The notes under the pieces are model-generated. The model was not told the origin of the DNA, ran no database searches, and worked only from the letters and a program-made list of their open reading frames with translations. Shown here one piece after another: positions 1-43,728 of a stretch of DNA of 43,728 nt. Position 1 is the stretch's first letter, and the number at the start of each line of letters is the position of its first letter. Source of the DNA: a virus. Made by a program: the position numbers and the translations under genes. The stretch lies in IMG/VR virus record IMGVR_UViG_3300017917_000276, positions 1 to 43,728 of that record; one strand, given 5' to 3'.

Positions 1-492
1 ACGAAAATTCAAGTCAGAAACATTCTCAAATTCATCGACCAAGTACTGACAGACCTTAACGCATATATCAGTGTCAAGAAAGCAAGCAAGGCACCGCGTA
101 AGCGCAAAGAGGTTCCTGTTGAAAAGATTGTCAGCAAACTCAAGTACCTCAAGACATTTAAAGATGCCACAAGTAAACTTGACTTGGTTAGTATTAGCCC
201 TGTGAAACTACATGGTGCAAGCGAAGCATGGGTCTACGACACTGCAAAGCGCAAACTGCATCACTATATTGCAGACGAGTACAGCAAGACCTTTACTGTC
301 AAGGGTAACACTATTCTCGGATTTGATACAAGCAAGTCTGAAATTAAAACACTGCGTAAACCCAGTGAACAAATCAAAGAGGTTATGGGCTCAAAGCCCG
401 CGGCACGTAAATTCTTTGCAGACATTAAAGCGGTCGCAACTACACCCAATGGTCGCTTTAATGAGAACATGATTATTCTAAAGGCATTCTAA
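1..492 (+). CDS. Conserved phage protein of unknown function, 5' end missing
   Basis: The reading frame is open from base 1, so the gene begins upstream of the window. The TTG at 184 is only an internal codon. The visible 163 residues start Lys-rich (residues 1-60, with a KAPRKRK basic patch). A compact domain follows with the motifs AWVYDTAKRKLHHY, TILGFD, KTLRKP and a C-terminal GRFNENMIILKAF. I recognise this pattern from T4-like phages of aquatic bacteria, where it has no assigned role. The next gene starts 1 nt after the stop, so the two are probably co-translated. The basic first half would suit nucleic-acid contact, but that is inference. Confidence 0.75.
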   Translation, partial: TKIQVRNILKFIDQVLTDLNAYISVKKASKAPRKRKEVPVEKIVSKLKYLKTFKDATSKLDLVSISPVKLHGASEAWVYDTAKRKLHHYIADEYSKTFTVKGNTILGFDTSKSEIKTLRKPSEQIKEVMGSKPAARKFFADIKAVATTPNGRFNENMIILKAF

Positions 493-493
493 T

Positions 494-721
494 ATGATTA
501 CAGGAGTACGTTGGTTTACAGGTAGAACCTGTATTGGTATTGTTCAAATCGTACAGGACCATGAAAAAGAAGAATATCGCCAGACCGGTAAAGCTAACTA
601 CAAATATTATATTGATGTAGTTGCTGGCCGCGATGAACAGGAAGACACTCAGCATGTTGCTGACCACGGCGCGCCTTTTGACAAAATTGCAGGTGACGCA
701 TTATTCGGAGTAGAAAAATGA
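494..721 (+). CDS. Small hypothetical protein
   Basis: This 75-residue protein starts at an ATG 1 nt after the upstream stop and overlaps the following MazG-like gene by 4 nt (ATGA), typical of translationally coupled phage genes. It reads MITGVRWFTGRTCIGIVQI and then a mixed charged region with a YYIDVVAG segment. There is no membrane segment or catalytic motif. The short beta-rich start (GVRWFTGRTCIGIV) could be a small barrel, but I recognise no family. The gene call rests on the coupling to both neighbours. Confidence 0.65.
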   Translation: MITGVRWFTGRTCIGIVQIVQDHEKEEYRQTGKANYKYYIDVVAGRDEQEDTQHVADHGAPFDKIAGDALFGVEK

Positions 722-1128
722 CACAAAAAATTGACTTAAACAAATATCAGGACTTTGTCCAAGCCGTCACAAGTGACGCAAGTAATAACACAGGCACATT
801 TATTGCACGTGTACTTGAATTGCAAGAGCAAGGATTGAATGTTCCACTGCTAATGACAGGTAGTATCGGTCTAGCAAGTGAAGGAGGCGAATTCAGTGAG
901 ATTGTCAAAAAGATGGTCTTTCAGGGTAAGCCCTTCAATGAAGATAATCGCTTTCACATGAAGCGTGAACTAGGTGATATCTTCTGGTACTGGATCAATG
1001 CTTGTCGTGCCCTTGGATACGACCCCAACGATGTTATTGCCGAGAATGTAGGCAAACTTGAAGCACGATATCCAGGCGGACACTTTGATGCATTCTATAG
1101 TGAGAACCGAAAAGAAGGAGACCTCTGA
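718..1128 (+). CDS. mazG: MazG-like nucleoside triphosphate pyrophosphohydrolase
   Basis: This 136-residue all-alpha protein has the MazG metal-binding signature. E55, E58 and E61 lie in ASEGGEFSEIVKK, and E84 and D87 lie in KRELGDIFWYW. The family hydrolyses (d)NTPs to NMP plus PPi. Phage versions have been proposed to clean nucleotide pools or act on host (p)ppGpp metabolism, but the substrate cannot be read from sequence. The C-terminus (GKLEARYPGGHFDAFYSENR) matches the typical single-domain phage MazG tail. It overlaps the previous gene by ATGA. The next small gene appears to start at a CTG overlapping its stop codon (CTGA). Confidence 0.9.
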   Translation: MTQKIDLNKYQDFVQAVTSDASNNTGTFIARVLELQEQGLNVPLLMTGSIGLASEGGEFSEIVKKMVFQGKPFNEDNRFHMKRELGDIFWYWINACRALGYDPNDVIAENVGKLEARYPGGHFDAFYSENRKEGDL

Positions 1129-1319
1129 GATACGGATACACTCCCAGAAAAACTATAGTTCATCCTTGGGAGCGTTGGTTTGCGTGGTATCCTGTCAAAG
1201 TTCACGGACAACGAACGTGGCTAAAGACAGTATACCGACGCCGTATCAATACGTATGTTGACATGGAAGACTGGAAACGATACGAATATGGGAACGTGTT
1301 TGATTTACTAAAGGACTGA
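1125..1319 (+). CDS. Small conserved protein with apparent CTG start
   Basis: An open frame of 64 codons runs from CTG at 1125 to TGA at 1319, with no in-frame ATG until 1262. It reads LRYGYTPRKTIVHPWERWF and then a GQRTWLKTVYRRRINTYVDMEDWKRYEYG-type region rich in Trp, Tyr and Arg. That looks strongly coding and resembles small proteins of aquatic T4-like phages. A ribosome site AAGGAG (1115-1120) lies 4 nt before the CTG. The CTG overlaps the mazG stop as CTGA, mirroring the ATGA/GTGA junctions elsewhere in the window. Start at CTG by termination-reinitiation is my inference. A sequencing change of ATG to CTG is the alternative. Confidence 0.6.
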   Translation: MRYGYTPRKTIVHPWERWFAWYPVKVHGQRTWLKTVYRRRINTYVDMEDWKRYEYGNVFDLLKD

Positions 1320-1348
1320 TTACCTGATAAATACAATATCAGGTAATC
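1318..1348 (+). promoter_or_regulatory. Late promoter inside a perfect 12-bp hairpin that masks the neck-gene ribosome site
   Basis: GATTACCTGATA (1318-1329) is perfectly complementary to TATCAGGTAATC (1337-1348), with a 7-nt loop. The late-promoter motif GATAAATAC occupies 1326-1334. The only ribosome-binding sequence before the ATG at 1353 is AGGT at 1341-1344, inside the right arm. With T4 geometry (octamer at -13 to -6) late RNA would start near 1339 and lack the left arm. Read-through RNA would carry the closed hairpin. Confidence 0.7.
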
Positions 1349-1352
1349 CAAT

Positions 1353-2153
1353 ATGTCCATACCATCATTAACACCAAACATTCTTTCTACTCCCAATGGC
1401 ATGACATTGGAAGAGTTAAAACAAGGATTATTTCAGAATTTACGCTATCGTTTAGGCGATGGTATTATTGACCTTGAATTAGATCCTCAACACTTTGAGG
1501 CTGCGTTTAACTATGCGGTTAAAGTATATCGTCAACGAGCGCAAAACTCTACAGCAGAATCGTACACTTTGATGACAACCATCAAAGACATTGACACTTA
1601 CACATTGCCACAAGAGTTTATAAACGTCAGAGCGATTTTCAGACGCACAGTTGGTCTAGAAACAGGTCCTAGTTCTACTAGCTTTGACCCATTCTCAAGT
1701 GCGATTTTAAACACATATCTTTTAAACTACAACTGGGCTGGTGGTATGGCAACATACGACTTCTACGCAGGCTATGTCGAATTAGCGGCGCGTATGTTCG
1801 GTGGTTACGTTATATATACATTCGACCCCGTAACCAAAGTATTACGTATCGTTCGTGACCCTAAAGGTACAGGCGAGCGTGTATTAATCTGGGCTGACGT
1901 ACAGAGAACGGAAGAAGTCTTGTTACAAGATCCGGGAGCAGGTGTTTGGATCGGTGACTTTACATTAGCAACATTAAAGACAATCATAGGTGAAGCACGT
2001 GAAAAATTCGGTACAATCGCAGGCCCACAAGGTGGTACAACACTAAACGGTACAGCCATGAAGTCTGAGGGTGTCGCCCTACAAGCGCAATTAATTGACG
2101 AACTCAAACGCTATGTTGATTATTCACAACCGCTGACATGGGTACAAGGGTAA
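1353..2153 (+). CDS. Putative neck protein (gp13-like)
   Basis: This is a 266-residue virion-type protein. The N-terminus (LFQNLRYRLGDGIIDLELDPQ, then FEAAFNYAVKVYRQRAQNS) is the helical opening typical of head-tail connector/neck proteins of aquatic T4-like phages. The middle contains TYTLPQEFINVRAIFRR and a W-rich WADVQRTEE stretch. T4 gp13 and gp14 form the neck that joins head and tail. I favour gp13-like over gp14-like from the N-terminal pattern, without certainty. The gene is preceded by a late promoter-hairpin and lies upstream of the sheath and tube genes, consistent with late expression. Confidence 0.6.
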   Translation: MSIPSLTPNILSTPNGMTLEELKQGLFQNLRYRLGDGIIDLELDPQHFEAAFNYAVKVYRQRAQNSTAESYTLMTTIKDIDTYTLPQEFINVRAIFRRTVGLETGPSSTSFDPFSSAILNTYLLNYNWAGGMATYDFYAGYVELAARMFGGYVIYTFDPVTKVLRIVRDPKGTGERVLIWADVQRTEEVLLQDPGAGVWIGDFTLATLKTIIGEAREKFGTIAGPQGGTTLNGTAMKSEGVALQAQLIDELKRYVDYSQPLTWVQG

Positions 2154-2161
2154 ACTAACAC

Positions 2162-2209
2162 TTTACTTTTTCATACTCCTGTCTTAGAATAAGTATCTCT
2201 GACAGGAGT
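2162..2209 (+). promoter_or_regulatory. Possible sigma70-type promoter with 9-bp hairpin masking the dNMP kinase ribosome site
   Basis: ACTCCTGTC (2175-2183) pairs perfectly with GACAGGAGT (2201-2209), and the ribosome site AGGAG (2204-2208) for the ATG at 2216 lies in the right arm. A promoter-like pair TTTACT (2162-2167) and TAGAAT (2185-2190) with a 17-nt spacer would start RNA near 2197, inside the loop, so such RNA would lack the left arm. The -35 match is only 4 of 6, so the promoter is tentative. The inverted repeat is directly visible. Confidence 0.5.
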
Positions 2210-2215
2210 TTCCAT

Positions 2216-2848
2216 ATGATATTAGGCGTAACCGGCTTTATAGGTTCAGGCAAAGATACAATAGCTGACTATCTTTGTACATTTCATGGTTTTAAAAGAA
2301 TAAGTTTTGCGGCTAGTCTTAAAGATGCAGTAAGCGCAGTGTTTGGTTGGGATAGGGAAATGCTTGAAGGCACGACCAAGACAAGTAGAGAGTGGAGAGA
2401 ATTAAAAGACGAATGGTGGAGTAATCGTTTGGGGATGGATATTACCCCTCGATGGATTCTACAAGTCTGGGGAACTGAAGTTTGTCGCAATGGATTCCAC
2501 AATGATATTTGGGTTGCCAGCGTAGAAAATAAACTACGTAACACTAAGGATAATATCGTTATTACAGATTGTAGATTTGCTAATGAAGTTAAAGCAATTA
2601 AAAATGCCGGCGGATATACTATGAGAGTTAACAGAGGGCAACCACCTGAGTGGTACGATGCCGCAGTGTCATTCAATAAAGGTGAGCATGGAAATATGAA
2701 TTGGGCACTCAGCAAGGCCAAACTAGACAGAAACCGTGTACACGCAAGTGAGTATTCTAGTGTTGGGCTAGACTACGATTATTACATTGATAACAACGGT
2801 ACTATTGACGATTTACACAAACAAATTAACTCAATAGTCAACTTCTAA
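2216..2848 (+). CDS. Deoxynucleoside monophosphate kinase (T4 gp1-like)
   Basis: This 210-residue protein begins MILGVTGFIGSGKDTIADYL, with a P-loop GFIGSGKDT at residues 7-15. Next come FKRISFAASLKDAV and the region WRELKDEWW-NRLGMDITPRWILQVWGTEVCR, and then IVITDCRFANEVKAI. This order matches T4 gene 1 dNMP kinase, which phosphorylates dGMP, dTMP and hydroxymethyl-dCMP to diphosphates for phage DNA synthesis. Substrate range here is unknown. It is a metabolic gene inside late structural genes and seems to have its own promoter and a masked ribosome site. Its 3' end overlaps the opposing HNH-like gene by 18 bp. Confidence 0.88.
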   Translation: MILGVTGFIGSGKDTIADYLCTFHGFKRISFAASLKDAVSAVFGWDREMLEGTTKTSREWRELKDEWWSNRLGMDITPRWILQVWGTEVCRNGFHNDIWVASVENKLRNTKDNIVITDCRFANEVKAIKNAGGYTMRVNRGQPPEWYDAAVSFNKGEHGNMNWALSKAKLDRNRVHASEYSSVGLDYDYYIDNNGTIDDLHKQINSIVNF

Positions 2849-3175
2849 GTCGCCCCTACGCCATGTGACTTCTTTCTTTTTAACGACCTCTACGCAGTTC
2901 AAACATATACTGCGTAGGTTGGTCATCTTACAGTTGTCTAAGTTTCCGTCAATGTGAAACACTGTAATTTGCGTAGGAAATATGCTTTTGAATCCACATA
3001 AGTCACATGTGGGTTTTTTCTTATAACCAGCCGCCTGCCATCTAGCAGTTCTTGGTTTTTTCTTGTTTTTCTTCCTACCACACTCATCACACATACTACG
3101 GTAGTGTGTTATTCCTGCTCGTTTGTAATTGATAGCGCAATAGTTTTTGCCGCATGTCTGACATATAGGTCTCAT
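2831..3175 (-). CDS. HNH-like zinc-binding protein, possible endonuclease
   Basis: This 114-residue minus-strand protein has two CxxC pairs at the N-terminus (CQTCG and CDECG), a Lys/Arg-rich linker, and then CDLCGF, VFHIDGNLDNCKMTNLRSICLNC. The H-x-D-G-N followed by NLR and CxxC is the pattern of HNH-type zinc domains seen in T4-like phages. Members may be homing-type nucleases or packaging/recombination nickases. The first catalytic His of classical HNH is not clear, so activity is uncertain. It sits antisense between dNMP kinase and sheath, as mobile nuclease genes often do. A late-type motif on the minus strand abuts its start. Confidence 0.7.
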   Translation of the reverse strand: MRPICQTCGKNYCAINYKRAGITHYRSMCDECGRKKNKKKPRTARWQAAGYKKKPTCDLCGFKSIFPTQITVFHIDGNLDNCKMTNLRSICLNCVEVVKKKEVTWRRGDLEVDY

Positions 3176-3178
3176 AAT

Positions 3179-3187
3179 GTATTTACA
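3179..3187 (-). promoter_or_regulatory. Late-promoter-like motif for the HNH-like gene (minus strand)
   Basis: Read on the minus strand the bases are TGTAAATAC, followed by ATT and the ATG at 3175. With T4 late geometry transcription would begin within 1 nt of the start codon, giving leaderless RNA. A CCTTCGAAGG palindrome lies just upstream at 3189-3198. Confidence 0.4.
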
Positions 3188-3227
3188 CCTTCGAAGGCAC
3201 GGTTAACCACTCTTTTTTGGTATTTTT

Positions 3228-3235
3228 AATAAATA
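3228..3235 (+). promoter_or_regulatory. Late-promoter-like motif upstream of the tail sheath
   Basis: AATAAATA lies 55 nt before the sheath ATG at 3290, in an A/T-rich intergenic region. Predicted RNA start is near 3241, giving a leader of about 49 nt, the longest in this set. The ribosome site AAAGGAAA lies just before the ATG. Confidence 0.45.
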
Positions 3236-3289
3236 ATAGTATGCATTTTAGGTGGTAAACCTCATAATTTTACATAAAGGAAAAACAAA

Positions 3290-6200
3290 ATGGCATTAGT
3301 ATCTCCAGGCGTAGAAGTTACGATTACAGACCAAAGTCAGTATCTTCCAGCCCCAACAAACTCAGTTCCTCTAGTCGTTTTAGCAACAGCGCAAAACAAA
3401 GCTAATGCTAGCGGTACAGGTGTAGCAGCCGCAACAACTGCTGCTAACGCAAACAAATTATATCAAGTTACAAGTCAGCGTGACTTGGTTAACTTGTATG
3501 GTAAGCCGTTCTTCTATACAACAACAAACGGTACGCCAATTCAAGGTTATGAATTAAACGAATATGGTCTATTGGCAGCATATAGCTTATTGGGTGTAAC
3601 AAATCGTTGCTATGTTTTACGTGCTGATATTGACTTAGCTAGTTTAGTTGGTCAGACAAGTCGCCCAACAGGCGCGCCTGCAAATGGCACATATTGGTTA
3701 GATACCACAACATCTACATGGGGTATCTATGAATTTAACGCTACGACAGGTTCTTTTGAGTTACAAACTCCTATTGTAATTTCAGACTCTGCATCTTTAT
3801 CTGCTGGTTATCCATTAGATAGTATAGGTAATATAGGTGATTATGCAGTTAATGCAATTGAACCAACCCCAGGCTCTACACCATCTGCATTGTCTGAAAA
3901 AACATTCTTTTATAAAACGACCGATAACACTTGGGTAGCTATTGGGGGAGGAAGATGGAGATCCGATATTCCTACAGTGCAAGGCAGTATCTCTAACCCT
4001 ACATTAAGTGCTACGAGTGATTTTACTATTAGCTTGACTGGATTTTGGACAGCTACAGTAAGTGTAACTGGTACTTCAGTTAACGATGTTGCTGCTGCTA
4101 TCAACGCATTAAATACTCCAACAGTAACAGCTAGAGTAGTAAGTGGCAAGCTACAAATATTGTCAAATCAAGTAGTAACAGGTAGCTCTCCTGCAAATAT
4201 CACACTAACAGATGGAACTAACACTCCATTAGCTGATTTAGGAATTAATGACGGTACTTATTATCAACCAACTATAGCGTATGGTACATCTGCTCAGATG
4301 CCATTATGGTCAGCAAGTCAAACTTATCCAAGACCAACTGGTTCTGTTTGGATAAAGATAGGTACTACAGGTAATGGATTATACCCAACACTATCACAAT
4401 ACAAAACTGCAACAGCATCATGGGTTGCAAAAAATGTAAATCAGTATACTTCAGATTGGGCTGCAATTGCTGCACTAGATTCAACCGGTGGTGAGGCAAT
4501 TCCTGCAGGTACTATCTATGGTCAATATTTCTACAATGCTACATTACCAGCTAGCCCATACTATCTATGGGAAAGAATTAATACTGGCGCAACAGTCGTA
4601 GTAGCAGAAAATACAAGCCCAGCATTTAATGCAACTAATTTGGGTGTTGCAGGCCCCTATACATTGTATGTTAACGTTAGCGTACCTGCAAGTACTAACC
4701 TATCTAGTACATATACTGTAACAATACCTAATAATGCTGATGCTACTGATTTTGTTACAGCGTGGTATGCTGCAGGAATACCTTACACAACTGCCGCAGT
4801 AACAGCAGAAGGGGCAATTCAGTTAACACATACAAAAGGTGGTGTAATACTACTAAGCGATATAGTTAACCAAGAAAGCAACGGTGTTATAGCTGAAATT
4901 GGATTATATGCAGGTTCGACTTCTGGAGTCAAGTACGGATTAGGGCATATTTTTGGATGGAATAATGTTGTCTCTACCGGCGGTAGCGGAACTGGCGCCA
5001 CATTTAATGTAGGTGCTAGATATGAGGCTTATTTCTTAGTTGGAAACGGCATATACACAGGTGGTAGTGGATACTCAGTTGGTGATATCATTACTATCGA
5101 CGGTGCTAACCTAAGCGGTACAAGTGTAACTAATGATTTGCAGTTGGTTGTAACATCAGTAGGTGCAGGAAATGCAATCACTGGTGTAGCATTTTACTCT
5201 GGCGCAGCAATTGCAGGGTATGGTGTACAAATTAGTAATTGGGTTGATTTCAGCTACACAAGCAACGAAGGTGCCCCTGTTGTAAACCCAGCTAATAATA
5301 CTAATTGGTTCTATTCCGTAATAGACGAAGTAGATATCATGGTTCAGAAAGGTGGCCAGTGGGTAGGATATAGAACTACTGCTTATGACATGAACGGTCA
5401 CCCAGCAGCTAGTGGATCTCCTGCAACTGATCCAAATGGTCCTATCATTGCAGCAACAGCACCGACAACTCAAAGTGACGGTACTACTGCTCTAGCATAT
5501 GGCGACTTGTGGATTGATACAAGTGATTTAGAATTGTATCCAGTAATTTATCGTTGGCAAGAGGTTAATGGTACCGATCAGTGGGTACTAATTAATAATA
5601 CGGACCAAGTAAGTGAAAACGGTGTTGTGTTCGCTGACGCACGTTGGTCTACATCTGGTGCAATCGATCCTACAAATGATCCTTTACCAACAATCAAGAG
5701 CTTGTTGTCAAGCAACTATGTTGATTTAGATGCACCAGTAGCTACTTTATATCCACAGGGCATGATGTTATTCAATACACGCCGTAGTGGTTATAACGTA
5801 AAGCAGTTTAGAACAAACTACTTCACAAGTGCTAATTATCCAGATGCAGGTCCATACAATGCAGGTGATCCAACTAACGTTGATAACTTACCTGAATTCA
5901 GCTATACATGGGTTTCTGTAAGTGGCAATGATACCAAAGGTACAGCATATATGGGTCGTAATGCTCAACGTGCTATGGTGGTACAAGCATTACGTTCTGC
6001 AATTGATACTAACACAAGCATACGTGATGAAGATAACTACTTCAACTTAATTGCTACACCAAACTATCCTGAACTACAACCTAACATGATTGTATTGAAT
6101 GCGGATCGCGGTGAAACAGCATACATCGTCGGCGACACACCACTAGGTCTACCTGACGATGCTACAGCAATTCAAGCATGGGCTAATAACGAAGCAGGCG

Positions 6201-6901
6201 CTGCAAGCACAGGCGAAGCTGGTTTGGTGAATCGTAACACATACTTGGGTCTATTCTATCCAAGTGGATTAGCTAACGATTTAGACGGTAATCAAGTTGT
6301 TGTTCCAGCATCACATATGATGTTACGTACAATCTTAACTAGCGATACTAAGTCTTATCCTTGGTTAGCTCCAGCAGGTACTCGTCGTGGTAACATTGAC
6401 AATGCATTGAACATTGGTTATCTAGACCGTGCAACCGGTGAGTTCCAACCAATCAAGACACGTATTGGTATCCGTGATGTTCTATACATCAACCAAATCA
6501 ACCCAATGGTATTCTTCACTGGTGTAGGATTACTAAACTACGGTAACAAGAACAGTTACAATAGTCAGTCCGCACTAGACAGAATTAACGTTGCACGTTT
6601 GGTTAACTACGTACGCCGTCAGTTGACAATTGCTGCTCGTCCGTTCGTATTTGAACCTAACGACCAGTTGACACGTAACGAAATCTCAGGTGTTGTTCAG
6701 ACACTAATGGTTGATTTAGTTGCTAAACGCGGTATCTACGATTACTTGGTTGTATGTGACGAGAGTAACAACACACCAGCACGTATCGATAGAAACGAAC
6801 TATGGATCGATGTTGCAATTGAACCAGTCAAGGCTGCTGAATTCATCTACATCCCAGTTCGTGTATTGAACACAGGTGAAATCGCAGGTGGTACAGCCTA
6901 A
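3290..6901 (+). CDS. Contractile tail sheath protein, giant form (gp18-like)
   Basis: The 1203-residue product opens MALVSPGVEVTITDQSQYLP, the typical start of T4-type sheath subunits. It ends with the conserved sheath C-terminal domain, including TSIRDEDNYFNLIATPNYPEL, RTILTSDTKSYPW, YLDRATGEFQPIKTR and the NYVRRQLTIAARPFVFEPN region. Sheath subunits polymerise around the tail tube and contract during injection. T4 gp18 has 659 residues, so this protein carries roughly 500-600 extra residues between about residue 125 and 745. These are rich in Gly, Ser, Thr, Tyr and Trp and are probably surface beta domains. In the insert all seven arginines I read are AGA, whereas both flanks mostly use CGT/CGC, suggesting separate acquisition. 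Confidence 0.93.
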   Translation: MALVSPGVEVTITDQSQYLPAPTNSVPLVVLATAQNKANASGTGVAAATTAANANKLYQVTSQRDLVNLYGKPFFYTTTNGTPIQGYELNEYGLLAAYSLLGVTNRCYVLRADIDLASLVGQTSRPTGAPANGTYWLDTTTSTWGIYEFNATTGSFELQTPIVISDSASLSAGYPLDSIGNIGDYAVNAIEPTPGSTPSALSEKTFFYKTTDNTWVAIGGGRWRSDIPTVQGSISNPTLSATSDFTISLTGFWTATVSVTGTSVNDVAAAINALNTPTVTARVVSGKLQILSNQVVTGSSPANITLTDGTNTPLADLGINDGTYYQPTIAYGTSAQMPLWSASQTYPRPTGSVWIKIGTTGNGLYPTLSQYKTATASWVAKNVNQYTSDWAAIAALDSTGGEAIPAGTIYGQYFYNATLPASPYYLWERINTGATVVVAENTSPAFNATNLGVAGPYTLYVNVSVPASTNLSSTYTVTIPNNADATDFVTAWYAAGIPYTTAAVTAEGAIQLTHTKGGVILLSDIVNQESNGVIAEIGLYAGSTSGVKYGLGHIFGWNNVVSTGGSGTGATFNVGARYEAYFLVGNGIYTGGSGYSVGDIITIDGANLSGTSVTNDLQLVVTSVGAGNAITGVAFYSGAAIAGYGVQISNWVDFSYTSNEGAPVVNPANNTNWFYSVIDEVDIMVQKGGQWVGYRTTAYDMNGHPAASGSPATDPNGPIIAATAPTTQSDGTTALAYGDLWIDTSDLELYPVIYRWQEVNGTDQWVLINNTDQVSENGVVFADARWSTSGAIDPTNDPLPTIKSLLSSNYVDLDAPVATLYPQGMMLFNTRRSGYNVKQFRTNYFTSANYPDAGPYNAGDPTNVDNLPEFSYTWVSVSGNDTKGTAYMGRNAQRAMVVQALRSAIDTNTSIRDEDNYFNLIATPNYPELQPNMIVLNADRGETAYIVGDTPLGLPDDATAIQAWANNEAGAASTGEAGLVNRNTYLGLFYPSGLANDLDGNQVVVPASHMMLRTILTSDTKSYPWLAPAGTRRGNIDNALNIGYLDRATGEFQPIKTRIGIRDVLYINQINPMVFFTGVGLLNYGNKNSYNSQSALDRINVARLVNYVRRQLTIAARPFVFEPNDQLTRNEISGVVQTLMVDLVAKRGIYDYLVVCDESNNTPARIDRNELWIDVAIEPVKAAEFIYIPVRVLNTGEIAGGTA

Positions 6902-6926
6902 TAAGATGCCCTTCGGGGCATCTTAT
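6901..6926 (+). terminator. 11-bp hairpin with cUUCGg tetraloop after the sheath gene
   Basis: ATAAGATGCCC (6901-6911) pairs with GGGCATCTTAT (6916-6926) around a TTCG loop closed by C-G, an exceptionally stable tetraloop. No T-run follows, so it may protect the 3' end of sheath RNA or attenuate transcription rather than fully terminate. It separates the sheath and tube genes, and the tube gene has its own promoter. Confidence 0.7.
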
Positions 6927-6932
6927 AATTAA

Positions 6933-6941
6933 GATAAATAG
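6933..6941 (+). promoter_or_regulatory. Late promoter GATAAATAG for the tail tube
   Basis: The motif lies 27 nt before the ATG at 6960. Predicted RNA start near 6946 leaves a 14-nt leader with CAGGAG as ribosome site. It directly follows the sheath hairpin, so the tube gene can be transcribed independently. Confidence 0.65.
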
Positions 6942-6959
6942 TATACAGGAGAAATAAAA

Positions 6960-7595
6960 ATGGCAACAGCCTCTCAATCATTGTTCAACATGACCGTCGC
7001 TAGCGATAACGCTGGTGGCAACCAAGGTCTGTTGATGCCTAAATTACAGTATCGTTTCAGAGTCAACTTCTTAAACTTCGGTACTGGACAAACAGTTGAA
7101 TTAACAAAACAAGTTATTGATATCACACGTCCTCAAGTTAGTTTCGGTGAAATCACTATCCCAGTTTACAACTCTACATTATATCTTGCTGGTCGTCATG
7201 AATGGCAAGCATTGACAGTTAACGTTAGAGATGACGCACAGGGTGCAGTTTCTAAGTTAGTTGGTCAGCAATTACAAAAACAATTAGACTTTGTTGAGCA
7301 AGCAAGTGCTGCTACAGGTCAAGATTACAAGTTCCAAACAAACATTGAAATCTTAGACGGTGGTAATGGTACAGCAGCTCCGGTAGTTTTAGAAACTTGG
7401 GAATGCTATGGTTGCTTCTTGCAACAAGCTAACTACAACAATTTAAACTATGGAACAAACGAAGCTGTAACAATTTCTATGACAATTCGCTTTGATAACG
7501 CAGTTAATAGTCCTCTTGCATCTGGTGTTGGCACAAACATCGGTCGTGTATTAGGCGGTTCTACAGTAACTGGTATCGGCGCTGGTCAAGGTTAA
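6960..7595 (+). CDS. Tail tube protein (gp19-like)
   Basis: This 211-residue protein follows the sheath, as in T4-like genomes. Recognisable parts are LQYRFRVNFLNFG, TRPQVSFGEITIPVYNSTLYLAGRHEW, TVNVRDDAQGAVSKLV and CYGCFLQQANYNNLNYGTNEAVTISMTIRFDNA. Tube subunits stack as hexameric rings inside the sheath to form the DNA channel. T4 gp19 has 163 residues. The extra length here is a short N-terminal segment and a Gly/Ser/Thr-rich C-terminal tail (residues about 185-211). A strong late promoter and ribosome site precede it, fitting the high copy number needed. Confidence 0.9.
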   Translation: MATASQSLFNMTVASDNAGGNQGLLMPKLQYRFRVNFLNFGTGQTVELTKQVIDITRPQVSFGEITIPVYNSTLYLAGRHEWQALTVNVRDDAQGAVSKLVGQQLQKQLDFVEQASAATGQDYKFQTNIEILDGGNGTAAPVVLETWECYGCFLQQANYNNLNYGTNEAVTISMTIRFDNAVNSPLASGVGTNIGRVLGGSTVTGIGAGQG

Positions 7596-7610
7596 TTAGT
7601 AAGGTAAGGC

Positions 7611-8834
7611 ATGAGTGGATTTTTTCAAAATCTTTTAGGTGATGTTGCTAAAGGATTTTTCGGCAATGAATATGTAAGAGATTACACTCATGCTGCTAAA
7701 ACGTTTAGGACTAATGCGTATCAGTACGCTCCTAAATATAAGTTTTTATTTCACGTATACTTTGATATCAACCCTGCTGTCTATGCTAAAGGTATAGCGC
7801 AGGGTTCCAATTTTGGCTTGGCAGTAAAAACTATTGATTTACCTAAGTATACTATTGATACTGCTACGATGAATCAGTACAATAGAAAGCGTTTAGTTCA
7901 AACTAAAATTAAATACAACCCTATCAACATAGTATTTCACGATGATAATGGGAATCTAGTTAATGATATGTGGTATAATTACTATACATATTATTTCCAA
8001 GATGCAAATAAGCCGGTCGTTAACGGCGCAGGTAGACAAACTACAAATGGTAATAATACTGGTTCAGTAAACTTCAACAGAAGAAATTTATATGATCCAG
8101 ATATAGCAGGCGATGAAGATTGGGGATATATCGGTGAAACTAATAAACCATCAGCAACTACTAGTCAATCAAATCAAGGCATAAGTAAAATTCCGTTCTT
8201 CAGGAGTATTCAAATATTTGGTTTGAATAGACACAACTTTATTCAATATACATTAATTAACCCAGTTATAACTGCATTCAACCATGACACCTATGATTAC
8301 AGTCAAGGTAATGGTACAATGACAAATACAATGACTATTGATTATGAAACTGTTAAATATGCCGAAGGCGCAATTGACGGAAGAGCACCAAGTAATATTG
8401 TTACTGGCTTCGGTTTAGAAACAAACTACGATAGAACACAAAGCCCAATACAACGTCCCGGAGCTAATGGTACTATACTAGGACAAGGTGGTTTGGTAGA
8501 TGCCGCCGGCGGCTTCATCAATGATTTGTCAAACGGTAATATATTAGGTGCAATACGTACAGCAGGTACAGCATACAATACATTTAAAAATAAGAATTTA
8601 AAACAAGTAGCTGTACAAGATTTAAATTCATTGTTATATACTGCGACACAACAACAATTACCCGGAGCAGTAAGAAGTAACACTTATTATCCTGGTTATG
8701 GCACAAGTCCTAATAATGTGGCAGGCGCTCCCGGAACAGGTTTATCACAACCACCTCAAATATCTAGCACAGGTACTGGCGTAAACGCAACAGTTCAAAA
8801 AGCTGGCACACAAACAACACCCGGTGGATCCTAA
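7611..8834 (+). CDS. Tail-tube-like baseplate protein, possible tube initiator (gp54-like)
   Basis: This 407-residue protein resembles a second, larger tube-type subunit. Its core contains YAPKYKFLFHVYFDINP, FGLAVKTIDLPKYTIDTATMNQYNRKRLVQTKIKYNPI and NIVFHDDNGNLVNDMWYNYYTYYF. These are parallel to the tube fold, and a further NTMTIDYETVKYAEG strand is seen. The last 100 residues are Gly/Thr/Pro-rich and probably flexible. T4 gp54 is a tube paralogue that seeds tube assembly on the baseplate, which fits position and size. A tail terminator or other tube-associated protein cannot be excluded. It is spaced 15 nt from the tube gene and probably shares its transcript. Confidence 0.6.
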   Translation: MSGFFQNLLGDVAKGFFGNEYVRDYTHAAKTFRTNAYQYAPKYKFLFHVYFDINPAVYAKGIAQGSNFGLAVKTIDLPKYTIDTATMNQYNRKRLVQTKIKYNPINIVFHDDNGNLVNDMWYNYYTYYFQDANKPVVNGAGRQTTNGNNTGSVNFNRRNLYDPDIAGDEDWGYIGETNKPSATTSQSNQGISKIPFFRSIQIFGLNRHNFIQYTLINPVITAFNHDTYDYSQGNGTMTNTMTIDYETVKYAEGAIDGRAPSNIVTGFGLETNYDRTQSPIQRPGANGTILGQGGLVDAAGGFINDLSNGNILGAIRTAGTAYNTFKNKNLKQVAVQDLNSLLYTATQQQLPGAVRSNTYYPGYGTSPNNVAGAPGTGLSQPPQISSTGTGVNATVQKAGTQTTPGGS

Positions 8835-8837
8835 TCG

Positions 8838-8861
8838 TATAAATACTCTACGGAGATTTAT
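8838..8861 (+). promoter_or_regulatory. Late promoter TATAAATAC overlapping a ribosome-site-masking hairpin
   Basis: TATAAATAC (8838-8846) is the exact T4 late consensus. ATAAAT (8839-8844) can pair with ATTTAT (8856-8861) and CTC (8846-8848) with GAG (8853-8855), with one bulged A and a TACG loop. The ribosome site CGGAG (8851-8855) for the ATG at 8862 lies in loop and right arm. Late RNA starting near 8851 would lose the whole left arm. Confidence 0.55.
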
Positions 8862-9221
8862 ATGGCCAGAATTATTGATTCACGAACCCAGCTAGACCAA
8901 ACAGTAAAAATTTTTGATGAATTTTACGAGTTCAGTCTGGTTGTAAATGGCAGTGAGTATGATGTAGTATATTCCTACTTTAAAGGAATATGCGAGAGTA
9001 CACAAATCGCAGCAAACTTTACTGTCTACTTGTTTAGAATTTCGCAAGAAACACAAGTTCCTGTATTAGACCTATTGGGATATATAAAAGGTAAAAACAA
9101 GTTAGAAGTTAATACAGTCATTGCATATTATCTGAATAGCTTTAGACCTAAAGCATCTATATATGGTTTTGGTACTGTACCCCAACCCAATGAAGCGGTA
9201 GCTAGAAACATAGTTCAATAA
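8862..9221 (+). CDS. Conserved virion-type protein of aquatic T4-like phages
   Basis: This 119-residue protein begins MARIIDSRTQLDQTVKIFDE, then NGSEYDVVYSYFKGICES, ANFTVYLFRISQETQVPVLDLL and LNSFRPKASIYGFGTVPQPNE. I recognise the pattern from T4-like phages of aquatic bacteria, where it lies among tail and head-completion genes without an established function. It is soluble, with no signal peptide or membrane helix. Its stop overlaps the head-completion gene start by 1 nt, so translation is coupled. A role in tail or baseplate assembly is inferred from position only. Confidence 0.75.
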   Translation: MARIIDSRTQLDQTVKIFDEFYEFSLVVNGSEYDVVYSYFKGICESTQIAANFTVYLFRISQETQVPVLDLLGYIKGKNKLEVNTVIAYYLNSFRPKASIYGFGTVPQPNEAVARNIVQ

Positions 9222-9658
9222 TGGGTAACTGGGCGCAAGGGACATTCACTCCCAAAAATCCTCAAAAGTATGTAGGAAAACATACTCCTAGATATCGTAG
9301 TGGCTGGGAACTAACATTTATGAACTTCTGCGATAACAACAATAATGTGTTATATTGGGCAAGTGAAGCAATAGCGATACCTTATCGTAATCCAGTGACT
9401 GGTAAACCTAGTCAATACATACCTGACTTCTTTGTAGTCTACCAAAACAAATATGGAAAACAAATAGCAGAAGTAGTTGAAATTAAACCAAAGAAACAAA
9501 GTCTTATAGAAAGCAGAACAGCAAGTGCTAAAGATAGATTAGTAGTCGCTGTAAATCATGCTAAGTGGCATGCTGCAATGGCCTATTGTAAAAATCAAGG
9601 TTATACATTTAGAGTTATTACTGAGGATGACCTTTTCTATAATGGTCGCAAAAAGTAA
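9221..9658 (+). CDS. Head completion protein (gp4-like), nuclease fold
   Basis: This 145-residue protein has the gp4 signature. It includes TPRYRSGWELTFMNFCDNN, WASEAIAIPYRNPVTGKPSQYIPDFFVVY, and AEVVEIKPKK, and then AVNHAKWHAAMAYCKNQGYTFRVITEDDLF. E32, D84 and the E-x-K in VEIKPKK match a TnsA/PD-(D/E)xK-like active-site layout. T4 gp4 is required to complete filled heads before tail attachment, and its nuclease fold is conserved although the reaction is not established. It is coupled by a 1-nt overlap to the upstream gene and followed by the small terminase, consistent with a packaging and maturation group. Confidence 0.87.
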   Translation: MGNWAQGTFTPKNPQKYVGKHTPRYRSGWELTFMNFCDNNNNVLYWASEAIAIPYRNPVTGKPSQYIPDFFVVYQNKYGKQIAEVVEIKPKKQSLIESRTASAKDRLVVAVNHAKWHAAMAYCKNQGYTFRVITEDDLFYNGRKK

Positions 9659-9669
9659 CTAAATAATTC

Positions 9670-10152
9670 ATGACCAAAAAACTTGAAGAACTTTTCGAAC
9701 TTCCTACTGATGAGAAGGATGTAAATGAGTCACAGATTGAAAAAGCTGAGGCTGATTTAATTACACAAGAAGCCTACAATACCATAGATAAAATAGAAAA
9801 AGCATTGCCTGCTGTAAAGGGGCTTGAGGCCGCTGACGGGGAAATGGACGAATTAGCACAACTTGCAACAAGTAGTTATAAAGACTTGATGGATTTGGGT
9901 ATGCAAGTTGACAGTCGTTTTGCTAGTGAAATATTTAATAGTGCAGGTACTATGCTAGGACATGCTATCACAGCAAAGACAGCAAAGATTAATAAAAAGC
10001 TAAAAATGCTTGATTTACAGTTGAAGAAAGCTCAGTTAGACCAAAAAATTGCAAACAAAAGTGAAGAAATAGAAGCTACTCCTTTGGGCGAAGGCAAAAT
10101 GCTAGACCGTAATGAGTTGCTAAAAGTTTTGGCTGCTAAAAAAGACGATTAA
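9670..10152 (+). CDS. Small terminase subunit (gp16-like)
   Basis: This 160-residue, mostly helical protein has an acidic N-terminus (KLEELFELPTDEKD) and a central region DLMDLGMQVDSRFASEIFNSAGTML. A long charged coiled coil follows (residues about 105-135, KLKMLDLQLKKAQLDQ). This is the layout of T4-type gp16, which forms a ring that recognises DNA and stimulates the large terminase during packaging. The large subunit gp17 is not in the window. A weak ACTAAATA motif (9658-9665) lies so close to the ATG that RNA from it would be leaderless. Otherwise it is read from the upstream transcript. Confidence 0.82.
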   Translation: MTKKLEELFELPTDEKDVNESQIEKAEADLITQEAYNTIDKIEKALPAVKGLEAADGEMDELAQLATSSYKDLMDLGMQVDSRFASEIFNSAGTMLGHAITAKTAKINKKLKMLDLQLKKAQLDQKIANKSEEIEATPLGEGKMLDRNELLKVLAAKKDD

Positions 10153-10153
10153 A

Positions 10154-10162
10154 GATAAATAC
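10154..10162 (+). promoter_or_regulatory. Late promoter GATAAATAC
   Basis: The motif lies 27 nt before the ATG at 10181. Predicted RNA start near 10167 gives a 14-nt leader containing TAGGAAT as ribosome site. No convincing hairpin was found here. Confidence 0.6.
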
Positions 10163-10180
10163 TGAATATAGGAATAAGAA

Positions 10181-10810
10181 ATGAAAAGCCTAAAACAATA
10201 TATCGTAGAAAGTGTTCACACTTACAATTACACGATTAAAATTGCCGGTAATGTAGATAAAAACTGGCTAGATATGTTCAAGTACAACTTGAAGAAATTT
10301 GATCCTGTAAAAATTGATGAACCAAAAACTACACCTATTCAGAAAGACCCTTACGGATTTCCCAATTTACATAATCAGCCTGTTACTATTATTAAAGCAG
10401 AATTTCGCTACCCAGCAAACGAGCCAATGATACAACAGATTGCTCAGTTGCTAGGTTATCAAGTTGATATGGTTCGTGTAATCGGTTCTGATTACGATGA
10501 TAGCATTAACAATGAAGCAGAGGGGTATGCTAACGAAATGGATCACAATCCATTATTGTTACATCCTGAACTTGAAGAACAACCAGGTGCTAAAGAAGCA
10601 AATAAGAATTATTCTGACAGCTATTTAAGCTCTATTAAAGACCAAGCTAAAGACAGTAAAATTGACATTCCATACGCAGGTACAAAAACCCCCGATGCGT
10701 TTGACCCATTCAAACCTTATTTGGCTAATGATCCAAGAGGCATCGATAGCCCAATGTCAAAAATTAAGCGTCCACCAAAGCCAGCAACTGGCGCAAGCGC
10801 ATCAAAATAA
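10181..10810 (+). CDS. Head-associated protein with capsid-targeting-like N-terminus
   Basis: This 209-residue protein begins MKSLKQYIVES. The I-V-E at residues 8-10 matches the (I/L)-x-E cleavage rule of T4 prohead protease gp21 and aligns with the 10-residue capsid-targeting leader of T4 internal proteins. A compact domain follows (HTYNYTIKIAGNVDKNWL; VTIIKAEFRYP; QLLGYQVDMVRVIG; about residues 14-110). The tail is long and low-complexity, rich in Asp, Pro and Lys (about 125-209). Function is unknown. Position after the terminase gene and before another head-type protein supports a prohead or internal head role. Confidence 0.7.
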   Translation: MKSLKQYIVESVHTYNYTIKIAGNVDKNWLDMFKYNLKKFDPVKIDEPKTTPIQKDPYGFPNLHNQPVTIIKAEFRYPANEPMIQQIAQLLGYQVDMVRVIGSDYDDSINNEAEGYANEMDHNPLLLHPELEEQPGAKEANKNYSDSYLSSIKDQAKDSKIDIPYAGTKTPDAFDPFKPYLANDPRGIDSPMSKIKRPPKPATGASASK

Positions 10811-10822
10811 GAGGAATTAAAA

Positions 10823-13099
10823 ATGAACTTTAAAGACATGTTAGAAAAGTTAAGCCTACTAAGTGAAGCTACTAAAGAAACACCGACAGGTAAAATACAC
10901 AAAGCAGAGCCCGGTGGTTATGGTCGTAAGTTTGACACCGATGAAGAAGGCGAAGAAAAGAAAGCAGCTAAAGCAGATGCTCCCAAACGTGGTCGCGGTC
11001 GCCCTAAGAAAGGTGCTGATGATTCAGGAGAAGTTAAGAAGTATGACTTTAGTGCGTTTGGTGTTAAGCATGGTAAAGATGTAAAACTACCAAAATATGA
11101 CAAGAGCAAAACTACTAAGCATAGTTTAAAAGAATATTTTGATGATTTAGATAACGCACTAAATGAAATGGCTCAACCTAATGCTATTCCTGTTGTAAGC
11201 AAGCAAGGTTCTACCCAACAAACAGGTGCAGGATTTGTTCATATTGATGATACAAGCCCAGCTGGTAAAGCAATGAGCGATGCTTTAGGTAAGTTAGCGC
11301 AACAGAAAAAAGCACAGATTGTAGTTCCTACACAAGGTCAGCAACCATCAGCAACCTCAGGTGGAGCAACAAATCAACCTGCTATGGCTGAAGAAGGTGA
11401 AAAGTGGATTCAAAAAGCAATTAAGCACCCGGGTTCTTTTAGTGCTAAAGCTAAAAAGGCAGGCAAGAGCGTAGCAGCATTTGCCAAAGAAAAAGAACAT
11501 GCACCAGGTACATTGGGTAAACAAGCCCGATTAGCCCAAACGCTGCGTAAACTTAATAAAGAAAGCATGGCAGCAGAAGCAGACATGCCCCCGCATGATT
11601 CATTAGCTAGTCCTATGACACTAGAAGGCAAAGGTGAAAAGCCAGACTTCTTGGACTTAGACAAAGACGGCAACAAGAAAGAGTCAATGAAGAAAGCAGC
11701 ACAAGACAAAAAGAAAGTTAAAGAAGGTATGGATCACAGACTAAAAGCAGCCCGTCATGCTGGAAAAGCACATGCTCTCAGTAAAGAAGGGTACAACTGT
11801 AAGTATGACGATATGGAAGAAGCACGTAGCTACCATGAAGGATATAAAGAAGGTCTGGATGAGTGCTACGGTCAAATGCCTATTCAAGGTTATGTTGGCG
11901 AGACAACACCACCGGCAACAGTTCCTGGCATGGCAAATCAAGCAGCGAGACAACCTGCGATGGAAGATGATGTTGAAGAAGGCAATGCTTTCACAGCAGC
12001 ACTAGCTAAGACACCAAAAGGTGGTAAGTTCAGTGTTGGTGGCAAGACATTTACTGACAAGACGGATTATGATGCTAAAGTAAATGAAAGTCCCTTTGCT
12101 TTTGAATCATGGGATAATCAACTACAGTCTTTATTAGAAAGTAAAGAAGAAGTTGCTGAAGGTATGACTGTATCTATTAGCAAAGGTCAACAAGGTGCTC
12201 CTGATTCAGTATCAGTATCAGCACAAGACGCAGAAGCAGACCAACTACTATCATTAATTAAATCTGCTGGCCTAGGTCTATTTGGTGGAGAAGAACAACC
12301 AGCAGCTTCTAGACCAATGTCTCTACAACCAGCAGACGGTGAACAAGGCGCAGAAGAAATTGGCGTAGTTGGCGACCATGATGGCATGATGGACTTAATT
12401 AAGAAAGTTACCGGTGGTTCAGTAGGACCACAAGGTGGCGAAATCTCTGCTGACCATGACTATGAAGAAGAAGGCGGAGAAGAACATGAACATGAGCACA
12501 CTGATGAAGAAACATGCAATGAATGCGGTATGTATGAATCAGAATGTGGTTGTGACCATGAGAAAGTTGATGAAGTTGAGTCAGAAGACCAAATGACTTA
12601 TCAAGTTGCAGAAGATAATCCTCCTGACAGCGGGGCAGCAGAAGAGGAAGAAGAAATACAAGATACAGCACAAGCAAATGCAGCCGGCGCAGCATACAAG
12701 CCCAAAGATGATGTAGATGAGGGCGCTGGTGGTCCAGAAGCAAGTGAAGAGCCTGTTAAACAAATGACTTCTGAAGAATCTAAGTCAGAAGAAGATGACC
12801 ACGCTGAAGAAGCTGGAGAGAAAGTCACTAAAGATATCGAGTATGATGATAAGAAAGACAAGAAACTTGACGAATGGGCAAATGAGGCAGGTAAAAAAGG
12901 AACAGATACATCCTTTGAACAAGATATTGATTATATGATGAATATAATCACAGGTGGTTTGAACAAGAAGAAATCTACCGGTCAAACAACTATCCCTGTT
13001 ATTGCAAGCCAATTAGGCAGACAAGTAGCACGTGAAACAACTGATATCAACGAATCAACTGATGACGTTGCTGCATGGAAAAAATTAGCAGGAATTTAA
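10823..13099 (+). CDS. Large modular head protein with AT-hook and Cys-rich motif
   Basis: This 758-residue, strongly charged protein starts MNFKDMLEKLSLLSEATKE, with L-S-E at 13-15 as a likely prohead-protease site. An AT-hook-like RGRGRPKKG follows at about 56-64. Later come a Lys-rich module (GSFSAKAKKAGKSVAAFAKE, about 205-225) and DFLDLDKDGNKKES, an EF-hand/dockerin-like calcium loop near 275. An ETCNECGMYESECGCDH cluster near 565 may bind zinc. A very acidic stretch precedes a C-terminal helix ending AAWKKLAGI. This resembles the modular scaffold/internal head proteins of aquatic T4-like phages. DNA condensation in the head is a reasonable inference. It is followed by a strong terminator. 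Confidence 0.75.
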   Translation: MNFKDMLEKLSLLSEATKETPTGKIHKAEPGGYGRKFDTDEEGEEKKAAKADAPKRGRGRPKKGADDSGEVKKYDFSAFGVKHGKDVKLPKYDKSKTTKHSLKEYFDDLDNALNEMAQPNAIPVVSKQGSTQQTGAGFVHIDDTSPAGKAMSDALGKLAQQKKAQIVVPTQGQQPSATSGGATNQPAMAEEGEKWIQKAIKHPGSFSAKAKKAGKSVAAFAKEKEHAPGTLGKQARLAQTLRKLNKESMAAEADMPPHDSLASPMTLEGKGEKPDFLDLDKDGNKKESMKKAAQDKKKVKEGMDHRLKAARHAGKAHALSKEGYNCKYDDMEEARSYHEGYKEGLDECYGQMPIQGYVGETTPPATVPGMANQAARQPAMEDDVEEGNAFTAALAKTPKGGKFSVGGKTFTDKTDYDAKVNESPFAFESWDNQLQSLLESKEEVAEGMTVSISKGQQGAPDSVSVSAQDAEADQLLSLIKSAGLGLFGGEEQPAASRPMSLQPADGEQGAEEIGVVGDHDGMMDLIKKVTGGSVGPQGGEISADHDYEEEGGEEHEHEHTDEETCNECGMYESECGCDHEKVDEVESEDQMTYQVAEDNPPDSGAAEEEEEIQDTAQANAAGAAYKPKDDVDEGAGGPEASEEPVKQMTSEESKSEEDDHAEEAGEKVTKDIEYDDKKDKKLDEWANEAGKKGTDTSFEQDIDYMMNIITGGLNKKKSTGQTTIPVIASQLGRQVARETTDINESTDDVAAWKKLAGI

Positions 13100-13112
13100 T
13101 AAAGTGTTAGTT

Positions 13113-13143
13113 AAAAATACCCGGCTAAGCCGGGTATTTTTTT
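13113..13143 (+). terminator. Strong bidirectional Rho-independent terminator
   Basis: AAAAATACCCGGC pairs with GCCGGGTATTTTT over 13 bp around a TAA loop and runs into a T-tract. A-rich bases on the left make it functional in both directions. It ends the head-gene transcript before the long fibre gene. Confidence 0.9.
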
Positions 13144-13167
13144 GGTTATTACACTTTATTCAAAAAC

Positions 13168-13192
13168 GATAAATACTTAATAAGGTGATTTA
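13168..13192 (+). promoter_or_regulatory. Late promoter GATAAATAC with weak hairpin before the long fibre gene
   Basis: The motif is at 13168-13176. TAAAT (13170-13174) can pair with ATTTA (13188-13192), and CTT (13176-13178) with AAG (13182-13184). The ribosome site TAAGGTG is thus in the right arm, but the stem is interrupted and weaker than at other genes. Predicted RNA start is near 13181. Confidence 0.5.
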
Positions 13193-13195
13193 AAA

Positions 13196-16100
13196 ATGGC
13201 ACAACAGAATATTGATTTCGGTTCATTCCCGGATGACCCATCGGCAGATGCGATAAGAACCGCATTTAGTAAAGTACAGAATAACTTCAACGAACTATTT
13301 CAGGCTACTACAGGTGCATCAGTTACGTCAGTTAACAGATCCCAGGGCGCAGGTATAACCGTTAATAGTTCTGTAGGCAACGTTATTGTCAGTGCTAATA
13401 TAGCTAATGTAACTGTATCATCACCTAACCTTATTTTTGGTACAAGTCTAGGAACTCTTTCAAGCACATTAGTTTATCCATCATCTACAAATACTCTATA
13501 CATCGTTGTTCCAAATACTTTCTCTATTGGCAATTTAGTTTCATCAGGTAATGTATCAATTTCGAGCAATTTAACTGTTACTGGTGTGACTACATTGGGG
13601 AATACAGTTAGTGCAAACTACTTTATTGGTTCTGGTAATAATTTATCTAATATTCAAGGTGCCAACGTTACAGGTCCAGTTGCGACGGCTAACGTTGCTG
13701 GCACGGTTTCACAAAACGCTCAATCTAATATTACAAGTGTAGGTACACTAACATCATTAGATGTAAGTGGAAATTTAACATCAGGTAATGCTAATTTAGG
13801 TAATGTTGCTACAGCAAATTACTTTATAGGAGATGGTTCTAATTTAACGAATTTGGCCGGATCCAATGTAACCGGAGTTGTAGCAAACGCTAATTACTCA
13901 GCATATGCAGGCAATGTAACAAACGCAGCACAACCAAATATAACTAGCGTGGGTACTCTTACTAATGTAAGTGTAAGCGGTAACGCCAACGTAGGTAATT
14001 TAGGTACAGCCGGGTTAATCACAGCTACTGGTAACATCACTGGTGGTAACTTAAACACAGCCGGGTTAATCACAGCTACTGGTAACATCACTGGTGGTAA
14101 CTTAAACACAGCAGGATTAATTACTGCTACTGGTAATATCACTGGCGGTAACTTAGTAACAGGTGGCGCAATTAGTGCAACAGGAAATGCTAACGTAGAT
14201 AACTTGGGTGCAACTGGTGTATACGCAACTACTCTAAGCGCAACAGGTAACGCTAATGTAGGAAATATAGGTGCAACAACATTTGTTGGTAACTTAACTG
14301 GAACTGGTAATAGTAACGTTGGAAATTTAGGTGTTACTGGTGTATATGCAACAAATTTAAGTTCTACAGGTAATGCAAATGTTGGCAACTTAGGTACTGC
14401 TGGGTTGATTACAGCTACTGGTAACATTACTGGTGGTAATATAACAACGGGCGGAAATTTAAGTGTAACTGGTAATGCAAATATTACTGGTAACTTATCT
14501 GTAACTGGAACTATTAACGCAGGTAACGTTACAGTAGACCAAATTTCTAACGGCACATCAGTTGTAGATATAGTTGGCGCCGGCGGCAATGTTACTGTAA
14601 CAGTAGGTGGTGCAAGTAATGTATTAACGGTAACATCAACCGGTGCTAATCTATCAGGTACATTTAGTGCTAGTGGCAACAGTAACGTTGGTAATTTAGG
14701 CACAGCAGGACAGATAACAGCAACAGGGAATATTCAATCTAGTGCTTTCCTAATAGGCGCTAATTTGTCAATAAGTGGTAATGCTAATATAGGCAATATC
14801 GGTGCAGCGTTACACGTTGGTAACATAAGCGGAACCGGTAATAGTAACGTAGGTAACTTAGGTGTTACCGGTGTGTACGCTACTAGTTTGAGTGCAACCG
14901 GTAATAGTAACGTAGGTAATTTAGGTACAGGTGGTGTAATTACTGCTACTGGAACAATCACCGGTGGCAATCTAAGCACGGGTGGTACATTAAGCGTTAC
15001 TGGCAATGCTAATATTGGTAACGTGGGTGCTACAACCTTTGTTGGTAACTTATCCGGGACTGCAAGTATTGCAACTGTAGCAAATCATGTTACCGATCCT
15101 AGTCAATCAAACATTACTAGTGTTGGTAATTTACTTGGATTAACAAGCAACGGTGTAGTTAATTTCAACAATGCGACAAATATCGCATTAGCAAACGCTA
15201 ATGTTATTCGTATAGGTGGCGGCACATTACAGCAAGTACTTGTAAGTGACGGCTCAGGTGGGGTTCAGTGGCAAAGTTATTCAGGTACACCTATTGCAGG
15301 TAATGTGACAGAAGTTCAGTTTAATCTTAATGGTACAGCGTTTGGTGCAAGTCCGAATTTTACATTTAATAATTTAAACGATACGTTATTTGTTTCTAAC
15401 TTAACAGGAACATTTGCTAGCGTAACTGGCAATGCTAATGTAGGTAATCTAAATTCAGCAGGAACAGTAGTTGCTAGTGGAAACATTAACGGCGGTAATT
15501 TAGGTACAGGCGGTAGAGTCAGTGCCGCTACAATTAGTGCTACTGGTAATGCTAACGTAGGTAACTTAGGTACTGCTGGATTGATTACAGCTACCAGTAA
15601 CATCACTGGTGGTAACTTGGTAACAGGTGGTCAAGTAAGTGCTACAGGTAACATCACTGCTAATTACTTTATAGGTAACGGTAGTCAATTAACTGGTATT
15701 GATGCTACGCAAATTCAAAACGGTACTGCCAATGTAAGAACATTTAATAATGCAAATGTTACAATAAGTGCCGCCGGCAACGCAAACGTAGTTGATGTGA
15801 CTGGCACCGGAGCTAATGTCACAGGAACATTAAGTGTAAGTGGTAATGCTAATGTAGGTAACATTGGTGCTACTAATGGTGTATTCACCACAGTGACTGG
15901 TACTTTAGCTACTGCTGCTCAACCAAATATCACAAGTACAGGTACATTAACGTCATTGTCGGTAGCTGGCAACGCAAATATTGGAAACGTTGGTACAGCA
16001 GGATTAATTACTGCTACTGGTAATATCACTGGCGGTAACCTAGTAACAAGTGGACAGGTAAGTGCTACTGGTAATGCTAACGTAGGTAACTTGGGTGCAA

Positions 16101-17830
16101 CTGGTGTATACGCAACTACTCTAAGCGCAACAGGTAACGCTAATACAGGTAACTTATCTGTAACCGGTACAGTGACTGCAACAGGAAATATTACAGCTCC
16201 ATACTTCTTGGGTAACGTACAAGGTAATATTTCAGGTAATATCGTTGTTCCTGGTAATAACACAGCAGTATTATTCAATCAATCTGGTAATGCAGGTGCG
16301 AGTGATGCGTTTACTTTTAACTATTCTACAAATGTTGCCACACTAAGCAATGGATTATCAGTTACTGCCAACGCAAATATAGGAAACATTGGCACTAGTG
16401 GATTAATCACTGCTACAGGTAACATAAGAGGCGGTAACTTAGTAACTACTGGACAAGTTAGTGCTACAGGAAACGTTACTGGTAACTACATTTTAGGTAA
16501 CGGTGCTTTATTAACCGGTGTTATTACTTCTGTGGCAAACATCAATAACGGAACATCAAATGTTACAGTAACATCTTCAGGTGGAAACATTACAGTCGGT
16601 GTTGGTGGTGCGTCAAACGTAGTAGTCTTTACAGGCACCGGCGCCAATGTATCAGGTACATTTAGTGTCAGCGGTAATGCTAATGTGGGTAACTTAGGTG
16701 CCGGCCAATTGACTGCTACAGGTAACGTTGCGTTTAGCGGCGCGAATGTAAGCCTAGGATCGGTGTCAAATCTAAAAATTACTGGCGGTACATCAGGTTA
16801 TTATTTACAAACAGATGGTACCGGTAACTTAACATGGACATCATCAATTGTAGCCGGTGCATATGTATTCACACAGGCTGTAGCTGCTAATACTTGGGTA
16901 ATACCTCACAACTTAGGTGTGCAATACGTTAATATTCAACTTATTGATAGCACAGGTAATAGTTTCAGTGGTCGTTATAATTATCCAACGATTACATTCA
17001 ATAACACAACACATTGTACAGTAACTTTTGATAGCGCACAGGCAGGTTATGCTGCGGTAACATCAGGTGGAGGTCAAACAGGTGCTACTGGCCCGACTGG
17101 AGCAACAGGACCCACAGGTGCTACTGGACCTACAGGCGCCACTGGTATACAGGGAGCAACAGGTCCAACTGGAGCTACAGGAATAGCAAACCCAGGCGGT
17201 GCAAACACCCAACTACAATTTAATGATAACAGTGTCTTTGGTGGTAGCGCAAACTTAACATTTAATAAGTCTACTAACATATTGAACTTAACAGGTGCAT
17301 TGAGTGTAAGTGGTAATGCTAACGTGGGCAACATTGGTGCAACAAACGTTGTAGGTACTATTACGACCGCTTCTCAAACAAGTATTACAGCAGTTGGTAC
17401 TTTAGCATCATTATCTGTGTCTGGTAACGCTAATATTGGAAATATCGGCACAGGTGGTTTAGTTACAGCGACAGGTAACGTTACTGGTGCTAATATAATT
17501 GCTACTACATTTGATATTACAGGTGTAACAACAGGTATTACTGCAGCCGGTACAACACAGGGTACAGGTACTGCATTAACTAAAGCAATTAACATCGTAT
17601 CTACTGTAAGTGCGGGAGCTAACGGTGTTGTATTACCAACCGCAGTTGCGGGTATGTCAATTTATGTAACTAATAACGGATCTACTGCGGTTAATGTATA
17701 TCCTGCAAGTGGCGCTGCAATTAATGCAGGAGCAACAAATGCAGCCTATTCGCAGCCAGTTAACTCCACTGTTCACTACATTGCACCAACATCAACCCAG
17801 TGGTATACTGTAACTGGAACATACGCATAA
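13196..17830 (+). CDS. Long repeat tail fibre with collagen-like segment
   Basis: This 1544-residue fibre has a short non-repetitive N-terminus (DFGSFPDDPSADAIRTAFSKVQNNFNELF), probably for virion attachment. Over 1200 residues of ATGNITGGNL / SGNANVGNLG repeats with about 17-20 residue periods follow, suited to a beta-helical or triple-beta shaft. A collagen-like (GATGPT)n stretch lies near 1293-1330. Two further modules (KITGGTSGYYLQTDGTGNL near 1193; GGANTQLQFNDNS near 1335) and a C-terminal domain (about 1439-1544) recur in the 970-aa fibre downstream. The C-terminal domain is the best candidate for receptor binding or trimerisation. Long open frames on the opposite strand are artefacts of the repeats. 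Confidence 0.85.
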   Translation: MAQQNIDFGSFPDDPSADAIRTAFSKVQNNFNELFQATTGASVTSVNRSQGAGITVNSSVGNVIVSANIANVTVSSPNLIFGTSLGTLSSTLVYPSSTNTLYIVVPNTFSIGNLVSSGNVSISSNLTVTGVTTLGNTVSANYFIGSGNNLSNIQGANVTGPVATANVAGTVSQNAQSNITSVGTLTSLDVSGNLTSGNANLGNVATANYFIGDGSNLTNLAGSNVTGVVANANYSAYAGNVTNAAQPNITSVGTLTNVSVSGNANVGNLGTAGLITATGNITGGNLNTAGLITATGNITGGNLNTAGLITATGNITGGNLVTGGAISATGNANVDNLGATGVYATTLSATGNANVGNIGATTFVGNLTGTGNSNVGNLGVTGVYATNLSSTGNANVGNLGTAGLITATGNITGGNITTGGNLSVTGNANITGNLSVTGTINAGNVTVDQISNGTSVVDIVGAGGNVTVTVGGASNVLTVTSTGANLSGTFSASGNSNVGNLGTAGQITATGNIQSSAFLIGANLSISGNANIGNIGAALHVGNISGTGNSNVGNLGVTGVYATSLSATGNSNVGNLGTGGVITATGTITGGNLSTGGTLSVTGNANIGNVGATTFVGNLSGTASIATVANHVTDPSQSNITSVGNLLGLTSNGVVNFNNATNIALANANVIRIGGGTLQQVLVSDGSGGVQWQSYSGTPIAGNVTEVQFNLNGTAFGASPNFTFNNLNDTLFVSNLTGTFASVTGNANVGNLNSAGTVVASGNINGGNLGTGGRVSAATISATGNANVGNLGTAGLITATSNITGGNLVTGGQVSATGNITANYFIGNGSQLTGIDATQIQNGTANVRTFNNANVTISAAGNANVVDVTGTGANVTGTLSVSGNANVGNIGATNGVFTTVTGTLATAAQPNITSTGTLTSLSVAGNANIGNVGTAGLITATGNITGGNLVTSGQVSATGNANVGNLGATGVYATTLSATGNANTGNLSVTGTVTATGNITAPYFLGNVQGNISGNIVVPGNNTAVLFNQSGNAGASDAFTFNYSTNVATLSNGLSVTANANIGNIGTSGLITATGNIRGGNLVTTGQVSATGNVTGNYILGNGALLTGVITSVANINNGTSNVTVTSSGGNITVGVGGASNVVVFTGTGANVSGTFSVSGNANVGNLGAGQLTATGNVAFSGANVSLGSVSNLKITGGTSGYYLQTDGTGNLTWTSSIVAGAYVFTQAVAANTWVIPHNLGVQYVNIQLIDSTGNSFSGRYNYPTITFNNTTHCTVTFDSAQAGYAAVTSGGGQTGATGPTGATGPTGATGPTGATGIQGATGPTGATGIANPGGANTQLQFNDNSVFGGSANLTFNKSTNILNLTGALSVSGNANVGNIGATNVVGTITTASQTSITAVGTLASLSVSGNANIGNIGTGGLVTATGNVTGANIIATTFDITGVTTGITAAGTTQGTGTALTKAINIVSTVSAGANGVVLPTAVAGMSIYVTNNGSTAVNVYPASGAAINAGATNAAYSQPVNSTVHYIAPTSTQWYTVTGTYA
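14006..14158 (+). repeat. Tandem 51-bp repeat inside the fibre gene
   Basis: Three consecutive 51-bp units encode TAGLITATGNITGGNLN-type 17-residue repeats. Units 1 (14006-14056) and 2 (14057-14107) are identical in sequence. Unit 3 (14108-14158) differs mainly at third positions. Identical neighbours imply a recent duplication. Confidence 0.9.
14108..14257 (+). repeat. 150-bp dispersed repeat, copy 1 (copy 2 at 15995-16144)
   Basis: This segment and 15995-16144 have equal length and are nearly identical at the DNA level at both ends, with the differences concentrated in the middle. Both encode TAGLITATGNITGGNLV through GATGVYATTLSATGNAN. The pair is 1887 bp apart in one gene and could recombine to lengthen or shorten the shaft. 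Confidence 0.85.
15995..16144 (+). repeat. 150-bp dispersed repeat, copy 2
   Basis: This is the second copy of the segment at 14108-14257. A 50-nt block near its 3' end (from GGTGCAACTGGTGTATACGC onward) is unchanged between copies. Confidence 0.85.
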
Positions 17831-17839
17831 GGATAAAAC

Positions 17840-18463
17840 ATGATAACAATAGAATTATTACAAGCAATGTGCCCAAAGACAAAACGTTCTATCTTAGAAG
17901 GTTATGTTGAACCACTAAACACTGTGGCAGAGTACTACGATATGTTTGAGAACCCAAAGCGTGTTGCGGGATTCCTAGCACAGATTGCACATGAATCAGG
18001 TGGATTTACTGCTGTAGTTGAAAATTTAAACTACAGTGCCAAAGGATTGATGACTACATTTAAAAAGTATTTTCCCACAGAAGAAATAGCAAAACAATAT
18101 GAACGTAAACCTGAAAAGATTGCTAACCGTGTTTATGCTAATCGCATGAAGAACGGTGATGAAGCTAGTGGCGACGGATTTAAGTTCAGAGGTCGTGGAC
18201 TAATTCAGTTGACCGGTCGTGATAATTATACGAAGTTTGCAAATGATTTGGGAATAAGTTTAGATGAAACAGTTGCATATTTAGAGACACCTAACGGAGC
18301 AGTCTCAAGTGCAGGATGGTTTTGGGATAATAATAAATTAAATCAATATTGTGACCGTGATGATTTCGTAACATTGACTAAACGAATTAACGGGGGAACA
18401 ATTGGTTTAGCTGATAGAGAACATCATTATCATATTGCATTACAGCATTTAGGCGCACACTAA
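17840..18463 (+). CDS. GH19-family endolysin (chitinase-like lysozyme)
   Basis: This 207-residue enzyme has the glycoside hydrolase 19 core. AQIAHESGGF supplies the likely catalytic acid E52 and VVENLNYSA the second glutamate E61. FRGRGLIQLTGRDNY and the SSAGWFWDNNKLN and KRINGG segments form the substrate groove. Phage GH19 enzymes cut the glycan strands of peptidoglycan to release progeny. There is no signal peptide, so it needs a holin for access, and a holin-like gene lies 11 kb downstream. It sits between fibre genes and is spaced 9 nt from the upstream stop, so a tail-associated lysozyme role is possible but less likely. Confidence 0.9.
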   Translation: MITIELLQAMCPKTKRSILEGYVEPLNTVAEYYDMFENPKRVAGFLAQIAHESGGFTAVVENLNYSAKGLMTTFKKYFPTEEIAKQYERKPEKIANRVYANRMKNGDEASGDGFKFRGRGLIQLTGRDNYTKFANDLGISLDETVAYLETPNGAVSSAGWFWDNNKLNQYCDRDDFVTLTKRINGGTIGLADREHHYHIALQHLGAH

Positions 18464-18464
18464 T

Positions 18465-20963
18465 ATGTCACAACCAAATTGGAATACCCCTGCCGGGTCT
18501 ATAGGAAATTTTCCCGCAACACTCTCTGCACTATTTCAATTAAGTGCGAGCCCGGTATTGCCAGCAACATCTCTTACGTATGCATTAATTAGTGGTACGT
18601 TGCCCAGTGGAATTACGATAAACTCAAGTGGATTAATTTCAGGTACACCTACAATTGTGACAGCAAATGTCACATCAACATTTACTGTTAGAATAACTGA
18701 TAATTTAGGAAATTTAAGAGATAGAACTTTTAGTATGACTATAACAGGTACTGCAATACCTCAGTTTATAACACCTAATGGAAGTATATTAACAACTCCC
18801 GATAGCACTTGGATAGAGAACCCGATTGCATACAGTAATCCTAAATCTGACAATCCAGTTATAATTCAAGTTAAGGAAGGTACTTTACCTCCGGGCCTTG
18901 AAATAGATACATTAGGTGTAATTAGAGGTTATGCAAAACCACCAATAGTAACATTAACACAACCTTCTGTTGTGACTACTGCTACACAAACATCAAGTAC
19001 TAATAATACTATTACAGTTAATTCTACTACTGGATTTACAGTAGGCCGACCTGTTACTTTCAGCGGTACTACATTTGGTGATATTAATACTGGGGTAACG
19101 TACTACGTTAAATCTATACTTAACAGCACAACCTTTACAATAAGCGCAACACAAAACGGACCTGCTTATATATTAACAACTAATTCAGGACTAATGACCG
19201 TAACATTGCCACCAGTATCTACAGGAAACCCTACAATAAGAACATATTCATTTACATTGGAATTAACGAGTCCTTTAGGTAACGACTTTGCAAATTATTC
19301 TATCACTGTAATAAATCAAAATACCCCAGCGGCACAAGGTAATCCTAATCCACAACCACCGAACAGTAGAATACCTGTGTTATATAATACACGACCGCCT
19401 ACGTACAATATAAATGACACAGATCCATACTATGGTTATTATATATTGCCACCTGTGTCACCAGTACAATCTGCTAATATGGGAAATTTTCAAAGTGGTG
19501 AATATTTTTCATTTAAGATGATAGGACATGATTTTGATGGAAATCCTATAAAATATTCATTTAGCGATTTGCCTGCAGGATTAACGGGGGATGTGAATAC
19601 AGGTTGGATTACAGGTACTCCTACCTTGACCACAGTTGGACTTAGTAATTATAGCTTTAGGGTCGCTGTCTATAAAGCGGACGCTCCTTTATATATAAGT
19701 CCATACTATAACTTTAATTTTACACTTCAAAAGAATATTACAGGAAATATAGTTTGGATAACAGGTTCAGATTTGGGACAGTTATTAAATGGTACAATAA
19801 GTACATTAGCTGTAAGAGCAAGTAGCGATGTTGAATTAGATTACTCATTGATATCAGGAAGTTTACCTCCCAACCTTTCAGTGGCTAGCAATGGTGAAAT
19901 TATTGGAAGAGTCGCTGACCAACCAACAAGCGAATACTTAAACCAAGGTGATGTATCATCTTATACCTTTACTGTAAGAGCTTATTCTACTTTATACCCT
20001 TCCGTATTCTCAGAAAAGACATTTACGGTAAGTGTATTACAAGAATTCAGTCAACCCACAGATACGTTGTATATCAAGGCCGCGCCACCAATTAATGATA
20101 GAGTTTTATTAGAACAGTTGTTGACTGACGAAAATATCATACCTACAGAATATCTATACAGACCGAATGACCAATACTTTGGTAAAGCATCAAGTGTCAT
20201 TTACGAACATGCATATGGTATATATGCAAGCGACATACAGCAATATTTGGAAGCAGTTACACGAAATCATTACTGGCGTTATTTAACTTTGGGTGAGTTA
20301 AAGACGGCTATTGCTAGGAACGATGCGGGCGAAATAATTTATGAAGTTGTTTACAGTGAAGTAATTGATAATCTTGTTAACCCTCAGGGTATTAGTATTA
20401 ATACACCTATCATTTGGCCTAGAAAGATTAACTTAGGATTGGGTCCATGGTACACTAGTATGACTGATATTTTTACAAGTTATGAAGAAATATTAGGACA
20501 ACAATTCTACACAAGTTTAACTCCGGGATATGCACGTACACTATATCCAAACAGCCTATATAATATGCGTAATCGTGTAGCAAATGTTCTTGGACAAGAA
20601 TACAATAGTAAGTTATTACCACAGTGGATGACAAGTCAGCAATTAAATGGTAGTACATTGGGATATACGCCTGCATGGGTCATAGCTTATACTAAGCCGG
20701 GCTTTAGTCAAATAGTAAAAAATAACATTGAGACCAAGTGGAAAGATCCTGTCGGAAATGTTTATACACTAAACTTGATAAATTTCCAAATAGACAGATT
20801 CAGTGTAGATAAATCTGCTACATATAATTATGATAATAGCACAGATCCAGCAGAATGGACAAATTTACCTAGTGCAACACCTGCTCCGGATCCGTTAGAT
20901 AGCAAAGATTTCTATGTCTTATTCCCGAGACAAACTATTTTGCCGGATAAATCTCAATACTAA
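18465..20963 (+). CDS. Large structural protein with putative Ig-like domains
   Basis: This 832-residue protein contains at least four LP-x-G(I/L)-x-(I/V)-x-x-x-G-x-I-x-G motifs typical of He_PIG/cadherin-like Ig domains. They are GTLPSGITINSSGLISGTP (about 42-60), GTLPPGLEIDTLGVIRG, DLPAGLTGDVNTGWITGTP and GSLPPNLSVASNGEIIG. The C-terminal 300 residues form a different domain with YIKAAPPINDRVLLEQLL, YRPNDQYFGKASSVIYEHAYG and a YLEAVTRNHYWR helix. I recognise this combination from T4-like phages of aquatic bacteria as a tail or baseplate-associated protein. It lies between the endolysin and second fibre, so adhesion to the host surface is a fair inference. Confidence 0.78.
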   Translation: MSQPNWNTPAGSIGNFPATLSALFQLSASPVLPATSLTYALISGTLPSGITINSSGLISGTPTIVTANVTSTFTVRITDNLGNLRDRTFSMTITGTAIPQFITPNGSILTTPDSTWIENPIAYSNPKSDNPVIIQVKEGTLPPGLEIDTLGVIRGYAKPPIVTLTQPSVVTTATQTSSTNNTITVNSTTGFTVGRPVTFSGTTFGDINTGVTYYVKSILNSTTFTISATQNGPAYILTTNSGLMTVTLPPVSTGNPTIRTYSFTLELTSPLGNDFANYSITVINQNTPAAQGNPNPQPPNSRIPVLYNTRPPTYNINDTDPYYGYYILPPVSPVQSANMGNFQSGEYFSFKMIGHDFDGNPIKYSFSDLPAGLTGDVNTGWITGTPTLTTVGLSNYSFRVAVYKADAPLYISPYYNFNFTLQKNITGNIVWITGSDLGQLLNGTISTLAVRASSDVELDYSLISGSLPPNLSVASNGEIIGRVADQPTSEYLNQGDVSSYTFTVRAYSTLYPSVFSEKTFTVSVLQEFSQPTDTLYIKAAPPINDRVLLEQLLTDENIIPTEYLYRPNDQYFGKASSVIYEHAYGIYASDIQQYLEAVTRNHYWRYLTLGELKTAIARNDAGEIIYEVVYSEVIDNLVNPQGISINTPIIWPRKINLGLGPWYTSMTDIFTSYEEILGQQFYTSLTPGYARTLYPNSLYNMRNRVANVLGQEYNSKLLPQWMTSQQLNGSTLGYTPAWVIAYTKPGFSQIVKNNIETKWKDPVGNVYTLNLINFQIDRFSVDKSATYNYDNSTDPAEWTNLPSATPAPDPLDSKDFYVLFPRQTILPDKSQY

Positions 20964-20967
20964 ATAC
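20960..20967 (+). promoter_or_regulatory. Late-promoter-like motif CTAAATAC
   Basis: The motif overlaps the stop of the previous gene and lies 19 nt before the ATG at 20986. Predicted RNA start is near 20972 with a 14-nt leader and a weak ACGGAA ribosome site. Confidence 0.5.
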
Positions 20968-20985
20968 TAAACGGAACAAATAATT

Positions 20986-23898
20986 ATGACAAGTGCAATA
21001 AACACAAACGGAATTAACGTAAACTATCCAGTACCAGGCGTCAACAATAGCTCTCAGGGATTTAGAGATAACTTTGCTGCCATTAAAACTGATTTAAACA
21101 CAGCAGCAACTGAAATCACAGACCTACAGAATAATGTTGTACTTAAGCAAGCATTAAGTGGAACCACGCTTAACAATGACATGGCTAATACATTGATTAG
21201 TAATGCTGTGACTCGCGGTTTCAGAGCAAGTACATATAATTTAGGTAATGCTATTTCCGGCACATTAGTGGTTAATGCAAGTTTAGGGGATGTTCAATAC
21301 GGAACAATTACAGGGAATACAACTATTCAATTCACTGGCTGGGCCCCTATTGGTACACAAAGTAATGTAGAATTACAATTATCTGTAGCTAACAATTTAG
21401 CAGTAATATCATTGCCAACAGAAGTACAATTAAGCAATGGTTACGGTATAGAAACAATAGAAAATTTTAGCAACGTCTCAGGCACACCTACATTAACTAT
21501 ACCTTACGATGCAACAAAATTAGATTATTGTTTTAGTACATTAGATTGCGGTAATACAATCACAATCAATCCCTACAACAGACCTAGACAAGCCACACAA
21601 ATTCAACAACGTATTCCTAGCCCAATTGGTGACCAAGGAGATGTAGACGGTACTGTTGCAGTAAGCCCAGCAACTGCGGTTGCATTCGCAACTTGTATTG
21701 AAACTGACGGCGATTATGATTTTATTATATGTGACTCTACTGCTGGTTTCTATTTAGATATGCCAATAGTATTTACCGGAACTACGTTTGGTGGAATACT
21801 ATCAGGTACTACTTACTATGTTCGTTCAATTTTAACTGCAACATCATTTACTGTTTCAATGTTGCCTGGCACACAAGCTGGTCCAAGCAAAATTGTTAAT
21901 CTAAGTTCTGCTACGGGAACAATGTATGCTAATCCTATAAGCTATCTTTACACAAGCACTGGATCATACGATGGTAATGTTGTAACTAAATATGCATCAA
22001 ACACCAACGTAGTATCTACAACTGTTACAGCATCTAATACATTGGCTACTGGTAACGTTATTAACGTTTCTAGCACAGCTGGGTTCGTTGTTGGATACCC
22101 AGTATCATTTTCAGGAACATTGTCAACAGCTTACATAACTAATACATATGGTACAGATAATGTAATGACAGTATTCCCAAATACAACGGGTATGGTTGTT
22201 GGTGGCAGACTACTAACGGGAGCATCCGGCTTTGGTGGTTTAGCTTCTAGCACAATTTATTACATAACGAATGTGTTTCCAGGTAACTCTAATATCACGT
22301 TGAGTACAACATTTGGTGGTAGTAATGTACCATTGGTGACTACTACTGGAAACTGCCTTGCAACTTTTAACGGTATCATGGGTGGATTATTAACTGGTAC
22401 TGATTACTATGTACAGAGCATTCCATCTTCAACAACCTTTACAGTATCAGCAGACAGTCCAGGTGGAGCTCCAGTAGCCTTGGTCAATGAAAACGGATCA
22501 ATGAACGTAACAGCAGTTACTGATTATACTATCACATTAAACAGCACCAGCAACATTGCTAATAATCAACCTATTGAATTTGCAGGAACAACGTTCGGTG
22601 GTGTAAATTCAAATACAGTTTATTATGTTGCAAACGTAGCCAGCGGTACTGATATTTCTATCTCTACTACAATCAACAGTGGAATAGCAGGACAAAAATT
22701 ACCAGTGTATAATGCAAGTGGTAATATGTTTGCTAATATTACTAACTCTGGTACACCAATATGGAAAGCAGTTCCACTAAAACCATATGGTTCTGCTGAA
22801 GATAATTCTGTTTTAACTGGTGATTTGGTTGTTTATGGTAATGCTACTGTATATGGTAACACAACACTGACTAACGTAACTGCTAACATTGCTAATGCAA
22901 ATACATTTAATGGTAATTTTGCAGGTAACGTTGCTGCTTATAATTTGACTGTTAGTAACATAGCCAACTTAACTACATCACAATTAAAAATCACAGGTGG
23001 CTCATCTGGATACTATTTACAAACTGACGGAGCTGGCAATATCAGTTGGGTTGCAGGTACAATTAGTGGAACAACCACAGCAGCTGGCGGCGCAAATACA
23101 CAAGTACAATTCAATGATGCAGGTACTATTCAAGGTAATGCCAATTTAACCTTTAACAAAACAACAAGTTTGCTTAATCTAACAGGAAATTTAAATGTTA
23201 GTGCTAATACATATTCAAATAACTTAATAGTAACGGCAAACATAACTGCAGGCAACGCTACATTAACAGGTAATATTGTTGCAAATAACTTTACTACTAC
23301 AACAGGCAAGATTACTACTCCTGCAATTGAAAACGGCACTAGTAATATTAGAATTACTAACAACGGCAATCTAACTATCAGTGCTAATGGTATAAGTAAT
23401 ATCTTTACTGTCACTGCTAATGCTAGTGCAAACAGTGCAAACATATCAGGTGCATTAAGTGTTACTGGCAATGCTACTGTAGGAAATTTAATTGCGGTAG
23501 GGGCTACTTTCTCCGGGGCGTTGTTGGGAATAACATCTGTAACTGCAACTGCAAACATAACTACCACTGGTAATTTAGTATCTAATACGTTTGTTTTCAG
23601 TGGCGTTACTACAGGTATTATTGCAGCCGGCACTACTCAAGGCACAGCAACTGGACTAACAAAAGAATTTAACGTAGTATCCACTTGCACTGGAACCAAT
23701 TATGGTGTTATTTTGCCTGCAAGTGTTGCTGGTATGAAAATAATGGTTAGAAACAATACAGGAAATACACTCTACATCTATCCTCCTGTAAGTTCTGCAA
23801 TCAATTTACTAAGTACAAACACAGCATATCAGCAAACTGCCAATACTACAAATGAGTTCTATTGTGTAAGTAGTACACAGTGGTATAGTTTAGTATAA
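20986..23898 (+). CDS. Second tail fibre sharing modules with the long fibre
   Basis: The 970-residue product starts MTSAINTNGINVNYPVPGVN and a helical DNFAAIKTDLNTAATEITDL segment, a common virion-attachment start in fibres of aquatic T4-like phages. Residues about 150-600 hold repeated units (TTGFTVGxPVxFxGTTFGG, then TxYYVxSI, then TTFTVS) also present once in the Ig-like protein upstream. From about residue 668 it shares modules with the 1544-aa fibre: KITGGSSGYYLQTDGAGNI, GGANTQVQFND, and the C-terminal FSGVTTGIIAAGTTQGTATG domain (about 869-970). The two fibres may bind alternative receptors or exchange tips. Confidence 0.82.
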   Translation: MTSAINTNGINVNYPVPGVNNSSQGFRDNFAAIKTDLNTAATEITDLQNNVVLKQALSGTTLNNDMANTLISNAVTRGFRASTYNLGNAISGTLVVNASLGDVQYGTITGNTTIQFTGWAPIGTQSNVELQLSVANNLAVISLPTEVQLSNGYGIETIENFSNVSGTPTLTIPYDATKLDYCFSTLDCGNTITINPYNRPRQATQIQQRIPSPIGDQGDVDGTVAVSPATAVAFATCIETDGDYDFIICDSTAGFYLDMPIVFTGTTFGGILSGTTYYVRSILTATSFTVSMLPGTQAGPSKIVNLSSATGTMYANPISYLYTSTGSYDGNVVTKYASNTNVVSTTVTASNTLATGNVINVSSTAGFVVGYPVSFSGTLSTAYITNTYGTDNVMTVFPNTTGMVVGGRLLTGASGFGGLASSTIYYITNVFPGNSNITLSTTFGGSNVPLVTTTGNCLATFNGIMGGLLTGTDYYVQSIPSSTTFTVSADSPGGAPVALVNENGSMNVTAVTDYTITLNSTSNIANNQPIEFAGTTFGGVNSNTVYYVANVASGTDISISTTINSGIAGQKLPVYNASGNMFANITNSGTPIWKAVPLKPYGSAEDNSVLTGDLVVYGNATVYGNTTLTNVTANIANANTFNGNFAGNVAAYNLTVSNIANLTTSQLKITGGSSGYYLQTDGAGNISWVAGTISGTTTAAGGANTQVQFNDAGTIQGNANLTFNKTTSLLNLTGNLNVSANTYSNNLIVTANITAGNATLTGNIVANNFTTTTGKITTPAIENGTSNIRITNNGNLTISANGISNIFTVTANASANSANISGALSVTGNATVGNLIAVGATFSGALLGITSVTATANITTTGNLVSNTFVFSGVTTGIIAAGTTQGTATGLTKEFNVVSTCTGTNYGVILPASVAGMKIMVRNNTGNTLYIYPPVSSAINLLSTNTAYQQTANTTNEFYCVSSTQWYSLV

Positions 23899-23899
23899 T

Positions 23900-24154
23900 A
23901 TGCAACATCCATTCATAAGTGGTCTAAGTGACAAGTCTTTAGAAGACTTGTCCACTTCATTGACTGACCTAACCAAAAAATTAAATTTTGCAATGCGTAT
24001 GCAAAATGGACCCATGATTCATCAAATTCAAATGGTTATAGAAAGTTACAAAACAGAATATAACAAAAAGATGGATGAACTTATGAAAAAGCAAAATATT
24101 AAGACCGCAGTGAAGGTTGAGAAAGAGGGCGAAATTAGTTCCAAAAATCCTTGA
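23900..24154 (+). CDS. Small coiled-coil protein
   Basis: This 84-residue protein begins MQHPFISGLSDKSLEDLSTSL and continues as one amphipathic, charged helix region with heptad-like spacing (LTKKLNFAMRMQNGPMIHQIQMVIESYKTEY, then a Lys-rich end). It starts 1 nt after the fibre stop, so it is co-transcribed with late tail genes. It could be a fibre assembly or attachment factor by position. I recognise no family. Confidence 0.65.
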   Translation: MQHPFISGLSDKSLEDLSTSLTDLTKKLNFAMRMQNGPMIHQIQMVIESYKTEYNKKMDELMKKQNIKTAVKVEKEGEISSKNP

Positions 24155-24179
24155 TAGTTGTTTTGTTATGTGTTAATAT
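24151..24179 (+). promoter_or_regulatory. Sigma70-type promoter placed for a leaderless RNA
   Basis: TTGATA (24151-24156), a 17-nt spacer and TAATAT (24174-24179) lie exactly 6 nt before the ATG at 24186. Transcription about 7 nt after the -10 box would start at the ATG itself. No ribosome-binding sequence is visible upstream of this gene. Confidence 0.55.
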
Positions 24180-24185
24180 CTTTAT

Positions 24186-24695
24186 ATGAGAACCGATGTA
24201 TACGGACAACAAATCTTTGACGAAATGGAACTGTGCTTGCTATACTTGCAAGATCCAACACGCAAAATCAAACGGGCATTCGTAGAAAAAGAAATCAAAT
24301 TTGACGAAATTCTACAATTGGAAAACACGCCCGAACTAATCAAATATAACAATAACAAAAATATTTCAGTAGAAGAATTTGATAAAATAAATCAAAGCAA
24401 TTGGTTAATGCCTGAAGAATATAAAAATATGGACATTGCCAAGTACATACTAGACCAGTGTAAAAGTGAGGCTGAACTTCAACGTGCCGGCGAAGAACTA
24501 TTATTGTTCCAAGAACGCAACATGTTTGTGTTATTGTGCTATCTTAAATATTTGATAGACACAATGCGTGAGAACAATATTGTTTGGGGAGTGGGACGAG
24601 GTTCAAGTGTAGCAAGTTTTGTATTGTTTTTACTCGGGGTACACCGTATAAATAGTTTATATTATGACTTGTCAATTAACGAGTTCTTAAAATAA
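24186..24695 (+). CDS. DnaE-like (DNA polymerase III alpha) fragment, no catalytic aspartates
   Basis: This 169-residue protein ends with a segment closely matching the bacterial DnaE palm entry. LLCYLKYLIDTMRENNIVWG is followed by VGRGSSVASFVLFLLGVHRINSLYYDLSINEFLK, equivalent to the DnaE GRGSAAGS...ITDVDPLxYxLxFERFLN stretch. In DnaE the catalytic Asp-x-Asp follows soon after, whereas here the protein stops first and a new gene starts 11 nt later. It therefore cannot polymerise DNA by itself. It may bind a host replisome partner, nucleotide or DNA. The N-terminal 100 residues are helical and unassigned. An apparently leaderless sigma70-type promoter suggests early expression. Confidence 0.65.
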   Translation: MRTDVYGQQIFDEMELCLLYLQDPTRKIKRAFVEKEIKFDEILQLENTPELIKYNNNKNISVEEFDKINQSNWLMPEEYKNMDIAKYILDQCKSEAELQRAGEELLLFQERNMFVLLCYLKYLIDTMRENNIVWGVGRGSSVASFVLFLLGVHRINSLYYDLSINEFLK

Positions 24696-24706
24696 GGAGA
24701 TAAACT

Positions 24707-25051
24707 ATGAAAATGTACAGAACAGCAATGGGAAAAAGTGTAGATATGGCAGCATTAGCAGCTAAAAATGAAAATACACGTGCTGTGGGTAATATGGGTG
24801 TCAATGCAAGAGGCGACAAAATTGATGGTATGGGCAGAGTAATTCAGCCTGTTACTGAGCGTGTCACTAATAATTATTCAAAAACAGTGGGAAATAAAAC
24901 AGCACAAGCAGGTAGACAACCAACTAGACCTACTCCAAAACCTATCATAGTTGAAGAACTAACACAAGCAGAACGTGAATTAGAAGATAGTTTTGAAGAT
25001 GATTTGGAAGTTGAAAAAATTAAACAACAAGAATTAAAAGGAAAGAAATGA
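24707..25051 (+). CDS. Conserved aquatic-phage protein of unknown function
   Basis: This 114-residue protein has KSVDMAALAAKNENTRAVGNMGVNARGD, a pattern I know from many T4-like phages of aquatic bacteria. A disordered Thr/Pro linker and an acidic helical C-terminus rich in Glu (about 85-114) follow. AAGGAG lies 6 nt before the ATG. The stop overlaps the GroES-like gene by 4 nt (ATGA), so the two are coupled. The function is not known. The conserved N-terminal motif and acidic tail might mediate protein binding. Confidence 0.75.
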   Translation: MKMYRTAMGKSVDMAALAAKNENTRAVGNMGVNARGDKIDGMGRVIQPVTERVTNNYSKTVGNKTAQAGRQPTRPTPKPIIVEELTQAERELEDSFEDDLEVEKIKQQELKGKK

Positions 25052-25425
25052 CAGATTATAAAAAACCAGCATTCAGTCCTACAAAAGTAGACAAATTGCG
25101 TTTCATGCACGACCAAGTTATTGTTAGTGACATGAAATTTGATGAACGTATTACAAAAGGTGGTATTGTTCTATTGGACGATGACAAAAAGAGTTCTGGT
25201 ATTCGCCCGCGTTGGGCAAAGATTTATGGAACTGGACCAGACCAAACAGACCCAGAACTACAACCCGGCAAGTACATCCTAATCAGTCACGGTCGTTGGA
25301 CCCGCGGTATCACAGTTGAAACTCCAGAGGGCAAAGTCACATTGCGTAAAGTAGACATTAATGATATACTACTTGTGTCGGACGAGCCTATGGAAGATGA
25401 AACAATGAGTGATAAGGTTTACTAA
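25048..25425 (+). CDS. GroES-like co-chaperonin (gp31-type role)
   Basis: This 125-residue protein has the GroES fold pattern. VDKLRFMHDQVIVSDMKFDER is followed by a mobile-loop region ITKGGIVLLDDDKKSSGIRPRWAKIYGTGPD, then LQPGKYILISHGRWTRGITVE and a closing VDINDILLVSDE. GIVLL in the loop is the likely GroEL-contact hydrophobic patch. GroES-type caps close the host GroEL chamber, and T4 replaces host GroES with gp31 to fold its major capsid protein. It has about 15 extra C-terminal acidic residues. It overlaps its upstream neighbour by 4 nt. Confidence 0.85.
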   Translation: MTDYKKPAFSPTKVDKLRFMHDQVIVSDMKFDERITKGGIVLLDDDKKSSGIRPRWAKIYGTGPDQTDPELQPGKYILISHGRWTRGITVETPEGKVTLRKVDINDILLVSDEPMEDETMSDKVY

Positions 25426-25427
25426 AG

Positions 25428-25754
25428 ATGAAATGGTTTTTTAAATGGTTACATGGCAAGATTCAGGATACTCAATATGCTGAGGAAGAAGCTCAACAAG
25501 CTGGTCTAATAATCGGGGCCAGTAACAAAGTAACTAGAGTGCGTAAGAATAATACCATTAGAGAAAGTGATGAATTGGGTTCAGAACCAATTGTATTCAA
25601 AATGTTCAAAGCAAGCGGCGGTTGGGCAATTGAATTTCGTCAATACGATAATCGTAATGACAGAGTAGACACTAATCTATATGTTGTAACCGATGAACAA
25701 GAACTCGGTAAGCATATTTCACAAATCATTACTATGGAGGCATTAAAAAGATGA
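25428..25754 (+). CDS. Hypothetical protein
   Basis: This 108-residue protein has a Trp-rich start (MKWFFKWLHGKIQDTQYAEEE), then a basic RVRKNN segment and a compact beta-rich region IVFKMFKASGGWAIEFRQYDNRNDRVDTNLYVVTDEQELGKHI. The second half looks like a small globular domain with SGGWAIEFRQYD as the core. It sits 2 nt after the GroES-like stop and overlaps the membrane-protein gene by 4 nt, so it is part of the same translation unit. I do not recognise a family. Confidence 0.7.
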   Translation: MKWFFKWLHGKIQDTQYAEEEAQQAGLIIGASNKVTRVRKNNTIRESDELGSEPIVFKMFKASGGWAIEFRQYDNRNDRVDTNLYVVTDEQELGKHISQIITMEALKR

Positions 25755-26437
25755 GTTATTCAGATACATTAGTGTACCGCAGTGCGGCACAAATCAACGA
25801 AGCTATGGGCCGTGTATACGGTTACATGGGGCTTGCTACACTAGTGAGCATGTTTGTAAGTTACGTTGTGGGTAGCGATGCCGAACTTGTAAAGTTTTTC
25901 TTTACAGGTTGGATGCACTACGTAACTATTTTTTCACCCTTGGTAGCAGTTTTCTTAATTACTATTGCATTAAATGCTAACCCACCAAAAGAAATGGCGT
26001 TGTTTATGCTAGTACTCTTTGCGGGACTTATGGGACTGAGTTTCGCAGTAATTTTTGCTGTCTATACAATGTCAAGCATTGTGAGCGCATTTATGGGAGC
26101 ATCAGTATTGTTTGGTACACTGAGTTTATATGGGTATTTCACTAAACAAAGTTTAGACAGTTTGGGTAAGTTTTTATTTGTGGGCTTGATTGCTATCGTT
26201 ATTGCTAGTATAATCAATCTGTTTATAGGAAGTACAGTCGCACAGTTGGTAATTTCAGCACTTGCTATTGTTATCTTTATGGGATTGACAGCCTACGACA
26301 CACAAAAAATTCGTGAACAATTAATGAATTCCAATGATAATGTTGTCGCAGAAATTTCCGGAGCATTGACATTGTACCTAGATTTTATTAACATATTCCT
26401 ATCACTGTTACAACTTTTTGGCAATAAGAAAGACTAA
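25751..26437 (+). CDS. Bax inhibitor-1/YccA-like membrane protein
   Basis: This 228-residue protein has about seven hydrophobic segments (near 25-41, 56-74, 82-96, 97-115, 116-130, 140-160 and 163-181), and a last membrane-associated stretch near 205-223. It carries BI-1 family signatures GLTAYDTQKI and ALTLYLDFINIFLSLLQLFG. D183 and D211 correspond in position to the two aspartates that sense pH in bacterial BI-1 channels. The N-terminal VYGYMGLATLVS also fits. Bacterial YccA modulates the FtsH membrane protease, and BI-1 proteins leak cations or calcium. It is co-translated with its neighbours and next to GroES and gp44 genes, suggesting expression during takeover. Confidence 0.85.
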   Translation: MSYSDTLVYRSAAQINEAMGRVYGYMGLATLVSMFVSYVVGSDAELVKFFFTGWMHYVTIFSPLVAVFLITIALNANPPKEMALFMLVLFAGLMGLSFAVIFAVYTMSSIVSAFMGASVLFGTLSLYGYFTKQSLDSLGKFLFVGLIAIVIASIINLFIGSTVAQLVISALAIVIFMGLTAYDTQKIREQLMNSNDNVVAEISGALTLYLDFINIFLSLLQLFGNKKD

Positions 26438-27364
26438 ATGAAAAATCAACTCTGGGTAGAAAAGTATCGTCCTAAGTCTATTAAAGACTATGTGTTTGTG
26501 GACGAACATCAAAAGCAACAAGTAGAGAAGTGGGTCAAAGAAGGCTCTATTCCTCACTTGTTGTTCAGTGGTGAACCAGGCACAGGTAAGACTACACTTG
26601 CAAAAGTTCTTATCAACGAGCTTGGTGTAGAAGATTATGATGTGCTTGAGATTAACGCAAGTCGTGAACGTGGTATTGATATCATGCGTGACCGTGTTAA
26701 CAGTTTCGCACAGACAATGCCTTTCGGAAAGTTCAAGGTCGTATTATTAGATGAAGCAGACTATGCGACCCCAGACTTTCAGGCTGCGTTGCGCGGCGAC
26801 ATGGAAACATATCACGAAACAGTTAGATTCATTCTAACTTGTAACTATCCTCACAAAATCATCCCGGCATTGCGTGAAAGTCGCTGTCACAAGTTTCATA
26901 TTGCAAAGCCTGACATGACTGAATTTACAGCACGTGCGGCAACTGTGTTGGTCAATGAGAACATTGAATTTGATTTAGATATATTAGATAACTATGTTCG
27001 TGCTTGTTATCCTGATTTGCGTAAAATGCTAAATCAGTTACAAGTCAATAGCATCGATGGTAAACTAAAGCAAGCTGAGTCAGGTGGCACAACTGAAGAT
27101 GCACTATTGCTTGAAGCCACACAATTGTTCAAACAAGGTAAAGTGTTAGAAGCAAGACAGCAATTAATGCAATACATTGCATTGTATCCTACACGAATTG
27201 AAGATTGTTATAAATGGATGTATGACAACCTAGATTTGTGGGGTACATCACAAGAAAAGCGTGACGCTAGCATTATTATCATTCGTAATGGTCTTGCTCA
27301 ACTGCCACTGGTAGGCATACAAGAGATTAGTTTGGCAGCAACATTAGTGGAGCTAACATCGTGA
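26438..27364 (+). CDS. 44: Clamp loader large subunit (gp44-like, RFC family)
   Basis: This 308-residue AAA+ ATPase opens with WVEKYRPKSIKDYVFVDEH, the RFC-box start. Walker A GEPGTGKTT is near residues 45-53 and Walker B VVLLDEADY near 101-109. The SRC arginine-finger motif appears in RESRCHKFHI near 145. The C-terminal half is the helical collar domain. Together with gp62 it loads the gp45 sliding clamp, which serves replication and, in T4, late transcription. No gp62 or gp45 gene is in the window. The gene abuts the BI-1-like stop and overlaps the next gene by GTGA. Confidence 0.92.
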   Translation: MKNQLWVEKYRPKSIKDYVFVDEHQKQQVEKWVKEGSIPHLLFSGEPGTGKTTLAKVLINELGVEDYDVLEINASRERGIDIMRDRVNSFAQTMPFGKFKVVLLDEADYATPDFQAALRGDMETYHETVRFILTCNYPHKIIPALRESRCHKFHIAKPDMTEFTARAATVLVNENIEFDLDILDNYVRACYPDLRKMLNQLQVNSIDGKLKQAESGGTTEDALLLEATQLFKQGKVLEARQQLMQYIALYPTRIEDCYKWMYDNLDLWGTSQEKRDASIIIIRNGLAQLPLVGIQEISLAATLVELTS

Positions 27365-27633
27365 GATATTTGTTAATTACATTTTTTCGTAAACCTGGGG
27401 GACAAATTGACGAACAGGTGGCTGTGGCCAAACGTGTAAAGCCTGCAGACTTACAAACTTGCAACGTAATTCTGGATTATGCCACCAAGCAGGTACAAAA
27501 GTGTGTAATCGAGGGTAAGACGGTTGAAACTGATTGGGAGAAGATGGATGCATATTATAAACAAGTTTATCCTAATTTAATAAGTCAACTAGAAAAAGAA
27601 GCTGTAATAACAGCTAATCAAAAAGGGGCATAA
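27361..27633 (+). CDS. Conserved small protein after gp44, GTG start
   Basis: This 90-residue protein starts at GTG overlapping the gp44 stop (GTGA). It reads MRYLLITFFRKPGGQIDEQVAV, LQTCNVILDYATKQVQKCVIEG, then a WEKMDAYYKQVYPNLISQLEKE helix. I recognise it as a conserved gene of aquatic T4-like phages with no known function. It is about half the size of T4 gp62 and shows no resemblance I can defend, so I do not call it the small clamp-loader subunit. It is the last gene before a bidirectional terminator. Confidence 0.8.
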   Translation: MRYLLITFFRKPGGQIDEQVAVAKRVKPADLQTCNVILDYATKQVQKCVIEGKTVETDWEKMDAYYKQVYPNLISQLEKEAVITANQKGA

Positions 27634-27644
27634 GCCCCTTTTTT
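27620..27644. terminator. Bidirectional terminator between converging transcripts
   Basis: AAAAGGGGC (27621-27629) pairs with GCCCCTTTT (27634-27642) around ATAA, flanked by A- and T-runs, so it can stop transcripts from either side. It separates the plus-strand gp44 operon from the minus-strand phoH, whose stop codon is immediately adjacent. Confidence 0.9.
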
Positions 27645-28426
27645 CATGCATACATTTTTAAAATGTGTTCGATAATACGATGACGTTGTATGTCTCGCAT
27701 ATCGAATTTGCACGACGCCATGCCCGGAATCACCTCCTTCCCTTTTTCTAGCCTAGCTAGTAGGTCTAGTAGCCCATTCTCAGGCGTGCGTCTATCTGTC
27801 TGTTCTACGTCACCAGTGATGACAATCTTGCTACCGATTCCGATACGTGTCATAATCATTTTCAACTGGCTAGGAGTTGCGTTTTGAGCCTCATCTAATA
27901 CAACCCAACTGTTCTTAAAGTTGCGACCTCTACAGAATGCTAGCGGCGCGATTTCAACAATCTGATCCTCAAGCATTTGTGCGATTTCTTTAGTTGTATA
28001 ATATTCTCGCAAAACATCTAATAACGGTCTTGTCCAAGGTTCCATCTTTTGATTGATATCCCCTGGTAAGAAACCGTGCTTTTCGTCATCAACACCGACC
28101 GCAGGTCTAGTTAAAATGATCCTGTCGCACTCGCCGCTTTTCATTGCTTTGATGGCAGCTTGCATGGCTAGATACGTTTTCCCTGTCCCTGCTGGTCCCG
28201 AAACCACAACTATGTCTGTCTTATCATCAAGTAATGCTATGATATATTTTTCTTGATTAATGGATTTGGGGATGAGTTCTACGGGTTTGTGTACCCTTGA
28301 CCTATGAGTTGCTTGATTAAAGTCGATTGTTTTTGATTCATTCGTATAGAATGTCTTGCTTTCTTTTTTACTGTGTGAAAAACGTGTGTCTGTACTTCTT
28401 AATGCGCTAGTTTTTCTTTTGCTCAA
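27644..28426 (-). CDS. phoH: PhoH-like ATPase
   Basis: This PhoH-family protein contains the P-loop VVVSGPAGTGKTYLAMQAA and the sequence RIILTRPAVGVDDEKHGFLPGD. It also has Walker B WVVLDEAQNATPSQLKMIMTRIG and the sensor IVITGDVEQTD. The frame opens at ATG 28450, but that has no ribosome site. A strong AAGGAG lies inside the frame, 6 nt before a TTG at 28426, so I place the start there (260 residues, beginning SKRKTSALRS after Met). PhoH proteins are widespread in aquatic phages. They are linked to phosphate stress in host bacteria and are probably RNA-related helicase/nucleases. Its role in infection is unsettled. Confidence 0.88.
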   Translation of the reverse strand: MSKRKTSALRSTDTRFSHSKKESKTFYTNESKTIDFNQATHRSRVHKPVELIPKSINQEKYIIALLDDKTDIVVVSGPAGTGKTYLAMQAAIKAMKSGECDRIILTRPAVGVDDEKHGFLPGDINQKMEPWTRPLLDVLREYYTTKEIAQMLEDQIVEIAPLAFCRGRNFKNSWVVLDEAQNATPSQLKMIMTRIGIGSKIVITGDVEQTDRRTPENGLLDLLARLEKGKEVIPGMASCKFDMRDIQRHRIIEHILKMYA

Positions 28427-28528
28427 GTTATTCTCCTTTGAAAAGAGCATGAGTACTCATACTACTCAAATACTATTTAATTTTCAGTATTTGTGGTAAA
28501 ATAACATAGTTTTAACACAATTTTACAG

Positions 28529-28536
28529 CATAAATA
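28529..28536 (+). promoter_or_regulatory. Upstream late-promoter-like motif CATAAATA
   Basis: The motif lies 68 nt before the ATG at 28597 in the divergent phoH intergenic region. A second motif follows at 28584. Between them, AACTTTT-C-AAAAGTT (28552-28566) forms a near-perfect palindrome. Confidence 0.4.
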
Positions 28537-28583
28537 TTAGGCTGTCCCTTAAACTTTTCAAAAGTTGTATTCGTTAAGAAAAA

Positions 28584-28592
28584 GATAAATAC
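28584..28592 (+). promoter_or_regulatory. Late promoter GATAAATAC positioned for a leaderless RNA
   Basis: The motif is followed by AACT and then the ATG at 28597. T4 geometry puts the RNA start on the ATG. No ribosome site is present. AGTTGTAT (28563-28570) and ATACAACT (28589-28596) form a perfect 8-bp inverted repeat that would pair just before the start codon in read-through RNA. Confidence 0.6.
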
Positions 28593-28596
28593 AACT

Positions 28597-29205
28597 ATGA
28601 TTAAAACTGCCGACAGATTTTTCAATGACGTTGATTACGTCAGTATCATAGACACTGTAAAGGGTATCTTTACCAGTGACGGGTCTATGGCCGTCCTATT
28701 AGACTTTGAGCGTGTATTAGACGAAGCTGATTTATACGCATTCCGTAACTGGGAACTAGGAGAACTAGTTCAAGGCCCAGTAGTTAAGCGTTACAATGTA
28801 GGTTGCATGTTCATGTGGCCCTACAAACTAATGCCCGATCCTAGAGCATGTAAAAGATTAATACATTTAGGTTGCAAAATCTACTGGAAAAAGACAAAAA
28901 TCAATGTTCCCGTAGAAGTTCAGGATCCTGATGATTACCAGCCCGGAACTCGCTACCCTAAAATGAAGCCAAAGACTGTTTGGTTGGTTTATATTGAAAT
29001 GCCAAAAGAAATCATGGATGATATCCGTGAAGGTTCTATTGACTTAGCAGGACAGAATATTGATTTGAATGAATTAGATGATTCATACGATGAAGATATG
29101 CAAAAAGAAGATAGCGACGGTACCGAAGATGGTGGAAATGAACAACAATCCACACCTGATATGGGAGGTAATGTCGGAGATACTGAACAAATGCCGGCAA
29201 TGTAA
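28597..29205 (+). CDS. Conserved protein of unknown function with acidic tail
   Basis: This 202-residue protein has a globular first part (MIKTADRFFNDVDYVSIIDTV; LLDFERVLDEADLYAFRNWELGELVQGP; RYNVGCMFMWPYKLMPDPRACKRLIHLGCKIYWKK; about residues 1-110). A PKTVWLVYIEMPKEIMDDI segment follows, and then a disordered, very acidic C-terminus (about 150-202) rich in Asp, Glu, Gly and Gln. The globular part looks conserved among aquatic T4-like phages. Late promoter motifs and a structural neighbourhood suggest a virion or assembly role. The transcript may be leaderless. Confidence 0.75.
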   Translation: MIKTADRFFNDVDYVSIIDTVKGIFTSDGSMAVLLDFERVLDEADLYAFRNWELGELVQGPVVKRYNVGCMFMWPYKLMPDPRACKRLIHLGCKIYWKKTKINVPVEVQDPDDYQPGTRYPKMKPKTVWLVYIEMPKEIMDDIREGSIDLAGQNIDLNELDDSYDEDMQKEDSDGTEDGGNEQQSTPDMGGNVGDTEQMPAM

Positions 29206-29207
29206 TT

Positions 29208-29762
29208 ATGACTAAGATATTAAATGAAGGTCTGGACTATCACGATTTAGAAGGTATCATTACACCAACGGTTACTGTCGATGAATACGCCGCTAAGATG
29301 GGCAAGGACAGTGAGATTGTTACATTATCTTTTGTTGTAAACAATAAACAAGCAGGGTCAGATTTAAGTGATTGGTTTGAGCGTGGGTACGATTTTGTAT
29401 TAGACGCACAAGTTAGTGATGGCGAACTAAGTTCAGGTAAATACTTAGTGTTTGTTGAAATGAACCGTAGAACAAGTGTTCCTGAAAGAATTATTAGACT
29501 TATAGATGATTTAGAAACATTAACAGACATTCCTTTAAAAGAATGGACTGTAATAGTTGATAACGAAGAATATGAGCCAGATGAACAGATATTAAAACAA
29601 GTAATTAAACTTTCACCTCAACAATATCGTGAAACCGTTGAACCAGAACAAGAAAAAGAATTAAATGAAATGCGTGAAAAAGCAGGTCTAGAAGTTAAAA
29701 CACTTCATGCAGATAAGCAAGACGCTGATATCAAAGCATTTAAATCAATGGCGGGGTTATAA
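29208..29762 (+). CDS. Putative head-associated protein
   Basis: This 184-residue protein begins MTKILNEGLDYHDLEG, where L-N-E at 5-7 fits the prohead-protease cleavage rule. It then has a compact domain (TVDEYAAKMGKDSEIVTLSFVV; YDFVLDAQVSDGELSSGKYLVFVEMNRR; IIRLIDDLETLTDIPLKEWTV). A helical C-terminus follows and ends DIKAFKSMAGL. That ending resembles the AAWKKLAGI end of the 758-aa head protein, hinting at a common sorting or assembly signal. Function is unknown. It is spaced 2 nt from the upstream gene and 2 nt from the holin gene. Confidence 0.72.
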   Translation: MTKILNEGLDYHDLEGIITPTVTVDEYAAKMGKDSEIVTLSFVVNNKQAGSDLSDWFERGYDFVLDAQVSDGELSSGKYLVFVEMNRRTSVPERIIRLIDDLETLTDIPLKEWTVIVDNEEYEPDEQILKQVIKLSPQQYRETVEPEQEKELNEMREKAGLEVKTLHADKQDADIKAFKSMAGL

Positions 29763-29764
29763 AA

Positions 29765-30337
29765 ATGGCGACATTATTGGCAAAAAAAGCAGGGGCAGAG
29801 ACTCCAATTGCAACAGATGATGAACATCACGAAGTTTTAGCGGCAGATCCTTCTGTCCCGTCATTTCCTCAAGGTAGTAGTTTTGGGAGTACAACAAATG
29901 GATTTGGCAGCACAACAGCATTTGGCTCTTCTCCGACAGCAGGAGTTGGACCATCTAGTCAAGGATTTCAATCCGCAGCAGTGGGCAATTTCTCAGGCTT
30001 ATCACAGTCACAGAATCAACCCCAGCCAAATCTTACAGCCGCGGGTAGTAATGCAGCACAAGGGGCTGATGTATTAGTATCAAATGACAATACTGACTGG
30101 ATCAATAAAAAGTGGCGTCCAGTTATGGGCTGGGTATATATGTTGACATGTACAGTTGATTTTGTCTTATTCCCTATTCTATGGTCTATCTTACAAGCGT
30201 TAAGTAAAGGTAACGTAACAAGTCAATGGCAACCATTAACACTACAAGGTGCTGGTCTTTATCACATCGCAATGGGTGCAGTTCTAGGTATCGCAGCATA
30301 TGGTCGTACCAAAGAAAAGATTGAGGGTAAGTCATAA
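29765..30337 (+). CDS. Holin-like membrane protein with disordered N-terminus
   Basis: This 190-residue protein has a disordered Gly/Ser/Thr/Gln-rich first 110 residues (FGSTTNGFGSTTAFGSS). The C-terminal domain is WRPVMGWVYMLTCTVDFVLFPILWSILQ, then LTLQGAGLYHIAMGAVLGIAAYGRTKEKI, forming two or three membrane helices. This RPxMGW ... GAGLYHIAMGAVLG pattern matches 3TM-type phage holins found in aquatic T4-like phages. Holins form lesions that let the endolysin reach peptidoglycan. The GH19 endolysin gene is 11 kb upstream, so the lysis genes are not adjacent. The long N-terminal tail is unusual for a holin and might control timing. Confidence 0.75.
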   Translation: MATLLAKKAGAETPIATDDEHHEVLAADPSVPSFPQGSSFGSTTNGFGSTTAFGSSPTAGVGPSSQGFQSAAVGNFSGLSQSQNQPQPNLTAAGSNAAQGADVLVSNDNTDWINKKWRPVMGWVYMLTCTVDFVLFPILWSILQALSKGNVTSQWQPLTLQGAGLYHIAMGAVLGIAAYGRTKEKIEGKS

Positions 30338-30366
30338 TTGACTAACAACACGTAAGGTGTTATAAT
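30338..30366 (+). promoter_or_regulatory. Strong sigma70-type promoter before the J-protein gene
   Basis: TTGACT (30338-30343), a 17-nt spacer and a consensus TATAAT (30361-30366) lie 6 nt before the ATG at 30373. Transcription would start at or within 2 nt of the ATG. The nearest AAGG is 15 nt upstream of the ATG, outside such an RNA. An AACAC/GTGTT hairpin (30347-30361) overlaps the spacer. Confidence 0.7.
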
Positions 30367-30372
30367 CACTTA

Positions 30373-31200
30373 ATGGATCACTATAAAACATTGGGTGTTG
30401 CAAAAAATGCAACACCCGATGAAATCAAAAAAGCATATCGCAAATTAGCAAGTCAGCATCACCCAGATAAGGGTGGCGATACCGCTATGTTTCAAAAGAT
30501 AGAAGAAGCATACAGAATTTTATCAGACCCGCAGCAACGACAACAATACGATAATCCTAATCCATTTTTTGGACAAAACCAAGACGGATCCTTTAGACAA
30601 GCAGGCCAAGGATTTCCGGGGGGATTTAATTTCAACTTTAATGGTGTTGATATTAATGACATATTTAGTCAGATGTTTAATCAGCATCAACAACGTCATC
30701 CAAACACACCGCATTCCTACAGAACGACCGTTCACCTAACATTGGAACAGAGTTACTTCGGCGGCACGATGCCTTTGAAACTGCAAACTAATACACAAAT
30801 GTATGCAGTAAACATAGATATTCCCAAAAGTGTAACTGATGGGGGTCAGGTGCGTTATGATAACCTAATACCTAATGCAAGTTTGATTGTTGAATTTAGA
30901 GTTCAGCCACATTTGAAATTTGAAAGAAGGGGTATGGATTTATACTGCAACCAACAAATATCAGTATTAGATTTAATTGTCGGAACGAGTTTTGAATTTA
31001 CTACCATTTCGGGTAAGACATTGGAAGTTAGAGTCCCTCCCAAAACACAACCACATATGCAGTTGAAAATAGCAGGGGAAGGAATGCCCATTCATGGTTC
31101 TACATTATACGGAGACCAAATCATCTTGCTAAAACCATTCGTACCTGATAAGATTGATGACGAGATAACACAAAGTATTTTGCGTTCTAAATCAAAATAA
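30373..31200 (+). CDS. DnaJ/CbpA-type J-domain co-chaperone
   Basis: This 275-residue protein has an N-terminal J domain (MDHYKTLGVAKNATPDEIKKAYRKLASQHHPDKGG) with the HPD motif at 30-32. A Phe/Gly/Asn-rich linker (about 65-110) and two beta-rich substrate-binding domains follow (TVHLTLEQSYFGGTMPLKL; VRVPPKTQPHMQLKIAGEGMP). It lacks the zinc-finger of DnaJ, like CbpA. J-proteins stimulate host DnaK ATPase and deliver clients. A near-consensus sigma70 promoter directly before it implies early expression by host polymerase, and it sits upstream of the ClpA-like gene. T4 itself has no such protein. Confidence 0.9.
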   Translation: MDHYKTLGVAKNATPDEIKKAYRKLASQHHPDKGGDTAMFQKIEEAYRILSDPQQRQQYDNPNPFFGQNQDGSFRQAGQGFPGGFNFNFNGVDINDIFSQMFNQHQQRHPNTPHSYRTTVHLTLEQSYFGGTMPLKLQTNTQMYAVNIDIPKSVTDGGQVRYDNLIPNASLIVEFRVQPHLKFERRGMDLYCNQQISVLDLIVGTSFEFTTISGKTLEVRVPPKTQPHMQLKIAGEGMPIHGSTLYGDQIILLKPFVPDKIDDEITQSILRSKSK

Positions 31201-31203
31201 ATA
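31196..31203 (+). promoter_or_regulatory. Late-promoter-like motif AATAAATA
   Basis: The motif overlaps the J-protein stop and lies 26 nt before the ATG at 31222. Predicted RNA start near 31209 leaves a 13-nt leader with AAAGGAAA as ribosome site. Confidence 0.45.
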
Positions 31204-31221
31204 TTTTTAACAAAGGAAATT

Positions 31222-33495
31222 ATGACTAATTCACCCGAAATCGAAAGCATCATTGAACAAGCAATTGTTTACGCTAAAGAACGCAGACACCAGTACTGTA
31301 CAGTAGAACACTTACTGTTGGCATTGATTACGCATACTCCATTCAAGAAATGTCTGGATAGCTTTGGCGCAGATGCTGACATGTTGATTCAGGAGGTTAG
31401 CGCATATTTGGATAGCTTACATGCTATTGAAATTAAAAATGTAACTGCCGATGAAGTTCAACCTCGCAAGACAAATAGCCTTGAGCGTACAATGAACCGT
31501 AGCATCACTCAGGTGTTGTTTACTGGTCGCCGTCAAGTTACAACGATTGATTTGTATCTAAGTATTGCCGCTGAAGGTAACAGTCACGCACATTACTTCT
31601 TGTTGAAGTACGGTGTCAATAAACAAGAATTTGTCACACATTGGCAAAAAACTTACAAGGGTGCTGAGTACACTGCTAAACTCACAGAGGGTCAAGCAGA
31701 TGAAATCTTGGAAGAATACACGACCAATCTAAGTGACCTTGCACGACAAAATAAACTTGAGCCACTAATCGGTCGTGCAAAAGAACTTGACGAAATCGTT
31801 AACGTTCTTGCTAAACGGTTCAAGGCAAACGTACTTATGGTCGGTGATGCTGGTGTTGGTAAGACAGCTATCGCAGAAGGTCTTGCTAGTATGATTGCTT
31901 TGGGTGATTGTCCTGAGTTCTTACTAAACCATGAAGTATATAGTCTTGAAGTTGGCGCATTGCTTGCTGGTAGTAAGTATCGCGGTGACTTTGAAGAAAA
32001 AGTCAAAGCTGTACTTGAGGCACTTAATACTAAGAAGAAAGCAATTCTGTTCATTGACGAAGCACACACTATGAGTGGTAGCGGTAACGGCAACGGTGGC
32101 AGTGTTGATTTTGCAAACATGATTAAGCCTGCAATTACTAAAGGCACATTGAAAGTTATTGCATCAACGACTTGGGAAGAATTCTACGAGTCCTTTGAAA
32201 AGGATCGTGCGTTGATGCGTAGATTCTATCGTGTGGGTATTGATGAACCCAATAAAGAAACTACTATTCGTATTCTTACAGGTCTATCGCAACGACTAAG
32301 TGATTTCCACAATGTAATGATTAGTGAGGAAGCGATTACCTCAGCAGTTGAAAGCGCAGAACGCTATATTCACGACCGTAAGAATCCCGACAAGAGTATC
32401 GACCTACTTGATGCGGCTTGTGCTAAACAACGTGTCCTTGGTAACAAAGGTGCTGTGATAAGCAAAGATTTAATTTATGACCAAGTAGAAAGATTCACAG
32501 GAGTGCCCGCTGACAAACTACAAGGTGATAATATGGATCGTATTCAAACTCTTGAGGTTAATGTCAAGGGTAAGCTATATGGTCAAGATGAAACAGTTGA
32601 TAAGGTTCTTGAGCGTGTCTATGTCAGTTTTGCTGGCATCGGTAACGAAAACAAACCTACAGCAAGTTTCTTGTTCTTAGGCCCAACAGGTACAGGTAAA
32701 ACAGAATTGGCTAAGTTGTTGAGTAAGAACCTTGACATGCCACTGCTTAAGTATGATATGTCAGAATACAGTGAAAAGCATTCTGTCAGTAGCTTGATCG
32801 GCCCGCCCCCTGGTTACGTTGGCTTCAATGACAGTCAAGTTAGTGGCGGCCGTTTGATTAACGACTTAAGTAAGAATCCTCATTCGATATTACTGTTTGA
32901 CGAAGTTGAAAAAGCACATCCTGATATTTTCAACATCTTTCTACAAATGCTTGATGAAGGTCGCATTACAGGAAGTAATGGTAAAGAAGTCAATTGTAAG
33001 AACACTATTATCATCATGACCAGTAACTTGGGTAGTAGTGATAGCGAACGTAATAATATTGGTTTTGGTAGCCAAGAAAAGACAGGTGAAGATGACAAAG
33101 CTCTAAAAGAATTCTTTAAGCCTGAGTTCCGTAATCGTTTGGATCTTGTCTGTAAGTTCAACAAACTTGACATGCTTGCGATTAAGAAGATTGTTATTAA
33201 GTTCAGTGAACAATTGAAAGAAACATTGTTGGATAAACACAACATTACACTTAACTTGACAGAGCCTGTTATTGAGCATTTAGCAGAAAAGGGCTATGAT
33301 AAAAAGATGGGTGCTAGACCTCTAGCACGTAAGATTGATGAATTGATTCGTGTGCCACTATCTAAGAAAATTCTGTTCGAACGTATCAAAAACGCAACTG
33401 TTACGGCAGTTATGAATGGCGATGATATTGATTATACCGTTGCTCATAAAGCAACAGCAAGAGTAGGCGAAGATGGGATTATTGAAATCGATTGA
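31222..33495 (+). CDS. clpA: ClpA-like AAA+ unfoldase with ClpP-docking loop
   Basis: The 757-residue product has the full ClpA plan. An N-terminal double Clp repeat comes first (about 1-145), then AAA-1 with GDAGVGKT (208-215), FIDE (277-280) and pore loop KYRG (252-255). AAA-2 has GPTGTGKT (487-494), LLFDE (557-561) and pore loop GYVG (531-534), followed by the PEFRNRLD arginine region and a C-terminal small domain. I613-G-F615 sits where E. coli ClpA has its IGL ClpP-docking loop, so it may feed host ClpP. There is no ClpB-type middle coiled coil. No phage clpP is visible. It overlaps the next gene by 23 nt. Confidence 0.93.
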   Translation: MTNSPEIESIIEQAIVYAKERRHQYCTVEHLLLALITHTPFKKCLDSFGADADMLIQEVSAYLDSLHAIEIKNVTADEVQPRKTNSLERTMNRSITQVLFTGRRQVTTIDLYLSIAAEGNSHAHYFLLKYGVNKQEFVTHWQKTYKGAEYTAKLTEGQADEILEEYTTNLSDLARQNKLEPLIGRAKELDEIVNVLAKRFKANVLMVGDAGVGKTAIAEGLASMIALGDCPEFLLNHEVYSLEVGALLAGSKYRGDFEEKVKAVLEALNTKKKAILFIDEAHTMSGSGNGNGGSVDFANMIKPAITKGTLKVIASTTWEEFYESFEKDRALMRRFYRVGIDEPNKETTIRILTGLSQRLSDFHNVMISEEAITSAVESAERYIHDRKNPDKSIDLLDAACAKQRVLGNKGAVISKDLIYDQVERFTGVPADKLQGDNMDRIQTLEVNVKGKLYGQDETVDKVLERVYVSFAGIGNENKPTASFLFLGPTGTGKTELAKLLSKNLDMPLLKYDMSEYSEKHSVSSLIGPPPGYVGFNDSQVSGGRLINDLSKNPHSILLFDEVEKAHPDIFNIFLQMLDEGRITGSNGKEVNCKNTIIIMTSNLGSSDSERNNIGFGSQEKTGEDDKALKEFFKPEFRNRLDLVCKFNKLDMLAIKKIVIKFSEQLKETLLDKHNITLNLTEPVIEHLAEKGYDKKMGARPLARKIDELIRVPLSKKILFERIKNATVTAVMNGDDIDYTVAHKATARVGEDGIIEID

Positions 33496-34189
33496 TAATG
33501 TTCCTGGTATCGATTACTACGATTATCGGGACAGTGATTATTACAACAAGTATGTTTATCGTGCTAGATTTTCAATCGTAGGCGTTAGATATACATGGTA
33601 TGCAAAGACTCCCGACGAGTTCGTAGAAAGATTGAATAATAAAGGATTTTATTCACTAAGCGCAAAAGATAAAATAAATGTCATAAATGCTTTACCGCAA
33701 TTGACTGCGTTTATTGATTGGAAGATGAAAGTCAAAAAATTAAAAAATCATACAATTCGAATTGAACACAACTCTATTGCTGTTTTTAGTAATGATTTGT
33801 CTTTCCTACAAACTATAGAAAACGAGATTCCGGGAATTGCAGTTGATTACACAGAAGCACAAAAGTCAGCATATGTTGGTATAAAACACTTTGTTAATAA
33901 ACCTAAGCATAATTACAGAGTTTATTTAAAGTCTAAGCGAATAGAACATGAAACCGCAAAACAACTTAAAGATTCTATTACAAGGACTAAAGGATTGTAT
34001 CCTAGTTCGGCACTAAAATTCTGGGTTAATAACGCATCAATTAATCAAAATAACTGGCGATATCGTTGGTCAAGTGCAAGTCATTTTATTGATTATGACG
34101 ATGAATCCACATTGAGCTATCTAGCGTTACTACACGGGGATTTACTAGGAAAACGCTACAAATTAGAAAAGCGCCCAGATACTGAATAA
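33473..34189 (+). CDS. Hypothetical protein overlapping clpA
   Basis: This 238-residue protein starts inside the clpA end (23-nt overlap) at MGLLKSIDNVPGIDYYDYRD. It contains YVYRARFSIVGVRYTWYAKTPDEFVERLN, ALPQLTAFIDWKMK, HTIRIEHNSIAVFSNDLSFLQTI and WVNNASINQNNWRYRWSSASHFIDYDDESTLSYL. Its Tyr/Trp/Arg-rich character suggests nucleic-acid or protein contact. I do not recognise a family with known function. The overlap implies translational coupling to clpA. No in-frame ATG lies near the N-terminus after the overlap, supporting the chosen start. Confidence 0.72.
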   Translation: MGLLKSIDNVPGIDYYDYRDSDYYNKYVYRARFSIVGVRYTWYAKTPDEFVERLNNKGFYSLSAKDKINVINALPQLTAFIDWKMKVKKLKNHTIRIEHNSIAVFSNDLSFLQTIENEIPGIAVDYTEAQKSAYVGIKHFVNKPKHNYRVYLKSKRIEHETAKQLKDSITRTKGLYPSSALKFWVNNASINQNNWRYRWSSASHFIDYDDESTLSYLALLHGDLLGKRYKLEKRPDTE

Positions 34190-34192
34190 AAT

Positions 34193-34222
34193 GATAAATA
34201 CTCTATTACTATAGGGTATTTA
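34193..34222 (+). promoter_or_regulatory. Late promoter GATAAATAC inside a ribosome-site-masking hairpin
   Basis: TAAATACTC (34195-34203) pairs with GGGTATTTA (34214-34222) over 9 bp with one G-U pair and a 10-nt loop. The ribosome site AGGG (34213-34216) for the ATG at 34225 is in the right arm. The late motif is 34193-34201, and RNA started near 34206 would lack the left arm. Confidence 0.65.
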
Positions 34223-34224
34223 CC

Positions 34225-34392
34225 ATGGCAAAGATTATAGAGGACGTTCTAGTCGTAAAATTCAGCAGAATCGTTAAAAATGGCGATTCTGATCCCGCAC
34301 CTGCATTAACAGCAGAAGCAGCAAAAGCGTTAGAGCAAGTAGCACAAGAACTAGCAGGTGAAGGTGTTGTTGTTGAAGTGGAAATGGCATAA
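34225..34392 (+). CDS. Small conserved protein (55 aa)
   Basis: The short frame reads MAKIIEDVLVVKFSRIVKNG, then a DSDPAPALTAEAAKALEQVAQEL helix and an acidic VVVEVEMA end. I recognise the KIIEDVLVVKFS opening from small proteins of aquatic T4-like phages. It is preceded by a clear late promoter and AGGG ribosome site, and its stop overlaps the next ATG by 1 nt (TAATG), so it is very likely real and coupled. The role is unknown. Co-expression with the next virion-like gene suggests a structural or assembly function. Confidence 0.8.
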   Translation: MAKIIEDVLVVKFSRIVKNGDSDPAPALTAEAAKALEQVAQELAGEGVVVEVEMA

Positions 34393-34781
34393 TGAGTCAA
34401 ACAACTACATTAATCTTACTTCCACAGACAACATGGCAAGGTAACGTATCTAACGTTGCTGTATATGATGTTGTTGGAGAGAAAAGACAGGCAGCTAGTT
34501 ACTATGTAGGTAGCAAAGACCTACAAACTGTTAACATCAACTTAGCAGGAGTAACTGGTAACATTATTATTCAAGCAACATTAGCTACATTGCCTGAAGA
34601 TAGAGATTGGTTCAATGTCTATACATTAGAAGCAAATGCCGGAGCACCAGCTAACTCTGAAGGTAATGTAAACGCATTCATAAATGAAGCAGTCAACGTT
34701 GAGGGCAACTTTGTTTGGATGAGAGCAAAAGTGCAAGATTTTGCAGGCGGTATCGTACAGTTCGTTAAATTGAGTTATTAA
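34392..34781 (+). CDS. Beta-rich probable virion protein
   Basis: This 129-residue protein is beta-rich, with TTLILLPQTTWQGNVSNVAVYDVVGEKRQAASYYVG, VNINLAGVTGNIIIQATLATLPEDRDWFNVYTLE and GNFVWMRAKVQDFAGGIVQFVKLSY. The latter parts resemble a jelly-roll or carbohydrate-binding-like strand pattern found in structural proteins of aquatic T4-like phages. It is coupled to the 55-aa gene by a 1-nt overlap and followed after 1 nt by the nucleotidyltransferase-like gene. A capsid or tail decoration role is inferred only from composition and late expression. Confidence 0.7.
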   Translation: MSQTTTLILLPQTTWQGNVSNVAVYDVVGEKRQAASYYVGSKDLQTVNINLAGVTGNIIIQATLATLPEDRDWFNVYTLEANAGAPANSEGNVNAFINEAVNVEGNFVWMRAKVQDFAGGIVQFVKLSY

Positions 34782-34782
34782 T

Positions 34783-35616
34783 ATGTCTATGATTGTTATT
34801 ATGCCGGGGGGTTTTCACCCATTTCATGCAGGTCATTATAGCTTATATAATGATGCTAAAAAAGCATTTCCTGGTGCTGACTTGTACGTTGCTGCAACAA
34901 ATGATATGAGTGAAAGACCTTTCCCCTTCGCACTGAAAGAGAAATTAGCAAAACTTGCAGGTGTTGAACCGGGTCATTTCATTCAAGTTAAGAGTCCATT
35001 CAAAGCAGAAGAAATTACAAAGAATTATGATCCGAATAAAGATGTACTAGTCTTTGTCCGCAGCGAAAAGGATCGTAATGAACAACCAAAGCCCGGCGGT
35101 ACAAAGAAAGATGGTAGTCCTGCATACTTTCAACAATGGACAGGAAAGAATTTACAACCATTTAGTAAACATGCTTATATGGCATATTTGCCTACAGTTG
35201 AGTTTGGTCCTGGAATCACAAGCGCAACACAAATTCGCAAAGCATGGCCTACATTGAATGACAAGCGCAAGACAGCACTTGTTATGAGTTTATATCCTGC
35301 GGCACAGAAGAATCCTAAACTAGCACAAAATGTCGTACAGATGTTTGACCAAGTTATGGGAGGACAAGTGCAAGAAGGATTTGGTCCTGGTTATCCTGAG
35401 ACTTATGAACAAGAGAACAAGCCCTTTCAACATAAAGGTCAATACAGAATCACTGACATAACAAGTGAAGATGTTAACGAAGAACATGTTTATCGTGGTA
35501 ATGCACCTGGTGAAGCTGTCAGGGCATTCAAGCCAAAACGTGTACCTAGTCAAATTGAACTTAATCGCAAAAAGGGTATTTTGCCTGAGAGTATAGACTA
35601 CTTAGACGAGATATAA
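34783..35616 (+). CDS. Adenylyl/cytidylyltransferase-like protein
   Basis: This 277-residue protein has the HxGH nucleotidyltransferase core. GGFHPFHAGHYSLYNDAKKAFPGADLYVAATND carries H15-A-G-H18, and GPGITSATQIRKAWP corresponds to the ISSTxIR nucleotide-binding motif. These families join a nucleotide to NMN, phosphopantetheine or a sugar/alcohol phosphate. NMN adenylyltransferase (NAD salvage) is the closest role but is not proven. The last 75 residues are a charged tail ending ILPESIDYLDEI. It lies in a late gene cluster rather than with metabolic genes, which is odd and could mean packaging into virions. Confidence 0.75.
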   Translation: MSMIVIMPGGFHPFHAGHYSLYNDAKKAFPGADLYVAATNDMSERPFPFALKEKLAKLAGVEPGHFIQVKSPFKAEEITKNYDPNKDVLVFVRSEKDRNEQPKPGGTKKDGSPAYFQQWTGKNLQPFSKHAYMAYLPTVEFGPGITSATQIRKAWPTLNDKRKTALVMSLYPAAQKNPKLAQNVVQMFDQVMGGQVQEGFGPGYPETYEQENKPFQHKGQYRITDITSEDVNEEHVYRGNAPGEAVRAFKPKRVPSQIELNRKKGILPESIDYLDEI

Positions 35617-35641
35617 AATTTTTCAAGACCCCTGTTGTTGT

Positions 35642-35649
35642 GTAAATAT
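35642..35649 (+). promoter_or_regulatory. Late-promoter-like motif GTAAATAT
   Basis: The motif lies 24 nt before the ribosome-start region of the ATG at 35673. Predicted RNA start near 35654 gives a 19-nt leader with AGAGGAA. CTTA (35651-35654) and TAAG (35661-35664) could form a small stem beside the ribosome site. Confidence 0.5.
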
Positions 35650-35672
35650 TCTTATCTTATTAAGAGGAATTT

Positions 35673-36587
35673 ATGGCAACAAAGAAAAAAGCGTCAGCTA
35701 CACAAGAAGCGGCACAACAAGTAGCTGCACAAGCAGTTCCTGAAACTGCAACAGTTCAAGCTCCAGCAGCACCTGAACAACCACAACAAGGTCAAGTACA
35801 AGTCAACGTTGACTATCTACGTACTACCCGAGTACACATCGCAATGCCATGCTATGGTGGTATGCTAACTGAATCTACATTCATGTCTTTTATCAAGTGG
35901 GCAAACACCGCCCGTCAACTTGGTATTGACTGGACATTGGAAACAATGGTTAATGAGTCATTGATTAGCCGAGCACGTAATACATTAACTGCTAAGTTCT
36001 TGGACATGCCTGATGCTACTCACTTGTTCTTTGTTGACGCAGACATTGGTTGGGAACCATGGCACTTGTTAGTTCTATTGAACCGTGACGTAGATGTTAT
36101 TGGTGGTCTATACCCAATGAAGACTATGCCAATCAAGTGGGTTGTTAACGGATTCGAAGGTGCTGAACAAGGTCCTGACGGTCTACAAGAAGTATCTAAA
36201 GCAGGTACAGGTTTCTTGTTAATGAAGAAGCACGTATTTGAAAAGATGAAGTCTCACCCTGCTGTTAAGCAGTATAAGAACGATATCGGTTTAGATCCCA
36301 AGTTCGACCAACACTTAAAGACATACTTTGATACAGCAGTTCGTCAGAATCGTTACTATTCAGAAGACTGGACTTTCTGCGAAAACTGGCGTGACTTAGG
36401 TGGTAAGATTTGGGTTGATACACGTGTTCTATTACGTCACAGTGGTAGCTATGTGTTCTGTATGGAAAATCAACAACATCTATTGAACACAATTGGTCCT
36501 ATGTATGAGCAGGAGCAGAAGGCAAAACAACAAGCACAGCAAGTTGTACCAGACGCTAACGGAAACGTTACATTAAAAATCTCTTAA
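35673..36587 (+). CDS. GT-A-type glycosyltransferase-like protein
   Basis: This 304-residue protein has an Ala/Gln/Pro-rich disordered N-terminus (1-45). A Rossmann-like domain follows, with TRVHIAMPCYGGMLTESTF, ETMVNESLISRARNTLTAKFLDM, and THLFFVDADIGWEP carrying a D122-x-D124 metal motif. GTGFLLMKKHVFEKM and a YSEDWTFCENWRDLGGKIWVDTRV acceptor/catalytic region come next. This matches GT-A glycosyltransferases often encoded by aquatic T4-like phages. The acceptor could be DNA, capsid or fibre, and sequence does not tell. A terminator follows directly. Confidence 0.8.
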   Translation: MATKKKASATQEAAQQVAAQAVPETATVQAPAAPEQPQQGQVQVNVDYLRTTRVHIAMPCYGGMLTESTFMSFIKWANTARQLGIDWTLETMVNESLISRARNTLTAKFLDMPDATHLFFVDADIGWEPWHLLVLLNRDVDVIGGLYPMKTMPIKWVVNGFEGAEQGPDGLQEVSKAGTGFLLMKKHVFEKMKSHPAVKQYKNDIGLDPKFDQHLKTYFDTAVRQNRYYSEDWTFCENWRDLGGKIWVDTRVLLRHSGSYVFCMENQQHLLNTIGPMYEQEQKAKQQAQQVVPDANGNVTLKIS

Positions 36588-36611
36588 AAAGGCCCCGAAA
36601 GGGGCTTTTTT
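36586..36611 (+). terminator. Rho-independent terminator with GAAA loop
   Basis: AAAAAGGCCCC pairs with GGGGCTTTTTT around a GAAA tetraloop and continues into T's. It ends the transcript that includes the glycosyltransferase-like gene. Confidence 0.9.
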
Positions 36612-36620
36612 GTGGGTGTA

Positions 36621-36629
36621 GCTAAATAC
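36621..36629 (+). promoter_or_regulatory. Late promoter GCTAAATAC
   Basis: The motif sits right after the terminator and 27 nt before the ATG at 36648. Predicted RNA start near 36634 leaves AAAGGAGA as an almost complete ribosome site. Confidence 0.6.
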
Positions 36630-36647
36630 TACAAAGGAGATAAAATC

Positions 36648-36731
36648 ATGTCATGGTACAGACACAAACCTCCAAAATATCCCCCACTACCGAAAAAACC
36701 AACACCTAAAGACAATTCACCTATCAAGTAA
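36648..36731 (+). CDS. Tiny Pro/Lys-rich protein (27 aa)
   Basis: The frame encodes MSWYRHKPPKYPPLPKKP followed by a short TPKDNSPIK end. The AAAGGAGA ribosome site (36633-36640) has ideal spacing, and the gene has its own late promoter between a terminator and the next promoter. I therefore think it is translated despite its size. The aromatic start plus polyproline basic tail recalls small virion-associated peptides of aquatic T4-like phages. The function is unknown. Confidence 0.6.
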   Translation: MSWYRHKPPKYPPLPKKPTPKDNSPIK

Positions 36732-36750
36732 ATACTGATAAATACAGTAT
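36728..36750 (+). promoter_or_regulatory. Two overlapping late motifs, one in the loop of a start-codon hairpin
   Basis: GTAAATAC (36728-36735) and GATAAATAC (36737-36745) lie 9 bp apart. ATACTG (36732-36737) pairs with CAGTAT (36745-36750), placing ATAAATA in the loop and the first two bases of the ATG at 36749 in the stem. RNA from the second motif would start at the ATG. There is no ribosome site. Confidence 0.55.
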
Positions 36751-38278
36751 GAACTTAAAAGAACTTGATTCCTTCAAAATTTCCGACGCCATTAGTTTCC
36801 ACGACACACTGAATCCAAAGCTGTGGGCAGGCAATAAACTACGTCCAGAAGTTAAAAAACAATTAGAAGCAATCGCAGAAGATTTCCTACAAGAAATGGG
36901 AATCCATGATTTAGATGTTAGGGATATCACTATATCAGGTTCTAATGCAGCATATAGTTATACAGACCATAGTGACATAGACTTGCATATTCTAGTGAAT
37001 ATGAAAGATTTACCTAACACTGAAATATACAAAGAACTATTCAACGCTAAAAAGTCAATGTATAATGATTCACATGACATTACAATTCATGGTGTTCCTG
37101 TTGAAGTTTATGTAGAAGATGCCTCAGAACCCGCAGTAACATTAGGTGAATACAGTATAAAAAATGACAAGTGGTTGCGTGTTCCCACAAAGCGTAGGGC
37201 AAACTTTGATGAAAAGTCTACTAAGTTGAAATACGACAAACTATTAGACATTGTTCAAAGAGCATTAAAGTCCAAAGACTTGGGTAAGATTCAAAAAGTA
37301 TTGAAGAAAATCAAGCAATATAGACAAGCAGGATTAGACAAAGGTGGTGAGTTTGGTCCTGAAAACTTAGCATTCAAAGCATTGCGTAGTCAGGGTTGGA
37401 TCACAAAACTATACGAATTACGAGACAAATTACATAGTGAAGAATTGACTATTGAAACTATGTATCAGCAACCTGACAAACTAGACAAACCCACACCTAC
37501 AATGCACGATGTAATGAAGAAGCATAAAGTTACATTACATCATGTCATGGATCAATTATTGCAGGGTATCAAGGTAGAATCTGAGCATACTTCAGACGAA
37601 CAAACAGCTAGAGAAATAGCACTAGACCACTTAAATGAGAATCCTAACTATTATACAGAGTTAGCAAAAGTTGGGTTAGAAGAAAAGATTAATCCAGAAT
37701 TAGCACAAGCTGACTTCTATGCTGAAAAAGATGTAAATATTGAAGGCGTAGGTCCACTAAAGTTTATAGCAAAAAATCTATACACCACTCGTCCTCCACA
37801 ATTTAGAATTGATGTATTGAAACCAGACGGCGAAAATATAGGTTATTTTAGATTCGTAATCTTAGATTATGAACCTGAAACTAAGAAACCTAGATTTCAA
37901 ATATTTTCTAAATTCAAAGAAAAGAAAGATCCTTACATCATCGGTGGCAATGTCAGTGTGAGTAGAGCATATCAGAAAAAAGGTATTGCTAGTGCTGTTT
38001 ATCAGTGGGTCAGAAGCATGGGCAATGATATTAGACCTAGCCCTACACAGACTGATGCAGGAAAAGCCATGTGGCGTGGGTTTGAAAAGCATCAGACAGT
38101 TGAAGAATCAGCATCAGGATACATTCCTAGCTATGCTGAAAAAGACGATCCTCGTTTTAAAATGGCATTGACAGTAGATATCAAACCTGATACCATGATG
38201 AAAAACGCTAAAAAGTTAGGTAGCAAAATCAGTCGTGCTGGAATACCCCCAACACTCAAACCCTCAGGCAAATTCTGA
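36749..38278 (+). CDS. Nucleotidyltransferase-GNAT fusion, probable modular head cargo
   Basis: The 509-residue protein begins with a Pol-beta-type nucleotidyltransferase domain. ITISGSNAAYSYTDHSDIDLHILVN (near 60-85) gives the GS...DxD motif, and PVEVYVED supplies a third acidic residue. A helical basic region (about 150-235) and a recurrent phage module (VESEHTSDEQTAREIALDHLNENPNYYTEL, about 275-305) follow. A GNAT-like acetyltransferase domain comes next, with VSRAYQKKGIASAVYQWVRS near 405-425. The C-terminal module is SGYIPSYAEKDDPRFKMALTVDIKP. Such module mixing is typical of large proteins of aquatic T4-like phages. An effector carried in the head is my inference. The target is unknown. 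Confidence 0.78.
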   Translation: MNLKELDSFKISDAISFHDTLNPKLWAGNKLRPEVKKQLEAIAEDFLQEMGIHDLDVRDITISGSNAAYSYTDHSDIDLHILVNMKDLPNTEIYKELFNAKKSMYNDSHDITIHGVPVEVYVEDASEPAVTLGEYSIKNDKWLRVPTKRRANFDEKSTKLKYDKLLDIVQRALKSKDLGKIQKVLKKIKQYRQAGLDKGGEFGPENLAFKALRSQGWITKLYELRDKLHSEELTIETMYQQPDKLDKPTPTMHDVMKKHKVTLHHVMDQLLQGIKVESEHTSDEQTAREIALDHLNENPNYYTELAKVGLEEKINPELAQADFYAEKDVNIEGVGPLKFIAKNLYTTRPPQFRIDVLKPDGENIGYFRFVILDYEPETKKPRFQIFSKFKEKKDPYIIGGNVSVSRAYQKKGIASAVYQWVRSMGNDIRPSPTQTDAGKAMWRGFEKHQTVEESASGYIPSYAEKDDPRFKMALTVDIKPDTMMKNAKKLGSKISRAGIPPTLKPSGKF

Positions 38279-38292
38279 TTATATGGTATTTT

Positions 38293-38301
38293 GATAAATA
38301 C
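38293..38301 (+). promoter_or_regulatory. Late promoter GATAAATAC
   Basis: The motif lies 31 nt before the ATG at 38324, with predicted RNA start near 38306. A stem TAAATT (38306-38311) / AATTTA (38315-38320) with CGG loop would remain in the late RNA and hold the weak GGA ribosome site, unlike the other hairpins. Confidence 0.55.
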
Positions 38302-38323
38302 TATATAAATTCGGAATTTAGAT

Positions 38324-39277
38324 ATGAAAATCAATCAAATCATCAGTGAAACTACAACAGCGGGCGCAGTTGCCCCTGTATCTCAGAGTTTTGTCAAGAT
38401 GCAAACACGCAATCCTGTCGTAAGCAGCAAAAAGGGTAATAATCTGTTGACTGGAAAAGTGACTAACAAAAAGTACGCAAACAGCGTTAACGAAAGCAAA
38501 ATGAAAGACCTTGTAATGGATCTAAAGTCAGGTCCAGATGGTTTGACAGACGAAGAATTCAAAAAGAAATACGGCAAAACAAAACAAGAAATGCGTAAGG
38601 CTATGAAAGAAAAGCCTGAGCCAGTTCAGAAAGTTGAAGAAGCAAAACTTGAAGAAGATGATATCATTGTATTGCCCGGCGGAAAAAGTAAACGCAAGAC
38701 AGGTTTTGTTGCCAAAGGTCAAAGTCGTGTAGACCACGAAGTTGAAATGGCACGTAGCGATATATTAGCCACTATCAAAAACGCTAAAGCACTATACAAA
38801 CTATTACAACATAGATCCGAAGACGAAGGTCTTGAGGGTTGGGTACAAGAAAAATTAATCAAAGCTAATGATTATCTAAACGCAGTCAAAGAATACTACG
38901 ATGAAAAGATGATGCAGCAAGAAGGTCTAGGTAAAGACCTAAAGCGTTTAGCTACCGGTAAAGATGTAAAAAGTCGTGCCGGACAAGAAATAGCCAAAGC
39001 ACAGCAGGCTAGTATTACAGGTGATAACAAAACAGCACATAAACATTTCAAGCGGTACGATAAGTTAGATAAACTAGCAAACAAAGAGCAGGTTGACGAA
39101 AAAGCTGTAAGCAAAGCACAACAAAGATTCATGGGTATGGTTCATGCTGTTCAAAAAGGTGAAATGAAAGCTCCTAGCAAAGAAGTAAGTAAAGTAGCTA
39201 AAGGCATGAGTAAGAAAGCAGGACATGATTATGCTTCAACTAAGCACAAGGGTCTACCAGAGAAAGTTAAGAAATGA
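38324..39277 (+). CDS. Lys-rich internal-head-type protein
   Basis: This 317-residue basic protein starts MKINQIISETTT, with I-S-E at 7-9 fitting the capsid-targeting/prohead cleavage signal. Modules then follow: MKDLVMDLKSGPDGLTDEEFKKKYGKT (about 60-87), a helical ARSDILATIKNAKALYKLL region (about 143-195), and a C-terminal KAQQRFMGMVHAVQKGE ... SKKAGHDYASTKHKGLPEKVKK segment (about 263-317). The last is recurrent in phage head proteins as I know them. High Lys and helical content suit DNA condensation in the capsid. It overlaps the following 665-aa gene by ATGA. Confidence 0.75.
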   Translation: MKINQIISETTTAGAVAPVSQSFVKMQTRNPVVSSKKGNNLLTGKVTNKKYANSVNESKMKDLVMDLKSGPDGLTDEEFKKKYGKTKQEMRKAMKEKPEPVQKVEEAKLEEDDIIVLPGGKSKRKTGFVAKGQSRVDHEVEMARSDILATIKNAKALYKLLQHRSEDEGLEGWVQEKLIKANDYLNAVKEYYDEKMMQQEGLGKDLKRLATGKDVKSRAGQEIAKAQQASITGDNKTAHKHFKRYDKLDKLANKEQVDEKAVSKAQQRFMGMVHAVQKGEMKAPSKEVSKVAKGMSKKAGHDYASTKHKGLPEKVKK

Positions 39278-41271
39278 GCAATATCATTAAAGGTTTAAAC
39301 GAAGGCCGTAATGACCGTGACTCATGGGATAGTAACATGCCCGGTTATCAAGGTGATTACGGTGGCGCACAAAACTTTGGTCGTAGAAAGCGTGATTGGG
39401 ACGAAAATGACGCTATTGATGCTAGACTAAGACAGCAACATGCTGAAAAAATGGAATACGAAAAATCAGGTAAGTTCTGGTTGAAGTTAAAAGACAGTCA
39501 ACGTCATTTACCTGCAGGCCCTTTTGTTGGTAAACAAGCAGCCAACACAGCCGCATTAGAATTATTAAAGCAACAACCTGAACTTAAAGGTAACTTGTTA
39601 ATCACTGCGTATGGGCCAGACGAAACAATGGAAGAATCTAAAGAACAAGAGTTTGGCGGTGATTGGGATGAGAAAGTTAAGCGCCTAAAACAAATGGCAC
39701 AGCAAGGCGAACGCAAAACTGTTTGGGATCCTGTCAAGCGTGTGTATAAAACTGTTCCTGTTAATCCACAGAAAAAAGAAGGTGTGGCGGAAGGCGGCAA
39801 TGCCTTTATGCCCGGAATTGAAAATACACCTGAATACAAAAAGGGGTTTGCAACCGGTAAATTACCTGTGCCATATCCCGAAGGTTCTCAACAATATGTT
39901 AATTACTATAAAGGCGTAATGGACAAAGCAGGACCCAAAAAAGTAGCAGAAGAAAAATGTCCACATTGCGGTGGACCAATGTTCAGCGATTTATTATTAG
40001 CCGAAAAGAAAGATGCCTGCTATCACAAAGTTCGCAGTCGCTACAAAGTATGGCCCAGTGCATATGCCTCTGGTGCGTTAGTTCAGTGCCGTAAAAAAGG
40101 TGCCGCTAACTGGGGCAACAAGAGTAAAAACGAAGGTGTGGCGGAAGGCGACAGACCTGGTATGAAGGATGGACGACCGTATAGTGATCCATTACGCCGT
40201 CATCCTGGCAACGATTCATATATGACTCCGGAATATTTGATCCAAAAGTATCAAGATGAATTAAAGAAGATTGCGGCTGGTCCATACAAGCGCACAAAAG
40301 ATGTGGCAATGTACAAAGCAAGAATCGCCAAACTACAGAAACAGCAAGGTGTGGCGGAAGAGAAACTAGATGAAAAGTGCTGGCCTGGTTACACAAGAGT
40401 TAGAGGTGTGCCTGCCGGTGCCCCCGGCAGCTGTAAAAAGAAAACGAGCGAAAGTTCAATATTAAAAGGATTACTTGAAGCAGAAGAAATAGATGAAAAT
40501 CTAAGAAAGTGGTTTAAAGAGAAGTGGGTACGATTTGGTCCCGATGGTAAAATTCGTGGCGCATGTGCTAGAGGTGATGACAGTGAGGGTAAGCCAAAGT
40601 GCCTACCACAAGCAAAGGCACATGCACTAGGTAAGAAAGGTCGTAAATACGCTGCTAGTAAAAAGCGTAGAGAAGATCCTAATCCAGAACGTAAAGGTCC
40701 TGCAAAAAATGTAGCGACTAAAAAGAAAACAAACGAGAGTTTTACAGATTTAGAGGAATCATTCAATATGAAAATCAATGAATTAGATATGGTCAATGAA
40801 GATTGGCAAAAAGTAAATCGAAAAGACAAGACCAGTGGAATGAGTCGTAAAGCTGTAAAGGCATACCGTCGTGAGAATCCAGGCTCTAAACTACAAACTG
40901 CTGTCACAACAAAGCCTAGCAAATTAAAGAAAGGCTCTAAGGCTGCAAAGCGCCGTAAGAGTTTCTGCGCTAGAATGAAGGGTATGAAAAAGAGCCGCAC
41001 AAGTGCTAAGACAAAGAGAGATCCAAATAGCAATATTAATAAGGCATTGCGCCGTTGGAACTGTGAGTCTATTGAACAGATGCAAGAATTAATTATGATT
41101 GCTGAAGCAAAAATTGCTGAGGCAAAAAATGCCAAACAACAAGCTGCGATTGCTATCTCTAAAAAAAAGGCTAAAGGATTAAACGAAGCTAGAGATATTT
41201 GTAATGTTTGCGGACAGACACCTTGTAACTGCACACATGTGAGTTCAATCATGGAAGGAATAACAAAATGA
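39274..41271 (+). CDS. Modular Lys-rich polyprotein-like head protein with GVAE linkers
   Basis: The 665-residue protein starts MSNIIKGLNEGRN, with L-N-E at 8-10. It consists of modules separated by GVAE at 170-173, 288-291 and 359-362. Module 1 has a GKFWLKLKDSQRHLPAGPFVG motif. Module 2 has CPHCGGP and DACYHKVRSRYKVWPSAYASGALVQCRKKGAANWG. Module 4 has KCWPGYTRVRGVPAGAPGSCKKK and WFKEKWVRFGPDGKIRGACAR. Module 5, from Met499, has KAYRRENPGSKLQTAV, RRKSFCARM and a C-terminal CNVCGQTPCNC. Several of these occur as separate proteins or in other orders in aquatic phages. Cleavage at the linkers by a prohead protease is my inference from the hydrophobic-x-Glu pattern. Confidence 0.77.
   Translation: MSNIIKGLNEGRNDRDSWDSNMPGYQGDYGGAQNFGRRKRDWDENDAIDARLRQQHAEKMEYEKSGKFWLKLKDSQRHLPAGPFVGKQAANTAALELLKQQPELKGNLLITAYGPDETMEESKEQEFGGDWDEKVKRLKQMAQQGERKTVWDPVKRVYKTVPVNPQKKEGVAEGGNAFMPGIENTPEYKKGFATGKLPVPYPEGSQQYVNYYKGVMDKAGPKKVAEEKCPHCGGPMFSDLLLAEKKDACYHKVRSRYKVWPSAYASGALVQCRKKGAANWGNKSKNEGVAEGDRPGMKDGRPYSDPLRRHPGNDSYMTPEYLIQKYQDELKKIAAGPYKRTKDVAMYKARIAKLQKQQGVAEEKLDEKCWPGYTRVRGVPAGAPGSCKKKTSESSILKGLLEAEEIDENLRKWFKEKWVRFGPDGKIRGACARGDDSEGKPKCLPQAKAHALGKKGRKYAASKKRREDPNPERKGPAKNVATKKKTNESFTDLEESFNMKINELDMVNEDWQKVNRKDKTSGMSRKAVKAYRRENPGSKLQTAVTTKPSKLKKGSKAAKRRKSFCARMKGMKKSRTSAKTKRDPNSNINKALRRWNCESIEQMQELIMIAEAKIAEAKNAKQQAAIAISKKKAKGLNEARDICNVCGQTPCNCTHVSSIMEGITK
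39779..39793 (+). repeat. 15-nt dispersed repeat, copy 1 (others at 40133-40147 and 40346-40360)
   Basis: AAGGTGTGGCGGAAG occurs three times without change and encodes the GVAE linkers of the 665-aa protein. Copies 1 and 2 match over 19 nt. It uses GTG and GCG codons although the surrounding genes mostly use GTT/GTA and GCA/GCT, so identity is not explained by protein constraint alone. Confidence 0.9.
40133..40147 (+). repeat. 15-nt dispersed repeat, copy 2
   Basis: This is the identical AAGGTGTGGCGGAAG at the junction between modules 2 and 3 of the 665-aa protein. Confidence 0.9.
40346..40360 (+). repeat. 15-nt dispersed repeat, copy 3
   Basis: This is the identical AAGGTGTGGCGGAAG at the junction between modules 3 and 4 of the 665-aa protein. 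Confidence 0.9.
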
Positions 41272-41387
41272 GAGATTACACATTCACCGCACTTTGTAAA
41301 AGTGGTCAAGTAAAAACATTTAATTTTCAAGCTGCAGGATACATTGCAGCAAGACAAAAACTACAAGAATTAATTGAGTTAAATTAA
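41268..41387 (+). CDS. Small protein (39 aa), coupled
   Basis: The frame starts at an ATG overlapping the preceding stop (ATGA) and reads MRDYTFTALCKSGQVKTFNF, then QAAGYIAARQKLQELIELN. It looks like a tiny beta-hairpin plus helix, with a loose resemblance to the 63-aa protein at 42636 (TFTAKIL ... AKDVIQARQLIKLQ). Both could be the same small fold. The 4-nt overlap and good composition support translation. The function is unknown. Confidence 0.6.
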   Translation: MRDYTFTALCKSGQVKTFNFQAAGYIAARQKLQELIELN

Positions 41388-41444
41388 ATGGATCAAGTGT
41401 GGGAATTCTATTGGCAATACAAAGGTGCCCCTCCTAACAGATGA
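41388..41444 (+). CDS. Possible 18-aa leader-like peptide
   Basis: An ATG directly follows the upstream stop (TAAATG) and the frame encodes MDQVWEFYWQYKGAPPNR. Its stop overlaps the amidotransferase start (ATGA). It bridges two genes that would otherwise lack a close ribosome site, so it may serve to pass ribosomes on. It is too short to support a function, and the call rests on the junctions only. Confidence 0.35.
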   Translation: MDQVWEFYWQYKGAPPNR

Positions 41445-42169
41445 AACCTGTATTAGTCTTAGAACATCAATTGCCCGAACGTTTGGCATACTTAGGTACA
41501 TGGTTGAATAATCATGGCATACCCTATGTAGTCTTTAACGCTGACATTGATAAGGTATTCCCGGATAGTATAGAACCTTTCTCCGCACTAGCAGTCATGG
41601 GTGGCGGCATGAGTGCTAACGACCCATTACATACCAGCCGACAAGCAGAAATACTCATACTACAAGCAATGCGTAATGATATACCCGTTATAGGACATTG
41701 CTTGGGTGGTCAACTTATGAGTAAAGCATTGGGCGGCAAAATATCAAGTTCTCCTAAGCCTGAAATAGGATGGCAACCAATCAAGTATGTTAATGAAAGT
41801 GCAAAAGAATGGTTCGGTGAAAATCCTACTGATACAGTGATTCATTGGCACTATGAGAGTTTTAGTATCCCAGAAGGTGCTACATTATTAGCAAGTAGCG
41901 ATGCATGTCCTAATCAAGCATTCAGTATAGGCAAACATTTAGCTATGCAATTTCACATAGAAATTGACGAAAACAAAGCAAAATCTTGGGTAGAAGATTT
42001 AGATGCTAAATGGGATCAAGCTGTTCAGGACTATGATACTGTGCAAAACAAAGAAGAAATTTTGAACGGCATAGCCCTTAACTTAGCAAAACATCAAGCC
42101 ACTGCTAATTCTATCTATACAAACTGGCTCAAAACAACAGAATGGTATGAAGTACTGAAAAATAGATAA
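41441..42169 (+). CDS. Class I glutamine amidotransferase-like protein
   Basis: This 242-residue protein has the complete class I GATase triad. C87 is in GHCLGGQ, and H172 and E174 are in MQFHIEID, with the supporting motifs AVMGGGMSAND and HWHYESFSIP. Stand-alone members release ammonia from glutamine or cleave gamma-glutamyl compounds, and similar domains occur in GMP synthase. No synthetase partner is seen nearby, so a gamma-glutamyl hydrolase-like activity or use of a host partner is possible. It is coupled to the preceding tiny frame. The Dps gene follows with its own promoter. Confidence 0.88.
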   Translation: MKPVLVLEHQLPERLAYLGTWLNNHGIPYVVFNADIDKVFPDSIEPFSALAVMGGGMSANDPLHTSRQAEILILQAMRNDIPVIGHCLGGQLMSKALGGKISSSPKPEIGWQPIKYVNESAKEWFGENPTDTVIHWHYESFSIPEGATLLASSDACPNQAFSIGKHLAMQFHIEIDENKAKSWVEDLDAKWDQAVQDYDTVQNKEEILNGIALNLAKHQATANSIYTNWLKTTEWYEVLKNR

Positions 42170-42192
42170 ATACTTATAATATTATAAGGTTT
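42165..42192 (+). promoter_or_regulatory. Late promoter GATAAATAC with ribosome-site-masking hairpin before dps
   Basis: The motif (42165-42173) overlaps the left arm of a hairpin. CTTATAAT (42173-42180) and ATTATAAG (42181-42188) form a perfect palindrome, extended by TAAA/TTTA after a small internal loop. The ribosome site AAGG (42186-42189) for the ATG at 42196 lies in the right arm. RNA begun near 42178 would lack most of the left arm. Confidence 0.6.
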
Positions 42193-42195
42193 ACT

Positions 42196-42636
42196 ATGCT
42201 TTCAGATAACTTAAAGGTCTTGTTGGCCAGCACACAAGCATTTGCTATCAAAAGTCAGAACTTTCACTGGAACGTAGAAGGTCGTGACTTCCCGCAATAC
42301 CACGCATTCTTTGATACATTGTACGGTGATGTATCAGAAACTATTGACAGAATTGCTGAATACATTAGAATTCTAGGTCACTATACCCCTGGTAGTTTAA
42401 GTCGCTACGCTGAGTTATCTATTATACAAGACCAGACAAAAATTCCACGTGCTGAGTTAATGTTTACCGAAGCACTACACGACTGCGAACAATTGGGTCA
42501 ACTGGCTCTTGCTATGTTCAATGAAGCGACTCAAGAAAATCAACAGGGTATTGCCAACTATATGGCTGAACTACAAGACTTGTATGGTAAGAAGGCTTGG
42601 TTTATACGCAGTGTTTTAAAAAAAGAACGTGAATAA
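42196..42636 (+). CDS. dps: Dps-like ferritin with complete ferroxidase site
   Basis: This 146-residue four-helix protein begins directly with LKVLLASTQAFAIKSQNFHWNVEGRDFPQYHAFFDTLYGDVSETIDRIAEYIR. H24, H36, D51 and E55 have the same spacing as the E. coli Dps ferroxidase residues H51, H63, D78 and E82. Dps dodecamers oxidise and store iron and protect DNA from peroxide. The basic N-terminal tail that E. coli Dps uses to bind DNA is absent, so DNA binding is less likely than iron detoxification. It has its own late promoter and masked ribosome site. The next gene overlaps its stop by 1 nt. Confidence 0.9.
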   Translation: MLSDNLKVLLASTQAFAIKSQNFHWNVEGRDFPQYHAFFDTLYGDVSETIDRIAEYIRILGHYTPGSLSRYAELSIIQDQTKIPRAELMFTEALHDCEQLGQLALAMFNEATQENQQGIANYMAELQDLYGKKAWFIRSVLKKERE

Positions 42637-42827
42637 TGAAAGCCAAAGAAATCTTCAAGGGATTTAAAACTTTTACTGCAAAGATATTAGTTAAGAATCC
42701 TAATTACTCTGTTCACATGGATGCGATTGTAAACGCTAAAGATGTGATACAGGCTCGCCAACTTATTAAATTACAGTACGGTGTAGATGACGGACGAATC
42801 GGTGCTATAAAAGAAGTAAAACAATGA
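42636..42827 (+). CDS. Small hypothetical protein
   Basis: This 63-residue protein is coupled on both sides, by TAATG with dps and ATGA with the following gene. It reads MKAKEIFKGFKTFTAKILVKNP, then VHMDAIVNAKDVIQARQLIKLQYG and VDDGRIGAIKEVKQ. The beta-strand/helix pattern is like a small ferredoxin-like fold, with a weak likeness to the 39-aa protein at 41268. I recognise no function. Confidence 0.7.
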   Translation: MKAKEIFKGFKTFTAKILVKNPNYSVHMDAIVNAKDVIQARQLIKLQYGVDDGRIGAIKEVKQ

Positions 42828-43728
42828 GAGCCTCAGAATTTATTACAGAAGAAGCTAAAGCAGTAAAAGCTAACGGACTGTCTTTGAAATATGCATTTAA
42901 TGACAATGCATTAATAATGAAAGCCTTTGATCCTTCTACTAAAAACCCATTGGCTTATGTTAAGTTTGTCAAAGAAAAACAAGAATTGTATCCGCAGGAT
43001 CTTTGGGTGAATGATGAATACCGTAATAAAGGTATCGCAAAGACAATGTATGATACGTTGAAGTCTGAGGGGTATGTCATCAATAGAAGTCACGACCAGA
43101 CTAAAGCTGGTGCAGGATTCTGGGATAAGCATCGCGGTGAAGATGCATATGTATGGGAAGAAGAAGTCATTGACGAAATGCCATTACCCGCTGACTGGGA
43201 TCCTCAGCAAATGCGTCAAGGTGCAACTACATTCAAGTCACGTTTACAGTATGCATTAGATAGAGCAAAGAAACTAGGCACCGGTTCTAGTCGTGTTGCT
43301 ACTATCATTGAATACGAAGGTCGTCCTACAGTTTTAAAGATTGCCAAGAACCAAAAAGGTCTAGCACAGAATAGTGTCGAAGCTGATATCCTTAGTGATG
43401 GATATGCAAGTCAATTAGGAATACTAATCCCTATCATTGACTATGATGAACAGAATCGTGAACCAAGTTGGATTCACACTGAAATGGCACAGAAAGTAAC
43501 TGAAAAACAATTATGTCAATTGATGAAGTGTGATAACTTAAATCAATTGATTAACATGGCTTATGCTATTCAAGGTAGAAAGATATACGGTAACTATCAG
43601 AATTTCGCTAACCATTTAAAACAAAAAGGCAAGAGTGAACAAGATATTGACACAATGACCGACTATGCAAATATATTAGCAGACTTGAATAGTTCATTTG
43701 ATGTTGAGTTAGGTGACTTTGGTAGAGC
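42824..43728 (+). CDS. GNAT plus kinase-like protein with capsid-targeting-like leader, 3' end missing
   Basis: The frame starts at an ATG overlapping the previous stop and runs off the window after 301 codons. MRASEFITEEAKAVKANG has I-T-E at 7-9, close to the leaders of T4 internal head proteins. Residues about 18-115 form a GNAT-like domain with DLWVNDEYRNKGIAKTMYD (acetyl-CoA loop) and HDQTKAGAGFWDKH. From about 150 there is a kinase-like N-lobe: SSRVATIIEYEGRPTVLKIAKNQKG with a candidate ATP-lysine in VLKIAKN, VEADILSD as helix C, and a WIHTEM hinge. The catalytic-loop region would lie beyond the window. A co-injected host-modifying enzyme is an inference. Confidence 0.7.
   Translation, partial: MRASEFITEEAKAVKANGLSLKYAFNDNALIMKAFDPSTKNPLAYVKFVKEKQELYPQDLWVNDEYRNKGIAKTMYDTLKSEGYVINRSHDQTKAGAGFWDKHRGEDAYVWEEEVIDEMPLPADWDPQQMRQGATTFKSRLQYALDRAKKLGTGSSRVATIIEYEGRPTVLKIAKNQKGLAQNSVEADILSDGYASQLGILIPIIDYDEQNREPSWIHTEMAQKVTEKQLCQLMKCDNLNQLINMAYAIQGRKIYGNYQNFANHLKQKGKSEQDIDTMTDYANILADLNSSFDVELGDFGR

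Follow-up and report, generated by a model that had tools for sequence, protein, structure and literature searches.

The analyzed window is a 43,728-base fragment from IMG/VR, and a gene runs off its end. We consider it fairly probable that this gene encodes a polyprotein of effectors that is targeted to the capsid and would be cut after E9 and E118, yielding two injected host-modifying enzymes. The ORF (42824..43726, plus strand) has an ATG start and 301 codons and is open at the window end, with no stop codon. Its product begins with the leader MRASEFITE, which is followed by a GNAT domain of about 100 residues and then by a kinase-like domain cut by the window end, confirming what the initial annotation had observed. 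Complete relatives, for example one of 329 aa (L005), have an identical architecture. The sequence-based parts of the proposed mechanism are the leader, the domain identities, the shuffling of modules, the conservation of cleavage-type junctions and the protease gene of a sister phage; packaging, cleavage, catalysis and targets are the parts that we infer.

The leader and its genomic context

The genes of the window are collinear with 78.6-121.7 kb of the sister phage contig G007 (364 kb), so the source phage is in all likelihood a jumbo myophage of the same kind. Like T4, G007 encodes an S77 prohead protease and a gp23-type capsid protein in its head module, next to portal-like and scaffold-like genes that were called from position and appearance only. 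A search of the 43.7-kb window found neither the S77 protease nor gp23, because the fragment matches a region of G007 away from the head genes. At the locus collinear with that of the window, G007 has a gene for the leader and the kinase-like module, with the GNAT missing. Just upstream of our ORF lie a Dps/ferritin-like gene (42196-42636) and a glutamine amidotransferase gene (41441-42169); the Dps-like gene has a counterpart of 85% identity in G007, there also directly 5' of the kinase-module gene. No RNA family was found near the ORF and no tRNA in the window.

The leader (residues 1-9, 42824..42850, plus strand) is capsid-targeting-like, with a predicted cut after E9. We searched the window and 13 sister contigs for the pattern M[RK]x1-3[EDQHKSTR][FI][ILV]xE near the N-terminus and found it in 60 of 2069 ORFs, compared with 1.1 expected and a maximum of 4 in 200 residue shuffles, a count that excludes a chance origin. 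In 50 of the 60 ORFs, the pattern was located exactly at the called start codon, and in the sister contigs unrelated domains stand behind it. When 82 ORFs from a 49-kb stretch of T4 were searched in the same way, only IPII and IPIII were found, both starting MKTYQEFIAE. The first ten residues of IPIII are enough for packaging, residues 4 and 7 of the T4 leader serve targeting and residues 8 and 10 processing, and gp21 cleaves after L/I-x-E (PMC9026906). In the window leader, the positions equivalent to residues 7, 8 and 10 are occupied by Phe, Ile and Glu. Thus, the resemblance to T4 internal-protein leaders that had been noted from MRASEFITE was borne out, both by the IPII/IPIII match and by the enrichment. 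The window protein has the short N-terminal leader ending in L/I-x-E that marks T4-type internal proteins, and as with IPII and IPIII, a leader of about ten residues ending F-I-x-E is common to diverse cargo.

Other phages place different leaders before the same module. Alishewanella phage Slicko01, which has been isolated, carries the kinase module behind MKIYNLYSTLLE, and this phage has its own leader version in common to eight consecutive genes (8 of 193 ORFs, 0.06 expected; record 85888-91558, L175), among them the kinase module and an ART-PolyVal gene. By its sequence, the run is an apparent injected-effector operon. By eye, several others of the eight show ART-like FHST/YHST/YHGSP motifs. 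In XacN1, MKQVRLSQFLSE precedes the same kinase module. Both Slicko01 and XacN1 encode an S77 protease and gp23. The leader therefore tracks the genome while the module tracks its own history, as expected of a targeting tag. The main text of the XacN1 virion proteome paper makes no mention of the kinase-module ORF. In cyanophage S-SCSM1, an NMNAT enzyme was detected in virions by mass spectrometry (PMC9602691), and we found that this enzyme carries a leader, starting MKSFLQFLKE/A (the slash marks the cleavage-type position).

The leader might instead be an N-terminal element for localization, stability or translation of early or late proteins that stay in the cytoplasm, and the lack of a leader of this type in distant relatives of the kinase from Salmonella phage Munch and E. 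coli phage 121Q would agree with such a role. We regard it as highly improbable, however, since the leader agrees with the T4 signal where positions have been mapped by experiment, phage-specific leaders occur in phages with an S77 protease, and a leader-bearing enzyme is present in cyanophage virions. Furthermore, the processing half of the signal recurs inside these proteins, as described below, which a function confined to the N-terminus does not predict. We thus retain a packaging signal as the preferred reading of the leader, and it is from the leader only that we infer transfer of the window protein into the host with the DNA. The initial annotation had likened this to T4 Alt. The comparison proved apt in that ADP-ribosyltransferase-like domains of related phages have the same leader type or share a chain with the same GNAT. 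T4 injects Alt, which modifies host proteins, and by analogy the GNAT and the kinase may be injected too.

The GNAT and kinase-like modules

Residues 10-113 (42851..43162, plus strand) form a GNAT-type acetyltransferase module, as judged from the Pfam matches of sister proteins, Foldseek and alignment A2. The acyl-CoA motif is RNKGIA at residues 67-72; one branch of the family has RNRSIA instead. The window copy matches PF13508 with an E value of 0.0012, under the cut-off, but sister GNATs score over it: L019 with PF00583 (23.0, cut-off 20.7) and L013, which also has a second GNAT-like module, with PF13508 (34.4, cut-off 27). The full-length AF2 model has a mean pLDDT of 62 and is poor over the linker and the kinase N lobe, and was therefore used for the GNAT fold only; its best Foldseek PDB matches were GNATs, the first being AAC(3)-Ia (E 4e-3, probability 1.0). 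The module shares with GNATs of the AAC(3)-I, YhhK/PanZ and RibT folds a compact core and an RxxGxA-type motif, with fold probability 1.0, and differs from them in being short, at about 100 residues. These data uphold the acetyltransferase-like domain proposed from the letters of the sequence.

The kinase-like module (residues 119-301, 43178..43726, plus strand) is truncated by the window end; alignments A1 and A3, an AF2 model, Foldseek and phrog_4301 were used to assign it. The window holds GSSR at residues 154-157, Lys172, Glu186 and the catalytic Asp298. The DxG with the metal-binding Asp and the C-terminus, roughly 30 codons in all, lie beyond the window end and were read in about 30 relatives. 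In alignment A3 (32 members, 26-87% identity), the GSxR, the Lys, the alphaC Glu, the hinge Glu and the catalytic-loop Asp are invariant, and DxG is present at 90% or more. Modeled alone, the module reached a pLDDT of 89.4, and its top 50 Foldseek PDB neighbors were all protein-kinase-like folds. The best of them, Kae1-Bud32, was found at E 1.5e-3 with probability 1.0 and TM 0.42; because no PDB match reached E 1e-3, the kinase fold is assigned from how consistent this list is and from the conserved residues. Neighbors in the viral fold library included close relatives as well as phage proteins annotated as kinases. The initial annotation had proposed a kinase-like lobe and had looked to the downstream sequence for its catalytic and metal-binding motifs; the relatives possess these residues, and the fold is not lacking.

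Sequence searches placed the module in no significant family of Pfam, NCBIfam or PADLOC, and the kinase profile, run against PDB sequences, gave nothing meaningful. The BREX kinase PglW was rejected as its identity, the match being far under its cut-off. A search for cellular homologs yielded four distant loci only, in Bacteroidota and Bacillota, a result that points to no host. A viral contig and a MAG from Bacteroidota contained very long proteins with repeated kinase-like domains (L106, 3947-7609, and L204, from 3950), and the L204 protein also has a poly(A) polymerase domain and a weak ParB match.

The module resembles the protein-kinase-like superfamily, as represented by Bud32/Kae1 and phage kinases, in its N-lobe, the fold of the catalytic core, the Lys, the alphaC Glu, the catalytic Asp and DxG. 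Unlike that superfamily, it has neither an activation segment nor a C-terminal helical subdomain after DxG, complete relatives stopping about 12 residues beyond this motif, and its catalytic loop reads D-x5-N and not D-x4-N. The protein could thus be packaged and processed with a pseudokinase or a binding domain (for example ATP- or target-binding) as its second module, a reading to which the altered loop, the replacement of its Asn by Ser or Thr in the most distant members, a DxG in place of DFG and the absent substrate-binding subdomain all lend themselves. It seems to us quite unlikely, given that the Lys, the alphaC Glu and the catalytic Asp stay invariant and DxG stays at 90% or more over 26-87% identity, and that canonical D-x4-N and DYG motifs are found in the distant standalone relatives from phages Munch and 121Q. 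Moreover, the kinases of polyvalent proteins have lost the same C-terminal subdomain with the active site kept (PMC5512222), just as this module lacks the subdomain and keeps its active-site residues. Kinase activity of the module is plausible but uncertain. Polyvalent-protein kinases are further marked by an insert between the catalytic His and Asp, a conserved Gln in the last N-lobe strand and a Glu N-terminal to strand 2 (PMC5512222); on inspection of A3 by itself, no catalytic His or such insert was evident.

Module shuffling and the sites between modules

In sister phages the GNAT occurs alone, the kinase occurs alone, and either is fused to ART-like, GH19, deaminase or other modules. The window protein carries VIDE/MPLP at residues 115-122, between the GNAT and the kinase, and we predict an internal prohead-protease site here (EVIDE, residues 114-118, 43163..43177, plus strand) with the cut after E118, before MPLPADWD. 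The residues right after VWE in this copy (EE/EVIDE) are a poorer fit, and VIDE/M is the clean site; its counterpart in L005 reads VLDE/M.

We collected junctions at which a module found elsewhere directly behind an N-terminal leader is internal. Among 28 non-redundant junctions, whose contexts are partly related by descent and were selected by clustering thresholds that we set, [ILVM]xE lies exactly at P3-P1 in 21, whereas other offsets within 12 residues give 0-6 of 28 and the general background is 1.8%. At the offset with 6 of 28 lies a second, equivalent site that belongs to the kinase module. Glu occupies P1 in 25 of the 28, and the P4 Phe/Ile found in all leaders is kept in just one. For the kinase module, the residue directly ahead of it (P1) is Glu in all 30 distinct contexts and P3 is I, L or V in 29 of 30, while P2 is variable. 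Because P3 and P1 are kept and P4 is lost, the junctions retain the processing half of the T4 signal without its targeting half. Passive leader remnants of gene fusion were ruled out as the origin of these sites, since remnants should decay evenly, whereas here the loss affects P4-P9 and spares P3 and P1.

These observations bear on whether the GNAT and the kinase act as one protein. The initial annotation had envisaged a single injected enzyme with two chemistries, and a leader that packages the protein and is removed, leaving an uncut GNAT-kinase chain to be injected as a bifunctional enzyme, would fit the several phages that hold both modules in a single chain (L004-L010) as well as T4 Alt, which remains a single chain except for end trimming (PMC9026906). 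We nevertheless find this unlikely: the modules are found separately and with other partners, and a cleavage-type site is kept before the kinase whatever precedes it, and at other junctions also. That the modules occur apart, each behind its own leader, and that L/I-x-E is kept at the junction make two separate products likelier, so a single enzyme combining two chemistries is probably not what the gene encodes. The earlier interpretation as a whole is therefore partly supported.

In the mechanism that we prefer, the nine-residue leader would serve as a T4-like capsid targeting sequence that brings the protein into the core of the prohead. An S77 (gp21-type) prohead protease, cutting after the short motif L/I-x-E, would remove the leader after E9 and split the chain at VIDE/MPLP, after E118. 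Two products would be left in the head, the GNAT (about 109 residues) and a minimal kinase (about 210 residues), which would be ejected with the DNA and may modify host proteins early in infection, as Alt does in T4.

The components of such a system are known from T4 internal proteins and polyvalent proteins, and what we describe is a variant that combines both themes. T4 internal proteins are single units, in contrast to the shuffled enzyme modules with L/I-x-E at their joints, known here from sequence. Polyvalent proteins likewise shuffle GNAT, kinase, ART, nucleotidyltransferase and other domains (Iyer et al. 2017, PMC5512222) and are predicted to be injected with DNA (PMC5512222), and the window protein has two shuffled conflict-type domains in one chain, GNAT and kinase, where polyvalent proteins have two or more. 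It departs from them in its short leader of T4 type and in the prohead-protease-like sites that separate its modules. Where processing of polyvalent proteins is discussed, it is for the most part attributed to peptidase domains of their own. Many members of the present family are single modules behind a leader.

More broadly, it may be that, among jumbo and T4-type phages, one class keeps its injected effectors as polyproteins that a lineage-specific leader packages and that are dismantled in the head by the protease, whose own site is copied between shuffled modules as the cargo grows by gene fusion; we judge this generalization to be evenly poised. If it were true, leaders and L/I-x-E junctions would be a sequence code listing the injected proteins of unannotated jumbo phages and would reveal new acetyltransferase, kinase and ADP-ribosyltransferase-like effectors. 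It would also show injected cargo evolving through gene fusion, join T4 capsid targeting and polyvalent proteins by one processing step, and provide a precedent in nature for using a single tag to load several enzymes into a phage head. We found no prior description of such polyproteins in the open-licence literature, which is not proof of novelty.

Neighboring candidates for packaging or processing

Other genes of the window may encode packaged or processed proteins. The product of 38324..39277 (plus strand) has the leader MKINQIISE and a DUF3008-like C-terminus, the latter from a weak Pfam match, and its DNA matches ORF93 of cyanophage S-SCSM1, which is listed as a virion protein; it is probably co-packaged. 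The next gene (39274..41271, plus strand, 665 aa) is rich in [ILV]xE sites, with 16 compared with 6.5 in shuffles, and none of 1000 shuffles had as many. These sites include GVAE repeats and one module junction, MVNE/DWQKVNRKDK before DUF6321, and from this pattern the product is a probable processed virion precursor.

The gene at 36749..38278 (plus strand) encodes nucleotidyltransferase-like, DUF5661 and GNAT-like parts and resembles polyvalent proteins. The leader pattern is absent from it, its C-terminal GNAT is related to our protein (E 2.6e-9), and its nucleotidyltransferase part has a weak match to PADLOC PDC-S09. In the tail-gene region, a 758-aa ORF (10823-13099) has several [ILV]xE[AGS] sites, and its product is perhaps another processed precursor.

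With the gp23 model, matches to the first part only were seen at 13507-13854 (plus strand) and 200850-201257 (minus strand) of G007, at 151294-151416 of XacN1, with an internal stop, and at 36243-36326 of G002. These short gp23-like ORFs are either pieces of capsid protein within otherwise unrelated small proteins or decayed copies.
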